Shown here: positions 1 through 64,000 of the stretch, piece after piece
Numbering within the stretch: the first letter of the stretch is position 1
Layout of the letters: each line of letters opens with the position of its first letter
Source: Pyxidicoccus parkwaysis
Lineage (GTDB): Bacteria > Myxococcota > Myxococcia > Myxococcales > Myxococcaceae
NCBI RefSeq assembly: GCF_017301735.1
Contig: NZ_CP071090.1
Span: forward strand, 8,794,001 to 8,858,000
DNA length: 64,000 nt
Reading direction: 5' to 3'
Notes under the pieces: generated by a model
Databases searched by the model: none
Told to the model about the DNA's origin: nothing
The model's input: the letters and a program-made list of their open reading frames with translations, nothing else
Made by a program: the position numbers and the translations under genes

Positions 1-89
1 CAAGCTGACGTCCACCTTCGTCGTCCAACCGAGCTGACCCTTCCGTTCATTGTGCCTTGCGGCCGCGGCCGTAAGATGCCGCGTCCTAC

Positions 90-3020
90 ATGCCTGCCCG
101 CCTTGCCCAGCTCCTCGTCTCGCGCATGCTTCTCTCTCAGGAGAAGGCGGGGGAGCTGCTGCGCCAGAACCAGGCCCAGGGCGGGCACCTGGACACCGCG
201 CTGCTCGAACAGGGTGTCCTCGGCGAGGCGGACGTGCTCGCGCTGCTGGGCGAGGTCTCCGGCTTCCGGCCGGTGAACCTGATGGACTTCGAGCCCAACA
301 CGGACGTCGCCTCCTTCATCCCGCCGAAAATCGCCGAGCGCCTGTGCGTCGTGCCGCTATCCCTGGACGGCAACACGCTGCACGTGGCGTGCGGCTACCC
401 GGTGCCGAAGAAGGAGCTGGACGAGGTGGGCTTCCTGCTCGGCAAGCCGCTCGAGCTGTGGGTGGCCACCGAGGTGCGCATCCGCGAGTGGGTCTCCACC
501 ATCTACCGCCAGCCGCTCGCGCCGCGCTTCTCCCAGCTCGCCGCCACGCTGGACCCCGAGCGCCGCGCCGCCGCCGCCTCCCCTCCGCCCGCGCCGGCCG
601 CGCAGGAGGACGCACTCACGGCGGACATGGTGGAGCGACTGGCGCGCTCCGTGGCGCAGGAGCCCCTGTCCGCCGAGGTGCGCAACGCGCCCCGTGAGCC
701 GGCCGCGCCCCAGCGCGCCGAGCCGCAGCGTCCGCCCCCGCCACCTCCGCCCGAGGAGAACGTTCCGCCGCCGGCCTACGTCCGCGCGCCGCTGCGGCTG
801 AACATGCCGAAGGAGGCGGCCGCGACGCAGAAGCCCGCGCAGGCCCCCGTGGCCAAGGCCGCGCCGCCCGCCGTTACCACCCCTCCTCAGCAGCCCGCGC
901 CCAAGGCCGCGCCGCCTGTCGTCACCACGGCTCCGCAGCAGCCCGCGCCCAAGGCCGCGCCGCCTGTCGTCACCACGGCTCCGCAGCAGCCCGTGGCGAA
1001 GGCCGCGCCGCCCGTCCTCACCACGGCACCGCAGCAGCCCGCGCCCAAGGCCGCTCCGCCCGTCATCACCGCGAGCCCGCAGACCGCGCCCGCCGCGAAG
1101 CCGCCGCCGCAGGTGCTCCAGGCTCCGGCATCCGCGCAGGCTCCCACCAACGGCGCTCCGCGCGCGCCTGCCCAGCCCGCGCCCGCGCAGCAACCCGCCT
1201 CGGGCACGCCGCAGGTGTGGCCGCCCGGACCGGCGAATGCCGCCTCCGGCGCGCCGCAGGTGTGGCCGCCGGGTGCCGCCACGTCGCCCGTTGCCGAGAC
1301 ACCGTCCACGCTGCGCTTCCCCTCGCCGTTCACGAGGACGGACGCACAGCCCGCGCGCTCCTCGGAGCCCGCGTTCCTCGTCTTCCCCAACCCTGGCGCC
1401 GCGCCACGTGCGCCCGAGCCGGCCGCCGCTCCTGCTCGCCCGCAGGCACAGCCTCCCGCGAACCAGGAGGTGCCGGACTGGACGCTGGCCCAGGCGCGCG
1501 CCGCGCTGAAGGAAGCCACCAAGGACCGGGACCGGCTCATCGACGTGGCGCTGCGCTTCGGCCGCCGCACGTTCGACTACGTGGCCTCGTTCGCCGTGGT
1601 GCGCGGTGCCGCGCAGGGCCTGGAGGCGCGCGGCGAGGGCATGATGGGCGACGCGCTCACCCAGGTGTCCGTCCCGCTCGACGCGAGCAGCGTCTTCCGC
1701 ACGGTGGCCGTCACGCGTGGCAGCTACGCGGGCCCGCTGCCGCCGGACGCGCTCACTCGGCACTACCTGGAGCTGTTCGGCCGGCAGCAGCCGCGCACCG
1801 TCTTCCTGTACCCGGTGGAGGTGAAGGGCCGGCTGGTGGCCATCCTCTACGGTGACTGCGGGCAGAAGCCCATCAGCCAGCGCCGCCTGTCCGACTACAT
1901 CCTGTTCTGCCAGGACCTGCCGGCCGCGTTCCAGGAGCTCATCCTCTTCCGCAAGCAGCGCGTGTCGGAGCTGCGCTCGACGGAGGAGCCGGAGCTGACC
2001 ATCGACGTGGACGTGCCCATCGCCGCGCAGCCGGCCCCCGCGCCCGCCGTCGTCGCGGGCCTGGGCTGGAGCCCCTTCTTCGGCCGGGGCGCCGCGGGCA
2101 GCGTGGGCCGCGCCGCCGCGCTGCCTCCGCGCGCGCAGTCGCAGGAGGAGCGCCCGCCGCCGGACTTCACGCCGCTGCTCAAGCGCCTCACCGGCCCGGA
2201 CGCCGCGCAGCGCGCGAATGCCATGGCGGAGCTGGCGCGCTCGCCCGAGGCCAGCGCCAAGGTGCTGGCGCAGCACTTCCCCGGCCCCACCGCGTGGAGC
2301 CGCCTGCCCGTGGTGGAATTGCCCGAGGCGGACGAGCTGGGCCCCATCCCCGGCGCGCTCTCGCGCCTGGGCCGTCCCGCCGCGCACGCGCTGGCGCCGC
2401 TGCTGGACTCGCCCGACCCGGACACGCGCTACTTCGCGCTGCTCACCGCGGGCAACCTGCCCTACGTGGAGCTGGTGGACGGCGTGCTGCGCGGGCTGTT
2501 CGACATGGAGCCGGACATCTCCAGCGCCGCGCGCGTGGCGGCCTCGGCCCTCAAGCAGCTCCCCCGGCTGGACGCGGCCATGCGTGACTTGCGCCAGGAG
2601 CTGAACAACCGGGACGCGATGCGCCGCTCGCTGGCCGCGCGGGCGCTGGGCGCGCTGCACAACCGCGAGGCGATTGAAGGCCTCATCCAGCTCACCGGCA
2701 GCGACGACGAGATGTGCGCCCAGGCCGGCGCCGAGGCGCTGCGCGAGGTGACGCGCGCCACCCTCGGCCTCAGCCCGAGGCAGTGGGCGACGTGGTGGGC
2801 GGAGAACCGCAGCCGCCGTCGCGCGGACTGGCTCGTCACGGCGCTGCGCCACAAGGAGCTGGACGTGCGGCTGGCGGCGATTGAGGAGCTGAGCCGCGCC
2901 CTCAACGACACGCTCGGCTACTACGCGGACGCCCCCGAGGCCGAGCGCGAGGTGGCGGTGCGCCGCTGGGAGGCCGCGGCGGTGGACCCGGCCAACGCCC
3001 GCCGGCTGGGCATGCTGTAG
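90..3020 (+). CDS. MshEN (GspE N-terminal-like) domain protein with Pro/Ala-rich linker and HEAT-like C-terminus
   Basis: 976 aa. Residues 1-150 look like the MshEN/GspE N-terminal domain of type II secretion and type IV pilus ATPases (a lead helix pair, then VNLMDFEPN and IPPKIAERLCVVPL). No ATPase domain follows. Residues 253-332 are five 16-residue repeats of the type PAPKAAPPVVTTAPQQ. A globular region at about 470-640 has no family I recognise. The C-terminal third (about 695-930) is helical with HEAT-like repeats (ALAPLLDSPDPDTRYFALL, SLAARALGALHNREAIEGL). MshEN domains can bind cyclic-di-GMP; binding here is inference. A cytoplasmic signalling or scaffold role is likely. The ATG at 90 lacks a clear Shine-Dalgarno site. 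Confidence 0.8.
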   Translation: MPARLAQLLVSRMLLSQEKAGELLRQNQAQGGHLDTALLEQGVLGEADVLALLGEVSGFRPVNLMDFEPNTDVASFIPPKIAERLCVVPLSLDGNTLHVACGYPVPKKELDEVGFLLGKPLELWVATEVRIREWVSTIYRQPLAPRFSQLAATLDPERRAAAASPPPAPAAQEDALTADMVERLARSVAQEPLSAEVRNAPREPAAPQRAEPQRPPPPPPPEENVPPPAYVRAPLRLNMPKEAAATQKPAQAPVAKAAPPAVTTPPQQPAPKAAPPVVTTAPQQPAPKAAPPVVTTAPQQPVAKAAPPVLTTAPQQPAPKAAPPVITASPQTAPAAKPPPQVLQAPASAQAPTNGAPRAPAQPAPAQQPASGTPQVWPPGPANAASGAPQVWPPGAATSPVAETPSTLRFPSPFTRTDAQPARSSEPAFLVFPNPGAAPRAPEPAAAPARPQAQPPANQEVPDWTLAQARAALKEATKDRDRLIDVALRFGRRTFDYVASFAVVRGAAQGLEARGEGMMGDALTQVSVPLDASSVFRTVAVTRGSYAGPLPPDALTRHYLELFGRQQPRTVFLYPVEVKGRLVAILYGDCGQKPISQRRLSDYILFCQDLPAAFQELILFRKQRVSELRSTEEPELTIDVDVPIAAQPAPAPAVVAGLGWSPFFGRGAAGSVGRAAALPPRAQSQEERPPPDFTPLLKRLTGPDAAQRANAMAELARSPEASAKVLAQHFPGPTAWSRLPVVELPEADELGPIPGALSRLGRPAAHALAPLLDSPDPDTRYFALLTAGNLPYVELVDGVLRGLFDMEPDISSAARVAASALKQLPRLDAAMRDLRQELNNRDAMRRSLAARALGALHNREAIEGLIQLTGSDDEMCAQAGAEALREVTRATLGLSPRQWATWWAENRSRRRADWLVTALRHKELDVRLAAIEELSRALNDTLGYYADAPEAEREVAVRRWEAAAVDPANARRLGML
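846..1085 (+). repeat. Five tandem 48-bp coding repeats
   Basis: Five in-frame 48-bp units start at 846, 894, 942, 990 and 1038. They encode 16-residue units of the form P-A/V-P/A-K-A-A-P-P-V-V-T-T-A-P-Q-Q. Units two and three are nearly identical in DNA, which suggests recent slippage or unequal crossover. The repeat forms a flexible linker, so copy number may vary between strains. Confidence 0.9.
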
Positions 3021-3056
3021 CGCGGACCGCGACGGGCCCGGCGAGGCCGATGCTGG

Positions 3057-3062
3057 TAGCCT
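3057..3062 (+). promoter_or_regulatory. -10-like box TAGCCT, leaderless arrangement
   Basis: TAGCCT ends 7 nt before the ATG at 3070, and no Shine-Dalgarno sequence lies between. The spacing puts the expected transcription start at or within a few bases of the start codon. It is one of at least nine such arrangements in the window. Confidence 0.45.
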
Positions 3063-3069
3063 CCGGTCC

Positions 3070-3855
3070 ATGCTCCTCGCGCAGATTTCCGACCTCCACA
3101 TCGGCGCTTCCGGTTCGGAAATAGAACGCAGCTCCGGCAGCTCCGGGTTCCTGGAGCGCGCCGTGCGGCACCTGTGTCACCTGGAGCCGCGCCCGGACGT
3201 GGTGCTGTGCACCGGGGACCTCGTCCATGACGGACATCCCGAGGAGTACGCGCGGCTCGCGGCGCTGCTGAAGCCGCTGCCCATGCCGTGGTTCGTCATC
3301 CCCGGCAACCACGACGACCGCGAGCACCTGCGAGCCGCCTTCGGGCACCTCGGCTACCTGCCCGCGAGCGGCTTCCTGCACTACGTGGTGGACCGGGGCC
3401 CGCTGCGGCTCATCGGCCTGGACACGCACGTGCCGGGCAAGCCGGGCGGACTGCTGTGCACGGAGCGGCTGGCGTGGCTCGACGCGCGGCTCGCCGAGGC
3501 GCCCCGGAAGCCGACGCTGGTGTTCATGCACCACCCGCCGTTCCGCACGGGCATCCACCAGATGGACGCGATGGGGCTGGAGGGCGCGGACGGACTGGCC
3601 ACGGTGATTGGCCGTCACCCGCAGGTGGAGCGCGTCCTGTGTGGCCACCTGCACCGGCCCATCGTGAAGCGCTTCGCGGGCACGGTGGCCAGCACGTGTC
3701 CGAGCACCATGCTCCAGGTAGAGCTCGACCTGGGAGTCCCCGGCCGGCTCTCCGTGCTCCCCGAGCCGCCTGCCTGTCAGCTCCACCTGTGGAGCGAGGA
3801 GGCCGGGCTCGTCTCGCACCTGAGCTACATCGACGACTTCCGGCGCAAGGCATGA
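3070..3855 (+). CDS. Calcineurin-like metallophosphoesterase (CpdA-type phosphodiesterase)
   Basis: 261 aa. All five metal-binding blocks of the family are present in order: SDLHIG (residues 7-12), GDLVHDG, PGNHDD, HHPPF and GHLHRP. This is the layout of CpdA/Icc 3',5'-cyclic nucleotide phosphodiesterases, so hydrolysis of a cyclic nucleotide or another phosphodiester with a two-metal centre in the cytoplasm is likely. The substrate cannot be read from sequence. No signal peptide. The gene follows the MshEN gene by 49 bp with its own -10-like box, so it may be transcribed separately. The histidine kinase gene begins 67 bp downstream. Confidence 0.88.
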   Translation: MLLAQISDLHIGASGSEIERSSGSSGFLERAVRHLCHLEPRPDVVLCTGDLVHDGHPEEYARLAALLKPLPMPWFVIPGNHDDREHLRAAFGHLGYLPASGFLHYVVDRGPLRLIGLDTHVPGKPGGLLCTERLAWLDARLAEAPRKPTLVFMHHPPFRTGIHQMDAMGLEGADGLATVIGRHPQVERVLCGHLHRPIVKRFAGTVASTCPSTMLQVELDLGVPGRLSVLPEPPACQLHLWSEEAGLVSHLSYIDDFRRKA

Positions 3856-3922
3856 AGACGTCGTTGCTTCGCTTCGGGGCATCTGGACGACACCTCGCTT
3901 CGCCCTCGCACCGGAGCACCGC

Positions 3923-5452
3923 ATGACGGGTGTGATGGGGCTCAGCCTGGTGGCGTGCGTGGGGTTGCTCGCGCTGGCGGGAATCGCGCTCTCGCGCGTG
4001 GGGCGCAGCCCGCTGGCGCTGCCGCTGTCGCTGCTGTCCATCACCCTGGCCACGTGGAACTTCTCGGGCTTCGCGCTGGAGCGCTCGGGCGACACGGGCT
4101 GGCCGCTGGTGGGCTTCGCCGCGGGGCTGATGACGGTGCCCAGCACGCTGCACTTCATCCTGTCCTTCGTGGGCCAGCGCCGTCGCTTCGCGTGGGTCAT
4201 GTACGGCACCTATGCCGTCGCCGGCGCGCTGGGCATGGCGATGCTCGCGGGGCTGGGAGCGCCTTCCTTCGCGGAGCGGCTGCTCACGCTGCGCTTCGGC
4301 CTCATCATCACGGTGCTGGTGGGGACGCCGCTGGCCGGAGGCTTCGCGCTGCTGGTGCTGCACCTGCGCCGCGCGCAACACGCGGACGAGCGGGCCCGCG
4401 CGGGCCTCGTGCTCCTGGGCCTGACGCTGCTGGTGGCGCTGCTGCTGACGGAGCTCGCTGCGGAGTTGGGGCTCCAGGTGCCTCGGCTGGGCAACCTGGG
4501 CACGCTGCTCGGAGTGCCGGTGATGGCCACGGTGGCGCTGCGCTTCGGGCTCTTCGGCCAGGACGCGGGCGCGCCGCGCATGGCGCTGCACGCGGCGGTG
4601 GTGGCGGGCGTGGGCGTGCTCGCCTACCTCGCGGTGTTCCGCTTCTTCGCCGGGCAGGCCGGCACGCTGGTGGTGTGCACCACGGCGGTGACATTCTCCC
4701 TCGTGGCCGCCACGCGCCGGGGCGTCACCGCCTTCGTCACGCGGAGCGAGCGCATGGAGCGCCTCGCCACGCTGGGCCGCTTCTCCGCGCAGATGGCGCA
4801 TGACCTGAAGAACCCCATCGCCGCGATGAAGGGCGCCGCGCAGTACCTCAAGGAGGAGCACGCGCGAGGACAGCCGTGGGATGGACACGGCGAGTTCCTC
4901 GACCTGCTGCTGGAGCAGGTGGAGCGCCTGGACCGTGTGGTGGACACGTACCAGCGCCTCGCACGCGTGGAGCCGCTGCCGCGCCCGGTGGACCTGGGCC
5001 CGCTCGTGGAGGGCGTGCTGTCCCTCCAGTCCTTCGCGAGCCCGGGCCAGGTGTCCATCGTCCGCGAGCTGACGCCGGGCCTGCCTCCGTGCTCCGGGGA
5101 CGCGGACCTCTTGGCCAACGCGCTGGAGAACCTGGTGCGCAACGCCTTCGAGGCGATGCCGAAGGGAGGCACCCTCACGGTGCGCGCGCTGCGCGACGGA
5201 GCGGGCGTGGCGCTGGAGGTGGAGGACACCGGCGAGGGCATGGACGCGCGCACCCGGGAGCGGGCCTTCGATGACTTCTACACCACCAAGGCCTCGGGCA
5301 GCGGGCTGGGGCTGGCCTTCGTGCGGCGCGTGGTGGAGGCACACGGTGGAGAGGTGTCCCTGACAAGCCGGGAGGGGCACGGTACGGTGGTCCGCCTGCG
5401 TCTGCCGGCGTGCATCAGGCACCTGTCGAACGGGGAAGGAGAGGCCGCGTGA
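3923..5452 (+). CDS. Membrane sensor histidine kinase (NtrB/AtoS-like)
   Basis: 509 aa. The N-terminal half (about 1-265) has 7-8 hydrophobic segments and no recognisable periplasmic sensor domain. The phosphoacceptor box is AHDLKNPIAAMKG with His293. A HATPase domain follows with the N box (NALENLVRNAFEA), G1 box (VEDTGEGMD) and GSGLGLAFVRRVVEAHGGE. The HDLKNP-type H box is typical of kinases that pair with sigma54 activators. The stop codon overlaps the next gene's GTG by 4 bp, so the two form one translationally coupled pair. The signal is probably perceived in or through the membrane. Confidence 0.92.
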   Translation: MTGVMGLSLVACVGLLALAGIALSRVGRSPLALPLSLLSITLATWNFSGFALERSGDTGWPLVGFAAGLMTVPSTLHFILSFVGQRRRFAWVMYGTYAVAGALGMAMLAGLGAPSFAERLLTLRFGLIITVLVGTPLAGGFALLVLHLRRAQHADERARAGLVLLGLTLLVALLLTELAAELGLQVPRLGNLGTLLGVPVMATVALRFGLFGQDAGAPRMALHAAVVAGVGVLAYLAVFRFFAGQAGTLVVCTTAVTFSLVAATRRGVTAFVTRSERMERLATLGRFSAQMAHDLKNPIAAMKGAAQYLKEEHARGQPWDGHGEFLDLLLEQVERLDRVVDTYQRLARVEPLPRPVDLGPLVEGVLSLQSFASPGQVSIVRELTPGLPPCSGDADLLANALENLVRNAFEAMPKGGTLTVRALRDGAGVALEVEDTGEGMDARTRERAFDDFYTTKASGSGLGLAFVRRVVEAHGGEVSLTSREGHGTVVRLRLPACIRHLSNGEGEAA

Positions 5453-6849
5453 GCGAGCCATTGAAGGGGAACGTACTGCTGGTGGATGACGACCCGGCGG
5501 TGGCCAAGGTGCTGGGCGCGCTGCTGACGCAGGCGGGGCTGACGACGCACACGGCCCGGGACGGCCAGGAGGCGCTCTCGCTGCTGGGGCGCAAGCCCAT
5601 CGACGTGGTGGTGAGCGACGTGCGCATGCCGGGCATGGACGGCATGCAGTTGTTGGGCGAGGTGTCGCGAAGCTGGCCGGACGTGCCCGTCATCCTGCTC
5701 ACCGCGCATGGCACGGTGCCGCTGGCGGTGGAGGCGATGAAGGCGGGCGCGGCGGACTTCGTGCTCAAGCCGTTCGACCGCGAGGAGATTCTCTTCACCA
5801 TCCGCAAGGCGCTGCTGCGCGCGAATGACGACACCACGCGAGCGCCGCTCCGCGCGCCGAGCCCCTTCATCGGCCGCAGCAAGGCCATGGCGGACGTGCA
5901 GGCGATGCTCGCGAAGGCGGCCACGGGCACGGCCACGGTGCTGCTGCGAGGCGAGTCCGGCACGGGCAAGGAGCTGGCTGCGAAGGCCGTGCACGACGGC
6001 AGCCCGCGACGCGCGGGCCCGTTCGTGAAGCTGCACTGCGCGGCGCTGCCGGACACGCTGCTGGAGAGCGAGCTGTTCGGCTACGAGAAGGGTGCCTTCA
6101 CCGGAGCGGCCACTCGCAAGCCCGGCCGCGTGGAGCTGGCGCACGGAGGCACGCTGTTCCTGGACGAGGTGGGCGACATCCCCCTCTCCATGCAGGTGAA
6201 GCTGCTGCGGGTGATTCAGGAGCGCGAGCTGGAGCGGCTGGGCGGCACGCAGCCGGTGAAGGTGGACGTGCGCTTCGTCGCGGCCACGCACCAGCCGTTG
6301 GAGGAGCTGGTGAAGACGGGCCGCTTCCGCGAGGACCTCTTCTACCGGCTCAACGTGGTGCCGGTGGAGCTGCCTCCGCTGCGCGCGCGGCCCGAGGACA
6401 TCGAGCCGCTGGCGAAGCACTTCCTGGACGCGCACGCGAAGGCCAACGGCCGGCCGCCCTTCACGCTCACGCCCGAGGGACTGGCGGTGCTCCAGGCGCA
6501 GCCGTGGCCGGGCAACGTGCGCCAGCTCCAGAACTTCCTGGAGCGGCTGGTGGTGCTCTCCGACGGGCAGGTGCTCACGGGAGAGGAAGTGACGCGCGAG
6601 CTGGCGCGCCAGCCGGGCCTGTCCCCTGCTCCCACCGTGGCTGCGCCGGTCGTGCCCTCTGGAGGTACGAGTGCACCCGCGCCCGCGGACTCAGGACTGA
6701 CGTTGGAGTCCCAGCGCAAGGGCATGGAGAAGCAGGCGCTGGTGGATGCGCTGAAGCGCGCGGGCGACAACCGCACGCTGGCGGCGCGGCTGCTCGGCAT
6801 CAGCCGGCGCACGCTCTACAACAAGCTGGAGGAGCACGGGTTGCTCTGA
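5449..6849 (+). CDS. Sigma54-dependent response regulator (NtrC family)
   Basis: 466 aa from the GTG at 5449, chosen because a GGAGAGG site precedes it and it overlaps the kinase stop (GTGA). Order: receiver domain (acidic pair DD near residue 13, phospho-acceptor Asp57 in [10 protein letters not shown], conserved Lys in LKPF), AAA+ sigma54-interaction domain (Walker A GESGTGKE, the GAFTGA loop that contacts sigma54, Walker B LFLDEVGD), a Pro/Ala linker, and a Fis-type helix-turn-helix ([19 protein letters not shown]). It should activate sigma54 promoters when phosphorylated by the upstream kinase. Its last 66 bases recur at 8665-8730. Confidence 0.95.
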
Positions 6850-6954
6850 GACACGGGCCTGCCGTCGCGCGGGCGTTGCTCAGCATGTGAATTTCTCTGC
6901 TTTGCTCCCGCCAGGGCCGGGGCCGTCCCGTGCCCGAGAACGAGCGAGCGCCCT

Positions 6955-8604
6955 GTGCAGAGAAGACCCCACCATTCCATCCTGACGTTGTTCCTCATGC
7001 TGTCGGGCCCCCTCCTGACCTCGGGCTGTGCGGCCGAAGAGCAGGATCCGGCACCCGTCGAGCAGGAGCGCTCCGTCGCGACGGACGCACGGGAGCTCTA
7101 CGTCGACACTACGTCGCTCTGGAGCTCTCCGCGTATCAGCGTCTGCTGGGAGAACCCGACGGCCGCCAATGCCACCGAGCGGGCCTGGACGCAGAGCGCC
7201 GCCGAGGGCACCTGGGGAAGCGTCTCTGCGGTCGACTTCGTGGGCTGGGGGACGTGTACCTCGACGTCACGAGGCATCCGTATCCAGATTGCTGACGAGG
7301 GCCCTCACGTGAAGCAGCTCGGCAGCCGGCTGGACGGCTACGTCAACGGCATGGTGCTCAACTTCACCTTCGCCAACTGGGGCCAGAGCTGTCAGTCCCA
7401 ACGCGAGTACTGCATCCGGGCCGGCGCGGTACATGAGTTCGGCCATGCGCTCGGCTTCGCGCACGAGCAGAACCGCCCGGACCGCCCGTCCACCTGCACC
7501 GAACCCGCGCAGGGCTCCAACGGCAACCTCATGATTGGCGCCTGGGACCTGCAGTCGGTGATGAACTACTGCAACCCGAACTGGAATGGGAACGGGCAGC
7601 TCAGCGCGACCGACATCGCGGGCGTCGTGCAGCTCTATCGTGATGTGCCGAGGACCCAGCAGTTCGGCTACGACCAGAGCTGGCGCGTGGAGCTGCACCC
7701 GCGCATCGCCGCGGACGTCAATGCAGATCACCGCGCGGACATCATCGGCTTCGCCAATGATGGTGTGGTCGTCTCGCTGTCTACCGGCACTGGCTTCACC
7801 CCGGCCCAGCTCTGGCTGGCGAACTTCGGCTACAACCAAAACTGGCGCGTGGAGCTACACCCGCGCACCGCCGCGGACGTGAATGGGGATGTCGGCGCGG
7901 ACATCGTCGGCTTCGCCAATGACGGGGTGGTCGTCTCGCTGTCCACCGGCACCGGCTTCGCCCCGCCGCAACTGTGGCTGGCGAACTTCGGCTACAACCA
8001 GAACTGGCGCGTGGAGCTGCACCCGCGCACCCTCGCGGACGTGAATGGCGACGGCCGCGCGGACGTCGTCGGCTTCGCCAATGACGGGGTGGTCGTCTCG
8101 CTGTCCACTGGCACCGGCTTCGCCCCGCCCCAACTGTGGCTGGCGAACTTCGGCTACAACCAGACCTGGCGCGTGGAGCTGCACCCGCGCACCCTCGCCG
8201 ACGTGAATGGCGACGGCCGGGCGGACGTCATCGGCTTCGGCCATGCGGGCGTGTACGTCGCGCTCTCCACCGGCACCAGCTTCGGCCCGGCGCAGCTCTG
8301 GTTGGCGGACTTCGGCTACAACCAGACCTGGCGCGTGGAGTTCCACGAGCGCACCGCCGCGGACGTGAATGGAGATGGCCGGGCGGACATCGTCGGCTTC
8401 GCCCATGGGGGCGTGTACGTCGCGCTCTCCACCGGCACCAGCTTCGCCCCGGCCCAATACTGGCTGACGAGCTATGGCTACAACACCACCAGTGGAAGCT
8501 GGCGCGTGGAACAGCACCCGCGCACCCTGGGAGATGTCGACCGCAATGGCCGTGCCGATGTCATCGGCTTCGGCAACGCGGGTGTGCACGTGCAACCGTT
8601 CTGA
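6955..8604 (+). CDS. Secreted lipoprotein: astacin-like metalloprotease with six FG-GAP/VCBS repeats
   Basis: 549 aa from a GTG; no strong ribosome site is visible. A signal peptide with lipobox LTSGC predicts outer-membrane or surface lipidation. The zinc site HEFGHALGFAHEQNRPD (His160, Glu161, His164, His170) and the Met-turn SVMNY (Met203) mark a metzincin close to astacin (M12A). Residues 237 to the end are six repeats of about 54 aa with DVNGDGRAD cores typical of FG-GAP/VCBS calcium-binding beta-propeller blades. Secreted protein degradation by a predatory bacterium is a reasonable role. The gene sits between the regulator's 3' end and an echo of it (8665-8730), as if inserted there. 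Codon use is less biased than in neighbours. Confidence 0.85.
   Translation: MQRRPHHSILTLFLMLSGPLLTSGCAAEEQDPAPVEQERSVATDARELYVDTTSLWSSPRISVCWENPTAANATERAWTQSAAEGTWGSVSAVDFVGWGTCTSTSRGIRIQIADEGPHVKQLGSRLDGYVNGMVLNFTFANWGQSCQSQREYCIRAGAVHEFGHALGFAHEQNRPDRPSTCTEPAQGSNGNLMIGAWDLQSVMNYCNPNWNGNGQLSATDIAGVVQLYRDVPRTQQFGYDQSWRVELHPRIAADVNADHRADIIGFANDGVVVSLSTGTGFTPAQLWLANFGYNQNWRVELHPRTAADVNGDVGADIVGFANDGVVVSLSTGTGFAPPQLWLANFGYNQNWRVELHPRTLADVNGDGRADVVGFANDGVVVSLSTGTGFAPPQLWLANFGYNQTWRVELHPRTLADVNGDGRADVIGFGHAGVYVALSTGTSFGPAQLWLADFGYNQTWRVEFHERTAADVNGDGRADIVGFAHGGVYVALSTGTSFAPAQYWLTSYGYNTTSGSWRVEQHPRTLGDVDRNGRADVIGFGNAGVHVQPF
7663..8601 (+). repeat. Six tandem 162-bp FG-GAP coding repeats
   Basis: Units begin at 7663, 7825, 7987, 8149, 8311 and 8473; the last is shortened and carries a small insertion. 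Each encodes WRVELHPRT..DVNGDGRAD..GFA.DGV.VSLSTGT.F. Units two and three are almost identical, which implies recent duplication or gene conversion. Six blades is close to a complete propeller. Confidence 0.9.
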
Positions 8605-8730
8605 GCCATCAGGAGCGTCCGCACCCACGCCGCGCGCCAGCTCTTGGCGCAGGGTCCCAGGACGGCGCGGCTGCTCGGCATCAGCCGGCGCACGCCCTAC
8701 AGCAAGCTGGAGGAGCGCGGGCTGCTGTAG
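8605..8730 (+). pseudogene. Remnant of the sigma54 regulator's Fis-type C-terminus
   Basis: Directly after the protease stop, the same frame reads [21 protein letters not shown] and stop, against [21 protein letters not shown] in the regulator ending at 6849. The 66 bases 8665-8730 match 6784-6849 at 59 positions. There is no ribosome site or upstream coding part, so it is a broken copy. Either the protease gene was inserted with duplication of the regulator tail, or a second regulator was lost apart from its tail. Confidence 0.85.
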
Positions 8731-8761
8731 CCCACGCTCCCGCCCGGTTCGCCATCGCGAA

Positions 8762-9580
8762 TCACGCCAACAGTCGGCGCCGGAAGAACGCCAACACCTC
8801 GTCTCTCGCGGCAGCGGTGCGCTCGCCCTGCCTGTCGACGAGATGCACCGTCAGGACGCTGTGGGGCGTCGGAATGAAGCGGAAGAAGTCATCGGGACGC
8901 TCGGACTTCGGGCCGGCGGCGTTGTCCGGCAGCACGCGCGCCTGGAAGCGGTCGCCGAGCGCTCGCTGGTAGGCGGCGAAGCGCTCCGCGCGGCAGAAGG
9001 CATCGCCCTCGAAACGGTAGGCGAGCACGGTGAGGTCTTCCCCTTCCAACCGTTGCCGCACCTGCGCCAGCTCCTCGGGAGCAATCTGAATCCCTCCGGG
9101 GTCTTCGAATGGCAGCGACGGCTGTGACAGCACCGGAGCCAGCACCGACTTCTCCAGCATCATCGACAGCGCGAAGCCGCCGGTGAAGCACATCCCCACC
9201 GCGCCCACGCCCGGGCCACCGCATTCCGCGTGCGCATGAGAGGCGAGCGCCCGCAGCCACACCGTGATGGGGCTCGACTCGTTCGCGGCGAGCGCCCGGA
9301 ACTCCTTGCTGATGCACGCGCGCTGGAAGATGTCCCGCCCTTCCTTCGCGGTGGGCACGGCGCCGTCGCGGCCGAAGAGGCTAGGCATCCACGCGGTGAA
9401 GCCGGCATCCCGCACCCAGCGGGCGAAGCGCGCGACGCGCGGGCTGATGCCCGGCATCTCGGCCATCACGATGACCGCTGGGCCCGTGCCCGCCGTGTAG
9501 ACCTTCCGCGTCTCTCCCAGCAGCGTGACTTCGCGGTGCTGAAAATCCTCGAGCGCGTCATCCTCTTCGAGATTGCGCAT
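8762..9580 (-). CDS. Dienelactone hydrolase family protein
   Basis: 272 aa from the ATG at 9580, chosen for the GGAGG just upstream; upstream in-frame ATG codons lack a site. Alpha/beta hydrolase with the Cys nucleophile elbow GMCFTGG, the dienelactone hydrolase hallmark, a later acidic region and His in TPHSVLTVH. It probably hydrolyses a lactone or ester in the cytoplasm; the substrate is unknown. It is divergent from the GlxA-type regulator gene at 9668 with 87 bp between, which suggests control by that regulator. The downstream end lies 31 bp from the regulator-tail remnant. Confidence 0.85.
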   Translation of the reverse strand: MRNLEEDDALEDFQHREVTLLGETRKVYTAGTGPAVIVMAEMPGISPRVARFARWVRDAGFTAWMPSLFGRDGAVPTAKEGRDIFQRACISKEFRALAANESSPITVWLRALASHAHAECGGPGVGAVGMCFTGGFALSMMLEKSVLAPVLSQPSLPFEDPGGIQIAPEELAQVRQRLEGEDLTVLAYRFEGDAFCRAERFAAYQRALGDRFQARVLPDNAAGPKSERPDDFFRFIPTPHSVLTVHLVDRQGERTAAARDEVLAFFRRRLLA

Positions 9581-9667
9581 GTCGCCTCCGTTCACACGCA
9601 TCAGTCCCATGGCGCGCGTCCGGTCGCCAGTGTCGGAAAAGACATTTTTCAGGCAGATTCAGACACC

Positions 9668-10624
9668 ATGGCCTTCACCATCATCGTCCTCGAGGGCGCC
9701 TTCGCGGCGGGCGTCGCGGCGACGCTCGACATGCTCCAGGCAGCACGCACGCTGGGGGACAGGTCCCTGAGCTTCGAGGTGTGCTCGGTCGACGGCGGCC
9801 CCGTGCCGCTCTCCTCACACGTGAGCATCGAGACGTCGCGCCTGCGCACCGGAGCCCGCGATGACAGGACGACCTGGGTCATCCCGGGGCTCGGCACCAC
9901 GCACGCGGCCGCCGTGCGTGCACGGCTCGCTCGGCCGGATGCACTGAAGCTCTCGAAGGCGATTGCCCGTCACGTCTCGCGCGGAGGGCGCGTCGCCGCC
10001 TCGTGCTCGGCCGTCTTCCTCCTGCAACAGGCGGGCGTGTTGGCACAGCGGCGGGCCACCACCACCTGGTGGCTCGCGAGGCTGCTCGCCGAGATGGACG
10101 GTGAATGCACCGTCGATGCGAACGCGATGGTCTGCGCGGATGGGCCCGTCATCACGGCTGGAGCGGCCTTCGCGCAAACGGACCTCATGCTGCACCTGCT
10201 CCGGGAGCGCTGCGGAGCGCGTCTGGTGGACCTCCTCGCGCGAACCCTCTTGCTCGATGGCCGGCAGGCGCAGGCGAAGTACGTCGCGCCGGAACTCCTG
10301 GCGAACGGGGACGCGCTGATTGGGCGCATCACGTCGGAGATTGAAGCGCACTTCCCGAATCCTCCGAGTGTCGCCAGGCTCGCCTCGCGCCTCGGAATGA
10401 CAGAGCGAACCTTGTCGCGACACGTGCATCGTGTGACGGGCCGGAGCACCCTGGCGCTCGTCCACAGCGTCAAGCTCCGCCGCGCACAGACGCTGCTCCA
10501 GTCGACGCGCATGAGCGTCGACGATGTCGCCGCGGAGGTGGGCTACCAGGACGCTGGCGCCCTTCGGCGTTTGTTGAAGAAGCTCGGCGGAGGCTCGCCT
10601 CGCGCGCTCCGCTCAGCGTCGTGA
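9668..10624 (+). CDS. GlxA/FtrA-type transcriptional regulator (DJ-1/PfpI domain plus AraC HTH)
   Basis: 318 aa. Residues 1-170 form a DJ-1/PfpI (class I glutamine amidotransferase-like) domain with the elbow ASCSAVFLLQQAG. Residues 215-318 are an AraC-type double helix-turn-helix (SVARLASRLGMTERTLSRHV and MSVDDVAAEVGYQDAGALRR). Such proteins are usually one-component transcriptional activators. The start ATG at 9668 has no clear Shine-Dalgarno; the weak box CAGATT lies 8 nt upstream. It is divergent from the dienelactone hydrolase gene, its most likely target. The gene ends 7 bp before the convergent acyltransferase gene. Confidence 0.88.
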   Translation: MAFTIIVLEGAFAAGVAATLDMLQAARTLGDRSLSFEVCSVDGGPVPLSSHVSIETSRLRTGARDDRTTWVIPGLGTTHAAAVRARLARPDALKLSKAIARHVSRGGRVAASCSAVFLLQQAGVLAQRRATTTWWLARLLAEMDGECTVDANAMVCADGPVITAGAAFAQTDLMLHLLRERCGARLVDLLARTLLLDGRQAQAKYVAPELLANGDALIGRITSEIEAHFPNPPSVARLASRLGMTERTLSRHVHRVTGRSTLALVHSVKLRRAQTLLQSTRMSVDDVAAEVGYQDAGALRRLLKKLGGGSPRALRSAS

Positions 10625-10631
10625 AGCGGGC

Positions 10632-12020
10632 TCACTCCTCTCGGACAGGACTCGCCTCCGCCAGCGCGTCCATCTCGTCATGGAACGCGCGGATGAGCTC
10701 ATGCGGGTCCGGCATCCTTCCCACGTCCGCGGCCACGCCCACCGTCACCTTCCCCGCGTAGCTGAAGAGACTCACGCCCAGTCCCAGGTGTCCCGCCTGC
10801 GGCACCCAGAAGGTGAGCCCACCCAGCTTCGTGCCCGCCAGCGACACCGCCTCGCGCGGGCCCGGGACGTTGGTGGCCACCAGCGTCGCCTTCGAGCCAA
10901 AGACATCCACCATCACCCGCTCCACCGCAGCGGGCGCGTAGCCCAGCATCTCCAGCGCCCCGAAGGTCACCACCGCCTCCGGCGACTGCTTCACCTGCCC
11001 CATCCGCCGAGCCAGCTCGCGCAACCTCCGCTGTGGCTCCGCGACGTGCACGGGCAGCCGCAGGAACACCACGCCGAAGCGATTGCCCAGCTCGCGAGGC
11101 ACCGGCTCATCCAGCGGTCTCAGATTCACGGGCACCAGCGCGTGCACGTCCTCCAGCAGCACGTCGCGCACTTCCAGGTACCGCCGAAGCGCTCCCGTCA
11201 CCGCCGTCAGCAGCACGTCATTCACCGTGCCACCGAGCGTCCTGCCCACCGCCTTCACCCGCTCCAGCGGCACCGGGTCCGACCACGCCGCGCGCTTCTC
11301 CGTCCCCAGCTTCCCTCGCAGCGGCGTGTGCGGGTCCGGCGGCATCACCAACAACTTCCCCATCGCCGCCGCGCCTCGCGCGCCCTGACGCACCAAATCC
11401 CCGGCGAGGATGGGCTCCGCCGCCAGCTCCGCCCCCTTGCGCAGCACCGTCCGCGCCGCGCCCGCCATCACCCTCGCCCCACGCACCCATCGCGCCAGCC
11501 CACCGGATGAAGCGTGCCTCGGCTCGCGCAGCTCCGAGGCCACACCCTCCGCCGCGCCCTCCGTGTCCGTGAGCGTCAGCAGCACCCGCGCCAGCGCGAT
11601 GCCATCCGCGAGGCAGTGGTGCAAGCGGCACAGCAGCACGTCTCCACCGTCCGCGCCCTCCAGCACGTGGAACTGCCACAGCGGCCGCGAGCGCTCCAGG
11701 GGCGTGCTCATCCACTGCCCCACCAGCGTCTCCAGCGCGGCGCGGTCTCCGGGCGCGGGCACCGGCAGCCGGGACAGGTGCGCGTCCAAATCGACCTCGC
11801 CCACGTCCTCCCAGTGGGGCACGGCCAGCCGCCCCGGCACCACGCGCTGACGGAAGCGCGGGTATCGCTCCACCAGTCGCTCGCGCACCACCGTCCGGAG
11901 CTGCTCGAAGTCCAACCGGCCCTCGAACCAGAGCACGGCGGTAATCATCATCAGGTTGGCGGGTTCCTCCATGTGGAACCAGAGCGCATCCACGCTCGCC
12001 ATCCGCTCGTGCGCCGCCAT
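10632..12020 (-). CDS. WS/DGAT family acyltransferase (wax ester synthase/diacylglycerol acyltransferase)
   Basis: 462 aa, the normal length for the family. The catalytic motif HHxxxDG is intact (RLHHCLADG, His134, His135, Asp139). The C-terminal NVPGPREAVSLAGTKL region matches the family's conserved block, as does NDVLLTAVTGALRRYL. The enzyme transfers acyl groups from acyl-CoA to a fatty alcohol or diacylglycerol, making storage wax esters or triacylglycerol at the inner membrane or lipid bodies. Myxobacteria form lipid bodies during development, so this is a plausible source; that link is inference. Start at 12020; Met7 is an alternative. Confidence 0.92.
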   Translation of the reverse strand: MAAHERMASVDALWFHMEEPANLMMITAVLWFEGRLDFEQLRTVVRERLVERYPRFRQRVVPGRLAVPHWEDVGEVDLDAHLSRLPVPAPGDRAALETLVGQWMSTPLERSRPLWQFHVLEGADGGDVLLCRLHHCLADGIALARVLLTLTDTEGAAEGVASELREPRHASSGGLARWVRGARVMAGAARTVLRKGAELAAEPILAGDLVRQGARGAAAMGKLLVMPPDPHTPLRGKLGTEKRAAWSDPVPLERVKAVGRTLGGTVNDVLLTAVTGALRRYLEVRDVLLEDVHALVPVNLRPLDEPVPRELGNRFGVVFLRLPVHVAEPQRRLRELARRMGQVKQSPEAVVTFGALEMLGYAPAAVERVMVDVFGSKATLVATNVPGPREAVSLAGTKLGGLTFWVPQAGHLGLGVSLFSYAGKVTVGVAADVGRMPDPHELIRAFHDEMDALAEASPVREE

Positions 12021-12083
12021 CGCTCCGCGTCCCTCCCGGTGTCGCGGCCAGGAGCCCTCCCGGCCGGCCTGCTCATGAATGCA

Positions 12084-12875
12084 TCACTTGAATATCTCGC
12101 TCAGCACGAAGTTTCCCCAGTACAGCGTGCCCAGCGCGCCGAGGACGATGCCCGCGATGGCCTGTCCCTTCCTTCCAATGGGAGGCGTCGCCTTCGGGTC
12201 CACCTGCAGCAGTCCACTGATGGAGCAGGCGAGCGCGACGATGCCGACGCCGGGGATGAGGCTCGCCACGCCCAGCATGAGCCCCGCGCGTGCCATCGCG
12301 TTGTTCATGTAGAGGTCCCACGACTTCTGCAACGCCTCGCGAGAGACCTCCCGCTTGAAGAACAACTTGTTGCGGGTGTCCATGTTGATGGCGATGGAGA
12401 CGAGCAGACCGAAGATGCCGAAAGCCACGGCGACCAGTCCCCCGTACATCACCCCCACCGCCATGAAGACGATGGGCACGCCGATGAGCGCCCGGCGGGC
12501 CCAGGGGACTCCCAGCCAGAAGAACACCTCCACCACGCCCGCCAGGAACCCGAAGACTCCGAGGGGCATCGCCTCGACCGCTCCCGTCGTGAAGATGGAG
12601 AAGCCGCTGAAGATGTGGAGCGCCGCGCCGAAACCCACGAACCAGGCCCAGAAGTCGCGCCGGCCCCAGTACTTCAGCCGGAAGGCCTCGAGGTAGTCCA
12701 CGTCGGGACGGATGGAGCAGTCCTCGCAGTAGGCCTTCCCCTCCACCACCCGGTGGTCCCGGTCGCAGTAGAAGATGCCGCACCGGGCACAGGTCCCCAG
12801 CGCGGGCCGGCCTGGATGGATGTAACAGCGGCTCGCTCCGACCACGGACGGCTGGGACAGCGGTTGTGCGCTCAT
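12084..12875 (-). CDS. B-box-type zinc-finger multi-pass membrane protein
   Basis: 263 aa from the ATG at 12875, behind a purine-rich TGGGGGA. The N-terminus has a compact zinc-binding cluster (CYIHPGRPALGTCARCG, then FYCDRDH and YCEDC), resembling B-box fingers found at the start of many myxobacterial membrane proteins. About five hydrophobic segments follow (around residues 75-250). No enzymatic motif is visible. A role in binding a partner at the membrane is inference. The gene lies between the acyltransferase gene (63 bp downstream) and the secreted Cys-rich protein gene, all on the minus strand, and may share a transcript with them. Confidence 0.75.
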   Translation of the reverse strand: MSAQPLSQPSVVGASRCYIHPGRPALGTCARCGIFYCDRDHRVVEGKAYCEDCSIRPDVDYLEAFRLKYWGRRDFWAWFVGFGAALHIFSGFSIFTTGAVEAMPLGVFGFLAGVVEVFFWLGVPWARRALIGVPIVFMAVGVMYGGLVAVAFGIFGLLVSIAINMDTRNKLFFKREVSREALQKSWDLYMNNAMARAGLMLGVASLIPGVGIVALACSISGLLQVDPKATPPIGRKGQAIAGIVLGALGTLYWGNFVLSEIFK

Positions 12876-12937
12876 CGGGTCCCCCAGGACGGCCCTGGGA
12901 CTTTCGCACACCCCGCGCCCTGACCGGGTGCCCGCCC

Positions 12938-13750
12938 CTACTTCTTCTCCCCCTCGGGCTGCTCGCGGTCGAACTGGAAGGTCTGCTTGCTGGCGTCATC
13001 CACCGTCAAGGTGAGGACCTCTCTCTCGAGGTCCCAGCGGTACGTGCCGCCCTTGAACTTCAGCTTCTTGCGGGTGAGCGGAATCACGCGCTTGTCGCCG
13101 CACACCGGGCCCACCGCCTGCCCGTCCTTCGCACGCAGCGTCACGCGATTCTCTCCAGACAGCTCCGCCACGCCCCAGGCGCGCACCACCAGCGCACTGC
13201 CCCGTCCCAGCGTCGGCTCGCCCAACGAAGTGCGCAGGATGAAGCAGCCCTCGGGCGTCACCTGCAGCGTGCGCTCGTAGTCCGCGCGCGGCTGCGCTTC
13301 GATTCGCTGGGGCCCTCCGTCCACCTCCTCCGGCAGGCTGGCGGCGGACAGCGTCCAGGTGCCCACCAGCTTTTCGGGCGGCTTCTTGGCCGCGGCGGGC
13401 AGCCCCTGGCACGGGTCCGTCCGCTCCTTCTCCGGGCTCGGCGGAGCCGGCTCGAAGGAGCGCTGGCAGGTACTTCCACACGTGCGCTGCGCGCACTGCG
13501 TGTCGTCCGGCGCGCAGCCCGCCTTCTCCGTGCAGGCCTTGAGCCGATTCAGCGCCTGCTCGCAGTCCTCGCGCAGGCACCGGTCCACGCATGCGGCGTC
13601 GATGCACTCGGCGACGCACGCCCAGTTGGTGGCGCCGCACACGCCGGCCACGGTGCGCGGGCGCTCGGAAGCAGATGTCTGGGCGGCGGCCGGCAGCGCG
13701 ACGCCCAGCGACAGGGACACGACGGCGAGGAGGACTCGAGAAGAGGGCAT
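12938..13750 (-). CDS. Secreted Cys-rich protein of unknown function
   Basis: 270 aa. A signal peptide is clear (VLLAVVSLSLGVALPAAAQ). The mature N-terminus (about residues 35-100) has at least eleven cysteines, probably disulfide-bonded outside the cytoplasm. The C-terminal half (LVGTWTLSAASLPEEVDGG, then a series of beta strands) resembles the lipocalin-like shape of proteins that begin with GTW. I cannot name a family. It is on the minus strand, 62 bp upstream of the zinc-finger membrane protein gene, so co-transcription is possible. Confidence 0.7.
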   Translation of the reverse strand: MPSSRVLLAVVSLSLGVALPAAAQTSASERPRTVAGVCGATNWACVAECIDAACVDRCLREDCEQALNRLKACTEKAGCAPDDTQCAQRTCGSTCQRSFEPAPPSPEKERTDPCQGLPAAAKKPPEKLVGTWTLSAASLPEEVDGGPQRIEAQPRADYERTLQVTPEGCFILRTSLGEPTLGRGSALVVRAWGVAELSGENRVTLRAKDGQAVGPVCGDKRVIPLTRKKLKFKGGTYRWDLEREVLTLTVDDASKQTFQFDREQPEGEKK

Positions 13751-13846
13751 GCCTTGGCACGCAAGCTAGCCACGCCCCTCCCGGCGCTCAGCCTCGCGGC
13801 GCGGGAGCTGTCCACCCGCGAGCACTGTGCCCGCGGGCAAGTGCCC

Positions 13847-14845
13847 TCAGGTGAACTGCCAGCGCCAGGTGCGCACGTCGCTCGGGTCCACCAGCTCCAG
13901 CTCGAACGAGAGCGTGTCGAAGCGCTCGAACTCGCGCGAGTCCACGCGCAACAGCGTCATGCCCGCGTGGTTCTGCCCGCGCAGCGGCGACACCGTGAAG
14001 GACAGCTCCGCGTCGAAGGCCACCTTGTAGAAGAGGCAGAAGCCGTCCACGCGGCCCTCCTCCACCACCGGCCGCTCATAGCGCACGCGGTGCGGCAGGC
14101 CGTCCGCGGCCATCGTCTCCAGGTCGAAGGCGAAGGCGGGCTCCGGGTCGCACAGCAGGTGGTCCACCTCGTACGAGCGGATGACGCGCGTGAAGTACGA
14201 CGGGTTCATCGCCTCGCGCAGCGTCTGCAGGCAGCTGTAGTCCACGCTCGGGAAGCGCTGGCTCCAGATGAAGGGGATGCAGGCCTCGTCGCGGAGCTGC
14301 ACCGGCTCCACGAAGACCTCGAAGCGGTTGGGGAGGATGCGCCCGCCCGGCTTCAGCATGCGGGTGCGCAAGTCGAGCACCCTGGGCACCAGCCCCGCGT
14401 CGAAGAGCGCGTCGCCCAGCAATTCGTGCAGCAGCACGTCCACCTTCTCCGGCGGGCTGTACTGCCACGGGTGCGCGCGCACGAAGTCGATGTGCTCCAG
14501 CCCGTTGCGCCGAGCCACCCACTGCGCCGTATCCAGAAGGCGCGAGCCGTCCACCGCGTACAGCTTCTTCGGATGGCGGCTGGCCGCCAGGAAGGTGCGC
14601 AGCCCCGAGCCGGTGCAGGCATCCATCACCGCCTGCCCGGGCCGGATGTACCGCTCACAGGCCCGCTGCCAGACTTCCACGCGCTCGGGGTCCGCCAACG
14701 TGTGGTCCTGCGGCGCCGGGCTGGACAGTGAGAGCAGGTCCGGAGCCACGTTGCGCAGCGGGAATTGATTGACCAGTGGCAGATGGCTCAGGCGTGAACG
14801 CAGGTCCATCAATGCCTGTCGCGGCAGGTCGAGCAGATTCGGCAT
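13847..14845 (-). CDS. PRMT-like SAM-dependent methyltransferase
   Basis: 332 aa from the ATG at 14845, preceded by a GGGGGGAT ribosome site. A Rossmann methyltransferase fold with motif I VMDACTGSGLRTFL, an acidic residue at the end of strand 2 (YAVDGSR) and LLHELLGDALFDAGL. The last of these sits where protein arginine methyltransferases carry the double-E loop. The C-terminal beta domain also resembles PRMTs. The substrate is unknown; an amino acid or peptide guanidino or amino group is possible. It lies 159 bp downstream of the MMT-like fusion gene on the same strand, so two methyltransferases may be expressed together. Confidence 0.8.
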   Translation of the reverse strand: MPNLLDLPRQALMDLRSRLSHLPLVNQFPLRNVAPDLLSLSSPAPQDHTLADPERVEVWQRACERYIRPGQAVMDACTGSGLRTFLAASRHPKKLYAVDGSRLLDTAQWVARRNGLEHIDFVRAHPWQYSPPEKVDVLLHELLGDALFDAGLVPRVLDLRTRMLKPGGRILPNRFEVFVEPVQLRDEACIPFIWSQRFPSVDYSCLQTLREAMNPSYFTRVIRSYEVDHLLCDPEPAFAFDLETMAADGLPHRVRYERPVVEEGRVDGFCLFYKVAFDAELSFTVSPLRGQNHAGMTLLRVDSREFERFDTLSFELELVDPSDVRTWRWQFT

Positions 14846-14846
14846 G

Positions 14847-14862
14847 GCATCCCCCCGGATGC
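14847..14862 (-). promoter_or_regulatory. Hairpin covering the ribosome site of the PRMT-like gene
   Basis: In the mRNA sense the sequence reads GCATCC-GGGG-GGATGC, a perfect 6-bp stem with a four-base loop, ending 1 nt before the start ATG. The G-run is the Shine-Dalgarno site, so the stem would hide it. This could be a simple translational control element in the 159-nt leader between the two methyltransferase genes. I do not recognise a known SAM or SAH riboswitch in that leader. Confidence 0.4.
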
Positions 14863-15004
14863 TTGGATGTTTCGAGCAACGGAAGCCACAGACCCCGGCC
14901 GGTCCTGGCACCGGGATTTCCTACCATGCGGGACTTACCCGCTCAGGCCCATCCAGCGAGGGGGCAGGATGACTGTCCCCGTGTGAACAGGCACCGAGCG
15001 CGCG

Positions 15005-18000
15005 TCACGCCTTCGTGGCACGCAGCTTCGCGCCGAAGGCCAGCAGCCGCTCGCTCGCCTTCTGCAGCTTCTCACGGGGGATGGAGAAGACGGCGCGCAC
15101 GCGCTCCGCGTCTGCGCACCACGGGCCGCCGTTGAGCACCACGTGGGTGTGCGTGTAGATGACCGCGGGCAGGTTCTCCGGTGTGAGGCGCACGCCGTCC
15201 ACCTCGCGGCCCAGCCACGCCGTCATGCGCGGGGCGATGAAGAGCCCGCCCGCGTCGCTCGCGTCCGAGCGCCCGTCACCGGGCAGCGCCTGCGCCAGCA
15301 GCTCGCGCTTCTCCGCGAGCTCCCTGCGCATCTTCGCGAGGAAGGAGCGCAGCGCGCGGTGCCGCGCCGGATAGAGGAGCTGACCGTCCGGGCTGCGCGC
15401 ATAGGCCGCGTACAGGTACGCCGCCGCGCGCGCCGTCACCCGGTGCAGCACACCCGGCCCGCTGTCGCGCACCGCCGCGGCCAGCGCCCTGTCACGCGTG
15501 GCGAGCCAGCCCACGCGCAGGCCTCCCGCGGCGAACTCCTTGGACAGTCCACCCAGCAGCACCGTGCGAGCGCCCACGCCGGGCACCGCGCCCTCCAGCG
15601 TCACCGGGCTGTGCACCGTCTCCGCCGTGGGGCTGGTGAGATTCACCAGTCCGAAGATTTCGTCCGACACCAGGAGGCAGCGCTGCTCCACCACGTACGT
15701 GGCCAGCGCCACCAGCTCCTCCTGTGCGAGGTACGTGCCGGTGGGGTTGGACGGCTGCGAGACGACGACGGCATCCGGCGCCACTCCGCCCTGCCCCCGC
15801 CGCGCGAGCAGCCCGGACAGCGGGCCCTGCTCCACCTCGCATCCAGCGGACGCGAAGGTGGGCGGCAGCACGCCGTAGCAGGGCGTGGCGAGGAACACGC
15901 GAGGCGTGCGCCCCAGCCGCTGCCGCAGCGCCACGCCGAGGTGATGGATGAGCGGCCACACGCCCGGAGCCACCGCCAGGTCCTCCGGTGCATAGCGCGC
16001 GGCGCGGGACTCCAGGAGGAACGCGGCCACCGCCTCCGTCAGTCCCGTCTGCGAGCCCGACTCGCGCGGTGCGGCGCTCGCGGCGATGAGGCCCTCCACC
16101 AGCGGCGCGGGCAGCGGCCCTTCATTCTCTCCGTAGTCCAGCCGCACCAGCTCCGGGTCATCCTCGCGGAACACCCTGGGCGCGAAGGCGGGGAAGGCCG
16201 CGAGCCTTGCGATGCGCTTCGAGCGCGGCAGCGGCACCGCCGGGGCCTTCCTCGGCGCGGGGGCTTCCGGCTCCGCGAAGGAGATGCGGAAGGACAGCAG
16301 GTCCGCGAAGGTGCGCTCGTAGAACCACTCCGCCAGCGTGCTGATGCGCGAGTACGTCACCTCGGCCGCCACCTCCAGGTCCGCGCGCAGCGGCTCCGGC
16401 ACGGGGAGCAGCAGCGTCAACTCCAGGTCCGGCCACACCGCGTTCTTGATGAGGCCGTAGAGCACCACGAGGTTCGGCGCGTACGGCTCGCGCGCGAGGA
16501 ACTCGAAGAGCGTGTGGGGCTCCACCGCGCCGGTGATGTTGAAGAAGGCGCTCTCGTCCAGCACCACCCAGATGCCCCGCCGCGCCGTCTCCGCGAGGAT
16601 GTCTCGCAGCACCGCGAGGTTGGTGCGCTCGCCCGGCTCCACCGTCAGCAGCACCAGCTTCACGTCGAAGGCGGACAGCAGCCGCCGCACCTCCTCCAGC
16701 GTGGTGTGCGTCACCGTGGCGCGTACGCCCGCCTTCTCCAGCGCCCGCGCGTAGAGCGGGTGCAGGTTGCGCGACACCAGCACCTCGTCGCCCGCGTCAC
16801 ACGTGGCCATCAGCAGCGAGTAGACGGCCTGCTCGCGCTCGGGCGCGACGAAGAGCTCCTCCTCCGCCAGGTGCAGGCCGAAGTACCGGTCCAGGTAGCG
16901 CACCACGCGGCGGCGGAAGGACGCGTCACCCGCCTCGTGCGCGTACGGCATCAGCGGCCCGCGCGAAAGCCTCGCCGCCAGCTCCGCCACGAAGCTGAGC
17001 TGCTCCGCCGAGGCCGCGCCCAAATCCAACTCCTCCTGCAGCGACGCGGCGCCCAGCTCGCGCAGGGACGCGCGCAGGGCCAGCGTCTCGCGAGGCAACG
17101 CGAGCTGTGCCTCCCACACCGCCACCTCGTGCCACACCGGGTGGCCGTCCTGCAGCCAGCCCAGCGCAGTGGCCGCGCGCAGCGGCTCCGGGCTGCGGGC
17201 CTCCATGAAGAACTCGAACTCGCGCCCGGTGCGCTGCTCCAGCGCCACCAGTGGGCGGATGTCCGTGTCCGCCGCCTGCATCACCCGCCGCGCCACGCGC
17301 ACCTTCGTCGTGAAGCCGCGCCGGGTCAGCATGCGCTGGATGATGGGACGCCCCGGCCGGCCCGCGAGGTTCAGCAGCAGCCGCCCTCCCGGTGCCAGCC
17401 GCTCCGGCGCCTCGTCGAGGAGCCGCGCGATGAGCCCCAGCCCGAAGTGGTCCTCGTAGACGTTCTGCAGCGTGCAGTAGTTGGACAAGTCGTACAGCGC
17501 CTGCTCGTCGGCCTGGGACAGCTCGGAGGGCAGCGCGTCTCCCTCACCGCGCAGCACCTGGGGGATGCAGCCCACCACGAAGTCCCACGGCGCGTCCGAG
17601 GGTACGCCACGCAACAAGTCGCTCTCCCCGAAGGACAGGCGCGACACCAGCGCCTCGTCGCCGTTGAGCCACGCGTTGCAGCGCGCCACCACCGGCGAGT
17701 GCGGGTTGAGGTCCGCGCCGTGTACGTGCGCCAACCGCGAGAACTTCGCCAGCGCGATGCAAATCCACCCCGAGCCCGCGCCCACCTCCACCAGCCGCTT
17801 CCCGGCGTACTCGTCCAGCGGCACGCTCAAGAGGCCCTCCATGAAGGTGTAGGCCCACGCCTCGGGAGCGAAGATGGACGGCAGGAGGAAGAGCTCCAGC
17901 CGCTCCTGCGACGCGCCCACCGCCACCGTCACCGTCACCAGCCGCAGCGGCGCTGTCTCCGGCTGATTGCGCGCGGCCTCCGCCAGCTCGCGCAATTCCG

Positions 18001-18097
18001 TCAAAGCACGTGGGCGACGGTCCGGATGGGAGAGGTCCTCCGACAGTGCGCGCAGCAGGTGGAAGGCATCGCGAGGTGAGGCGGGGTAGGTAGCCAT
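15005..18097 (-). CDS. Methionine S-methyltransferase-like fusion (methyltransferase plus two aminotransferase-like domains)
   Basis: 1030 aa from the ATG at 18097; upstream in-frame starts at 18130 and 18175 are possible. Residues 1-300 are a SAM methyltransferase (VEVGAGSG at 103-110, GESDLL, VVGCIPQ near 175-180, MQAADTDI, FGLGLIAR). These strings and the full-length layout match plant methionine S-methyltransferase (MMT), which makes S-methylmethionine from methionine and SAM. The middle part is a degenerate aminotransferase-like domain (VVLDESAFF, GLIKN with Lys551). The C-terminal domain is fold-type I PLP: SQPSNPTGTYL, LVSDEIFG, and SKEFAAGGLRVG with Lys853. From memory, plant MMT lacks that lysine, so here the PLP domain may be active. 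The product is inferred from similarity only. Confidence 0.8.
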   Translation of the reverse strand: MATYPASPRDAFHLLRALSEDLSHPDRRPRALTELRELAEAARNQPETAPLRLVTVTVAVGASQERLELFLLPSIFAPEAWAYTFMEGLLSVPLDEYAGKRLVEVGAGSGWICIALAKFSRLAHVHGADLNPHSPVVARCNAWLNGDEALVSRLSFGESDLLRGVPSDAPWDFVVGCIPQVLRGEGDALPSELSQADEQALYDLSNYCTLQNVYEDHFGLGLIARLLDEAPERLAPGGRLLLNLAGRPGRPIIQRMLTRRGFTTKVRVARRVMQAADTDIRPLVALEQRTGREFEFFMEARSPEPLRAATALGWLQDGHPVWHEVAVWEAQLALPRETLALRASLRELGAASLQEELDLGAASAEQLSFVAELAARLSRGPLMPYAHEAGDASFRRRVVRYLDRYFGLHLAEEELFVAPEREQAVYSLLMATCDAGDEVLVSRNLHPLYARALEKAGVRATVTHTTLEEVRRLLSAFDVKLVLLTVEPGERTNLAVLRDILAETARRGIWVVLDESAFFNITGAVEPHTLFEFLAREPYAPNLVVLYGLIKNAVWPDLELTLLLPVPEPLRADLEVAAEVTYSRISTLAEWFYERTFADLLSFRISFAEPEAPAPRKAPAVPLPRSKRIARLAAFPAFAPRVFREDDPELVRLDYGENEGPLPAPLVEGLIAASAAPRESGSQTGLTEAVAAFLLESRAARYAPEDLAVAPGVWPLIHHLGVALRQRLGRTPRVFLATPCYGVLPPTFASAGCEVEQGPLSGLLARRGQGGVAPDAVVVSQPSNPTGTYLAQEELVALATYVVEQRCLLVSDEIFGLVNLTSPTAETVHSPVTLEGAVPGVGARTVLLGGLSKEFAAGGLRVGWLATRDRALAAAVRDSGPGVLHRVTARAAAYLYAAYARSPDGQLLYPARHRALRSFLAKMRRELAEKRELLAQALPGDGRSDASDAGGLFIAPRMTAWLGREVDGVRLTPENLPAVIYTHTHVVLNGGPWCADAERVRAVFSIPREKLQKASERLLAFGAKLRATKA

Positions 18098-18275
18098 GGC
18101 GCGCGGACTGTCCCGGGGCACCAGGGCCATGTCAACGAGCACGCAACGTCCCTGTCCGCCGGTGCCTTGGCGCACCCACGCAACAGGTTGGCGCGTGGGA
18201 GCGAGTCAAGGAATCACGGCATGGCCGTAATAAGGGGTGAGCAGTCCGGCGCGCTGGACTGGCGGAGAAGCTCCG

Positions 18276-18743
18276 ATGTCACTCATGCCTGTGGACGGAC
18301 CCCGTAGTGGAGAGGGGGCAGTGATGGAGATGACGACTTGGACGCCGGCACTTGCCGGCATGCAGGGGATGAAGGGCGCGCAGCTACCGATGCCGCAAAG
18401 GGTCTCTCGGGACCCCGCGCGGACGCGATGGGAGGCGCAGTCGTGGCGTCGTCAGCTCCGCAACCCCGGAGAGTACGAGACGCCGGTGGCGAGGGGCGCG
18501 CTGGTGCAGGCGCTGGCGGCGGAGGGCTTCAGCGTGGACGCGGAAGTGGCGCGCTACGCGGGAGCATCGGAGGACCGGGACTGCATCAGCATCGCCCAGG
18601 TGGTTCGCTTCGCGGACACTCTGGCGCTGCGCATGGCGCTGGCCCGTACGGATGACCAGGTGCTGCAGCTCGCGCACCTGCGCCGCAACGCCGAGGAGTT
18701 GGCGGAGCGGATGATTGAGTGGGCCAACGCCGGCCGCCTCTAG
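18276..18743 (+). CDS. Hypothetical cytoplasmic protein
   Basis: 155 aa from the ATG at 18276, with GGAG 8 nt upstream; an ATG at 18324 behind AGAGGGGG is an equally good start. No signal peptide or membrane segment. The C-terminal 100 residues are predicted helical (VARGALVQALAAEGFSVDAE, then LRRNAEELAERMIEWANAGR). I recognise no family. It is divergent from the MMT-like gene. A TAATAA sequence around 18227 could be part of a -10 region. The small basic protein gene starts 35 bp downstream. Confidence 0.65.
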   Translation: MSLMPVDGPRSGEGAVMEMTTWTPALAGMQGMKGAQLPMPQRVSRDPARTRWEAQSWRRQLRNPGEYETPVARGALVQALAAEGFSVDAEVARYAGASEDRDCISIAQVVRFADTLALRMALARTDDQVLQLAHLRRNAEELAERMIEWANAGRL

Positions 18744-18778
18744 CGGCGGTACGGCGGGCGCCCACCCGAGGAGCAATC

Positions 18779-18982
18779 ATGGTGAGGTCAGCCCGTCTGA
18801 GACAGACGCGCCGCGAGGTGCCGGCGCGCAACAAGCCCACGGGGCCGCGTGCCGTCAGGCCCCATGCGCCCGGCGCGGTGCGGCGGCGGGTGCTGCGGCG
18901 CGCCTGGGGAAAGTTGACGGCGTCGACGGCGGACGGACTGGCGCCGCCCTGCTGGCTCGCCCGGCTTCTCTCGAACCAATGA
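18779..18982 (+). CDS. Small Arg-rich basic protein (possible)
   Basis: 67 aa. The case rests on a strong GAGGAG ribosome site 6 nt before the ATG and its position 35 bp behind the preceding gene. The peptide has about 16 arginines (RLRQTRREVPARNKPTGPR, VRRRVLRRAWGK) and no acidic run, so it could bind nucleic acid. GC-rich DNA readily yields Arg-rich spurious frames, so it may not be real. No family is recognised. Confidence 0.4.
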   Translation: MVRSARLRQTRREVPARNKPTGPRAVRPHAPGAVRRRVLRRAWGKLTASTADGLAPPCWLARLLSNQ

Positions 18983-19049
18983 CACTCCGGGAGGGGGAGC
19001 GGGCGCGTCATCCTTGACAGCCCCGGAGCCCGGCTGTTCTCACGGGGGC

Positions 19050-20438
19050 ATGTTCTCCTCGCTCGTCCTGGCGGCCACCCTGGCCGCGGCTCCCGCTCCT
19101 CGCTCCGCTGCGTCGGCGCTGACCGTCGTCCACGTCCCCAGGCTGGATGCGATGACGGGCCTGTCCGCCTTCCTGCAGCGCGCGGGCACGTACTCGGCGG
19201 TGCTGCGTCCCAATGCGTGGCGCGCGGAGCTGCACCCCTTCCTCGTCATCGACCCCACGAAGCCGGAGACGCTCTCCGCCGTGGGACTGGACCCGGCGGG
19301 CCCGGCCACGGTGTCGCTGCGCGAGGACGGCCGCGTGTCCTGCCTGCGCGTGACGGACGTGAAGCTCTTCCAGACGAAGGCCGCCGAGGCCATCTCCGCC
19401 GCCGGTGGCGAGGAGCCGAAGCCCACCGTGTCGAAGGGCGTGACGACGGTGAGCGTGAAGCGCGAGGCGGGCGGGGCCATGGGCTATGCGCTCAAGGGCC
19501 AGGACGTGTGCGCGTACGGCGCCACGGACTCGGGCGGGCCCGCGCTGCTGAAGGAGGCAGTGAAGCTGGTGGGCAAGGCGCCCGCGCCGGACGCGCGGCT
19601 GGGCAAGGTGACGGGCGTGGCGTTCATCGCGTCCGGCGGCACGGTGGTGGGGCTGGACGGCACGGGCAACGTGCTGAACGTGGAGGGCACGGCGCTGAAG
19701 CTGCCGCTGCCGCCCTTCCAGTCGAAGGCCACCAGTCCCTATGGGGCGATGAAGCCGGGCGGCATGCTCTTCTCGCGCGTGGCGGTGTCGCCGGCGGGCG
19801 TGTCGCAGGCGGTGGGCTCGCTGAGCGCCACCATCCAGTCCGTGTGCGCGGCGTGTCCGGAGAAGCAGGTGCAGGCCATGACGGACACGGTGGCGAAGCA
19901 GCTCACCGGCAACATGCTGGTGAACATGGACAACGTGCAGGTGCGCGGCTCGCTGCGACTGCCGGACGTGCGCTTCTTCGCCGTGCGCCAGGCGCTGGCC
20001 GCCGAGGTGACGGACGCGGCGGCGGTGAAGAACGCGCTGGCGCCCATGGGCAGCTTCCCTGGCGCGAAGACGCTGGCGGACGGTTGGTCCCTGCCATTGA
20101 AGGGCGGCAGCGTCTTCGTGCGGCTGAAGGGCAATCAGCTCGTGCTGGGCAACGACGAGGCGGTGACGCAGGCCACGGTGGCCGCGCTGCCGGAGACGGG
20201 CGCGAAGCTGGAGCGCGCGGCGGACTTCTCGGTGGACCCGAAGAAGCTGGCGCGCGGGCTGGGACAGGTGTCGCTGTCGGACGTGCTGGCGGACCAGCAG
20301 CTCGCGGCCCTCTTCGCCGTCAGCTCGGAGCTGGGCCCGCTGCTGGAGCAGAGCGAGCGGATTACGGGATGGATGGACAGTGCGCCCGGCGGCGCGCACC
20401 GCTTCTCGCTGACGTGGACGCTGCCGGCGGCGAAGTAG
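19050..20438 (+). CDS. Secreted protein of unknown function
   Basis: 462 aa from the ATG at 19050. The N-terminal signal peptide (FSSLVLAATLAAAPAPRSA) predicts export. The mature part is a regular alternation of beta strands and helices with few cysteines. Repeated phrases such as GYALKGQDVCAYGATDSGGP and PLKGGSVFVRLKGNQLVLGN hint at two related halves. Such proteins occur in myxobacteria as periplasmic hypothetical proteins; I can assign no function. The GGGGG just before the ATG is closer than usual for a ribosome site, so the GTG at 19014 remains possible. Stands alone on the plus strand, 142 bp before the rhomboid gene. Confidence 0.75.
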   Translation: MFSSLVLAATLAAAPAPRSAASALTVVHVPRLDAMTGLSAFLQRAGTYSAVLRPNAWRAELHPFLVIDPTKPETLSAVGLDPAGPATVSLREDGRVSCLRVTDVKLFQTKAAEAISAAGGEEPKPTVSKGVTTVSVKREAGGAMGYALKGQDVCAYGATDSGGPALLKEAVKLVGKAPAPDARLGKVTGVAFIASGGTVVGLDGTGNVLNVEGTALKLPLPPFQSKATSPYGAMKPGGMLFSRVAVSPAGVSQAVGSLSATIQSVCAACPEKQVQAMTDTVAKQLTGNMLVNMDNVQVRGSLRLPDVRFFAVRQALAAEVTDAAAVKNALAPMGSFPGAKTLADGWSLPLKGGSVFVRLKGNQLVLGNDEAVTQATVAALPETGAKLERAADFSVDPKKLARGLGQVSLSDVLADQQLAALFAVSSELGPLLEQSERITGWMDSAPGGAHRFSLTWTLPAAK

Positions 20439-20512
20439 CACTCGCCTGCCCCCACCCGGAGCGCCGCCGCACTGGGACGCGTGGTGTCAGACGCTCCGGA
20501 ATCGCGGCATGA

Positions 20513-20518
20513 TAGACG
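20513..20518 (+). promoter_or_regulatory. -10-like box TAGACG upstream of the rhomboid gene
   Basis: GATAGACG lies 62 nt before the rhomboid ATG. It matches the TAGACG/T boxes placed before other starts here, but this gene also has its own Shine-Dalgarno site (GAGGGGGA), so an ordinary leader of about 55 nt would result. Confidence 0.35.
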
Positions 20519-20580
20519 GCGAGCATGCACGCGCCGGGACACCCCGCGCGGTGCGCGACTCGTGAGGGGGACCTGAAGCC

Positions 20581-22557
20581 ATGTTCATCTTCCTGCCACT
20601 GGGTGTGGACGGAGCCGAGCTGGACCGGCTTCCTCGCGTGTCCATCGGCATCGCCGCCGCGTGCGTCCTCGCATTCCTCGCCACCTGGGTCGTCCCCTCC
20701 GAGCCGCTGGGCGTGGGCAACGAGGACCTGGGCCGACTGGTGGAGAAGTCCCTCGAACACTCCGCGCTGGAGGTCCCTCCCGTCTGCTCCCAGCGCTTCC
20801 TCTCCGCGCAGGGCCGCGCCCTCATCGCAAGGGCGCGCGCGAAGGCCAAGGAGAACGACGACCCCAACCTGGACGTGGCGAAGCGTCAGGAACAACTGAA
20901 CGCGCGCTGTGATGAGCTGATTGCCAGGGCCGACAGCTCGCTGCTACGCCGCTTCGCGCTGGTGCCCGCGCGTGGCATCGCCCAGCCCGGGTGGCTGACG
21001 TACATGTTCCTCCACCTCGGGTGGATGCACCTGCTGGGCAACCTGCTCTTCTTCTACGTCGTGGGCCTGCTGCTCGAGGACGCGTGGGGCCGGCCCCTCT
21101 TCGCGGCCTTCTACGTGGCGGGGGGACTGGTGGCCGGCCTCGCCCACTTCGCGCTGGAGCCCTCGTCGCAGGGAGTCATGGTGGGTGCGTCCGGCGCAGT
21201 GGCCGCGTGCATGGGCGCGTTCTGCCTGCGCTTCTCACAGCGCCGGGTCCGCGTGGGCTACTTCGTCTGGGTGCTGCGCATCTGGCGCGGCACCATGCCC
21301 GTGCCCGGCTGGCTGTGGGCGGGCCTGTGGTTCGGCAACGAGGTGCTGAACTTCCTCCTCTGGGGCCACGACACGGGCGTGGCGGTGATGGCCCACATCG
21401 GCGGCTTTGCCTTCGGCTTCGCGGGGGCCTCGCTGATGCGGGCCACGCGGCTGGAGGAGCGCGTGGTGGCGCCCGCGCTGGCGGCGAAGGAGGGCGGCTG
21501 GGTGGCGGACCCGCGCCTCACGGACGCGCAGGCCGCGCTGGACCGCGGAGACCGCGAGGAAGCGCGAGCGGGCTTCACGCGCGTGCTGGCCGACCATCCG
21601 GACCAGACGGATGCGATGCTCACGCTGGGCCGGATGGACCTTGAGGATGGAAAGCTCCCGCTCGGCATGTCGAAGGTGGAGCGCGCGCTGAGCATCATGG
21701 CCGGGCGCGCGTCGCCCGAGGCCATCTGGCTGGCGCTGGAGCAGCTCGGAACGCTGCTTCCGCTGGAGCGGCTGCGCCCCGCGACGGCCTGGCGCGTGGC
21801 GCAGGCGCTGGAGGGTGAGGATGCTCCTCCCGGCGCGGCGCCAACGACGGAGGCGCTGTACGTGGTTGCCGGCTCGGGCTCGGGCGCCGTCGCGGTGCGT
21901 GCGCTCATCCGGGCGGCGGAGTTGCGGCTGGCGCAGTACAAGCACCCTGAGAAGGCAGGCGAGTACCTGGCCCGCGCGAAGACGCTGCTGACGGGTGACG
22001 CCGCTGCGCTGGGCGAGCGCGTGACAGCGCTGGAGGCGGAGGTGGAGGCCGCGCTGGAGCGGGGCGGCCGGCGTGGCGTGGAGCCGGGACGTCCCGCGCC
22101 GGCCATCGACGCACCCTCGCTGCCTCCACGCATCATCCCCTGCCGCATCCTGAGTCTGAGCGACAAGGCACTCGGCCTGGAGTCCGCCAACGGCCAGCGC
22201 CGCACGCTCTCGGTGACGGAGGTGCTGGCGGTCGCTGTCGGCATGCTGCCCATCGCCGGGCCTCCGGGCTCGCCGCCCCGGCAGACGGTGCTCACGGACC
22301 TCGTCGTGTCCTGGGGCGGCGGCAACCAGGGGCCGATGGTCCTTCGCATCAACGTCCCGGGGCTCTCGCTGCCGCAGCTCTACCCGGGCCTCGCGCAGCG
22401 CGAGGCGTTCGCGAAGCTGCTCTCAGACTTGCTGGAGTACTCCAACGCCACCGCGCTGCCGGACAGCACCTCGCTGCGCGAGGGCAAGTACCCGAGGTTC
22501 GCCAGCGAGGCCGAGCTGAACCAGCAGTTCTACAGCACGGGCGCCGCCGCGGCCTGA
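20581..22557 (+). CDS. Rhomboid intramembrane serine protease with TPR and extra C-terminal domain
   Basis: 658 aa with GAGGGGGA before the ATG. Rhomboid core at about residues 120-290: the HLGWMHLLGNLLFFYVVG box, catalytic Ser204 in VGASGAV and catalytic His272 in MAHIGGFAFGFAG. An insert of about 90 charged residues precedes the core. After the last membrane helix come TPR-like helices (about 310-480: ALDRGDREEARAGFTRVLAD) and a beta-rich C-terminal domain (about 520-640) with no known family. It would cleave single-pass membrane proteins in the inner membrane. Convergent with a site-2 protease gene. Its last 24 bases recur at 22602-22625. Confidence 0.9.
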   Translation: MFIFLPLGVDGAELDRLPRVSIGIAAACVLAFLATWVVPSEPLGVGNEDLGRLVEKSLEHSALEVPPVCSQRFLSAQGRALIARARAKAKENDDPNLDVAKRQEQLNARCDELIARADSSLLRRFALVPARGIAQPGWLTYMFLHLGWMHLLGNLLFFYVVGLLLEDAWGRPLFAAFYVAGGLVAGLAHFALEPSSQGVMVGASGAVAACMGAFCLRFSQRRVRVGYFVWVLRIWRGTMPVPGWLWAGLWFGNEVLNFLLWGHDTGVAVMAHIGGFAFGFAGASLMRATRLEERVVAPALAAKEGGWVADPRLTDAQAALDRGDREEARAGFTRVLADHPDQTDAMLTLGRMDLEDGKLPLGMSKVERALSIMAGRASPEAIWLALEQLGTLLPLERLRPATAWRVAQALEGEDAPPGAAPTTEALYVVAGSGSGAVAVRALIRAAELRLAQYKHPEKAGEYLARAKTLLTGDAAALGERVTALEAEVEAALERGGRRGVEPGRPAPAIDAPSLPPRIIPCRILSLSDKALGLESANGQRRTLSVTEVLAVAVGMLPIAGPPGSPPRQTVLTDLVVSWGGGNQGPMVLRINVPGLSLPQLYPGLAQREAFAKLLSDLLEYSNATALPDSTSLREGKYPRFASEAELNQQFYSTGAAAA

Positions 22558-22601
22558 AGCTTCGCGGAGCCAGCGCGTACTTGCCGATGCATCACGCGAG
22601 C

Positions 22602-22625
22602 AGCACCGGCGCCGCCGCGGCCTGA
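22602..22625 (+). repeat. Echo of the rhomboid gene's last 24 bases
   Basis: The 24 bases ending in the rhomboid stop (22534-22557) recur here with one mismatch (AGCACSGGCGCCGCC...TGA, where S is G or C), 68 bp downstream. The three-fold run of GCTCACAC follows at 22631-22652 and overlaps the stop codon of the convergent site-2 protease gene. Confidence 0.75.
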
Positions 22626-22648
22626 CGCGCGCTCACACGCTCACACGC

Positions 22649-23806
22649 TCACGCTGGCCGCTCCTGCCGGAAGCCCCGCTGCTCGCGTCCGGCACGCTCC
22701 GCGCGCGCCTCGTACAACTCCAGCCCGCGCTGCACGTCCGCGAAGTCCAGCGTGCCCACCAGCGCCCCATCCGCCGCCACCACGGCGAGGTGCGGCACCT
22801 CCTCCTCCGCCATCCGCCGCAGCGCGGTCCATCCATCCTCGTCCATTCCCACCACCACCACCGGCCGCATCAGCTCGCGCGTGGTGCGCATGGCCCGCTC
22901 GCCCTCCGGCACCTGCCGCACCGGCTCCAGCCATACCCAGCCCACCGGCCGGTCTCCCTCCGTCACCGGCAGCGCCAGCCGCCGCGCCTGCCGCAGCGCC
23001 CACATGGCCTCCCACAGCGACGACGACGCCTCCACGCCCGCGAGCCTCGGCGTCATCAGCGCCGACACCGGCACGCGCGTCAGCGTCTCCTTCATCCGCA
23101 CCTGCCGCGCCTCGCCCTCCGCGCCCATGTAGATGAACACCGCAATCACCATCAGGAACGGGTTGAGGACGAACGCGCCATACAACCCGAACAGCACCGC
23201 GAAGCCCCGCCCCATCAGCGACGCCACCCGCGTCGCGCGCACCGCTCCCAGCCGTCCCGTCAGCGAGGCGCGGACGATGCGCCCTCCATCCATGGGGAAC
23301 GCGGGCAGCAGGTTGAACGCGCCCAGGAAGAGGTTGAGGCTCCCCAGGTAGAAGCACGCGAACTGGAGATTGAACGAGCGCGTGTCCTGCAACAGCCACG
23401 TCGCTGCTCCGAAGAGGGCCGCAAGGAACAGGCTGGTGAGCGGCCCCACCAGCGCCATCAGCGCCTCGTCCCTCGGGCGCGGCGGCGCCTCCGACAGCTC
23501 CGACACGCCGCCCACCATCATCAGCGTAATCGACCGCACCCGCCCGCCCCGGGCCATGGCGTAGACGGTGTGCGCCAGCTCGTGCACCAGCACGGAGCAG
23601 AACAACCCCACCGCGACGCCCAGCCCCCACAGCAGGGGCGAGCCGAGCAGCCGCTCTGGCGGAACCTTGGCCACTTCCGCCGCCCGGCGGAAGGCGCCTC
23701 CGAAGCTGATGGCCAGCAGGGGAAGAATCAGCAACAGCGAGAAGTGGACGCGGATGGGAATGCCGCGGAACGCGCCCACCTGCAAAGACCCCCGCGCAGC
23801 GCGCAT
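22649..23806 (-). CDS. Site-2 protease family (M50) metalloprotease with CBS domains
   Basis: 385 aa from the ATG at 23806, chosen because GGAGG sits 6 nt upstream and the hydrophobic core begins right after. Zinc ligands HELAH (His75, Glu76, His79) and the third ligand in NLLPAFPMDGGR (Asp173) are intact, within five to six transmembrane helices. A pair of CBS domains (about residues 225-370) follows, as in SpoIVFB-type enzymes where CBS modules sense nucleotides. It would carry out regulated intramembrane proteolysis. It is convergent with a rhomboid protease gene 91 bp away, an unusual pairing of two intramembrane protease classes. Confidence 0.92.
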   Translation of the reverse strand: MRAARGSLQVGAFRGIPIRVHFSLLLILPLLAISFGGAFRRAAEVAKVPPERLLGSPLLWGLGVAVGLFCSVLVHELAHTVYAMARGGRVRSITLMMVGGVSELSEAPPRPRDEALMALVGPLTSLFLAALFGAATWLLQDTRSFNLQFACFYLGSLNLFLGAFNLLPAFPMDGGRIVRASLTGRLGAVRATRVASLMGRGFAVLFGLYGAFVLNPFLMVIAVFIYMGAEGEARQVRMKETLTRVPVSALMTPRLAGVEASSSLWEAMWALRQARRLALPVTEGDRPVGWVWLEPVRQVPEGERAMRTTRELMRPVVVVGMDEDGWTALRRMAEEEVPHLAVVAADGALVGTLDFADVQRGLELYEARAERAGREQRGFRQERPA

Positions 23807-24028
23807 GGCGGACCTCCAGGGCTCAAACGTCCGTCCCACGCCCGACGTCCGCACGGGCCCGGGGGCTACCCGTTCGGCCGGCCGCCTCCTGAGTGTCCGC
23901 TCCCGGGCGCTCGGGGTGTCCTCCCGCGAGCACCCCTCCTTCCTCCACGCATTCCCCACTCCTGGCTGGCGCATACCCTGGAAGCCGCACGACGCCCGGC
24001 GTCGAGTCGCACAGCTCATGAGGCAGGC

Positions 24029-24718
24029 ATGCGCAACCCCCTCGCGTATGCCCGGACGGCGTGGCGCATGGCCCACGCGCTCCGGGACCCGGAGCAGCTC
24101 CAGGACATCCTGGAGCTGGCCGCGGTGCTGGCACCGCCCGCCGCCATGACGCGGCTGGTGGAGCGGCTGATGCAACATGACTCCGCCGCCGAGGCCTTCG
24201 TCGAGCGCCCGCGCGTGGGCTACCTCCACCTCGCCTCGCTGCTCCACCTCCCCGAGGGCTCGCTGGGCCGCGCCTACGCGGACCACCTCGTGGAGAACGG
24301 GCTGGACCCGGACGCCCTCCCCGCCCTGGAGGCCCACACGGACGAGGAGTACGTCCGGGCCCACATGCTGGAGTCCCACGACGTCTGGCACGTCCTCACC
24401 GGCTTCCCCACCGACGTGGCCGGAGAGCTGGGCGTCCAGGCCTTCAGCCTCGCCCAGGTGGGCAGCCCCTTCGCCCTGGGCATCCTCACAGGCGGGCTCG
24501 CCAACACCCTCCTCTACGCCTTCTCCGAGCGGGACGTGCGCATGCGCGCCATCGTCCGGGGGTGGATATTGGGCCGCAGGGCCCGCCTCCTCTTTGGCGC
24601 GCCGTGGCGACGGATGTGGGAGCTACCCCTGGTGGAGGTGCGGGGGCGGTATGCCCTGGACCTGGCCGCGGTGGACGCCGTGCTTCCAGGGAGCGCGTAC
24701 CCCGGCCAATCGTGCTAG
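24029..24718 (+). CDS. Coq4 family protein
   Basis: 229 aa from the ATG at 24029. The family's metal motif HDxxH-x11-E is perfect: HDVWHVLTG followed by GELGVQAF. The helical layout and C-terminal [14 protein letters not shown] also match Coq4. In organisms that make ubiquinone, Coq4 acts in oxidative decarboxylation of the ring precursor and in assembly of the Coq complex. Myxobacteria mainly use menaquinone, so the substrate here may differ. The gene ends 10 bp before the carboxyltransferase gene, whose own -10-like box overlaps its stop. Divergent from the site-2 protease gene. Confidence 0.82.
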
Positions 24719-24721
24719 ACG
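24716..24721 (+). promoter_or_regulatory. -10-like box TAGACG, leaderless arrangement before the carboxyltransferase gene
   Basis: TAGACG ends 7 nt before the ATG at 24729, with no ribosome site. The 20 bases gtgctagacgggcgcccatg are identical to those before the biotin carboxylase gene (ending at its ATG, 27056), so both carboxylase subunits share the same start region. Confidence 0.5.
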
Positions 24722-24728
24722 GGCGCCC

Positions 24729-26288
<1,560 letters not shown>

Positions 26289-26339
26289 TCGTTAGCTTGG
26301 AGAGAGGCACCCTCCGCCGGCTTGGAGGGCAGGCAGGCA

Positions 26340-26377
26340 CGCGCCACCCCGGAAATTTGAGGGTGGCGCGCGGGCTT
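26340..26377 (+). terminator. Hairpin after the carboxyltransferase gene
   Basis: CGCGCCACCC (26340-26349) pairs perfectly with GGGTGGCGCG (26361-26370), leaving an 11-nt loop, and is followed by cgggctttc. The 10-bp stem and short T-rich tail suggest a terminator or attenuator that sets the subunit ratio between this gene and the downstream ones. Confidence 0.6.
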
Positions 26378-26403
26378 TCAGGTTGCCAGGAAAGGAACTT
26401 ATT

Positions 26404-27015
26404 TTGTCCCACCGCCGACTCATCCTCTTTCTCTCCGACGTCGAAGGTAACCTCACCGCGCTGCGCCAGACGCTCAAGCGCGTCTGTGAGGCAGTGGACC
26501 TGCCCACGCCCGAAGTGAAGTGGCTGGAGTCCCCGCCGGAGGGCCTTGCGGAGGCGGGCTGGCACGCCGCCGAGCTCGCGCTTCCCCCGGCCCCTGGCCG
26601 CAAGGCGCGCAAGTCCGAGCAGCCCTTCCTGGAGGAGCAGCTCGACGCCATGACCCAGGCGCTGGCGCAGGACTTCCGCGACAGGGCCCTGGGCCTCTTC
26701 GTGGACCGGGAGCACAGCTACGCCCGCACGTGCGTCAGCGGCCCGGGCCGCCCGTCCAAGGCCGTGGAGGGCGAGGTGCTGGACGTGATGCGCCAGGCCG
26801 CGCGCTGGCTGGACGTGGAGACGGGCATGCTGGCCCGGCTGTTCGGTGGCGGTAACGCGGCACGCAACCTGCTGGCCGCGGCGGTGGACTTCGGCAACGA
26901 GCCGGCGGGCCCTCCGGCCCCCCCGCCGGAGCCGGACGAGGATGACCGCTTCGTGGAGGCCAAGCTGGCCCAGGCCAAGGTCTACATGGAGCAGTACCTC
27001 AGCAACCGGAAGTAG
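26404..27015 (+). CDS. Hypothetical protein inside the carboxylase cluster
   Basis: 203 aa from a TTG at 26404, chosen for the AGGAA about 6 nt upstream; a TTG at 26383 is the alternative. No signal peptide, membrane segment or catalytic motif. It is helical and charged (EEQLDAMTQALAQDFRDRAL, LDVMRQAARWLDVETG), with a Pro/Gly-rich hinge (GPPAPPPEPDED) before a final helix. I do not recognise a family. Its place between two carboxylase subunit genes suggests an accessory or structural role, but this is only context. Confidence 0.65.
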   Translation: MSHRRLILFLSDVEGNLTALRQTLKRVCEAVDLPTPEVKWLESPPEGLAEAGWHAAELALPPAPGRKARKSEQPFLEEQLDAMTQALAQDFRDRALGLFVDREHSYARTCVSGPGRPSKAVEGEVLDVMRQAARWLDVETGMLARLFGGGNAARNLLAAAVDFGNEPAGPPAPPPEPDEDDRFVEAKLAQAKVYMEQYLSNRK

Positions 27016-27042
27016 GGGCGCGAAATCCGGGGCGCCCCGTGC

Positions 27043-27048
27043 TAGACG
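27043..27048 (+). promoter_or_regulatory. -10-like box TAGACG, leaderless arrangement before accC
   Basis: TAGACG ends 7 nt before the ATG at 27056. The sequence from gtgctag through the ATG is identical to that before the carboxyltransferase gene. Confidence 0.5.
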
Positions 27049-27055
27049 GGCGCCC

Positions 27056-28570
27056 ATGCCCAAGATCCGCAAAGTGCTCGTCGCCAATCGCGGCGAGATC
27101 GCCATCCGGGTGATGCGCACCTGCAAGGAGCTCGGCATCGCCACCGTGGCGGTGTACTCGGAGGCGGACCGCGCCGCCCTGCACGTGCGCACCGCAGACC
27201 AGGCGTACTTCGTGGGGCCCCCGCCCTCGCGTGAGAGCTACCTGGTGCAGCAGCGCATCATCGACGCCGCCAAGCAGGCCGGCGCGGATGCCATCCACCC
27301 CGGCTACGGCTTCCTCTCCGAGAACGCCTCCTTCGTCCGCACCTGCGAGGCCGCCGGCATCACCTTCATCGGTCCGCCGGCCAGCGCCATGGACGCCATG
27401 GGCGAGAAGACCCGCGCCCGCGCGAACATGATCAAGGCCGGCGTGCCCGTGGTGCCCGGCTCCACCGAGCCCTTCGCCTCGCTGGAAGAGGCGCGCGTCT
27501 ACGCGGAGAAGATTGGCTTCCCCGTCATGCTCAAGGCCGCGGGCGGTGGCGGCGGCAAGGGCATGCGCAAGGTGGAGCGCATCGCGGACTTCGACTCCTC
27601 GTGGCGCGCCGCCAAGAGCGAGGCGATGAATGCCTTCGGCAACGACGCCGTCTACATCGAGAAGTACCTGGAGAAGCCACACCACGTGGAGATTCAGGTC
27701 TTCGCCGACCAGCACGGCAACACCATCCACCTGAACGAGCGCGAGTGCTCCGCGCAGCGCCGTCACCAGAAGGTGGTGGAGGAGACGCCCAGCCCCATCC
27801 TCACGCCGGAGTTGCGCGCGAAGATGGGCGAGGTCGCGGTGAAGGCGGCCAAGGCCGTCAACTACGTGGGCGCGGGGACGGTGGAGTTCCTCGTCGACGT
27901 GCACCGCAACTTCTACTTCCTGGAGATGAACACCCGCCTCCAGGTGGAGCACCCGGTGACGGAGTGGGTGACGGGGCTGGACCTCGTGGCCCTGCAAATC
28001 AAGGCCGCCGAGGGCGAGAAGCTCCCGCTCACCGCCGCCCCCGAGCCGCGTGGCCACTCGATTGAGGTGCGCGTGTACGCGGAGGACCCGGCGCGCAACT
28101 TCATGCCCAGCCCCGGGAAGATTACGTACCTGCGCGTGCCGGGCGGTCCCAACGTGCGCGACGACTCGGGCGTGTTCCCCGGGTACACGGTGCCCAACTT
28201 CTACGACCCGATGATTTCCAAGCTGTCCGTGTGGGCCCCCACGCGGCGCGAGGCGATTGCCCGGGCGCAGCGCGCGCTGTCCGAGTACGTGGTGAAGGGC
28301 ATCACCACCAACATCCGCTACTTGAAGGCGATTCTCGCGCACCCCGAGTTCATCGGCGGGGACTACGACACCAGCTTCCTCACCCGCGAGCACGAGGCGC
28401 TGCTCGGCGTGGAGGACGCGAAGCTGAGCGAGATGGCGCTGCTGGCGAGCGCGGTGCACGCGTACCAGCGAGACCAGAAGCGCGCCAAGACGCTGCCCTC
28501 GGCGAGTGGCCAGGGCGGTGGCACCGGTGGCGTCTCCCCGTGGAAGCTGGCGCTGCGTACGCGCCGCTGA
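27056..28570 (+). CDS. accC: Biotin carboxylase subunit of acyl-CoA carboxylase
   Basis: 504 aa. It starts with the classic KVLVANRGEIAIRVMRTCKE. The ATP-grasp glycine loop is AAGGGGGKGMR, and the catalytic region has EKYLEKPHHVEIQVFAD, NERECSAQRRHQKVVEE and EMNTRLQVEHPVTE. It carboxylates biotin on the carrier protein with ATP and bicarbonate. At 504 aa it is about 50 residues longer than E. coli AccC; the extra C-terminus after residue 450 is basic and Gly-rich and has no biotin site, so the carrier is a separate protein encoded just downstream. No Shine-Dalgarno is visible. Confidence 0.96.
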   Translation: MPKIRKVLVANRGEIAIRVMRTCKELGIATVAVYSEADRAALHVRTADQAYFVGPPPSRESYLVQQRIIDAAKQAGADAIHPGYGFLSENASFVRTCEAAGITFIGPPASAMDAMGEKTRARANMIKAGVPVVPGSTEPFASLEEARVYAEKIGFPVMLKAAGGGGGKGMRKVERIADFDSSWRAAKSEAMNAFGNDAVYIEKYLEKPHHVEIQVFADQHGNTIHLNERECSAQRRHQKVVEETPSPILTPELRAKMGEVAVKAAKAVNYVGAGTVEFLVDVHRNFYFLEMNTRLQVEHPVTEWVTGLDLVALQIKAAEGEKLPLTAAPEPRGHSIEVRVYAEDPARNFMPSPGKITYLRVPGGPNVRDDSGVFPGYTVPNFYDPMISKLSVWAPTRREAIARAQRALSEYVVKGITTNIRYLKAILAHPEFIGGDYDTSFLTREHEALLGVEDAKLSEMALLASAVHAYQRDQKRAKTLPSASGQGGGTGGVSPWKLALRTRR

Positions 28571-28601
28571 TTCCCTCCCCTTCGAGCTCGGAAAGACTTC
28601 C

Positions 28602-29111
28602 ATGCGCTATTTCACGAAGCAGCAGGGCCAGAAGGAAGCGTTGCCGGTGGACCTGGAGCCGCTGGGCAACGACAAGTACCGGCTGACGGTGGGCGGCAAG
28701 ACGTACGAGGTGGACGCGCTCATGTTGGAGCACGGCACCATGACCATGCTGGTGGATGGCCAGTCCTACGGCGTCGAGTTCGAGGAGAACGGCGACGAGG
28801 TGGGCGTCCTCCTGCGCGGGCAGGTGAACCGCTTCGACGTGGCGGACGAGCGCCGCCTGCGCCTGCGTGCGGGCAACGCGGCCTTCTCCGTGGAGGGCAA
28901 GCAGCTGGTGACGGCGCCCATGCCCGGCAAGGTGGTGAAGGTGCTGGTGAAGGTGGGCGACGAGGTGAAGGAGGGCCAGGGGCTCGTCGTCGTCGAGGCG
29001 ATGAAGATGGAGAACGAGCTCAAGAGCCCCAAGGCGGGCAAGGTGACGGAGCTGTTCGCCAAGGAAGGCACCGCCGTGGAGAACAACGCGAAGCTGGTGG
29101 TGGTGGAGTAG
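28602..29111 (+). CDS. accB: Biotin carboxyl carrier protein
   Basis: 169 aa from the ATG at 28602 (CGGAAAG upstream). The C-terminal 70 residues are a biotinyl/lipoyl domain: the biotinylated lysine is Lys135 in VEAMKMENEL, and APMPGKVVKVLVKVGDEVKE precedes it. The N-terminal 90 residues form a beta-rich part (YRLTVGGKTYEVDAL) like the BT domain region of propionyl-CoA carboxylase alpha chains. So the alpha chain seems split into AccC and this protein. It carries carboxybiotin between the two catalytic subunits. It lies 31 bp after accC and is very likely in the same operon. Confidence 0.93.
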   Translation: MRYFTKQQGQKEALPVDLEPLGNDKYRLTVGGKTYEVDALMLEHGTMTMLVDGQSYGVEFEENGDEVGVLLRGQVNRFDVADERRLRLRAGNAAFSVEGKQLVTAPMPGKVVKVLVKVGDEVKEGQGLVVVEAMKMENELKSPKAGKVTELFAKEGTAVENNAKLVVVE

Positions 29112-29129
29112 GCGCCCCTTCGCGCGAAG

Positions 29130-29135
29130 TAGAGT
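29130..29135 (+). promoter_or_regulatory. -10-like box TAGAGT, leaderless arrangement
   Basis: TAGAGT ends 7 nt before the ATG at 29143. The context gcgcgaagtagagtga recurs with one change before the paralogue at 30283, so the promoter was duplicated with the gene. Confidence 0.5.
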
Positions 29136-29142
29136 GAGGGCC

Positions 29143-30246
29143 ATGAGCCGTTGCCTCCTGGCCCTTTCTTCTTTGTTGCTGCTCGCTTCGGGCTGCCGCC
29201 ACACGCTCGCGGTGCCCGAGCTTCCCGCCAGCCACGGACACCTCTCCGCGGCCCTGGACCGCTACGTGGAGAAGCGCGAGGACCTGCCGGAGGATGCGGC
29301 TCCCGTCGACCTCTCCCTCTTCAGCGAGGAGCCCCAGGCCGTAGTCGAGCCGGCCCAGGCGCGAAGCGTCTTCACAGAAGCCCTGGCCGTGCTGAGAGGC
29401 ACCCCCTCGGCAGAGGAGGTCCGTCAGGCAGCGGACGACCTCAAGGCGACCTGCGTGGCCGGGCTGGCGGAGGCGTGCGCCTTCCTGCGAGAGCGGATTG
29501 AGCGTCCCCACAAGTTCAGCGGCAAGCCGCCCGAAATCCCGAGAGAGGTCATCCTCAAGCAGTCCTTCTCCATCGTCGTCATCCGCTGCCGGCTGGGCGT
29601 GGACGGGAAGTTCCGCGACTGCGTCGCGCTCGAAGGAGGCCCGGATGGTGTCACGGAATCCGTCCTCGCGGCCGTCAAGGAAGGGACGTATGAGCCGGTG
29701 AAGTTGGCGGGCCATCCCATCGAAGTGCCCTACACGATGAAGGCTGTGTTCCTTCCGGCCCGGAAGGGCCTCACCACGGAGGAGCGGCTGCAGTGGGTCC
29801 GTGCCCGCGCGGCGCGCTTCCCCCAGAGCCACGTGGCCTGGGGGGATTTGGCCGCCATGCTCGCGAAGCATGCCCCCGAGGACCACTGGTATGCGGATGC
29901 CCTGGGCTACCTCAACGCGTTGAACCCCGCCTCGTGGTGGGCGGCGAGCGAGCTTGCGTGGCTCCACGCGCAGGCGGGCCGCTACGCGGAGGCCGAGCCC
30001 CTCATCAAGCGGGCCTTGACCATGGAGTCTGCCAACCCCTACGTGCTGGAGACGTCCGCGGCGGTGATGATGGCCACGAACCAGTGCGAGCCTGCGCTTC
30101 TCCAGCAGCGGCGCGCGGTGGCGAAGCTCCCACCGGAGTGGCCCGCCCCGGAGCGCGAGCGCTTCACACGCACGATGGAGAACTACCAGCGCCGGTGCCC
30201 GGCCGCGAACGCCACGACTGCATCGGAACCGGCGCAGGCGCCCTGA
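29143..30246 (+). CDS. Lipoprotein with TonB_C-like and TPR domains (copy A)
   Basis: 367 aa. Signal peptide with lipobox LASGC. Domain order: a helical region (residues 40-130), a TonB C-terminal-like domain (about 145-205: CRLGVDGKFRDCVALEG, then YEPVKLAGHPIEVPYTM), and a TPR-like tail (about 215-330: WAASELAWLHAQAGRYAEAE). TonB_C-like domains of this kind occur in many myxobacterial lipoproteins without a known energy-transducing role. The protein probably sits on a membrane facing the periplasm. A tandem paralogue follows 36 bp later. Confidence 0.82.
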   Translation: MSRCLLALSSLLLLASGCRHTLAVPELPASHGHLSAALDRYVEKREDLPEDAAPVDLSLFSEEPQAVVEPAQARSVFTEALAVLRGTPSAEEVRQAADDLKATCVAGLAEACAFLRERIERPHKFSGKPPEIPREVILKQSFSIVVIRCRLGVDGKFRDCVALEGGPDGVTESVLAAVKEGTYEPVKLAGHPIEVPYTMKAVFLPARKGLTTEERLQWVRARAARFPQSHVAWGDLAAMLAKHAPEDHWYADALGYLNALNPASWWAASELAWLHAQAGRYAEAEPLIKRALTMESANPYVLETSAAVMMATNQCEPALLQQRRAVAKLPPEWPAPERERFTRTMENYQRRCPAANATTASEPAQAP

Positions 30247-30270
30247 ACGGCGCGGCACCCTGGCGCGAAG

Positions 30271-30276
30271 TAAAGT
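30271..30276 (+). promoter_or_regulatory. -10-like box TAAAGT, leaderless arrangement
   Basis: TAAAGT ends 6 nt before the ATG at 30283. It corresponds by position to TAGAGT before copy A. Confidence 0.45.
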
Positions 30277-30282
30277 GAAGCT

Positions 30283-31404
30283 ATGAATCGCTACGTCGTG
30301 GCCCTTTCTTCTTGGCTGATGCTCGCGGCGGGCTGTCGTCACGCGACCATGACCGGGGTGCCGGAGCTGCCCGCCAGCCACGGGCACCTGTCCTCAGCCC
30401 TGGACCGTTATCTGGCGAAGCAGCAGGGCTCGCCGGAACAGGCGGCTTCCACGTCCTTCACCCTGTTCAGCGACGCGTCCCAGGCCATCGTCGAGCCCAC
30501 CGACGCGCGGAGGGTCTTCACGGAGGCCCGCGTGGTGCTGGAAAGCTCGCCGTCGGAGGAACAGGTCCGTCTGGCCGCGAATGACCTCAAGGGCGCGTGC
30601 CAGGCCGGACTGACGGAGGCCTGCGCTTTCTTGCGTGAGAGGCTCAAGCGCCCGACCAAGCTCAGCGGCGAGCAGCCGCAGATTCCCCCCAAGGCATTCG
30701 AGAACGTCATCGCCAAGAAGCGCTTCACCATCGTGGTCGTCCAGTGCCGGTTGGGGGTGAGCGGGAAGTTCCGTGACTGCGATGCGCTCGAAGAAGGCAC
30801 CGATGGCCTCACGGAGTCCGTGCTCAAGGCCCTCGCCAGTTCGACGTATCAGCCGGCAACCCTCGCGGGCCATCCCATCGACGTCCCCTACACGATGACA
30901 GTGGGCTTCGTTCCACCCGGGACGAGCCTCACCACGGAGCAACGGTTGCAATGGTTCCGTACGCGCGTGGCCCGGTTCCCCCGCAGCCACGTGGCCTGGA
31001 AAGACCTCGCCGAGATGCTCGCAATGCATGCGCCAGGGGACCCCGGGTATGCGAGCGCCCTGGGCTCTCTCAACGCGCTCGAGCCCTGGCACTGGTGGGC
31101 GGCGAGCGAGCTCGCATGGCTCCACGTGCAGGCGGGCCGCCACGCCGAGGCGGAGCCCCTCATCCAGCAGGCATTGACCACGGAGTGGAGCAACCCGTAC
31201 GTCCTGGAAACCTCCGCGGCGGTGATGATTGCCGGAGGCAGGTGCGAGCCTGCGCTTCTCCAGCAGCGGCGCGCAGTGACGAAGCTCCCACCGGAGTGGC
31301 CCGCCCCGGAGCGCGAGCGCTTCACACGCACGCTGGAGGACTACCAGCGCCGGTGCCCGACCGCGAACGCCACGCCTGCATCGGAGCCGGCGCAAGCACC
31401 CTGA
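30283..31404 (+). CDS. Lipoprotein with TonB_C-like and TPR domains (copy B)
   Basis: 373 aa, paralogue of the preceding gene along its whole length. Lipobox LAAGC. The TonB_C-like part reads CRLGVSGKFRDCDALEEG and the TPR-like part WAASELAWLHVQAGRHAEAE. The last 147 coding bases and 12 bases past the stop match copy A at 150 of 159 positions, clearly more than the middle of the gene, which suggests gene conversion at the 3' end. It keeps its own copy of the upstream promoter, so both copies can be expressed. Confidence 0.82.
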   Translation: MNRYVVALSSWLMLAAGCRHATMTGVPELPASHGHLSSALDRYLAKQQGSPEQAASTSFTLFSDASQAIVEPTDARRVFTEARVVLESSPSEEQVRLAANDLKGACQAGLTEACAFLRERLKRPTKLSGEQPQIPPKAFENVIAKKRFTIVVVQCRLGVSGKFRDCDALEEGTDGLTESVLKALASSTYQPATLAGHPIDVPYTMTVGFVPPGTSLTTEQRLQWFRTRVARFPRSHVAWKDLAEMLAMHAPGDPGYASALGSLNALEPWHWWAASELAWLHVQAGRHAEAEPLIQQALTTEWSNPYVLETSAAVMIAGGRCEPALLQQRRAVTKLPPEWPAPERERFTRTLEDYQRRCPTANATPASEPAQAP

Positions 31405-31489
31405 ACGGCGCGGCACTGCCCGGATCCATCCGTACGGCCAGCGTGCCCGTCCATGACGCGGCAGCCTCGGGCACGAAGGCGCTTCTACC

Positions 31490-32815
31490 TCACGCCCAGA
31501 GCTGCGCCGCCAGCGTGTCCACCATCGCCGAGGCCACCTCGGGCGCGGGCATGCCGGCCTCGGTGACGAGCGCCTCGTCCAGCGGCATGGCCACCTCCTC
31601 ACGCAGCTTCGCCACCGCCTCGCGCTGCGCGGCGCGCAGGGCCTCCAGCTCACTGGCGGAGAGCCGCGCCTTCGCCCACGCGTCGATGGCCCACGACAGC
31701 TCCGCGTGCCGCGTCTCATCGTCGGCGATGCGCGCCATGGCCCCGCGCACCTCCGTGTCCCGCGCGTGCAACGCCTGGTGATGCGCCACCAGCGCGCCGA
31801 ACGTCTCACGCACGCAGCCCTCCACCGCGTTGTCCAGCGCCACCTCGAACAGCGGGCGCAGCGGCAGCGCGTCCACCTCGGGCTTGCGGGGCGCGCCACC
31901 GAAGCGCCGCGCCAGCCGCGTGCTCACATCGGTGTGCAGCACCTCCTCCATCGCGCTGCGCAGCGCCGCGTCCTTGAGCGCGGCATCGGCGCCGTGCAAC
32001 TCCAGCTCCTCGCGCAGCCGCAGGAAGGCATTGATGGACGCTGCCTCCAGGTGTGCCACCACCGCGAAGTGATGCCCCAGCGCGTCCGAGCAGCCCACGG
32101 CGTCCGCGTCGCGCAGGCCCGCCGGCCGCCGCCCGATGGCGCAGTTATTCGTCCCCCGCTCGACCACCTTGCTGCTCACCTCACGCACCGAGCCATCCGG
32201 GGACACCTCCAGCACGAAGCGCGTCACCTTCGTGCCCTCGCCGCAGGCGAAGCCCTGCGTGGCGATGATGCTGAAGCGCCCGTCGGCCTCCGCCTTCACC
32301 GCGCCGCGCTCCAGTTCCTCGCAGGACACGTCGTAGCCCTCGGCATAGGCGAGCAGCACGGCTTCCTGCGAGGTGTCGATGGTGCCCAGCAGCGCCCGGA
32401 GCGACTCCAGCGACGCATGGGCCGCCACCTCGTCGCCACGCGTCGTCGCCACGTAGTACGCGGAGCAGAGCTCCGCACAGCCGCTGCGAAAGCCCTGGTT
32501 CGACCTGAGGTTGTCCAGCGTCGACATGCAGGCGGGCACGTCGGTGGCCGTCGCGCATTCCGTGCCCGAGGCGGACACCACCGCCTCGTGGTGCTCATCC
32601 GAGCCGGGGACGAACTGGAAGGTGCGCAGCTGCACGTAATCCACCGGCGTCGCGGGCGACAGCCCGTTCAACGAGAGCCGGCCGCTGTCGCACGTGGGCG
32701 AGGAGTAGCCCGTCAGGTCCAGGTCGTCCTTGTCACACCCGGCCAGCACCAGCGGCGTGACGAGCGAGGCGCGCAGGGCGCGGGAGAAGATTCGGCGCAG
32801 CGACATCGGGTGCAT
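31490..32815 (-). CDS. Lipoprotein with C-terminal ferritin-like domain
   Basis: 441 aa from the ATG at 32815 (GGAG 7 nt upstream); Met at 32806 is the alternative. Lipobox VLAGC. The N-terminal half has six or more cysteines (CMSTLDNLRSN, GFRSGCAELCSAYY) and no known fold. The C-terminal 180 residues are a four-helix ferritin-like domain with candidate metal ligands in AVVAHLEAASINAFLRL, EEVLHTDVS and DDETRHAELSWAID (ExxH patterns). This could bind a di-iron centre; the role is unknown. Envelope-located ferritin-like lipoproteins recur in myxobacteria. Convergent with the lipoprotein pair and divergent from the histidine kinase gene. Confidence 0.78.
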   Translation of the reverse strand: MHPMSLRRIFSRALRASLVTPLVLAGCDKDDLDLTGYSSPTCDSGRLSLNGLSPATPVDYVQLRTFQFVPGSDEHHEAVVSASGTECATATDVPACMSTLDNLRSNQGFRSGCAELCSAYYVATTRGDEVAAHASLESLRALLGTIDTSQEAVLLAYAEGYDVSCEELERGAVKAEADGRFSIIATQGFACGEGTKVTRFVLEVSPDGSVREVSSKVVERGTNNCAIGRRPAGLRDADAVGCSDALGHHFAVVAHLEAASINAFLRLREELELHGADAALKDAALRSAMEEVLHTDVSTRLARRFGGAPRKPEVDALPLRPLFEVALDNAVEGCVRETFGALVAHHQALHARDTEVRGAMARIADDETRHAELSWAIDAWAKARLSASELEALRAAQREAVAKLREEVAMPLDEALVTEAGMPAPEVASAMVDTLAAQLWA

Positions 32816-33092
32816 GAAGTGGCTCCAGCGGACAGGTGTCCGCCCTGCTAGAGCAACCCGGATGCCAGCCCCCCGGCCCAGCAGCGCAAAGACGCCAGCC
32901 CGCACCTTCCCACGACGGAAGCGACACTCCGGCTCAGATTTCTGAAACGCCTGGACAGGCGACAGGCGCCCGGCTGCTCCCCTGGGGGACCGCCGATATC
33001 CAATACCGGACCGGCGCTCGCGGGCCCGCGATGACATGAATGGGCATTCATGGTTCGGTGCGGCCGCGTACCCACTTGCAGGTACCTCCGGG

Positions 33093-34382
33093 ATGCATGA
33101 GTCCTCCGAAGAGGAGCTGAAGCAACTCCGGCTCCGTCAGTTCCTCCAGTGGATGTGGCCCGTCGCGGTGGGCTTCCTCCTCGTGTACGCGGCCTTCGCG
33201 GTCGTGCTGCGCAGCCCGGCGCTCGCGGGCGGGAGCGTGGCGGTGGGTGTCTACACGGCCGCGCTCGTCTGGGCCCGCCGCCTGGCGCTGCATGGGCACA
33301 CGGCGCGCGCGGCGTGGGTGACGGGCCATGCGCTGCTGGTGATGGTGGCCATCGGCTCGCTGTTCGTTCACTTCCTCTTCGCCGCGCTGCTCCTCATGCC
33401 CGTCGCCGGGGTGGCCCTGGTGCTGCCGTACCTGGAGCGGCGAGAGCTCGGCCGCTTCATGTTCGCCGCGCTGGGCGTGGACATCTGGGTGACGGTGGTG
33501 GACGGCCTGCTGCCGCCGCTCGTCGAGCAGCCCCCGTCATGGCTCCAGCAGTGCGTGCTGGCCCTGGCGGTGGTGGCGTGCGTGGCGCTGACGTTCCGGC
33601 TGCTCTGGGTGGACTCCGCGCGGCTGCGCCGGAGCCTGGTGCTCGCCGAGAAGGCGGTGGCCGCGCGGGACGAGTTCCTCTCCGTGGCCAGCCACGAGCT
33701 GCGCACGCCGCTCACCCCACTCAGCCTCCGGCTCCAGCAGCTCCGCCGCGAGCTGTCGCTGCCGCCGCCCCACTCCTCCGCCGAGCGCGCGCAGTTCCAC
33801 CTGGACGTGTCCCAGCGTCAGGTGAAGAAGCTGGTGGACCTGGTGGACGACCTGCTGGACGTGTCGCGCATCTCCGCGGGCCGTCTGGAATTGCGTCCCA
33901 CGCGGGTGGACCTGGCGGAGGTCGTCCGCGACGCCGTGCGGCGCTTCGAGCCGCAGGCGCGGCGCGCCGGATGCACGCTCACGCTGGAGCTGGACGGGGC
34001 CCTCATGGCGAGGGTGGACCCGCTGCGCTTCGAGCAGGTGCTCGACAACCTCCTGTCCAACGCCCTCAAGTACGGCGCCGGAAAGCCCATCCGCGTGCGG
34101 CTGGAGCGGCACGAGGCGCGGGCGCGGCTCACCGTGCGGGACGAGGGCATCGGCATCGCCCCCGCGGCGCTGGAGCGCATCTTCGACCGCTTCGAGCGGG
34201 CGGTGTCGGAGCGCCACTTCGGCGGCCTGGGCCTGGGGCTCTACATCGTCCGGAGGGTTGTGGCGGCCAGCGGCGGCACCATCTCCGCGGCCAGCGTGCC
34301 GGGCCAGGGCGCGACGTTCACCGTCGAGCTACCGCTGAGCACGGACGCGTCCCTTGTTCCGTTGGTGAGCGGCGGGCGCTAA
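33093..34382 (+). CDS. Membrane sensor histidine kinase (HisKA type)
   Basis: 429 aa from the ATG at 33093; an in-frame ATG at 33036 is possible. Five to six hydrophobic helices (about residues 20-180) with no extracellular sensor domain, like 7TM-less membrane kinases. H box SVASHELRTPLTPLSL with His201, N box VLDNLLSNALKYG, G1 DEGIGIAP, F box FDRFERAV and G2 GGLGLGLYIVRRVV are all present. The kinase is complete but orphan: no response regulator gene adjoins it. The 277 bp between it and the divergent ferritin-like gene hold no other gene that I can see. Confidence 0.92.
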   Translation: MHESSEEELKQLRLRQFLQWMWPVAVGFLLVYAAFAVVLRSPALAGGSVAVGVYTAALVWARRLALHGHTARAAWVTGHALLVMVAIGSLFVHFLFAALLLMPVAGVALVLPYLERRELGRFMFAALGVDIWVTVVDGLLPPLVEQPPSWLQQCVLALAVVACVALTFRLLWVDSARLRRSLVLAEKAVAARDEFLSVASHELRTPLTPLSLRLQQLRRELSLPPPHSSAERAQFHLDVSQRQVKKLVDLVDDLLDVSRISAGRLELRPTRVDLAEVVRDAVRRFEPQARRAGCTLTLELDGALMARVDPLRFEQVLDNLLSNALKYGAGKPIRVRLERHEARARLTVRDEGIGIAPAALERIFDRFERAVSERHFGGLGLGLYIVRRVVAASGGTISAASVPGQGATFTVELPLSTDASLVPLVSGGR

Positions 34383-34429
34383 GGTCCGCCCCCGCGCGCG
34401 TTTCCCCCCAGCGCCCCGAGGTCATCCGC

Positions 34430-34939
34430 ATGGAGATGCTCTGCACCCTTCGCAGCGCCACGGAGGCGCAGCGCAACGCCCTGCTCCAGGCGCCCGGCCG
34501 GCTGGAGGCCTTCCTCGATGACGAGGATGACTTCGGAGACGCGAAGGCCTTCGTGGAGCTGGACATCGGCGAGGCGTGGCACGGCCTCCAGTACCTGCTC
34601 ACCGGCACGCCGTGGGAGGGCGCCGCGCCGCTGGACTTCCTGGTGCGCGGCGGCGAGGACGTGGGCGACATCCCCTCGGACGAGGGCACCGCGCGCATCT
34701 TCACGCCCGAGCAGGTGAAGGCGCTCTCCGCGGCGCTCCAGAAGGTGCAGGAGTCCACGCTGCGCCGCCGGTACGACACGGCGGAGATGCAGGCCCAGGA
34801 CATCTACCCCGGCACCTGGGAGGAGCCCGAGGAGGACGTGGACCTGCTGGAGGAGCTGGTCTCCTACTTCGACGAGCTCCAGAAGTTCGTCGCCAAGGTG
34901 GCGAAGCGCGGGGACGCGCTGCTGGTGCACATCGGCTGA
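34430..34939 (+). CDS. DUF1877 (YfbM-like) family protein
   Basis: 169 aa. The signature of the family is clear: an N-terminal MEMLCTLRSAT, then VELDIGEAWHGLQYLLTG, PLDFLVRGGEDVGD, and ARIFTPEQVKALSAAL. Function is unknown; YfbM-like proteins are small cytoplasmic proteins. There is no strong ribosome site before the ATG at 34430. The gene ends 8 bp from the convergent TauE/SafE permease gene. Confidence 0.88.
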   Translation: MEMLCTLRSATEAQRNALLQAPGRLEAFLDDEDDFGDAKAFVELDIGEAWHGLQYLLTGTPWEGAAPLDFLVRGGEDVGDIPSDEGTARIFTPEQVKALSAALQKVQESTLRRRYDTAEMQAQDIYPGTWEEPEEDVDLLEELVSYFDELQKFVAKVAKRGDALLVHIG

Positions 34940-34947
34940 AGGCCGCG

Positions 34948-35724
34948 TCAGCCCATCAGCAAATCACGGCCGAGCTTCAGCACCAGCGCCAGCACCACGC
35001 CGAGCACCACCTTGCGCACCAGCTTGTCGCCGCCCTTCACCGCGAGGTGCGCGCCGAGGTACGCGCCCGTGAATTGCGCGGCGGCCATGGGCAGCGCCAC
35101 CCGCCACAGCACCACGCCCTTGAGGGCGAACAGCGACACCGAGGCGAGGTTGGAGGCGAAGTTCACCACCTTCGCGTCGGCGGACGCGCGCGCCAGGCCG
35201 TGGCCCAGCAGCGTGGAGAAGGCGACGATGAGGAAGGTGCCGGTGCCGGGCCCGAAGAAGCCGTCATAGGCGCTGATGCCCAGCGCGATGAGCGCGCCAA
35301 TGGCCTGCGCTCGGGGGTGCGGCCCGGGCTCGGGCCTGTCACCTGCGTGCGGAGTCCTCCGGAAGGTGAGGAACACCGCCACCGCGATGAGCAGCACGAG
35401 CACCAGCGGCTTGAGCACCTCGGGCTTGATGAGCAGCACCAGCGCGGCGCCCGCGAAGGCGCCCACCAGGCCGAAGGGGAAGGTGACGCGCGCCAGCTTC
35501 CAGTCCACCAGCCCCGCGCGCGAGAAGCGCACCATCGCCGCGAACGAGCCGAAGACGGACTGGCCCTTGTTGGTGCCCAGCGCCACGTGCGGAGGAAGGC
35601 CCGCGGCCAGCACCGCGGGCAGGGTGATGAGCCCGCCGCCTCCGGCGATGGCGTCGACGATGCCCGCGGTCAGCGCGGCGAGACAGAGCAGGATGATGTG
35701 CAGCAGGCTGACGTCCACGTCCAC
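34948..35724 (-). CDS. TauE/SafE family sulfite exporter-like permease
   Basis: 258 aa from the GTG at 35724, chosen because AGGAGGT lies 8 nt upstream; an ATG at 35742 would add six residues. Seven to eight transmembrane helices in two halves, with the family features VDAIAGGGGLITLPAVLAAG near the N-terminus and GFFGPGTGTFLIVAFS in the second half, plus NFASNLASVSLFALKG. TauE/SafE proteins export sulfite, sulfoacetate or other organosulfur anions across the inner membrane; the substrate here is not known. Confidence 0.9.
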   Translation of the reverse strand: MDVDVSLLHIILLCLAALTAGIVDAIAGGGGLITLPAVLAAGLPPHVALGTNKGQSVFGSFAAMVRFSRAGLVDWKLARVTFPFGLVGAFAGAALVLLIKPEVLKPLVLVLLIAVAVFLTFRRTPHAGDRPEPGPHPRAQAIGALIALGISAYDGFFGPGTGTFLIVAFSTLLGHGLARASADAKVVNFASNLASVSLFALKGVVLWRVALPMAAAQFTGAYLGAHLAVKGGDKLVRKVVLGVVLALVLKLGRDLLMG

Positions 35725-35883
35725 CGGAGCCGACCTCCTCATGGGCCCGCCGGGGCCCGCCCCATCGAGGGTGGCGCTGGGTACCACGACGCCCGCGCGC
35801 CGTCGCGGCTGCCCGCTTCTTGCGTCCGCACGCACCTTGGGCGTCAATGGCGCCCGCTCCTCCCGTCCCCCCGAGGTCCCCCC

Positions 35884-36696
35884 GTGCTCGCTTCTCTCGT
35901 CACCGTGCTGGCACTCACGCTCGCCTCGGCGCCGCCGTCACAGGACCCGTCCGCGCCCACCTGCCGCTCCATCGACGGGCAGGTGTCATGCGGCTATGGG
36001 TGCAAGTCGGATGGACAGCGGGTGCGGTGCTCGCAGACGCCGCAGGGCCGCTGCCAGGTGGTGGACGGACAGTCGGTGTGCTTCGACCCGCCGGCCTACG
36101 TGCAGAAGGCGTACGGCGACGCGCTGCCCGCGTCCGAGTGCAAGAACATCGATGGCGTGGTGGCGTGCGGCTACAACTGCGCGACGCAGCCCGGCAGGGT
36201 GAAGTGCGCGAAGTCCCCGGCGGGTGTGTGCCTGGGCCGGGGCGGCGAGGTGGAGTGCTTCGACCCGCCCGCGATTGTCTTCGCCGTGTACGGGCGCGAG
36301 ACGCCGAAGGCGGATTGCCGGAGCAACGGGGTGCAGCTGACGTGCGGCTACAACTGCGTGAATGCGCCCGAGGGCGTGCGCTGCGCCCGGACGCCCGCCG
36401 GTGTGTGCAAGGTGGCGAGCGGCCGCATCACCTGCTTCGACCCGACGCCCGCGGCGATGTGCGCCTGGAAGCGCTCGCTGCCCGCGCCCGAGTGCAAGAA
36501 CAGCGAGACGGGGCCGGTGTGTGGCTATGGGTGCACGACGGCGTTCTCGAAGGCGTCGTGCGCGGCGACTCCGGCGGGGCTGTGCAAGGTTTTCGATACG
36601 GAGGTGTATTGCTTCGACCCGCCGGCGGAGCAGCAGGCGGACGCGGCGTGCCTCGCGGCGCTGGGGCTGGCGGCGCTGGACGGCGCCACGCCCTGA
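35884..36696 (+). CDS. Secreted protein of four six-cysteine repeats
   Basis: 270 aa from the GTG at 35884 (GAGGT 6 nt upstream). A signal peptide (LASLVTVLALTLASAPP) is followed by four repeats of about 56 residues, each C-x8-CGY-x-C-x7/8-C-x6/7-C-x7/8-CFDPP. Each repeat has six cysteines, so three disulfides per unit are likely after export. Repeat starts are near residues 31, 87, 144 and 200. I know no family with this pattern. Such disulfide-knotted strings often bind other proteins or glycans at the surface; here this is only inference. Confidence 0.78.
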   Translation: MLASLVTVLALTLASAPPSQDPSAPTCRSIDGQVSCGYGCKSDGQRVRCSQTPQGRCQVVDGQSVCFDPPAYVQKAYGDALPASECKNIDGVVACGYNCATQPGRVKCAKSPAGVCLGRGGEVECFDPPAIVFAVYGRETPKADCRSNGVQLTCGYNCVNAPEGVRCARTPAGVCKVASGRITCFDPTPAAMCAWKRSLPAPECKNSETGPVCGYGCTTAFSKASCAATPAGLCKVFDTEVYCFDPPAEQQADAACLAALGLAALDGATP

Positions 36697-36795
36697 CGCG
36701 CAGTGTGAGCGGCCCGCCCGGCCGTATGCTTTGAGTCAAAGGAGGACGGCGGTAGGGTTCTCCATTCCCCGAATTTCAACGGAGTCGAGCGGCGC

Positions 36796-39759
36796 ATGGC
36801 CGAGGGTGAGGTCCGGCAGTACTGGGTTCGTAATGACAGGGGCACCATGTGGGGGCCCCTCACCCTGCCGACCATCGAGCTGCTCGTGGAGAGCGGCTCC
36901 ATCAAGGGCAAGCTCCAGGTCTCCGAGGACGGGCTCAACTTCGCCTTCCCCTGGCGGTTCCCCGAGGTCCGCGACGTCTTCCCGCGAGCACTGTGGGGAG
37001 ACGGAGCACCGAACGTCCCCGCGCAGGCCCCGGGAGCCATCGCGTCCGGGCCCACGCCGGATGCGTCGCCCGCGGGCCCCGGTGCCGTGACTCCAGGTGC
37101 GGCGCCCATGGCCGGACCGGGTGCGGCGCAGGTGGCGAGGCCGGGTGGTGTGCCCATGGCCGGACCGGGCGCGCCGGTTGTTGGCCCCGGCGGCGTTCCG
37201 ATGGCAGGCCCAGGTGCGGCTCCTATGGCGGGCCCTGGTGCGGCTCCGATGGCCGGGCCGGGCGCGGCGCCCATGGCGGGCCCTGGCGTTCGACCGATGG
37301 CAGGCCCAGGTGGCGCGCCCATGGCAGGCCCTGGCACCCGACCGGTAGCGGGCCCGGGTGCAGCGCCCATCGCCGGTCCGGGAACCGCGCCGATGGCCGG
37401 CCCAGGTGCAGCGCCGATGGCGGGCCCTGGAGCACGTCCGGTGGCAGGTCCAGGCGCCGCGCCCATGGCCGGCCCCGGCGCACGTCCGATGGCGGGCCCA
37501 GGCGCCGCGCCCATGGCAGGTCCCGGTGCGGCACCGATGGCAGGTCCTGGAGCCGCGCCCATGGCGGGCCCGGGTGCTCGTCCGGTAGCGGGTGCCGCGC
37601 CCATGGCGGGCCCGGGAACGCGCCCCACCGTGCCTCCCGTTGCGCCCCAGGCAGGCGCTCCCAATCCCGCCGCGCGAGGCGCCACGGCGCCTACGCCGGG
37701 TCCCTTCGCCAACCCCGCCGCCGCGCGAGGCGCCACCGCACCATCCCCCGGCCCCGTCGCGAACCCCGCCGCCGCGCGAGGCCCCGCCGCGCCCACGCCG
37801 GGAGCCTTCGCGAATCCCGCAGCCGCGGGTGCCGCCCCCGCTGGAGCCATGCCCAGCGCGGGAGCCGCACCCGTCGCCGCCGGAGCCGCACCCACCGCGA
37901 GTGCCGCGCCTGCAGCCGCGCCCGCCCCTGCCGTTGTCTCCGCGGACGAATCGCCCTTCACCGTTCCGCCGCAGGGCCCGCTCGACCAGCTCTCCCCCAT
38001 CCGCCTCTACGGCCGCATCGCCGCCGGAGAGCAGACGGGCCTGCTGTCGCTCATGCTCGCGGACCGCGTGGTCCACATCCACTTCCGCAAGGGCAACCCG
38101 GAGTTCGTCGACTCCTCGCACGCGGAGGACGCGCTCGGCACGTCGCTGATGGGCGCGAGGCTCCTCACGCCCGAGCAGCTCCAACAGGCCGAGTCCTCGA
38201 AGGAGCGCTTCGGAGGAGACCTCCTCGCGGCCCTCTTCGGCCTCGGCCTCCTGCAGCCGGCCAGCGCCTTCACGCAGCTCGCGCAGCGCGCGGTGTCCAT
38301 CCTGTCCAAGGGCCTGCGCGCCGAGTCCGGCACCTTCACCTTCGAGCCGAAAGACCTCCCGGGGCACAAGGCGATGCCGCTCGGCAACCGCTGGGCGGTG
38401 CTGAGCGACTCCGTGCGCCGCCTCCCGCCCGCGGACCTCAAGCGCCGGTTGGCCCCGGTGCTCCAGCTTCCCATCATGAAGTCCGGAGGCCTGGTCGCCG
38501 CGAGCGAGCTGCGCCTCACGCCCCACGAGGTCCGCACGCTCGCGGTCATCGACGGCGTGCGCTCGGTGGCGCAGCTTCTCAACGACTTCCCGCAGGACGG
38601 CGACCACCTGCTGCGCATCGCCTTCCTGCTCCGTGAGCTCGACGGCGTCTCGTTCGCCGCACCCTCGCGCAGCGCCGCCGTCTCGCCACCGCCGGGAGCC
38701 TCGGCCCCGCCGCCGGCCACCGCCGCGCCCCAGCCTCCGCCCGCAGCCACGGCACAACGCCCCGCCGCACCCCAGCCTCCGCCCGCCGCCGCGGCACAGC
38801 GCCCCGCCGCACCCCAGCCTCCGCCCGCTGCCACGGCTCAGCGCCCCGCCGCGCCCCAGCCCGCCGCGCCGCGCCCGCCGCCCGTCGTGGGCCCCGCCGC
38901 CGCCGGCGCGCCCCGCCCCGCCGGAGCCGCTCCCGCCCCGCCCGCAGCCGCGCGTCCCGCACCGCCGGTGGTGAACGCGGCCGCCGGAGCCGCCGCACCC
39001 GCCCGTCCCGCCCCCGCCGCCCCGCCGCGTCCGGCGGCCCCCACCGTGGCCGCAACGCCCGCGAATGCCCCGGGCGCGGAAGAGATTCCCGCGCTCCGCC
39101 AGCTCGCCACGGCGATGAAGCAGCAGAACCACTTCCAGCGGCTCGGGCTGACGGAGCAGACGAACTCGAGCGCGGTGAAGATTGCCTACTTCCGTCTGGC
39201 GAAGCTGTACCACCCGGACACGCTGCCGCAGGGCGCGCCGCAGGAATTGGAGAAGCTGAAGGCGGAGGTCTTCGCGTACATCGGCGATGCGTACCGGACG
39301 CTCTCGGACGACAAGAGCCGCGCGTCGTACATCGAGGAGCTGAAGGCCGGTGGAGGCGCCGGCACCGAGGTGGACGTCAACTCCATCCTCATGGCCGAGG
39401 AGCTCTTCCAGAAGTCCTGCATCCTGGTGAAGGCGCGCAAGTTCGCCGACGCCGTGAAGATGCTGGACGAGGCCATCAAGTTGAACGCGGAGGAGGCGGA
39501 GTTCTACGCATGGCGGGGCTACGCGCGCTTCTTCACGGCGGCGGACAAGAAGGCCGCCCAGCCGGAGGCCTTCCGCGAAATCCAGAACGCCATCAAGCGC
39601 AACGAGCGCTGCGCCCCCGCGCACTACTTCCTGGGGGTGATTGCCAAGCTGAGTGGCGACACCACCTCCGCCCTGAAGCACTTCAAGCGGACCGTGGAGC
39701 TTCAGCCAGACCACATCGACGCGCAGCGGGAGATCCGCATGGCGGCGCAGAAGAAGTAG
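36796..39759 (+). CDS. DUF4388/J-domain/TPR protein with octapeptide repeat linker
   Basis: 987 aa. The first 60 residues are a GYF_2-like module ([20 protein letters not shown]). Then come about 22 copies of an octapeptide GAAPMAGP (about residues 104-275) and more Pro/Ala linker. DUF4388 (PATAN-like) begins near residue 394 ([19 protein letters not shown]). A second Pro/Ala linker precedes a J domain with the HPD motif at 806-808 (KLYHPDTLP), and TPR-like repeats end the protein. DUF4388 and TPR proteins act in myxobacterial polarity and signalling; the J domain could recruit DnaK. No signal peptide, so cytoplasmic. Confidence 0.85.
37105..37620 (+). repeat. About 22 tandem 24-bp coding repeats
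   Basis: Degenerate 24-bp units encode the octapeptide G-A/T/V-A/R-P-M/V-A-G-P. Variation is mostly at the second and third residues and at third codon bases. The low complexity keeps the opposite strand free of stops for hundreds of codons, which creates a false antisense gene. Confidence 0.88.
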
Positions 39760-39780
39760 GGTGCGTCCCCCGTCGCTGTC

Positions 39781-39838
39781 GGCCGGGGCCCTTTGCCCTG
39801 GCCATACACCCATGAGGCCGGGGCCAACTGCCCTGGCC
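39781..39838 (+). promoter_or_regulatory. Two tandem identical-stem hairpins before yhbY
   Basis: GGCCGGGGC-CCTTT-GCCCTGGCC (39781-39803) and GGCCGGGGC-CAACT-GCCCTGGCC (39816-39838, loop changed) each form a 9-bp stem with one G-U pair and a five-base loop, 35 bp apart. They lie 22-104 bp after the J-domain gene and 24 bp before the yhbY start. They may terminate the upstream transcript or act as a leader element. Confidence 0.6.
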
Positions 39839-39862
39839 AAAACCCCAAAGGAGTCGAGGAAC

Positions 39863-40153
39863 GTGCCGCTCACCGGGAAGCAACGCCGCGCCCTGCGCGC
39901 GCTGGGACACCACCTGGAGCCGGTGGTCATCGTCGGTCAGTCCGGCGTCACCGAGGGAATCATCGCCGCGGTCGAGCAGGCGCTGAAGGACCACGAGCTC
40001 ATCAAGGTCAAAATCAACGAGGGCCCGGAGACGCGCCAGGACGCCGCGGCGAAGCTCGCCGAGGGCACTCAGTCCGAGCTGGCCCAGCTCCTCGGCCGCA
40101 CCGTGCTCCTCTTCAAGAAGCGCAAGGAGAAGTCGAAGTTCGAAAAGTTCTGA
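39863..40153 (+). CDS. yhbY: YhbY/CRS1 RNA-binding protein (50S assembly)
   Basis: 96 aa from the GTG at 39863, the same length as E. coli YhbY (97). The CRM domain is complete: LTGKQRRALRALGHHLEPVV, then VGQSGVTEGIIAAVEQAL and HELIKVKINEG, ending in the basic tail FKKRKEKSKFEKF. YhbY binds pre-50S ribosomal particles through rRNA. The start was chosen because the domain begins there and GGAG/AGGA lie just upstream. The gene is preceded by two tandem hairpins. Confidence 0.93.
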   Translation: MPLTGKQRRALRALGHHLEPVVIVGQSGVTEGIIAAVEQALKDHELIKVKINEGPETRQDAAAKLAEGTQSELAQLLGRTVLLFKKRKEKSKFEKF

Positions 40154-40250
40154 GGGACCCCGGGTAGAACCCGCCACCCGCTGGATGCACAACCGTGTCA
40201 TCCAGCAAGGCAATGGCCTCGTCCGGACCGCACACCAGTTTGCAGTGGTG

Positions 40251-42233
40251 ATGCGTGCTCGTGTGGCCATTGCCTTCCTTGCCCTACTGCTCCTCGCCCC
40301 GGGGCCCATGGCCCTGGGGCAACCCTTCCGCTCCGAGGAGGAATGGCTCCTCGAGGACGCGGGGCCACCGGAAGGCGGGGACTGCGCGCTGCGTCCCGAG
40401 GCCTGCATCCCCGGCACCGCCACCGCCGCCCCGTCGCGCGAGGTGCTCTACACCTTCCTCGACGAAGGCACGCTGGCGGACGCGGACCTCATCCTCCAGG
40501 ACCGCTGGCCCGTGCCGCGCTTCGAGCCCGTGTACCTGGGCCCGGAGCTGTCGTGGGCGGAGGACCCCTTCGGGGAGAAGTACTGGCGCTTCACCTACTA
40601 CGGCCTGAGGCCCACGCGTCACCTCCTCTGGGCATGGCGCCAGACGCGAGACGTGCGCTACCGCGACAAGCTCCTCCACGTGCTGGAGGGCTTCGTCGTG
40701 CGCGGGCACCAGTCCGAGTTCGCCTGGGACAAGCACACCGCCGCCTTCCGCGCGCTGGTGCTGGTGAACACCTACGTGAAGCTGCTGGGCGACAGGAGCC
40801 TCAAGGAGCCGCTCGCGGGCCGCCTGCGCAATCGCATCCTGGAGCTGGGCATCTTCCTCAGGGACCCGGCGAACTTCGAGGATGACTACAACCACGGCCT
40901 CGCCGAGGCCGGAGCGCTGCTGCTCATCGCGGAGAACTTCTCCGGCTTCGAGGCCTCACCCGAGTGGCGGGCCACGGCGGTGGCGAGGCTGGACGTGCTG
41001 CTGGAGAAGGTGCTCGACACGGACGGCGTGGAGGTGGAGCAGTCGCCCTTCTACCACTTCTATTTCCTGACTGGCTTCTGGCAGATCTACCACTGGGCGC
41101 ACTCGAACGGCGTGCAGCTGTCCTCGGAGGCGGAGCAACGCATCGAGCAGATGCTGCGCTATGCGACGTACGTCCTGCTGCCGGACGGGCACATCCCGAT
41201 GATTGGCTCCAGCGTGGACCGCAACATCCGCAGGTCGCAGGACACGCCGCTGTACCAGGAGATGGCCGAGGCGGACCCGAGATTCGCCTGGGTCCTCTCC
41301 GCCGGCGCCTCGGGCACGCCGCCGCCGGAGACACGCATGCTGTTTCCCTCGTCAGGGCAGGCGGTGCTGCGCTCCAGCTTCGGCACGGCGAAGAACTTCA
41401 AGATGCAGACGCACGTCATCTTCGACGTGGGGCCCTACCGCACCATCCACGCGCACCTGGACGCGCTGGCGGTGCACTACTACGCGGCGGGGCGCACGCT
41501 GCTTCCGGACTCGGGCCACTTCACCAACGAGCCGGAGACGGACGGCTACGACTACTTCCGCGGCACGCGCTCCCACAACACGGTGGTGGTGGACGGAAAG
41601 GACCAGCGCGAGGGCACCGCGCGGGCGGGCCTGTCCACCGGAGGCGCGCCGGGAGGCTGGGCGTATCAATCCGGCTCGCACGCGCTCTACGACGGCGTGG
41701 TGCACAAGCGAGCGGTGGCGCTGCTGCGGCAGGACCTGGTGCTCGTGCTGGATGACCTCAGCAGCGAGACGGCGCACACGTACGACCAGACGTGGCACCT
41801 GTTCCCCGACGCGGACCTCCAGATGGACCGGCTGCGCGCGAGGGCGCTGGACACCGTCACGGGCAAGCCCCTCCTCGCGATTCAGCAGGTGCTCACGGCG
41901 AGCAGCATGACGGTGGGCGTGCGCAAGGGACACGCGATGCCGATGGAGGGCTGGCACTCCGCGAAGTTCGAGCAGAAGGTGCCCGGCTTCACGCTGCGCT
42001 GGAGGAGGACGGCGACGAAGCGCGTGCAGTTCGCCACGCTGCTGGTGTCGGGCAGCTACGCGGAGGCCGCCGCCCTCCCCGCGTACGTGGAGCGCACGAC
42101 GCAGGGCTGGGTGGCCACCGTCTGCCTCCCGGAGGGACGCGGCTACCGGCTCACGGTGGTGGACCTGGCGGGGCCCGGAGAGCGCGCCACGTTGGACGCG
42201 CTGCCCACCTGCCCGCTCGCTCCAGCGCCCTGA
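40251..42233 (+). CDS. Secreted heparinase II/III-family polysaccharide lyase-like protein
   Basis: 660 aa from the ATG at 40251, which gives a clean signal peptide (VAIAFLALLLLAPGPMALG); an ATG at 40185 would add 22 residues. An N-terminal alpha/alpha toroid (about 60-350) with NHGLAEAGALLLIAE and a C-terminal beta sandwich starting near HAHLDALAVHYYAAGR and DSGHF, then YDYFRGTRSHNTVVVDG, are the layout of heparinase II/III and alginate lyase PL families (PL15/17/21-like). It probably cleaves acidic polysaccharides outside the cell by beta-elimination, or deacetylates them. The exact substrate cannot be read from sequence. Confidence 0.85.
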   Translation: MRARVAIAFLALLLLAPGPMALGQPFRSEEEWLLEDAGPPEGGDCALRPEACIPGTATAAPSREVLYTFLDEGTLADADLILQDRWPVPRFEPVYLGPELSWAEDPFGEKYWRFTYYGLRPTRHLLWAWRQTRDVRYRDKLLHVLEGFVVRGHQSEFAWDKHTAAFRALVLVNTYVKLLGDRSLKEPLAGRLRNRILELGIFLRDPANFEDDYNHGLAEAGALLLIAENFSGFEASPEWRATAVARLDVLLEKVLDTDGVEVEQSPFYHFYFLTGFWQIYHWAHSNGVQLSSEAEQRIEQMLRYATYVLLPDGHIPMIGSSVDRNIRRSQDTPLYQEMAEADPRFAWVLSAGASGTPPPETRMLFPSSGQAVLRSSFGTAKNFKMQTHVIFDVGPYRTIHAHLDALAVHYYAAGRTLLPDSGHFTNEPETDGYDYFRGTRSHNTVVVDGKDQREGTARAGLSTGGAPGGWAYQSGSHALYDGVVHKRAVALLRQDLVLVLDDLSSETAHTYDQTWHLFPDADLQMDRLRARALDTVTGKPLLAIQQVLTASSMTVGVRKGHAMPMEGWHSAKFEQKVPGFTLRWRRTATKRVQFATLLVSGSYAEAAALPAYVERTTQGWVATVCLPEGRGYRLTVVDLAGPGERATLDALPTCPLAPAP

Positions 42234-42295
42234 GCCGCACGAAGTCACCACGCCGCCGATGCGCTGCCTCTCGAGCACCGCACCCACGCAAGCGG

Positions 42296-42312
42296 CGAGC
42301 GTTCCACGCTCG
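42296..42312. terminator. Short hairpin between convergent genes
   Basis: CGAGCG-ttcca-CGCTCG lies between the lyase gene (ends 42233) and the convergent hydratase gene (ends 42332). The 6-bp stem has no T-run on either strand, so a role as bidirectional terminator is weak. Confidence 0.3.
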
Positions 42313-42331
42313 ATGAGGGACGCCTCGCGAC

Positions 42332-43120
42332 TCAGCGCCCGGTGAAGCGCGCCTCGCGCCGCTCGATGAAGGACTGCACGCCCTCGGCCGCATCCTCCGA
42401 GCCGACCAGCTGGAGCAGCCGGGGCAGCAGCGCCTTCGCGGCGGCCTCGGGCCCTTCGTTGAGCGTCTGCCGCGCGGAGGCGAGCGTCGCCTGCACGCCG
42501 AGGGGCGCCTGCTTCGCCACCGTCGCCGCGAGGGCGAGCGCGCGCTCCAACTGCTTGCCCTTCTCCACCACCTCCTGCACGAGCCCGATTCGATGCGCCT
42601 CGCGAGCGTCGAACTCGTCACCGGTGAGCAGCCAGCGCATGGCATTGCCCCAGCCGGCCACCTGCGGGAAGCGAATCGTCGCGCCGCCGAAGGGGAAGAT
42701 GCCGCGCTTGATTTCAATCTGTCCGAAGCGCGCGTCCTCGGAGGCCACGGTGATGTCGGCGGCGAGGACGAGCTCGATGGAGAGCGTGAGGCACAGGCCC
42801 TGGACGGCGACGATGAGCGGCTTGGTGCGAACCTCGCCCTGCGTGGCCCACGGGTCGATGGAGTTCTTCGGCGCCAGTCCCTCGCCCTGCGCGAGCGCGG
42901 GCGCCACGTTGGCCAGGTCCAGGCCCGCGGAGAAGTGGTCACCGACGGCGTAGACCACCATGCAGCGCACGTCCGGGTTGCGGTCCGCCTGCGTCATCGC
43001 CTCGGAGAAGGCGCGCAGCATGCCCACGTCGAAGGCGTTGCGCTTCTCGGGCCGGTTGATGCCGATGACAGCGATGTGGCCACGCACTTCCAGGGTGATG
43101 CGGGGGTCGGTCTGGCTCAT
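42332..43120 (-). CDS. Enoyl-CoA hydratase/isomerase family protein
   Basis: 262 aa from the ATG at 43120 (GGGAG just upstream). Crotonase fold: NRPEKRNAFDVGMLRAFSEA, the oxyanion-hole block YAVGDHFSAGLDLANV, and AVQGLCLTLSIELVLAADI. The usual catalytic Glu pair is not fully clear: the second position reads FGQIEIKRGIFPFGG, so it may be a hydratase, an isomerase or a related crotonase. It acts on acyl-CoA in the cytoplasm. No adjacent fatty-acid genes. It stands alone on the minus strand, 246 bp from the ceramidase-like gene. Confidence 0.88.
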   Translation of the reverse strand: MSQTDPRITLEVRGHIAVIGINRPEKRNAFDVGMLRAFSEAMTQADRNPDVRCMVVYAVGDHFSAGLDLANVAPALAQGEGLAPKNSIDPWATQGEVRTKPLIVAVQGLCLTLSIELVLAADITVASEDARFGQIEIKRGIFPFGGATIRFPQVAGWGNAMRWLLTGDEFDAREAHRIGLVQEVVEKGKQLERALALAATVAKQAPLGVQATLASARQTLNEGPEAAAKALLPRLLQLVGSEDAAEGVQSFIERREARFTGR

Positions 43121-43259
43121 GGGGCTCCCGAGTGGGAAAGAGTCGGGCGCATCTTTGCCCGCCCCAGAGCACGCCGCCCATCGCCTTGTGGACGGAACGC
43201 TCGGAAGCAGCATCCACGGAACGTCACTCCCGCAGAGCTCCCGTGACTCTGCCCGCGAT

Positions 43260-43380
43260 GACCGCACGGGGAGCCCCGCTCCACGCACTCCTCCGCCGCG
43301 AACGTCAGCGCGAGAAGCGACGACCGCACGGGGAGCCCCACTCCACGCACGCCTCCGCCGCGAACGTCAGCGAGAGAAGC
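43260..43380. repeat. 62-bp tandem duplication at the 3' end of the ceramidase-like gene
   Basis: 43260-43318 and 43322-43380 are 59-bp copies with three mismatches, 62 bp apart. Copy two contains the last codons and stop of the ceramidase-like gene (43367-43369); copy one is an echo of that end lying downstream of it in the direction of transcription. No gene lies in the rest of 43121-43366. Confidence 0.88.
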
Positions 43381-44677
43381 CCGCCGTCCGCGCCGCCAGC
43401 TCCGCCGCCGAGGCCAGCCGCTCCAGCAGCGCAGGCCCGAAGTACTGACGCCTGGACTCACCGCGTCCGTCGTTCACCAGCTCCGGCGCCTCGACATAGC
43501 CCACGTACCCATTCGCCAGTCCCAGCACGCCCGTGGCCCCCGTGCGCCCCACCAGCACCGCACCCGCGTCCACCGTGGGCTCACCCGGCACGGTGACGAG
43601 CTCCAGCGGCCCCAGCGCCAGCGCGCCCACCTCCGCCACGCGCTGCGCCGACTCGCACAGCAGGTTGTCCCCCGCCGCGCGAGTCAGCGAAGGCACCAGC
43701 CGAGAAGCATCCGGCCGGGGCATCGTCGCCTCCACGCGCGCCAGCGACAGCCGCACCGACTCGCCCACGGGCGACACCGCCACCTTCCCCGCCACCGTCG
43801 CCAGCACCTGGGCAAAGCCCGCCACGCGCTCCAGTCCCTTCCCCTCGGAGTACGCCACGGAGGCATTGCCCACCGCGCCCTGCAACAGCAGCGTCACGCC
43901 GCTGCCCTCCGACTCGCGCAGCGCGCAGAGCCGCCCGGGATAGTCCGGGTCCACGTACGCCCGCTCACGAGCCACCATCGTCGGGTGCGCGGCGAACAGC
44001 AGCAGCTCCGCCACCGGCCCCGTCTTCGCGCGCAGCACCACGCGAGTCAGCGCACCATCCGGAGCCGTCCCACTGCTGCGCGAGTAGACGAGGCTCGGCT
44101 CGTGAGCCTCCCCCACCGCCAGCGTCACGTCCGTCATCGCCGCCGCCGCGCGAGTCAGCGCCGCCACCGCGGCGGTGACGATGGCATCCACCGACTCCTG
44201 CCGGAACTTCCCCGTCCCCGCCAACTGCGCCACCAGCCGCGAGTCATACCCGCCCATCGACGAGTGCGCGTGCGTGGCCATCACCAGCACCTCGCCCAGC
44301 CCCGACGCGGCGGCCTGCGCGCGCACGCGCTCCACCACGTCCATGGTGACGGACAGCAGGTCCAGCGACACCAGGCCCACGCGCGCCCCGCCGGCCTCCA
44401 GCACCACCGCGCGCGCATGCAGCGGCGGGTCCGCCTGGGCCGCCTCGGGACGGGGCGGCGCGTAGCCGGCCACCACCACCGGGAAGGGCGGCACGAGCGC
44501 CACCTTCGCCGCGCCCGCGCGCAGCGGCCCTTCGCCCCGCGCCTGCGAAAGAACCACGGGCGCGCGCTCCGCCCAGGACCCGCACCAGTTCCAGGACGCC
44601 AGCGAATAAGCGGCGCCCACCGTGAGTAGAACCAGGGGAATCAGGGAACGCCAGGGTACGCGTCGCAGGAAGGCCAT
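43367..44677 (-). CDS. Neutral/alkaline ceramidase N-terminal domain-like membrane protein
   Basis: 436 aa from the ATG at 44677. One N-terminal hydrophobic segment (SLIPLVLLTVGAAYSLA) is a signal anchor or uncleaved signal. The body matches the N-terminal catalytic domain of neutral/alkaline ceramidases and similar deacylases: GYAPPRPEAAQADPPLHARA, VMATHAHSSMGG (zinc-site histidines), AAHPTMV, and LQGAVGNASV. The C-terminal immunoglobulin-like part of true ceramidases is absent. So it is a ceramidase-like amidohydrolase of uncertain substrate at the envelope. Some myxobacteria contain ceramides and sphingolipids, which makes the assignment of interest. A TAGTCT box lies 8 nt upstream of the ATG. 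Confidence 0.78.
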   Translation of the reverse strand: MAFLRRVPWRSLIPLVLLTVGAAYSLASWNWCGSWAERAPVVLSQARGEGPLRAGAAKVALVPPFPVVVAGYAPPRPEAAQADPPLHARAVVLEAGGARVGLVSLDLLSVTMDVVERVRAQAAASGLGEVLVMATHAHSSMGGYDSRLVAQLAGTGKFRQESVDAIVTAAVAALTRAAAAMTDVTLAVGEAHEPSLVYSRSSGTAPDGALTRVVLRAKTGPVAELLLFAAHPTMVARERAYVDPDYPGRLCALRESEGSGVTLLLQGAVGNASVAYSEGKGLERVAGFAQVLATVAGKVAVSPVGESVRLSLARVEATMPRPDASRLVPSLTRAAGDNLLCESAQRVAEVGALALGPLELVTVPGEPTVDAGAVLVGRTGATGVLGLANGYVGYVEAPELVNDGRGESRRQYFGPALLERLASAAELAARTAGFSR

Positions 44678-44685
44678 CGTCGGCC

Positions 44686-44691
44686 AGACTA
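44686..44691 (-). promoter_or_regulatory. -10-like box TAGTCT, leaderless arrangement
   Basis: On the minus strand TAGTCT ends 8 nt before the ATG at 44677, with no ribosome site in between. Confidence 0.45.
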
Positions 44692-44819
44692 ACCGCAACG
44701 GCGGAGGTCGGGACGCTCGACTGCCCACATAAGCCGACCCATGCGGCGGGTGGAATACCCACCAGAGGGGCATCCGTTCCTGTTCCGCTCACCGCCTGAA
44801 AGGAGTAAGGCAGCGCGCC

Positions 44820-46202
<1,383 letters not shown>

Positions 46203-46206
46203 GCCC

Positions 46207-46222
46207 GAGCGCTCGAGCGCTC
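46207..46222. repeat. Tandem palindrome GAGCGCTC x2
   Basis: GAGCGCTC, itself an 8-bp palindrome, is repeated directly with no gap to give a 16-bp perfect palindrome 5 bp after the purF stop and before its terminator. It could be a protein site or chance in GC-rich DNA. Confidence 0.5.
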
Positions 46223-46233
46223 GGATGCATGAG

Positions 46234-46276
46234 CAAGGCCCCCTGCCCCCTCACGGGTCGGGGGCCTTGGCATTTT
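46234..46276 (+). terminator. Intrinsic terminator of purF
   Basis: CAAGGCCCCC (46234-46243) pairs perfectly with GGGGGCCTTG (46260-46269) and an inner CCC/GGG may extend the stem. It is followed by gcatttt. It ends the purF transcript and faces the convergent small secreted protein gene. Confidence 0.8.
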
Positions 46277-46351
46277 CAGGCTGGCGTCATGGCGCAGCGT
46301 CGCCCGAGCGCGACCGCCCCCACGGACCGAGGCCGCGATGCTGTTTGGGTC

Positions 46352-46588
46352 TCAGTGCTGGTTGTCGAACTTGATGCCCTCGCGGACCTCGTTGAGGGCG
46401 GCCTCGGTGAGCTCGATGGCCTTCACGCGGTGGCCGCCCTTGTCGGCGCTGGCGTTCTTCAGCGACGTGAGGGCGCGCTCCAGGTGGGCAACGGCATCGC
46501 GCATCTTCGGCTGACGGTCGGCGTACGCATGGTTGACGAAGCCTCCGAGGAGGAACGCGGCGGTGGCGGCGACGAGGGTGCGGCGCAT
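46352..46588 (-). CDS. Small secreted helical protein
   Basis: 78 aa from the ATG at 46588, with AGGAG 6 nt upstream. A signal peptide (TLVAATAAFLLGGFVNHAYA) leaves a mature protein of about 55 residues made of two amphipathic helices (DAVAHLERALTSLKNA and KAIELTEAALNEVREG). It is probably periplasmic. I recognise no family, though small two-helix periplasmic proteins of this kind are common beside envelope genes. The gene is convergent with purF and lies 76 bp from the end of the pectinacetylesterase-like gene. Confidence 0.75.
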   Translation of the reverse strand: MRRTLVAATAAFLLGGFVNHAYADRQPKMRDAVAHLERALTSLKNASADKGGHRVKAIELTEAALNEVREGIKFDNQH

Positions 46589-46664
46589 ATAGGGCTCCTG
46601 GGTTGGAGAAGACAGCGTGTTTCCTCCATGAACCCGGGTGCCCGCCGGAAGTTGCGGGGCGGAA

Positions 46665-47831
46665 TTACTCGATGAGGTGCGAGGGCCCGGAGCGCGCGAA
46701 GTACCAGTTCCCCAGCGCCTCCCGCACCGAGACGCCGTTGATGAGCCGCTTGTTGAACCCGACGCTCCAGAGCACGGTGTGCTGCTGGTCCGCCGGACTG
46801 AACACACCGGGCACGGGCGCCAGGGACGACCGGACGCGAGCCGCGAAGGACAAGGCATAGGCCTGCTCGGAGCTGTCGTACGGGTCTGTCAGCCCCAGTG
46901 ATTCGAGCTTCACGGGGTCGAGCTGGTCCTGGCGGATGAAGACGGGAGTGGTCAGGTAGGGGAACAGCGTCTCGCCCACGCCGCACCGGCCGAGCTGCGT
47001 GGGATTGGCGGCGGAGCAGGACGCATCACCCACGCTGTTCCAGAAGGCGGCGAAGCCGGACGCCTCATCCACCGTCGAGAGCGTCGGCGGGTCGTAGTGG
47101 AGCATGTCCACGTTCCACCCCGCGTCGGAGAAGCCACGGACGCGCTTGCTCGGAAAGGCCTCGCTCAAGCGGTCGAGGTTGTAGAGCACGCCAGCGCCAC
47201 CCGCCGAGCCACCCGCGAGGAGGACTTCCGTCCCCTGGGCGAGATTGGGGCTCGGCGTCACGTCGGGATTCACGAGGTCCTCGACGACGGCCTGGACGAT
47301 GCGACTGCCCCGGAAGTGAAAGTCACCCGGCACGCCCGTCCCGCCCTTGTCGCCCGAGTACGCATCCGAGCTGCAATACGAGAAGAAGACCTGGTTCGCG
47401 GTGAAGAAGTCCGGGTTCTCCACGGGGTCGTTCGAGAGCAGCCCGTGGGTGTCGGTCATCGTCTCCGGGTCATCCTTCGACGACATGAGCCGGATGGAGC
47501 GGTCCGGACACCCGGGCGGATAGCAGGCACCGCCGCCTTCGAGGTGGAGGACCCACCGCTTCGTGCCGCAGCCCACGCCGCGCCGCACGTAGTACGCGGC
47601 GGGTGAGCCGTCGTTGCACACCGCGCCTCGGGCCATGGCATTGCGGACGAACCTGCGCTGAAGGACCGCTTCAGGAGGCGGAGTATCCGCCGGGTCGATG
47701 CACCCGAGTGAAGCGGACGACGTGTCCAGCGAAGTCGCATCGGTGTCGCTGACAGGAGCAGGAGACTCGCCGCAGCCCACGAGAGACAGGAGCGTGAGCC
47801 CGAGCAAGAGCCGGTGTGGTGCATGGTGCAT
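46665..47831 (-). CDS. Pectinacetylesterase/NOTUM-like lipoprotein
   Basis: 388 aa. Signal peptide with lipobox LSLVGC. Family blocks: WVLHLEGGGACYPPG, VFFSYCSSDAYSGD, the nucleophile elbow LLAGGSAGGAGVL, and VRGFSDAGWNVD. The Ser-Asp-His triad of pectinacetylesterases fits, with HTVLW as the likely His region. It should hydrolyse an ester on a carbohydrate or a protein-bound lipid outside the cytoplasm. Start: two nearby ATG codons at 47831 and 47825-area are frames apart; 47831 gives the proper signal sequence. No strong ribosome site. Confidence 0.84.
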   Translation of the reverse strand: MHHAPHRLLLGLTLLSLVGCGESPAPVSDTDATSLDTSSASLGCIDPADTPPPEAVLQRRFVRNAMARGAVCNDGSPAAYYVRRGVGCGTKRWVLHLEGGGACYPPGCPDRSIRLMSSKDDPETMTDTHGLLSNDPVENPDFFTANQVFFSYCSSDAYSGDKGGTGVPGDFHFRGSRIVQAVVEDLVNPDVTPSPNLAQGTEVLLAGGSAGGAGVLYNLDRLSEAFPSKRVRGFSDAGWNVDMLHYDPPTLSTVDEASGFAAFWNSVGDASCSAANPTQLGRCGVGETLFPYLTTPVFIRQDQLDPVKLESLGLTDPYDSSEQAYALSFAARVRSSLAPVPGVFSPADQQHTVLWSVGFNKRLINGVSVREALGNWYFARSGPSHLIE

Positions 47832-48072
47832 GGTGGGTTCCGGGGGTGAGGGAGCGCGCTTGTTGCGCGTTCGCAGCACGAACCCGGGACCTGCATGAAA
47901 GTCTCGCGACGGCTTCCATTTGCCCGGCACGAGGTCTTGCGCACCGCTGTGGCGCTCTCTGCCCGCATGCATCTCCATGCGCATTCGGCGCCCGGTATCG
48001 CGGAGCGGCGGCGCACGCTGGCAGGTGCATCCGCGCGTTCAGCGCCAGCTGTCGCGCCCCGCAGCGAAGCGC

Positions 48073-49098
48073 TCAGGCCGCGTCGGTCTCCGGCTCCGGC
48101 CGCATCACGGGCAACGGCCTGCCCTCGATGAAGTCCGTGAGGTCCGAAGGCAGCGGCACCTCGAACGCAACCTCCTGCTTGGTGTCCGGATGCGGAAACA
48201 CGATGCGCGCCGCATGCAGCGCATGCCGGGGCAGCCGCAGCCGAGGCCACGCCTCGGGCTCCAGGCAGTGCTTGCTGAAACGGTCGAAGTAGCCGGGGTC
48301 CGGCCCGTACATCTTGTCCCCCACGAGCGGGAAGCCCGCCTCGCGAAGGTGGATGCGAATCTGGTGCTGCCGCCCCGTCTCCGGGAAGCAACGCAGCAGC
48401 GCGAAGGGCTCACCATCGCGAATGAAGCGCTGGAGCACCTGGAAGCGCGTGCGGCTCTCCTTCCCCTCCACGGGGTCGATACGCACGGCAATGCGAATCA
48501 ACTCGGTGCCCTCGGCGATGGGCGCATCCACGACGAACGAGTCCTCGGGAGGATGCCCCTCGCACAGCGCGAGGTACTCCTTGTGCACGTCGCGCGACAC
48601 GAAGAGCCGCCCCAGCACACGGCACGACTCCGTGGTGCGGCCACACACGACGAGCCCGCTCGTCTCCCGGTCCAGCCGGTGCGCGGGCTCGGCATAGCGC
48701 TCACCGAAGCGCTCGCGCAGCAGCGTGACGAGGGTGCCCTTGTGGTAGCGCGCCGTCGGATGAATCGGCAGCCCCGCCGGCTTGTCGAGCACCATCAACC
48801 ACTCGTCCTGGAACACCACGGGCAGCGCGGTGGGCGTCTCGGGCTCCTCACTGGCGCGGCGGCGGAGACGGAAGGTGAGGCCGGGGTACACGGGCGTGGA
48901 CGGCTTGAGCCGCCGTTCATCGCAGAGGATGCCGCGCCGGATGACGCCCTGGAGGCGCTCCTTCGTCATGCGGCGAATCTTCTGGCCCAGATACCGGTCC
49001 AGCCGCCAACCCGCGTAGTTGGGCTCCACGACGAAGGTGATGTCGACGTATCCGTCGGGCGCTTCGTCCGGAGTGTCTGTGTCCCGCTCGCTGTGCAT
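48073..49098 (-). CDS. RluA-family pseudouridine synthase
   Basis: 341 aa. An N-terminal S4-like RNA-binding region (LDRYLGQKIRRMTKERLQGV) precedes the catalytic domain. The catalytic Asp lies in AHRLDRETSGLVV, and the DKPAGLPIHP and GRQHQIRIHL blocks are present. It isomerises uridine to pseudouridine in rRNA or tRNA; which site cannot be told. RluA-type length is usual for S4-containing RluC/RluD members. The wecB terminator lies upstream on the same strand, so this gene is probably transcribed from its own promoter in 49099-49160. Confidence 0.94.
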   Translation of the reverse strand: MHSERDTDTPDEAPDGYVDITFVVEPNYAGWRLDRYLGQKIRRMTKERLQGVIRRGILCDERRLKPSTPVYPGLTFRLRRRASEEPETPTALPVVFQDEWLMVLDKPAGLPIHPTARYHKGTLVTLLRERFGERYAEPAHRLDRETSGLVVCGRTTESCRVLGRLFVSRDVHKEYLALCEGHPPEDSFVVDAPIAEGTELIRIAVRIDPVEGKESRTRFQVLQRFIRDGEPFALLRCFPETGRQHQIRIHLREAGFPLVGDKMYGPDPGYFDRFSKHCLEPEAWPRLRLPRHALHAARIVFPHPDTKQEVAFEVPLPSDLTDFIEGRPLPVMRPEPETDAA

Positions 49099-49159
49099 GG
49101 GCCGTTACGCGCGCTCTAACACGGAGCGCGCCGCCGCACAGTCCACCAGACGTGCGAAC

Positions 49160-49202
49160 GGGCACCACCCCGCTCCCCTGAAGGGAAGCGGAGCCGGTGC
49201 CC
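49160..49202 (-). terminator. Hairpin after wecB
   Basis: GGGCACC (49160-49166) pairs with GGTGCCC (49196-49202), and inner CCGCT/AGCGG and CCCT/AGGG segments extend the structure. It starts 22 bp after the wecB stop in the transcription direction, but no T-run follows, so it may act as an attenuator or 3' stabiliser. Confidence 0.55.
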
Positions 49203-49223
49203 ATCACGAAAGCACGGAACGCC

Positions 49224-50360
49224 TCAGGCCATGGCCATGGCCACGAGCCGGGGAGCGCTCTCCACGCCCAGGTAGCGCGCGAAGACATCGGCGATGCGCT
49301 CGCTGGAGCGGCCATCCCAGAGCTCCGGGATGCGGCCCTTCTTGCCCTGTCCATCGAGGACGCGGTCCGCGGCCTGGCGGATGTGGTCCGGGTCGGTGCC
49401 CACGACTTCGTTGGTGCCCTGCTCCACGGTAATGGGGCGCTCGGTCTGCTCGCGCAGGGTGAGGCACGGCACGCCCAGCGCGGTGGTCTCCTCCTGGAGC
49501 CCGCCCGAGTCGGTGAGGATGAGCTTCGCCTGCGCGGTCAGCGCGACGAACTCCAGGTGGCCCATGGGGTCCACGGGACGCAGGTTCGGGTGACCCTCGA
49601 ACCAGTGGGCCAGTCCCTGCTCGGCAATCATCTTCCGCGTGCGAGGGTGCACCGGGAAGATGACGGGCAGGCGCGTGGACACGTGGGCCACGGCGGACAG
49701 CAGTCCACCGAGCAGTCGCGGGTCATCCACGTTGGACGGCCGGTGCAGCGTGCACACCGCGTAGCCACGCGGGGTGAGGCCCAAATCCTTCAGCGTGGAC
49801 AGCCGCTCCGCCTTCTCCCGGGACGCGAGCAGTGAATCAATCATCACGTTGCCCACGAAGTGGATGCGGCTCGGCTCGCAGCCTTCCTTGAGGAGGTTGG
49901 CGTCCGCGTCGCGCGAGGGCGTCAGCAGCAAATCGGAGAGCCGGTCGGTGACGACGCGGTTGACCTCTTCGGGCTGGTGCTGGACGTAGCTGCGCAGGCC
50001 CGCTTCGACGTGAGCGAGCGGAATGGCCAGCTTGGACGTCACGAGCGCCGCGGCAATGGTGCTGTTCACGTCGCCCACCACGGAGACGAGGTCCGGCTCG
50101 TGTTCGAGGAAGACCTTCTCCAGTTCCACCATCATCCGCGCGGTCTGCTGGGCATGACTGCCCGAGCCGATGCCGAGGTGTACGTCCGGAGCTGGCATGC
50201 CCAGGTCCGAGAAGAAGACGTCGCTCATCTTGACGTCGTAGTGCTGGCCGGTGTGGACGAGGATTTGCTGGAGCGAAGTGCGCGCCGCGATGGCCTTGTA
50301 GATGGGGGCCACCTTCATGAAATTGGGGCGCGCGCCGACGATGTGGATGACCTTCTTCAT
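49224..50360 (-). CDS. wecB: UDP-N-acetylglucosamine 2-epimerase (non-hydrolysing)
   Basis: 378 aa. The hallmarks are all present: KKVIHIVGARPNFMKVAPI at the N-terminus, LVHTGQHYDVKMSDVFF, HVEAGLRS, the HRPSNVDD region and DSGGLQEETTALGVPCLTLR. It converts UDP-GlcNAc to UDP-ManNAc for surface polysaccharides such as O-antigen or a common antigen-like glycan. The start at 50360 was chosen since the Rossmann fold begins directly; a Met seven residues upstream exists. Divergent from kdsB across 105 bp, which ties it to envelope sugar synthesis. Confidence 0.95.
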   Translation of the reverse strand: MKKVIHIVGARPNFMKVAPIYKAIAARTSLQQILVHTGQHYDVKMSDVFFSDLGMPAPDVHLGIGSGSHAQQTARMMVELEKVFLEHEPDLVSVVGDVNSTIAAALVTSKLAIPLAHVEAGLRSYVQHQPEEVNRVVTDRLSDLLLTPSRDADANLLKEGCEPSRIHFVGNVMIDSLLASREKAERLSTLKDLGLTPRGYAVCTLHRPSNVDDPRLLGGLLSAVAHVSTRLPVIFPVHPRTRKMIAEQGLAHWFEGHPNLRPVDPMGHLEFVALTAQAKLILTDSGGLQEETTALGVPCLTLREQTERPITVEQGTNEVVGTDPDHIRQAADRVLDGQGKKGRIPELWDGRSSERIADVFARYLGVESAPRLVAMAMA

Positions 50361-50450
50361 GTCGACTGCGAAGCTAGGCATTGCCTCGCAGGTGAACAGT
50401 GGTTGAAGGTGGGCTCGCCGGCAGGTGGCGGAGATGCGTCCTGAATCTGA

Positions 50451-50456
50451 TAGACG
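50451..50456 (+). promoter_or_regulatory. -10-like box TAGACG before kdsB
   Basis: TAGACG ends 9 nt before the ATG at 50466; no ribosome site is seen. The leader would be 0-3 nt. Confidence 0.4.
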
Positions 50457-50465
50457 GGATGTGTC

Positions 50466-51221
50466 ATGCCTGCCTCTCCCGCCTCCAGGACAGTTGCCGT
50501 CATCCCCGCCCGCCACGCCAGCACGCGGTTTCCGGGCAAGCCGCTCGCCCTCATCGCCGGCCGGCCGATGATTGAGCACGTGTGGAACCGCTGCCAGGAG
50601 GCGAAGGCCTTCGACGAGGTGGTGGTGGCCACCGACGACGAGCGCATCCGCGCCACGGTGGAGGGCTTCGGAGGCCGGGCAGTGATGACCAGCCCCGACT
50701 GCGCCACCGGCACGGACCGCGTGGCGGAGGTGGCCCGGGGACGTCCGGACGTGGACGTCTGGGTGAACGTGCAGGGCGACGAGCCGCTGGTGGACCCGGC
50801 CGCCCTGCGGCTGCTCGCGGGCCTCTTCCAGGACGCCACGGTGCGCATGGGCACGCTGGTGCGCCCGCTGGAGCCGGACGAGGCAGGCAGCCCCAACGTG
50901 GTGAAGGCCGTGCTCGCGCTCAACGGCGACGCGCTCTACTTCAGCCGCAGCCTCGTGCCCTTCGTCCGCGAGCCGGGCACGCCCGTGAAGCGCTGGGGCC
51001 ACATCGGCCTGTATGGCTACCGACGGGACGTGCTGCTGTCCCTCGCGGGACTGGCCTCCACTCCGCTGGAGGAGGCGGAGAAACTGGAGCAACTCCGCGC
51101 GCTGGAGCACGGCATCTCCATCCGCTGCGCGCAGGTGAACTGGCGCACGGTGGCGGTGGACGTACCCGAGGACGTAGCGAAGGTGGAGGCCGTCATGCGA
51201 GAGCGAGGACGCCAGCCATGA
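50466..51221 (+). CDS. kdsB: 3-deoxy-manno-octulosonate cytidylyltransferase
   Basis: 251 aa, normal KdsB length. Nucleotide-binding start VIPARHASTRFPGKPLALIAGRPM, then VVVATDDERI, TGTDRVAEV, VNVQGDEPLVDP and RWGHIGLYGYRRDVL. It activates Kdo with CTP to CMP-Kdo for lipid A-core synthesis in the cytoplasm. PyrG (CTP supply), KdsA and KdsC (Kdo supply) lie 4-7 kb downstream. The stop overlaps the next gene's start by 4 bp (ATGA), so they are translationally coupled. Confidence 0.96.
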   Translation: MPASPASRTVAVIPARHASTRFPGKPLALIAGRPMIEHVWNRCQEAKAFDEVVVATDDERIRATVEGFGGRAVMTSPDCATGTDRVAEVARGRPDVDVWVNVQGDEPLVDPAALRLLAGLFQDATVRMGTLVRPLEPDEAGSPNVVKAVLALNGDALYFSRSLVPFVREPGTPVKRWGHIGLYGYRRDVLLSLAGLASTPLEEAEKLEQLRALEHGISIRCAQVNWRTVAVDVPEDVAKVEAVMRERGRQP

Positions 51222-52075
51222 GCTTCTGGAGCGACTTGTTCGGCGGGAAGAAGAAGGAGCCCGCCGCCGAAGAAACAGCCACGGCGCCACCCACGACGAA
51301 GGCGGAGGCGCCCAACACGCTGAAGCCGGAGCCCCCACCGAAGCCGAAGCCCGAACCGCGCAAGCAACAGCAGAAGCCAGAGGAGGACGAGGACATGGAG
51401 GGCGTGCAACGGCTGTTGTCCCGGAAGGTGGAGCGGGTGCTGGAGCAGCTCGGCGCGCTGGCGGCGCGAGGGCGCACGGGTGAGGAGGTGCCGTCGCTCA
51501 CCGTCACGCTGCACCTCGCGCACGGGCACTCGATGACGGGCGAGGTGGTGGACTACGTCGCGCGCGAGTCCGTGCTCATGGCGCTCGGCAAGGAGGGCCT
51601 GCTGCGGTCCGCGTCCGTGGCCTACGTGGACCTGTCCACGGTGGTGGCGGTGTCGGTGGGCAACGCGGACAAGCTGCTGGAGCTCGCGACGCTGGTGCGG
51701 CCGAACCCCACGCGGCAGGACCTGGTGGCGCTGCAGGAGAAGCTGCCGCACGCGATTACGGAGCAGTTCTGGCCGGGCGAGGCCTCGCTGGGCGGGCGTC
51801 CGCTGCGCTTCGAGGTGGACTGGGTGGGCCTGGACGACGAGCCCGGCCGCCGCGCGCTGGAGACGGCGATGAACGTCGCGGGCCACGCGATGCGCGCGCT
51901 CGCGCAGGAGCAGGGGCGCGAGGTGCTCCGCAAAATCACCACCCTGCGCTTCATCAAGGGGCGCGACACGCGCGCCGCCGTCGAGGGGGAGACGGCCACC
52001 GTGACGGTGGCCCCCGGCTCCGGAGACCCCACGGTGTCCGCCTTCAAGAAGGCCTTCGCCGCCGGAATCAGATGA
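51218..52075 (+). CDS. Hypothetical protein coupled to kdsB
   Basis: 285 aa. The start overlaps the kdsB stop (ATGA). After a charged Lys/Pro/Glu-rich stretch (residues 10-60: KKKEPAAEE, KPEPPPKPKPEPRK) comes a globular domain with alternating strands and helices (LTVTLHLAHGHSMTGEVVDY, ESVLMALGKEGLLRSASVAY). No signal peptide, membrane segment or known family motif. The coupling with kdsB suggests a task in envelope synthesis, but this is context only. It is convergent with an aldo/keto reductase gene and overlaps it by 8 bp. Confidence 0.7.
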   Translation: MSFWSDLFGGKKKEPAAEETATAPPTTKAEAPNTLKPEPPPKPKPEPRKQQQKPEEDEDMEGVQRLLSRKVERVLEQLGALAARGRTGEEVPSLTVTLHLAHGHSMTGEVVDYVARESVLMALGKEGLLRSASVAYVDLSTVVAVSVGNADKLLELATLVRPNPTRQDLVALQEKLPHAITEQFWPGEASLGGRPLRFEVDWVGLDDEPGRRALETAMNVAGHAMRALAQEQGREVLRKITTLRFIKGRDTRAAVEGETATVTVAPGSGDPTVSAFKKAFAAGIR

Positions 52076-52916
52076 CGGGCAGCTCGCCGCTGTCGGGCCC
52101 GAGCGGGAAGGCCGCGTCGATGCGAGCGAGGTCCTCCGCGGTCAGCTTCAGCGAAGCGGCCGCGGCGTTGTCGCGCATGTGGGCCTCGCGGCTGGCCTTC
52201 GGAATGGCGAAGAGCGAGGGCCTGCGCGTGAGGAACCGCAGCGCCACCTGAAACGGGCTGACGCCGTGCGCGCGGGCGATGGCGCCCAGCACCTTGCCGC
52301 CCTTGCTGCCGGGGCTCGGGAAGTTGCCGTTGCCGAAGGGGCTGTAGCCCACCACCGCCACGCCCTGCTCCTCGCACCACGGAATCACGCCGTGCTCAAT
52401 CGAGCGCTCCTCCAGGTGATACAGCACCTGGTTGCACGCGATGCGGCCCGGCCCCGCGAGGGAGAGCGCCTCTTCCAAATCCTCCACGCCGAAGTTGCTC
52501 ACGCCCCACGAGCGAATCTTCCCGTCCGCCACCAGCTTCTCGAAGGCGCGAATCGTGTCCGCCAGCGGATGAGAGCCCGGCCAGTGCAGCAGGTAGCAGT
52601 CCAGCCTGTCGGTGCGCAGCCGCTTCAGGCTCCGCTCACACGCGGCCAGCGTGCCCGTGTACGTCGCGTTGGAGGGCATCACCTTCGACACGAGGAACAC
52701 CTCGTCGCGGCGTCCGGCAATGGCCTCGGAGACGATGGTCTCCTCCACGCGGCCATGCCCATACAGCTCCGCCGTGTCCACGTGCGTCAGGCCCAGGTCC
52801 AGTCCGGCGCGCAGCGCGCGAATGGCGCCTGCCCGGTCGTCGTCCTCCATCTGCCACGTCCCCTGCCCCAGCACGGGAACCGACACACCGGTGCGACCAA
52901 ACGGGTGCTTCTCCAT
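52068..52916 (-). CDS. Aldo/keto reductase
   Basis: 282 aa from the ATG at 52916 (GAGGT 5-6 nt upstream). The catalytic tetrad fits: Asp and Tyr in DTAELYGHG, Lys in VSKVMPSN and His in LLHWPGSHP. The NADPH-binding end PKASREAHMRDNAAA is present. AKRs reduce aldehydes or ketones with NADPH; the likely substrates of this AKR subfamily (YdhF/DkgA-like) are small carbonyls. Convergent with the preceding gene; its stop lies inside that gene's last codons. Confidence 0.92.
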   Translation of the reverse strand: MEKHPFGRTGVSVPVLGQGTWQMEDDDRAGAIRALRAGLDLGLTHVDTAELYGHGRVEETIVSEAIAGRRDEVFLVSKVMPSNATYTGTLAACERSLKRLRTDRLDCYLLHWPGSHPLADTIRAFEKLVADGKIRSWGVSNFGVEDLEEALSLAGPGRIACNQVLYHLEERSIEHGVIPWCEEQGVAVVGYSPFGNGNFPSPGSKGGKVLGAIARAHGVSPFQVALRFLTRRPSLFAIPKASREAHMRDNAAAASLKLTAEDLARIDAAFPLGPDSGELPVI

Positions 52917-53017
52917 GACACACCTCGCTATCGAGCCATCCGCTGCGGAAGAATTAAGAAGCATTAACACCGCCTGGAACTGGCAGCCCCTGGAATGCAT
53001 GCCCGCCGGGCTCGCGT

Positions 53018-53023
53018 TAGTCT
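53018..53023 (+). promoter_or_regulatory. -10-like box TAGTCT, leaderless arrangement
   Basis: TAGTCT ends 6 nt before the GTG at 53030; there is no ribosome site. Confidence 0.45.
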
Positions 53024-53029
53024 CCGCCG

Positions 53030-54796
53030 GTGTCTTCGCCAGAAAAGTCCGCCACGCCCCAGCTCCCCACCCGCGTCACGTTGCGCCGCCTGCTCACCCT
53101 CGCGCGCCCGGAGCTGCCGTTCATCATCGCCGGCACCGTCTTCCTGCTGGTGAGCAGTGTGTCGACGCTCGTCTACCCACGCGCCATCGGTAATCTGGTG
53201 GACGAAGCGCTCAGCACCCGCAGCCAGGAGATGCTGGACGGGCTCGCGCTGACGATGCTCGCCGTCTTCGTGGTGCAGGGCGTGGCCATGGCGCTGCGTG
53301 CCTACTACTTCAACACCGCCGGCGAGCGCGTGGTGGCCCGGCTGCGCAAGTCCCTCTTCGGCGCGCTGCTCTCGCAGGAGGTCGCCTTCTTCGACGCGCG
53401 CCGCACCGGCGAGCTCACCAGCCGGCTCGCCTCGGACACCACCGTCCTGCAGAACACCGTCACCGCCAACATCTCCATGGCGCTGCGCTACGGCGTGCAG
53501 GCCCTGGGCGGCGTGGCGCTGCTCTTCTACACGTCCGCGCGCCTCACCGGCGTCATGCTCGCCATCATCCCCGCGGTGACGATGGGCGCGGTGTTCTACG
53601 GCCGCCGCGTGCGCGTCATCTCCCGCCAGGTGCAGGACGCGCTCGCGGACAGCACCAACGTGGCCGAGGAGGACCTGTCCGGCATCCGCACCGTGCGCTC
53701 CTTCGCCGCCGAGCGCAACGAGCTGGAGCGCTACGGCGCCGCGGTGGACCGCTCGTTCTCACTCGCGCGGGAGCGCACGCGTCAGTCCGCCATCTTCATG
53801 GGCGCTGTCTCCATCGCCGGCTACGGCGGCATCGCCGTGGTGCTCTGGTACGGCGGCCGGCTCGTGGTGCAGGGCCAGCTGAGCGTGGGCGCGCTCACCT
53901 CGTTCCTCATCTACACCATGCTGGTGGCCTTCTCCTTCAGCGCCATGGCCGAGCTGTGGGCGGACTTCATGCGCGCCAGCGGCGCCGCGGACCGCGTCTT
54001 CGAGCTGATGGACCGCGAGCCCGCAATCGCCTCCGGCGGCGCGCAGCTCCCCGAGGTGCGCGGCCACGTGGAGTTCCGCGACGTGCGCTTCGCCTACCCC
54101 ACGCGCTCGGACATCACCGTGCTCCAGGGGCTGAATCTGGAGCTGCGTCCCGGAGAAGTCGTCGCGGTGGTGGGCCCCTCGGGCGCGGGCAAGTCCACGC
54201 TGGCCTCGCTGCTGTCGCGCTTCTATGACCCGCAGGGCGGCGCGGTGCTGCTGGACGGCCACCCGCTCACCTCGCTGGACCCGGAGTGGCTGCGCCGCAA
54301 CATCGGCATGGTGGCGCAGGAGCCGCAATTGTTCTCCTGCTCCATCGCGGACAACATCCGCTACGGCCGGCCGGACGCCACCGACGCGCAGGTGGAGGAG
54401 GCCGCGCGCGCCGCCAACGCCCACGCCTATATCCAACGCTTCCCCGAGGGCTACGGCACCCAGGTGGGCGAGCGCGGCGTGCAGCTGTCCGGCGGCCAGA
54501 AGCAGCGCGTGGCCATTGCGCGCGCCGTGCTGAAGGACCCGCGCCTGCTCATCCTCGACGAGGCCACCAGCGCGCTCGACGCGGAGAGCGAGCACCTGGT
54601 GAAGGACGCGCTGGAGCGCCTCATGAAGGGCCGCACCACGCTCATCATCGCCCACCGCCTGTCCACCGTGGCCAACGCGGACCGCGTGCTCGTACTGGAG
54701 GGCGGCCACGTCATCCAGAGCGGCACCCACTCCGCCCTCATGGGACAGGACGGCCTGTACCGCCGCCTGGTGGAGCGACAATTCGTCGCGGCCTGA
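53030..54796 (+). CDS. MsbA-like ABC exporter (fused permease and ATPase)
   Basis: 588 aa, half-transporter length. Six transmembrane helices (about 30-310) precede the nucleotide-binding domain: Walker A GPSGAGKST, Q loop VAQEPQLFS, signature LSGGQKQRVAIARA, Walker B LLILDEATSALD and H loop IIAHRLS. It works as a homodimer. The type (lipid flippase MsbA or a multidrug/peptide exporter) is not decided by sequence; its position next to kds genes makes lipid A-core transport attractive. The GTG start is preceded by TAGTCT and no ribosome site, so it may be leaderless. Confidence 0.93.
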   Translation: MSSPEKSATPQLPTRVTLRRLLTLARPELPFIIAGTVFLLVSSVSTLVYPRAIGNLVDEALSTRSQEMLDGLALTMLAVFVVQGVAMALRAYYFNTAGERVVARLRKSLFGALLSQEVAFFDARRTGELTSRLASDTTVLQNTVTANISMALRYGVQALGGVALLFYTSARLTGVMLAIIPAVTMGAVFYGRRVRVISRQVQDALADSTNVAEEDLSGIRTVRSFAAERNELERYGAAVDRSFSLARERTRQSAIFMGAVSIAGYGGIAVVLWYGGRLVVQGQLSVGALTSFLIYTMLVAFSFSAMAELWADFMRASGAADRVFELMDREPAIASGGAQLPEVRGHVEFRDVRFAYPTRSDITVLQGLNLELRPGEVVAVVGPSGAGKSTLASLLSRFYDPQGGAVLLDGHPLTSLDPEWLRRNIGMVAQEPQLFSCSIADNIRYGRPDATDAQVEEAARAANAHAYIQRFPEGYGTQVGERGVQLSGGQKQRVAIARAVLKDPRLLILDEATSALDAESEHLVKDALERLMKGRTTLIIAHRLSTVANADRVLVLEGGHVIQSGTHSALMGQDGLYRRLVERQFVAA

Positions 54797-54893
54797 ACGC
54801 TTGCCCGCCTTTCAGGCCCGTTAATGGGTGCAAGGAGTATGGCGCGGTATTTCGGCCGGGGTTAGATCCGCCTCCTCGAAAGGAGGTGATGCC

Positions 54894-54941
54894 TTGACCG
54901 ACAGCAACTTCAAGGCGTCCACCTCCGCTTCGCTGGCCTGA
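54894..54941 (+). CDS. Possible 15-residue leader peptide
   Basis: TTG start just after a perfect AAAGGAGGTGAT ribosome site; the peptide is MTDSNFKASTSASLA and its stop lies inside the next hairpin. Rich in Ser, Thr and Ala. Translation could control folding of the following stems. The very strong site supports ribosome loading, but the hairpin would hide it, and no gene follows closely enough to prove attenuation. Confidence 0.35.
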   Translation: MTDSNFKASTSASLA

Positions 54942-54978
54942 AAAGGCCGCGCAAGCGGTGGCAGACGCCGGCAGTTCG

Positions 54979-55013
54979 GGCCCGTTCCCGCCTCGGTGGG
55001 GACGGGCCTTTTT
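54979..55013 (+). terminator. Intrinsic terminator
   Basis: GGCCCGTTCCC (54979-54989) pairs with GGGGACGGGCC (54998-55008) with one G-U pair and an 8-nt loop, followed by five T. It is the clearest intrinsic terminator in the window. It ends the structured element and lies 92 bp before the next gene. Confidence 0.85.
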
Positions 55014-55104
55014 ACGTCTGCTCGGGAATGCCCACCCCACCTCCCTGTTCCGACGCCCCGGGGGGAGTGGCCGACCCAACACGTTTCAAGCCCGGAGTTC
55101 CGCC

Positions 55105-55338
55105 GTGTCCATCACCCCTTGCCCCAGCCCCCTGCCCACAGCCCTCCGTGACGAGGAGGCCGTGGATACGCAGCGCAACCTGTTCTGCCCGAACTACGAC
55201 GCCTGCCTGCACCTCGTGGTGAAGCGCGGCTGGGAGGGCTGGAGCTGCCGCAACTGCGACCTCCGCAAGTTCCGCGTTGGCCAGCCAACGGCCCAGGAAT
55301 TCGCGGTCGCCCGGCCCGGAGGTTGGGACGGCAACTGA
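55105..55338 (+). CDS. Small zinc-ribbon protein
   Basis: 77 aa from the GTG at 55105 (CGGAG 7 nt upstream). A four-Cys site FCPNYDACLHLVVKRGWEGW followed by SCRNCDLR binds zinc by pattern; this motif type occurs in small deltaproteobacterial proteins. No function is known; a DNA- or protein-binding role is possible. The gene lies between the structured RNA and pyrG; 72 bp separate it from pyrG. Confidence 0.7.
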   Translation: MSITPCPSPLPTALRDEEAVDTQRNLFCPNYDACLHLVVKRGWEGWSCRNCDLRKFRVGQPTAQEFAVARPGGWDGN

Positions 55339-57887
<2,549 letters not shown>

Positions 57888-57921
57888 TGCGACTGCGACA
57901 CGGGGAGGAGACGGGAACGCC

Positions 57922-58524
57922 ATGGTGACGGAAGCGCCTTCCAAGCCAGGAAAGGAAGAGCTGACGTCTCGCGCGGCACGCGTCCGCCTGCTTGTGTTTG
58001 ACGTGGACGGGGTGCTCACCGACGGCGGCCTGTACTACGGCGCCCAGGGTGAGCTGATGAAGCGCTTCGACGTGAAGGACGGACACGCCCTGGTCATGGC
58101 CCGCCTTTCAGGCCTGCCCGCCGCCGTCCTGACCGCCCGCACCTCGAGCATCGTGGAGGTTCGCGGACGGGAGCTCGGGCTGGCGGCAGTACTTCAAGGC
58201 CGCCGCGACAAGGGTGCCGCACTGGAGGAACTGCTCCAGCAACTGGGTGTCTCCCCGGAGGCCTGCGCGTACATGGGAGACGACCACAACGACCTCGCCC
58301 CGCTTTCACGCGTGGGGCTGGCCGCGTGTCCCGCGGATGCGGTTCCCGAAGTGCGTCAGGAGGTCCATTTCGTTACCCAGAGCCCAGGCGGCCGAGGGGC
58401 CGCTCGGGAGCTCGTCGAGCTGTGCCTGAAGGCAAGTGGCCGCTGGGACGACGCAGTGGGTCTCATGAGAGGGGCTGATGGACGCGGTGCGCAGAGAGTT
58501 GAACAAACCCCGTATTCAAGGTAG
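57922..58524 (+). CDS. kdsC: Kdo-8-phosphate phosphatase (HAD family)
   Basis: 200 aa. HAD motif I is FDVDGVLTDGGLYY, motif II is VLTARTS, and the C-terminal motif is YMGDDHNDL. KdsC is a cap-less tetrameric phosphatase; the short C1-type length and FDVKDGHAL agree. It removes phosphate from Kdo-8-P, the step after KdsA. A C-terminal extension of about 25 residues beyond the usual end (GADGRGAQRVEQTPYSR) has no known role. Operon with pyrG and kdsA is likely. Confidence 0.94.
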   Translation: MVTEAPSKPGKEELTSRAARVRLLVFDVDGVLTDGGLYYGAQGELMKRFDVKDGHALVMARLSGLPAAVLTARTSSIVEVRGRELGLAAVLQGRRDKGAALEELLQQLGVSPEACAYMGDDHNDLAPLSRVGLAACPADAVPEVRQEVHFVTQSPGGRGAARELVELCLKASGRWDDAVGLMRGADGRGAQRVEQTPYSR

Positions 58525-58575
58525 GTGAATTACTCCATGGGCAGCGGAATGATGCAGCAAGAGGGGAGTACGGCG

Positions 58576-59157
58576 ATGACGGACCAGCTCTATACGACGC
58601 ACGACATCAGCCGGTTGCTTCAGGTGGACCCGTCCACGGTGAGCAAGTGGATTGACCGAGGCATCCTGATGGCGTTCAGGACGCCGGGCGGTCACCGCCG
58701 GGTGCGCTCGGCGGACCTGCGCACGTTCCTCATCACGCACCAGATGCCGGTGCCCGAGGAGCTGGGCAGCGGGACGGTGCGGCTGTTGGTGGTGGACGAC
58801 GAGCGTCCGGTGCTGGAGGCCATCAAGCGCGCGTTCAAGCCGTATGCGGCGCAGGTGGAGCTGCAGACGACGACGAGCGGCGTGGAGGCCCTGCTGCTGG
58901 TGTCCGAGCAGAAGCCGCACGGCATGATTATCGACCTCAACATGCCGGACATCGACGGCCTCGAGGTCTGCCGCCGGATTCGCGCGCGCAAGCAGATGGA
59001 GGGCGTGCGGCTCATCACCATGACGTCCCTGCACTCGCCCGAGGTGGTGGAGCAGTCGAAGCAGGCCGGCGCGCTCGCGTGCATGGCCAAGCCGCTGGAC
59101 GTGCAGGAGGTGCTCGAGCTGTTCCGCGTGCCGCTGGCGCTGAGCGCCAAGCGCTAG
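58576..59157 (+). CDS. Response regulator with N-terminal MerR/excisionase-type HTH
   Basis: 193 aa from the ATG at 58576 (GGGGAG 7 nt upstream); an ATG at 58537 after AGGTGA is an alternative. An N-terminal winged HTH of the excisionase type (YTTHDISRLLQVDPSTVSKWIDRG) is followed by a receiver domain (LLVVDDERPVLEAIKRAF, phospho-acceptor in IIDLNMPDIDG, then MTSLHS and Lys in MAKPLD). DNA-binding domain before the receiver is reversed from most regulators. It probably controls transcription in response to an unlinked kinase; it lies just after kdsC with a 12-51 bp gap. Confidence 0.88.
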   Translation: MTDQLYTTHDISRLLQVDPSTVSKWIDRGILMAFRTPGGHRRVRSADLRTFLITHQMPVPEELGSGTVRLLVVDDERPVLEAIKRAFKPYAAQVELQTTTSGVEALLLVSEQKPHGMIIDLNMPDIDGLEVCRRIRARKQMEGVRLITMTSLHSPEVVEQSKQAGALACMAKPLDVQEVLELFRVPLALSAKR

Positions 59158-59165
59158 GCGCGCAA

Positions 59166-59195
59166 AGGGCTTCCGCATCCCCTCGCGGAAGCCCT
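59166..59195. terminator. Perfect hairpin between convergent genes
   Basis: AGGGCTTCCGC-atcccctc-GCGGAAGCCCT is a perfect 11-bp stem with an 8-nt loop, just after the response regulator stop and before the convergent hsp20 end (59272). No T-run; it may act on both strands. Confidence 0.6.
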
Positions 59196-59271
59196 CGGGA
59201 AGGACGGGGTTGTGAAAGGAAGCCGCGCCCGTCAGCCGGCAGCGGCCTCCCAGGACCCGTGTGCGCTGGCG

Positions 59272-59715
59272 TCAGCCCTGGACCTTGACCTCGATGACGC
59301 GGGGCTTGGACTCCTCGCGCCGCGGCAGGGTCAGCGTCAGCACGCCATTCTCGTACTTCGCCTCCACCCTGGTGGCGTCCACGGTGTCCGGCAGCGCGAA
59401 CGAGCGCGCGAAGGTGCCGAAGACGCGCTCCTGGCGGCGCACGTTGACGCCCTCGGCCTTCGGCTCCGCCTTGCGCTCGGCCTGCACGGTGAGCACGTCG
59501 TTCTCCACCTTCACCTGGATGGCCTTCGCGTCGAGGCCGGGCATGTCGAGGAAGAGCGTCAGGCCGCTCTCGGACTCGAGGATGTCCGCCGCGGGCACGC
59601 GCTCACGCGGGGCCTGGCGCCACACCGGCTGCGTCAGCTCGCGGACGAGGTTGTCGAAGTCGCGCATGAAGGGGTTCACGACGACGGCGGAGTTGAACGG
59701 GTTGCGAGTCTGCAT
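59272..59715 (-). CDS. Hsp20/alpha-crystallin small heat-shock protein
   Basis: 147 aa from the ATG at 59715 (AGGAG 6 nt upstream). The alpha-crystallin domain (about 48-135) includes LTLFLDMPGLDAKAIQVKVEN, the A-x-x-x-n-G-v-L signature AKYENGVLTLTLPR and a C-terminal IEV motif analogous to I-x-I. It holds unfolded proteins as an ATP-independent chaperone. A heat-shock sigma32-like promoter and a palindrome lie upstream, so heat induction is likely. Confidence 0.93.
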   Translation of the reverse strand: MQTRNPFNSAVVVNPFMRDFDNLVRELTQPVWRQAPRERVPAADILESESGLTLFLDMPGLDAKAIQVKVENDVLTVQAERKAEPKAEGVNVRRQERVFGTFARSFALPDTVDATRVEAKYENGVLTLTLPRREESKPRVIEVKVQG

Positions 59716-59748
59716 GGTCTTCTCCTGTACGTGTCGCCAGCTCGGGCG

Positions 59749-59762
59749 CACGTCATGACGTG
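59749..59762. promoter_or_regulatory. Perfect 14-bp palindrome upstream of hsp20
   Basis: CACGTCATGACGTG is a perfect palindrome, 34-47 bp before the hsp20 start. It lies in the leader of the putative heat-shock promoter, so it may be an operator or RNA hairpin. It does not match the CIRCE element. Confidence 0.45.
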
Positions 59763-59799
59763 AAAAAGCGTTGTCCTGGTTCGCGGTCGCCGCGGCCCC

Positions 59800-59826
59800 C
59801 ATCGGGCTCCAGCGCCGCCTCACAAG
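59800..59826 (-). promoter_or_regulatory. Sigma32-like promoter for hsp20
   Basis: In the transcription sense CTTGTGA, 13 bases, then CCCGATG resembles the heat-shock consensus (CTTGAAA, 11-16, CCCATnT). The leader would be about 80 nt. The match has two or three mismatches, so it is a candidate only. Confidence 0.45.
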
Positions 59827-59937
59827 ACTCAAGAGAACCATGGATGCGGACGTGTCAAGGAACGCCCCCGCGCGCCCCCTGGCCCGTCAACCGCGCCTGC
59901 CTGCCTGCCCATTGACCCGGGGGGCTGCCCTTTTTCG

Positions 59938-60132
59938 TCAGTCGTCGTCGCGTCCGAGGTGGACCGAGACTCCCTCCTCCTCGCGGGACACCTGCACCGT
60001 CCAGGGCCGGCAACACACCGGACAGTCCTCGACGTAGGTCTCCGAGTGGGCGCCGATGGGGTCCACGTCGACCTCCACTTCCTCACCGCAGTAGGGGCAG
60101 CGCTCGGTGGTGGCTTCCGCGAAGGGTTGCAT
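59938..60132 (-). CDS. CPXCG motif cysteine-rich protein
   Basis: 64 aa from the ATG at 60132 (GAGGAGG 7 nt upstream). Two knuckles CPYCG and CPVCC, 25 residues apart, with EDCPVCCRPWTVQVSRE, match the small CPXCG family, probably a zinc ribbon. Function unknown. The second knuckle has Cys where the family usually has Gly. It lies alone between hsp20 and the MshEN gene. Confidence 0.85.
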   Translation of the reverse strand: MQPFAEATTERCPYCGEEVEVDVDPIGAHSETYVEDCPVCCRPWTVQVSREEEGVSVHLGRDDD

Positions 60133-60198
60133 GGGGTGCCTCCTCGCCTTCTGGGCGGACAGATGCGTCGTGGACTGAGCGTCCGCGCTTTCAGACGG

Positions 60199-60204
60199 TA
60201 GACT
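60199..60204 (+). promoter_or_regulatory. -10-like box TAGACT, leaderless arrangement
   Basis: TAGACT, the strongest match of the set, ends 8 nt before the ATG at 60213, with no ribosome site. Confidence 0.5.
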
Positions 60205-60212
60205 CCTGGACC

Positions 60213-61076
60213 ATGGCTGCTCCTTCCCGGAATCGCATCGGAGAAATCCTCGTCAAGGCCCGCGTCATCGACGACCTGCAGCTACGCAGCGCGCTCGCCA
60301 CGCAAGACCAGTGGGGTGGACGCCTGTCGCGCATCGTCGCGGACATGGGGCTGGCCAGCGAGGAGACCATCGCCGAGGCCATCTGCCAGGGCATGGGCAT
60401 GCAGCGCGTTCAGCTGGGCAACATCACCCGCGACGTGGGCGCGCTGGCGCGCGTGGACGTGAGCCTGGCGGAGCAGAAGGGCGTCTTCCCGGTGAGCCTG
60501 AAGGACAACGGGAAGACGCTGGTGCTCGCCATGGCGGACCCCACGGACCTGGCCACCCTCGACCAGGTGGCGGCGAAGAGCCGCGCCCGCGTGGTCGTCA
60601 TGGTGGCGAGCGAGCGCGAAATCGCGCACGCGATTCTGCGCCACTACCGCAACCAGGAGCCGGTGGTGAGCACCCGCTTCGGCGGACCCCGGCCGCAGCA
60701 GCCCGCGGGCGAGGAGTACGACTCGGGCGGCGAGGACGACTTCAAGGTCGTCGACATGAGCGGCAAGACGGTGGTGAAGCGCATCGCGGACATCGTCCCG
60801 GACGCGCCCGCCCCCGCGCCCCCGCCGCCTCCCTCCGCGCGCGCCGCGGAGAAGCCGGCCCCGCCCGTGGCGGGCTCGAGCGCCGCGGACATCCTCGACG
60901 AAATCCTCGCCGGCGGCACGCCCACGTCCGAGTGGACGGAGGAGGACCTGCAGCGCCTCCAGACGGTGCAGCAGAACCAGGAGAAGAGCTCCAAGATTCT
61001 GCGCGCCCTGCTGGAGCTGCTCCTGGAGAAGGGCCAGCTCCAGCAGAGGGAGCTGGCGGCGAAGATGCGGCTGTAG
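60213..61076 (+). CDS. MshEN (GspE N-terminal-like) domain protein
   Basis: 287 aa. Two halves of the MshEN domain (residues 5-140) are clear: NRIGEILVKARVIDDLQLRS and RLSRIVADMGLASEETIAEA, then VSLAEQKGVFPVSLKDNG. A Pro/Ala-rich linker (about 170-230) precedes a short helical C-terminus (LQTVQQNQEKSSKILRALLE). No ATPase domain. Such proteins may sense cyclic-di-GMP; this is inference. It is the second MshEN protein in the window and seems a shorter relative of the first gene. Confidence 0.82.
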   Translation: MAAPSRNRIGEILVKARVIDDLQLRSALATQDQWGGRLSRIVADMGLASEETIAEAICQGMGMQRVQLGNITRDVGALARVDVSLAEQKGVFPVSLKDNGKTLVLAMADPTDLATLDQVAAKSRARVVVMVASEREIAHAILRHYRNQEPVVSTRFGGPRPQQPAGEEYDSGGEDDFKVVDMSGKTVVKRIADIVPDAPAPAPPPPPSARAAEKPAPPVAGSSAADILDEILAGGTPTSEWTEEDLQRLQTVQQNQEKSSKILRALLELLLEKGQLQQRELAAKMRL

Positions 61077-61092
61077 CCCGCGCGCACGGTTT

Positions 61093-61121
61093 GCGCGCAC
61101 GCGCAGGACGTGCGTGCGCGC
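61093..61121. terminator. Alternating-base hairpin between convergent genes
   Basis: GCGCGCACGC (61093-61102) pairs with GCGTGCGCGC (61112-61121) around a 9-nt loop. It lies between the MshEN gene and the convergent serB. The surrounding 61080-61140 is alternating purine-pyrimidine with repeated GCGCAGGAC units, able to adopt unusual DNA structure. Confidence 0.5.
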
Positions 61122-61145
61122 GCAGGACTTGCGCGCGTGCTCGCG

Positions 61146-62342
61146 TCATCCCGCTTCCTGGAGCTCCCGCGCGGTGAGCCCCAGCAGGTAGAGGATGGCG
61201 TCCAGGCCGCCCGCGGAGATGGACGTGTCGGCCGCCTCGCGCAGCTTCGGCTTCGCGCGGAAGGCAATGCCCAGCCCGGCCTTCTCCAGCATGAGCAAGT
61301 CATTGGCGCCGTCGCCCACGGCGATGACCTGGTCCAGCAGGATGCCCTCCTGCTTCGCGAGCGACTCCAACAGCTCCGCCTTGCGGCGCGCGTTGACGAT
61401 GGGCCCCACGGTGCGGCCGGTGAGCTTGCCGCCCTGCTCTTCCAGCACGTTGGAGTACGCGGAGTCGATGCCGAGCCGCGCCTTCAGCGCCTCGGCCGCC
61501 ACGGAGAAGCCGCCGCTGATGACGGCGGTGCGGTAGCCCAGGCGCTTGAGCACGCGAATGAGCGTCTCCGCGCCTTCCGTCAGCGGCAGGTTGTCCGCGA
61601 TGCGGCGCAGCACCGCCACGTCCAGGCCCGCGAGCAGCGCCACGCGCTGGCGCAGCGACTCGTCGTAGTCCATCTCCCCGTGCATGGCGCGCTCGGTGAT
61701 GCGCGACACCTGCTCGCCCACGCCGTGCGCGCGCGCCAGCTCGTCGATGACCTCGATGCGGATGAGCGTGGAGTCCATGTCCATCACCACCATCCGCTTG
61801 CCGCGGCGGTAGAGACTCTCGCGCTGCAACGCCACGTCGAACGAGCCCGCCTCCATGGACAGCGCGAGCAGCGAACGTTTCAACACGTCCGGCACGGCGC
61901 CCGCCGGAAGCGTGAGGTGGAACTCCACCGAGCCCAGGTGCGTCTCGGTGAGGCGCGTAATCCGCTCGATGTTGGCGCCATGCGCGGCCAGCCGCTGCGC
62001 CACCGCATGCAGCTCACGGACACCGAGCGCGCGGCCCACGGCGGTGACGACGTAGCGCACGGGCCCGGACTCGGCGGGCACGGGCGCTGGCGTCTCCATC
62101 ACCTGGAAGTCCAGCGCCACGCCCAGCTCGTGCGCGGCGAAGAGCAGCTCCTTGAGGACGCCGCGCGACTCGGGCAGGTGCACGAGCAGGCACAGCGTGA
62201 GCCGGCCCTGCACCACCACCTGCTCCACGTCGAGCAGCTCCGCGCCGGCGTCGGCGAGCAGGCCGGTGAGGCGGGAGACGATGCCGGGAGCGTCTCTCCC
62301 GGTGACGGTGACGAGCACTCGCTCGGACGGGCGCGAAGTCAT
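61146..62342 (-). CDS. serB: Phosphoserine phosphatase with ACT domains
   Basis: 398 aa. Two ACT domains (residues 8-80 and about 95-165: VLVTVTGRDAPGIVSRL and YVVTAVGRALGVRELHAV) precede the HAD phosphatase (MDMDSTLI motif I, VISGGFSVAA motif II, GDGANDLLML motif IV). The fusion of two ACT domains to SerB is seen in mycobacteria and other bacteria and gives feedback control by serine. It makes serine from phosphoserine. The sequence before the ATG, gacgggcgcccatg, is identical to that before both carboxylase genes. Confidence 0.95.
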   Translation of the reverse strand: MTSRPSERVLVTVTGRDAPGIVSRLTGLLADAGAELLDVEQVVVQGRLTLCLLVHLPESRGVLKELLFAAHELGVALDFQVMETPAPVPAESGPVRYVVTAVGRALGVRELHAVAQRLAAHGANIERITRLTETHLGSVEFHLTLPAGAVPDVLKRSLLALSMEAGSFDVALQRESLYRRGKRMVVMDMDSTLIRIEVIDELARAHGVGEQVSRITERAMHGEMDYDESLRQRVALLAGLDVAVLRRIADNLPLTEGAETLIRVLKRLGYRTAVISGGFSVAAEALKARLGIDSAYSNVLEEQGGKLTGRTVGPIVNARRKAELLESLAKQEGILLDQVIAVGDGANDLLMLEKAGLGIAFRAKPKLREAADTSISAGGLDAILYLLGLTARELQEAG

Positions 62343-62412
62343 GGGCGCCCGTCAGTGTGTCAGCCCCGCATGCGCCCGGCGAGCCCGGAGTGCGAGCGGT
62401 GCTTGCCGGCAA

Positions 62413-63999
62413 TCATTCCTTCGGCGCGTCCGAGGAGACGATGAGGTCTCCGCGCTTGAGGAACTCGTTGTCCGGGAAGGCCTTGTAGAAGTCCTCCAGC
62501 ATCGCGTCCACGTCGGGGTAGCGCTGCTCGCGCTTGTCCTGGGTGGCCTTGTCGAAGAGCTGGTCCAGGCCGCTGGGGGCCTCGGGATTCACCTCGGAGG
62601 GCAGCGGCGAGCGGCGACCCGGAATCTGCCCGGTGAGCATCTCGTAGAGGAGGATGCCCAGCCCGTACACGTCCGCGGCCGCGCCCGGCTCCTTGGCGCC
62701 GCGGTTCATCAGCTCGGGGGCCATATAGGACATGCCGCCCGTGCCGACGAAGACCTGGGGCATGCCCTTGGTGGCGTCCACCTCCACCACGCGGCCGAGG
62801 CCGAAGTCGGACAGCTTCGCGTTGCCGTACGCGTCGAAGAGGACGTTCTCCGGCTTGAGGTTGTGGTGCGTGAGGCCGGCGGCGTGCGCGGCGCGCAGGC
62901 CGTACGCCATCTGCAGGAAGGTGCGCAGCGCGACGGGCACCGGTATGCCGTTGCCACCGCCCGCCTCCAGGCGCTCCTTCAGGCTGCCGTGCATCAGCTC
63001 CAGCACGAAGTACGGCCGAGCCGCGTCCACGTTCTGGTCCACCACCTGCACCACGCCCGGGTGGCGAACCTGGGCCTGGGCACACAGCTCCTTCTTCAGC
63101 CGCTTGAGCACCTCGCCGCGCTGGAGGAAGGAGAAGTAGCCGAAGATGTCCTTCAGCTCCTTGAGGCAGATGTCCAGCCCGAGCGCGGTGAAGCGCCCCT
63201 TGAAGACGGTGCCGAGCGGCCCGGTGCCGATGGGGTCGAACTTCTGGTAGCGCAGGTCCATCTCCGCGCCCTTCGGGGCGGGAGCGGCGGCGGCTGGCGC
63301 GGCGGCGGGGGCGGGAGCAGCGGGAGGAGGCATGGGGGCGGCGGCGAGCGGCGAGGTGATGGAGGGCAGCGGCGCGGAGCTGGCGGCCGGAGTCTGAGGC
63401 GTGGGAGCGAAGGGCGCGGGCGAGATGATGGTCGCCTCCCTGCGCGGCTCGGGGGCGGGCGCCTCGGCGCGGGCCGCCGACGTGATGACGGTTGCCTCCC
63501 TGCGCGGCTCGGGGGCGGGCGTCTCCGCGCGGGCCACGGGCGTGGGCGCGGCGGCCGGCGAGGGCCCGGTGGGCGGAGGCAGCGGCAGCGGCGTGGCCGA
63601 CGGCACCGTCACCTCCAGCGCGGGCATGGCCGTACGCGAGGGGCGCTGCTGGGCCGGAGGCATGGGCGGCGGCGGCGCGGGCGGGGCCGGCGGCTGCGGA
63701 GGAGCCAGGACCTCCGTCTCATCCAGCAGCAGCTCCGGCGGGGGCGGCGGCACCAGCAGCGGCTCGTCGGTGCCGGGCGCCACGGGCGGCTCGTCCTCGG
63801 CGGCGACGAGCTGATCCGCGAAGAACTCGCCCACCTCGGTGGTGAAGCGCTCCTGCAGGTCGCCACCCGCCACGCGCTCGCCCTGCTCGGTGAGCTTGAG
63901 CTGGGCCTCGCGGTCCATGGCGATGTAGTGGAACTTGCGCAGGAAGAAGAAGTAGTTGTCGAACTCCAGCGACACGGACGGCTCGAGCGCGGCCTTCAC
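62413..63999 (-). CDS. Serine/threonine kinase-like protein with altered catalytic site (cut by window edge)
   Basis: At least 528 codons; the first codon visible is a GTG at 63999, and the true start may lie outside. The N-terminal part is a short conserved region (FDNYFFFLRKFHYIAMDREA) and a long Pro/Ala linker. The kinase domain (about 255-510) has the glycine loop GTGPLGTVFKG, the Lys in ICLKELKD, DFG in SDFGLGR and MAPE, but the catalytic loop reads HHNLKPEN instead of HRDLKPEN. The base Asp is Asn (codon 62860-62862). It is therefore probably a pseudokinase or a very weak kinase. No membrane segment is seen. Confidence 0.85.
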   Translation of the reverse strand: MKAALEPSVSLEFDNYFFFLRKFHYIAMDREAQLKLTEQGERVAGGDLQERFTTEVGEFFADQLVAAEDEPPVAPGTDEPLLVPPPPPELLLDETEVLAPPQPPAPPAPPPPMPPAQQRPSRTAMPALEVTVPSATPLPLPPPTGPSPAAAPTPVARAETPAPEPRREATVITSAARAEAPAPEPRREATIISPAPFAPTPQTPAASSAPLPSITSPLAAAPMPPPAAPAPAAAPAAAAPAPKGAEMDLRYQKFDPIGTGPLGTVFKGRFTALGLDICLKELKDIFGYFSFLQRGEVLKRLKKELCAQAQVRHPGVVQVVDQNVDAARPYFVLELMHGSLKERLEAGGGNGIPVPVALRTFLQMAYGLRAAHAAGLTHHNLKPENVLFDAYGNAKLSDFGLGRVVEVDATKGMPQVFVGTGGMSYMAPELMNRGAKEPGAAADVYGLGILLYEMLTGQIPGRRSPLPSEVNPEAPSGLDQLFDKATQDKREQRYPDVDAMLEDFYKAFPDNEFLKRGDLIVSSDAPKE

Positions 64000-64000
64000 T

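Follow-up and report, generated by a model that had tools for sequence, protein, structure and literature searches.

What is encoded in the gap that separates an MsbA-related ABC transporter gene (53030-54796) from a gene for a CxxC protein of 77 residues, with pyrG and kdsA behind it, in Pyxidicoccus parkwaysis? A sequence-only reading of the window, the 64,000-nt stretch of this 13.2-Mb, single-contig genome that we analysed and to which all positions refer, had proposed a structured transcript that hides a ribosome-binding site. Comparison of homologous loci identifies 54878-55013 as a conserved, free-standing RNA gene of ~140 nt. The region 54861-55015 folds with a calculated energy of -88 kcal/mol, compared with -60.1 ± 4.2 kcal/mol for shuffled sequences (z = -6.7; 0/200 shuffles as stable).

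Architecture and distribution of the element

All parts of the element lie on the forward strand. It begins with a 13-nt complement of the 16S rRNA 3′ tail (54878-54890), the first four bases of which, GAAA (54878-54881), are predicted to remain free of pairing in the lock and form the proposed toehold. Region 1 (54882-54897) comprises the Shine-Dalgarno sequence (SD) and the start codon and is the predicted 5′ arm of a lock hairpin, 1:2. The 3′ arm of this hairpin, region 2 (TCAAGGCGTCCACCTCC, 54910-54926), is an anti-SD/anti-start arm within a frame that runs from TTG to TGA (54894-54941; peptide MTDSNFKASTSASLA) and has the 15 codons that the sequence-only reading had stated. A stretch that overlaps region 2 (54914-54939) is the 5′ arm of an alternative stem, 2:3, whose 3′ arm, region 3 (54944-54969), lies 3′ of the stop codon. 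The pairing of region 1 with region 2, exclusive of 2:3, is a conserved alternative that is absent from the sequence-only reading.

The strong terminator proposed for the 3′ end was recovered by a terminator scan as a 14-pair stem (54978-55009) followed by a T run (to 55013). The scan reports two terminator-like sites in 3 kb, a number that is unremarkable by itself because shuffles give 1.0 ± 1.0. Among 40 sequences, 13/13 modelled terminator pairs vary on both sides. Two stems with GNRA tetraloops had also been described: the second has a GAAA tip, and the other loop is CGAA and thus not of the GNRA type.

Direct reading suggests a putative promoter-like block, TGGCGC-N14-GGTTA, at 54840-54864 on the forward strand, and a loose TGGCGC-N14-GATTA-like block is located at most 75 nt upstream in 39/63 sequences. 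A sigma-70 scan of both strands, restricted to one promoter type, found no promoter-like site. If the promoter-like block does serve as the promoter, the 5′ end of the transcript would be at ~54874, within the 5′ hairpin that had been thought to hide the SD, and part of the left arm of this hairpin would be lost. The hairpin does exist in the window, with 8 bp over the SD, but it reaches at least 7 pairs in 10/63 sequences only and is therefore not a generally conserved lock. A GCCC-loop-GGG[C/T] hairpin with TTCG, TGCG, or TACG loops is located immediately 5′ of the SD in 18/18 loci of two clades (L108-L124 and L127) and is missing in the Myxococcus type.

BLAST searches of 61 genomes revealed the element in 27/27 genomes of the genus, including the source, and gave clear matches in three other members of the family, which we take to be Myxococcaceae. 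An exact-pattern scan of named genomes returned 26 stretches from Myxococcus (including M. xanthus AM003), Corallococcus, Archangium, Pyxidicoccus, and Citreicoccus, from three MAGs of Myxococcaceae, and from a record that bears the label Comamonas. The latter (Comamonas sp. KCTC 72670) bears a Myxococcus-type element and is probably mislabelled. A first covariance model matched 82/96 family genomes at E values of up to 1. A second model gave one strong match each in 85/96 family genomes (E = 2.7e-7 or better) and no match in the other 11; five family genomes have extra weak matches (E of at least 0.0019). The second model also matched two genomes in another family of the order (G059, E = 9.3e-8; G042, E = 4.7e-6) and, weakly, two genomes of family f3, and the covariance search over 195 genomes of the phylum found no further element.

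The pattern AAAGGAGGTGRTGNNDTG has exactly one match per genome in 88/195 genomes of the phylum, with none for the reversed control. One of these matches, in G155, was rejected as an ordinary gene start with a long lipoprotein-like frame and no hairpin. The pattern adds G056 and G125 from family f7, in which it is present in 4/12 genomes, and G037 from family f2. These three genomes are outside the matches of the second model and were assigned from the pattern and from folds; G037 was also matched by the first model (E = 0.002). The same plan is thus found in some genomes of two further families.

Two other kinds of origin were considered and rejected. A multicopy element is at odds with the absence of a second copy from the genome, where the next match has E = 0.077. 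A phage origin was considered since an 18-mer of the element occurs in five viral contigs; model matches are weak in three of these (13.6-16.1 bits) and absent from two, and we take them as chance. Rfam, which had been suggested as a check, returned no match at curated thresholds for the window and 10 related loci, and only sub-threshold hits such as anti-hemB (20.3 bits versus the 49.5 needed). Literature searches, whose scope mostly excluded subscription journals, had no description of the element among the matches listed. The RNA family is real and, within the reach of these searches, new, which bears out the suggestion of a new structured RNA; it is akin to SD-locking mini-mRNAs and stand-alone leader RNAs.

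The counts of aligned sequences given here derive from 69 alignment matches from 57 sources, of which 12 reverse-strand matches were dropped. The larger set of 63 sequences, the window's included, consists of a set of 55 and eight distant sequences. L125 and L126 are excluded from the 55-sequence counts, and the same places enter the 63-sequence counts as L152 and L145. Near-identical loci of the genus (L009, L015, L017, L019-L021, L029, L030, L032, and L034) were excluded, and L035-L037 were replaced by longer stretches of the same places (L129, L128, and L118). Matches in other family genomes, e.g. G061-G064, G072, and G076-G078, are omitted from the sequence counts. One step used 50 of the 55 sequences and another used 40.

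Complementarity to 16S rRNA and two exclusive helices

The 16S rRNA tail of the source genome, ...GGATCACCTCCTTTCT, is complementary over 13 nt to GAAAGGAGGTGAT, confirming the perfect ribosome site that had been claimed. The 12-mer AAAGGAGGTGAT occurs at two sites in 13.2 Mb, in the element and opposite the 3′ end of the 16S gene, and its reversed control at none. A genome of 13.2 Mb is expected to carry several copies of the 16S rRNA gene; a single 16S rRNA match was found in the one contig. The motif GGAGGTG[AG]T is present in 63/63 sequences. The four bases 5′ of it are GAAA in 58/63 sequences and CAAA (2), GAGA (1), AAAA (1), or GGAA (1) in the others, and outside the stems this GAAA is the sole stretch that stands out as conserved across clades. 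GAAA is unpaired in the lock yet can pair with UUUC in the 16S tail, a pattern that suggests selection on the contact with 16S rRNA.

The sequence comparisons argue that the element forms two mutually exclusive helices, 1:2 and 2:3, with compensatory change in each. In 2:3 and the terminator, both sides vary in 31/34 pairs (40 sequences), 88.7% of cells pair compared with 68.9% after shuffling, and the covariation score is 0.483 versus 0.179 for shuffled alignments (0/500 as high) and at most 0.113 for slid ones; these figures lean towards the model because the alignment was fitted to that structure. An alignment-free swap test points the same way: each sequence's own post-stop stretch beats those of other groups in 59/63 sequences, and 0/100000 group permutations are as good. 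Among the stems in which compensating changes had been anticipated, the second stem and the terminator have them, and the 5′ hairpin lacks general conservation.

For 1:2, the evidence of compensatory change comes from the distant types. Within the family, columns of 1:2 do not covary (161/500 shuffles reach the single double change, and the score lies under that of the shuffles) because region 1 is nearly invariant. In the distant types, the start codon and linker vary jointly with the in-frame arm, giving the covarying pairs CCUUG/CAAGG, GACAUG/CAUGUGC, GCAAUGG/CCAUUCGC, GCGAUG/CAUGCGC, and UUCGUG/CACGGC. In an alignment that includes five of the eight distant sequences, three pairs vary on both sides, as in 0/500 shuffles; this alignment was made from 33 loci, with L143, L149, and L152 missed at the cut-off and one reverse row (L113) kept. 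Only 8/362880 group permutations are as good as the observed arrangement, identity and ties counted. The per-sequence swap of 1:2, won by 40/55 sequences and by 46/63 in the larger set, counts against the lock. None of the 15 sequences of clade D wins this swap because their G-rich region 1 pairs well with any arm.

Predicted folds place 1:2 in 11/12 representative types, with 15-22 pairs in total; the helix begins at the first G of GGAGG or one base further on and leaves GAAA free. The twelfth type, L143, has an irregular fold. Partition-function calculations pair the SD within the frame in 63/63 sequences before region 3 is made, a state with P above 0.7 in 57/172 strong-SD ordinary starts from the same loci versus 63/63 for the element; these control starts were picked mechanically and may include false ones. 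Once region 3 has been synthesised, this pairing of the SD is still predicted in 48/63 sequences, and at full length in 47/63, with or without a 14-nt leader. Since the lock prevails in 47/63 sequences at full length, 2:3 alone is not predicted to open it in most. In the window's own RNA, the SD resides in the lock with P = 1.00 without the leader and P = 0.04 at full length with the 14-nt leader, because the 5′ hairpin of the sequence-only reading can take the SD; this hairpin is a likely competitor of the lock. Calculated duplex energies are -24.5 kcal/mol for the 16S tail with region 1, -28.3 kcal/mol for 1:2, and -39.8 kcal/mol for 2:3 including its tip, suggesting that 16S binding and 2:3 would jointly exceed the lock, as judged from isolated duplexes.

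Frame, neighbours, and rival explanations

The frame is open in 63/63 sequences and comprises 14-16 codons in the set of 55 and 13-19 in the eight distant sequences. It starts with TTG in 55, ATG in 6, and GTG in 2 of the 63 sequences, and all three stop codons occur. The start codon is separated from region 2 by 23, 26, or 29 nt, a single frame in 55/55 sequences. Over all codons, pN/pS is 1.72 (18 sequences), 0.94 (14), and 0.49 (15) in three groups that comprise 47 of the 55 sequences, the 8 with another clade or length being excluded; the value of 0.49 suggests mild purifying selection on the peptide in the group of 15. Peptides of distant types have almost nothing in common (MTDSNFKASTSASLA, MHSHEQGTISAETL, and MSDAYRRSDLRTAFAALWA), and the translations read as hydrophilic by eye. 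The peptide is conserved weakly at best, and the frame is conserved as a frame.

The CTP/Kdo operon adjoins the element in the window, as had been noted, but this arrangement is inconstant and other genes flank the element in other clades. CxxC and pyrG genes flank it as in the window in 36/56 loci, and 35 of these 36 also have the ABC gene on the upstream side. In the other 20 loci, none of the ABC, CxxC, and pyrG genes is present in the flanks, mostly 3 kb on each side and shorter at contig ends. Neighbours were typed in 18 of these 20 loci, and in 9 of the 18 the element is followed by a gene on the opposite strand. In clade D, 11/15 loci have a common upstream gene, which in L124 encodes a SpoIID domain (PF08486; L124:1820-2902). 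Three loci of another clade face a gene on the other strand that we take to be MATE-like. Different neighbours still surround the eight distant loci, and in three of these the next gene is on the opposite strand (frames called mechanically). Because the neighbours vary and frequently lie on the other strand, the element can be classed neither as a leader of pyrG nor as Pxr, and the unit therefore comes with a terminator of its own and probably with a promoter as well.

The CxxC protein itself (55105-55338; 77 residues, CxxC pairs, GTG start), which is encoded 5′ of pyrG in the 36 loci, has no match in Pfam or NCBIfam. Between the terminator and this gene (55023-55104), CGGGAATG is present in 6/6 aligned sequences, and CTGTTCC plus GGGGGGAGTGGCCGAC are partly kept in 5/6 and degenerate in L035. 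This block is perhaps a promoter or operator of CxxC-pyrG.

The same neighbourhoods bear on the idea that the element is a leader or attenuator of whatever gene follows, in the window the CxxC gene with pyrG. The prevalence of CxxC-pyrG downstream and the leader-like combination of a frame and a terminator speak for it; however, these genes are missing from the flanks of 20/56 loci, the next gene is often on the opposite strand, the fixed same-strand downstream gene of a cis-attenuator was not found, and inspection of the folds by eye showed no antiterminator arm that competes with the terminator. We consider a leader highly improbable. Less remote, if still rather unlikely, is a tiny mRNA that serves to make its 13-19-residue peptide, with the lock and latch doing no more than time the synthesis. 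Frame, start, and stop are kept in 63/63 sequences, codons 2-6 of the 16-codon group (15 sequences) have a pN/pS of 0.31, and such peptides can act in trans, as described for rnTrpL/peTrpL (PMC7298713). Against this explanation, pN/pS is 1.72 and 0.94 in the other two groups, the peptides of distant types are nearly unrelated, and RNA pairing can account for the core that is shared.

It is improbable, too, that the element acts as a base-pairing small RNA, in which freed region 2 (with the anti-SD-like CCACCUCC) or region 3 would pair with target mRNAs. Other small RNAs make use of CCUCC-type stretches, and a free-standing unit with a strong terminator would suit this role, but regions 2 and 3 drift together, fitting intramolecular pairing, and the only stretch outside the stems with notable conservation between clades is the GAAA 5′ of the SD. 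The in-frame SD-sequestering hairpin of aapA3 (PMC6733600) is a precedent for a type I toxin mRNA whose SD hairpins are metastable; such an mRNA would be expected to encode a small hydrophobic toxin. The peptides here look hydrophilic on reading and show poor conservation, there is one strong match per genome, and no promoter-like site was found on either strand by the scan for one promoter type, which detected none for the element itself either; we regard a toxin as extremely unlikely. We give almost no credence to chance hairpins: GC-rich intergenic DNA folds readily, but the z score of -6.7, the covariation, and the absence of matches to the reversed pattern all oppose this explanation. Pxr of Myxococcus, which the sequence-only reading had wished to see eliminated, is like the element in being myxobacterial, intergenic, ~100 nt long, and built of stem-loops. 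It was rejected by comparison of loci: the element sits between the ABC and CxxC-pyrG genes in Myxococcus-type loci, and Pxr, which is described with a sigma-54 promoter, lies elsewhere, beside pxrR/nla19 (MXAN_1078 to MXAN_1079/1080; PMC5568312, PMC5684412). M. xanthus reportedly lacks hfq (PMC5684412).

A proposed switch keyed to the ribosome

We are evenly divided on whether the element, a free-standing RNA gene of ~140 nt in Myxococcaceae and some relatives of the same order, works as a ribosome-keyed RNA switch. In the mechanism that we propose for such a switch, 1:2 would form once the frame has been transcribed, and translation would be held off. The free 16S 3′ tail of a 30S subunit would dock on the unpaired GAAA toehold and then invade GGAGGUGAU, opening 1:2. 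Freed region 2 would be captured by region 3, and 2:3 would latch the site open. A translating ribosome would clear 2:3, and the RNA could relock behind it. The output would most likely be the state of the RNA together with the act of translation, not a specific peptide.

A more specific version, which we advance tentatively and think somewhat unlikely to hold in full, is that the element is a natural, gene-free toehold switch with the ribosome as its ligand: the 16S tail would invade a frame-encoded lock, the post-stop arm would act as a latch, and translation would reset the RNA. Synthetic toehold switches likewise lock the SD and start codon in a hairpin, which an invading strand opens after docking on a toehold. 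The element differs from these in being natural, in its proposed trigger, the 16S 3′ tail, and in having its lock encoded in the frame.

Several described systems share parts of this design. The type I toxin mRNA of aapA3/IsoA3 from Helicobacter pylori likewise has a small frame and SD-sequestering hairpins, one of them within the frame, and its control has been proposed to be co-transcriptional and metastable (PMC6733600), as we propose here. The element differs in its drifting peptide, hydrophilic by reading, in the lack of any visible antisense antitoxin (one promoter type scanned), and in its 13-nt 16S complement with a free toehold and post-stop latch arm. Like the element, Sinorhizobium rnTrpL/peTrpL is described as a short RNA that ends in a terminator, carries a 14-codon frame, and has alternative stems; it is freed from the trp attenuator before trpE(G) and starts at its own ATG (PMC7298713). 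In contrast, the element has no constant downstream gene, and its very strong SD is itself the part that is proposed to be switched. Extended-SD starts of Staphylococcus aureus resemble the element in long SD pairing near the start and in small regulatory frames (PMC13009471). There the extended SD is described as a species-wide feature of initiation, whereas the 12-nt core found here occurs once outside the 16S gene, in a predicted bistable RNA. aapA3, rnTrpL, and extended-SD starts are the closest described analogues that we found, and, as far as the descriptions that we drew on extend, none joins all these parts in a gene-free unit.

The element is an RNA gene with a near-maximal ribosome site that is kept across Myxococcaceae and absent from Rfam. 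The combination of a kept frame with a weakly kept peptide makes it a clean case in which translation may matter for itself. If the switch works as we propose, it would be a natural RNA that senses ribosome availability via the 16S tail, and it would allow a direct test of the idea that the anti-SD can open structured start sites by strand invasion. Should the toehold-switch reading be true, the RNA would inform the cell of its free 30S capacity.
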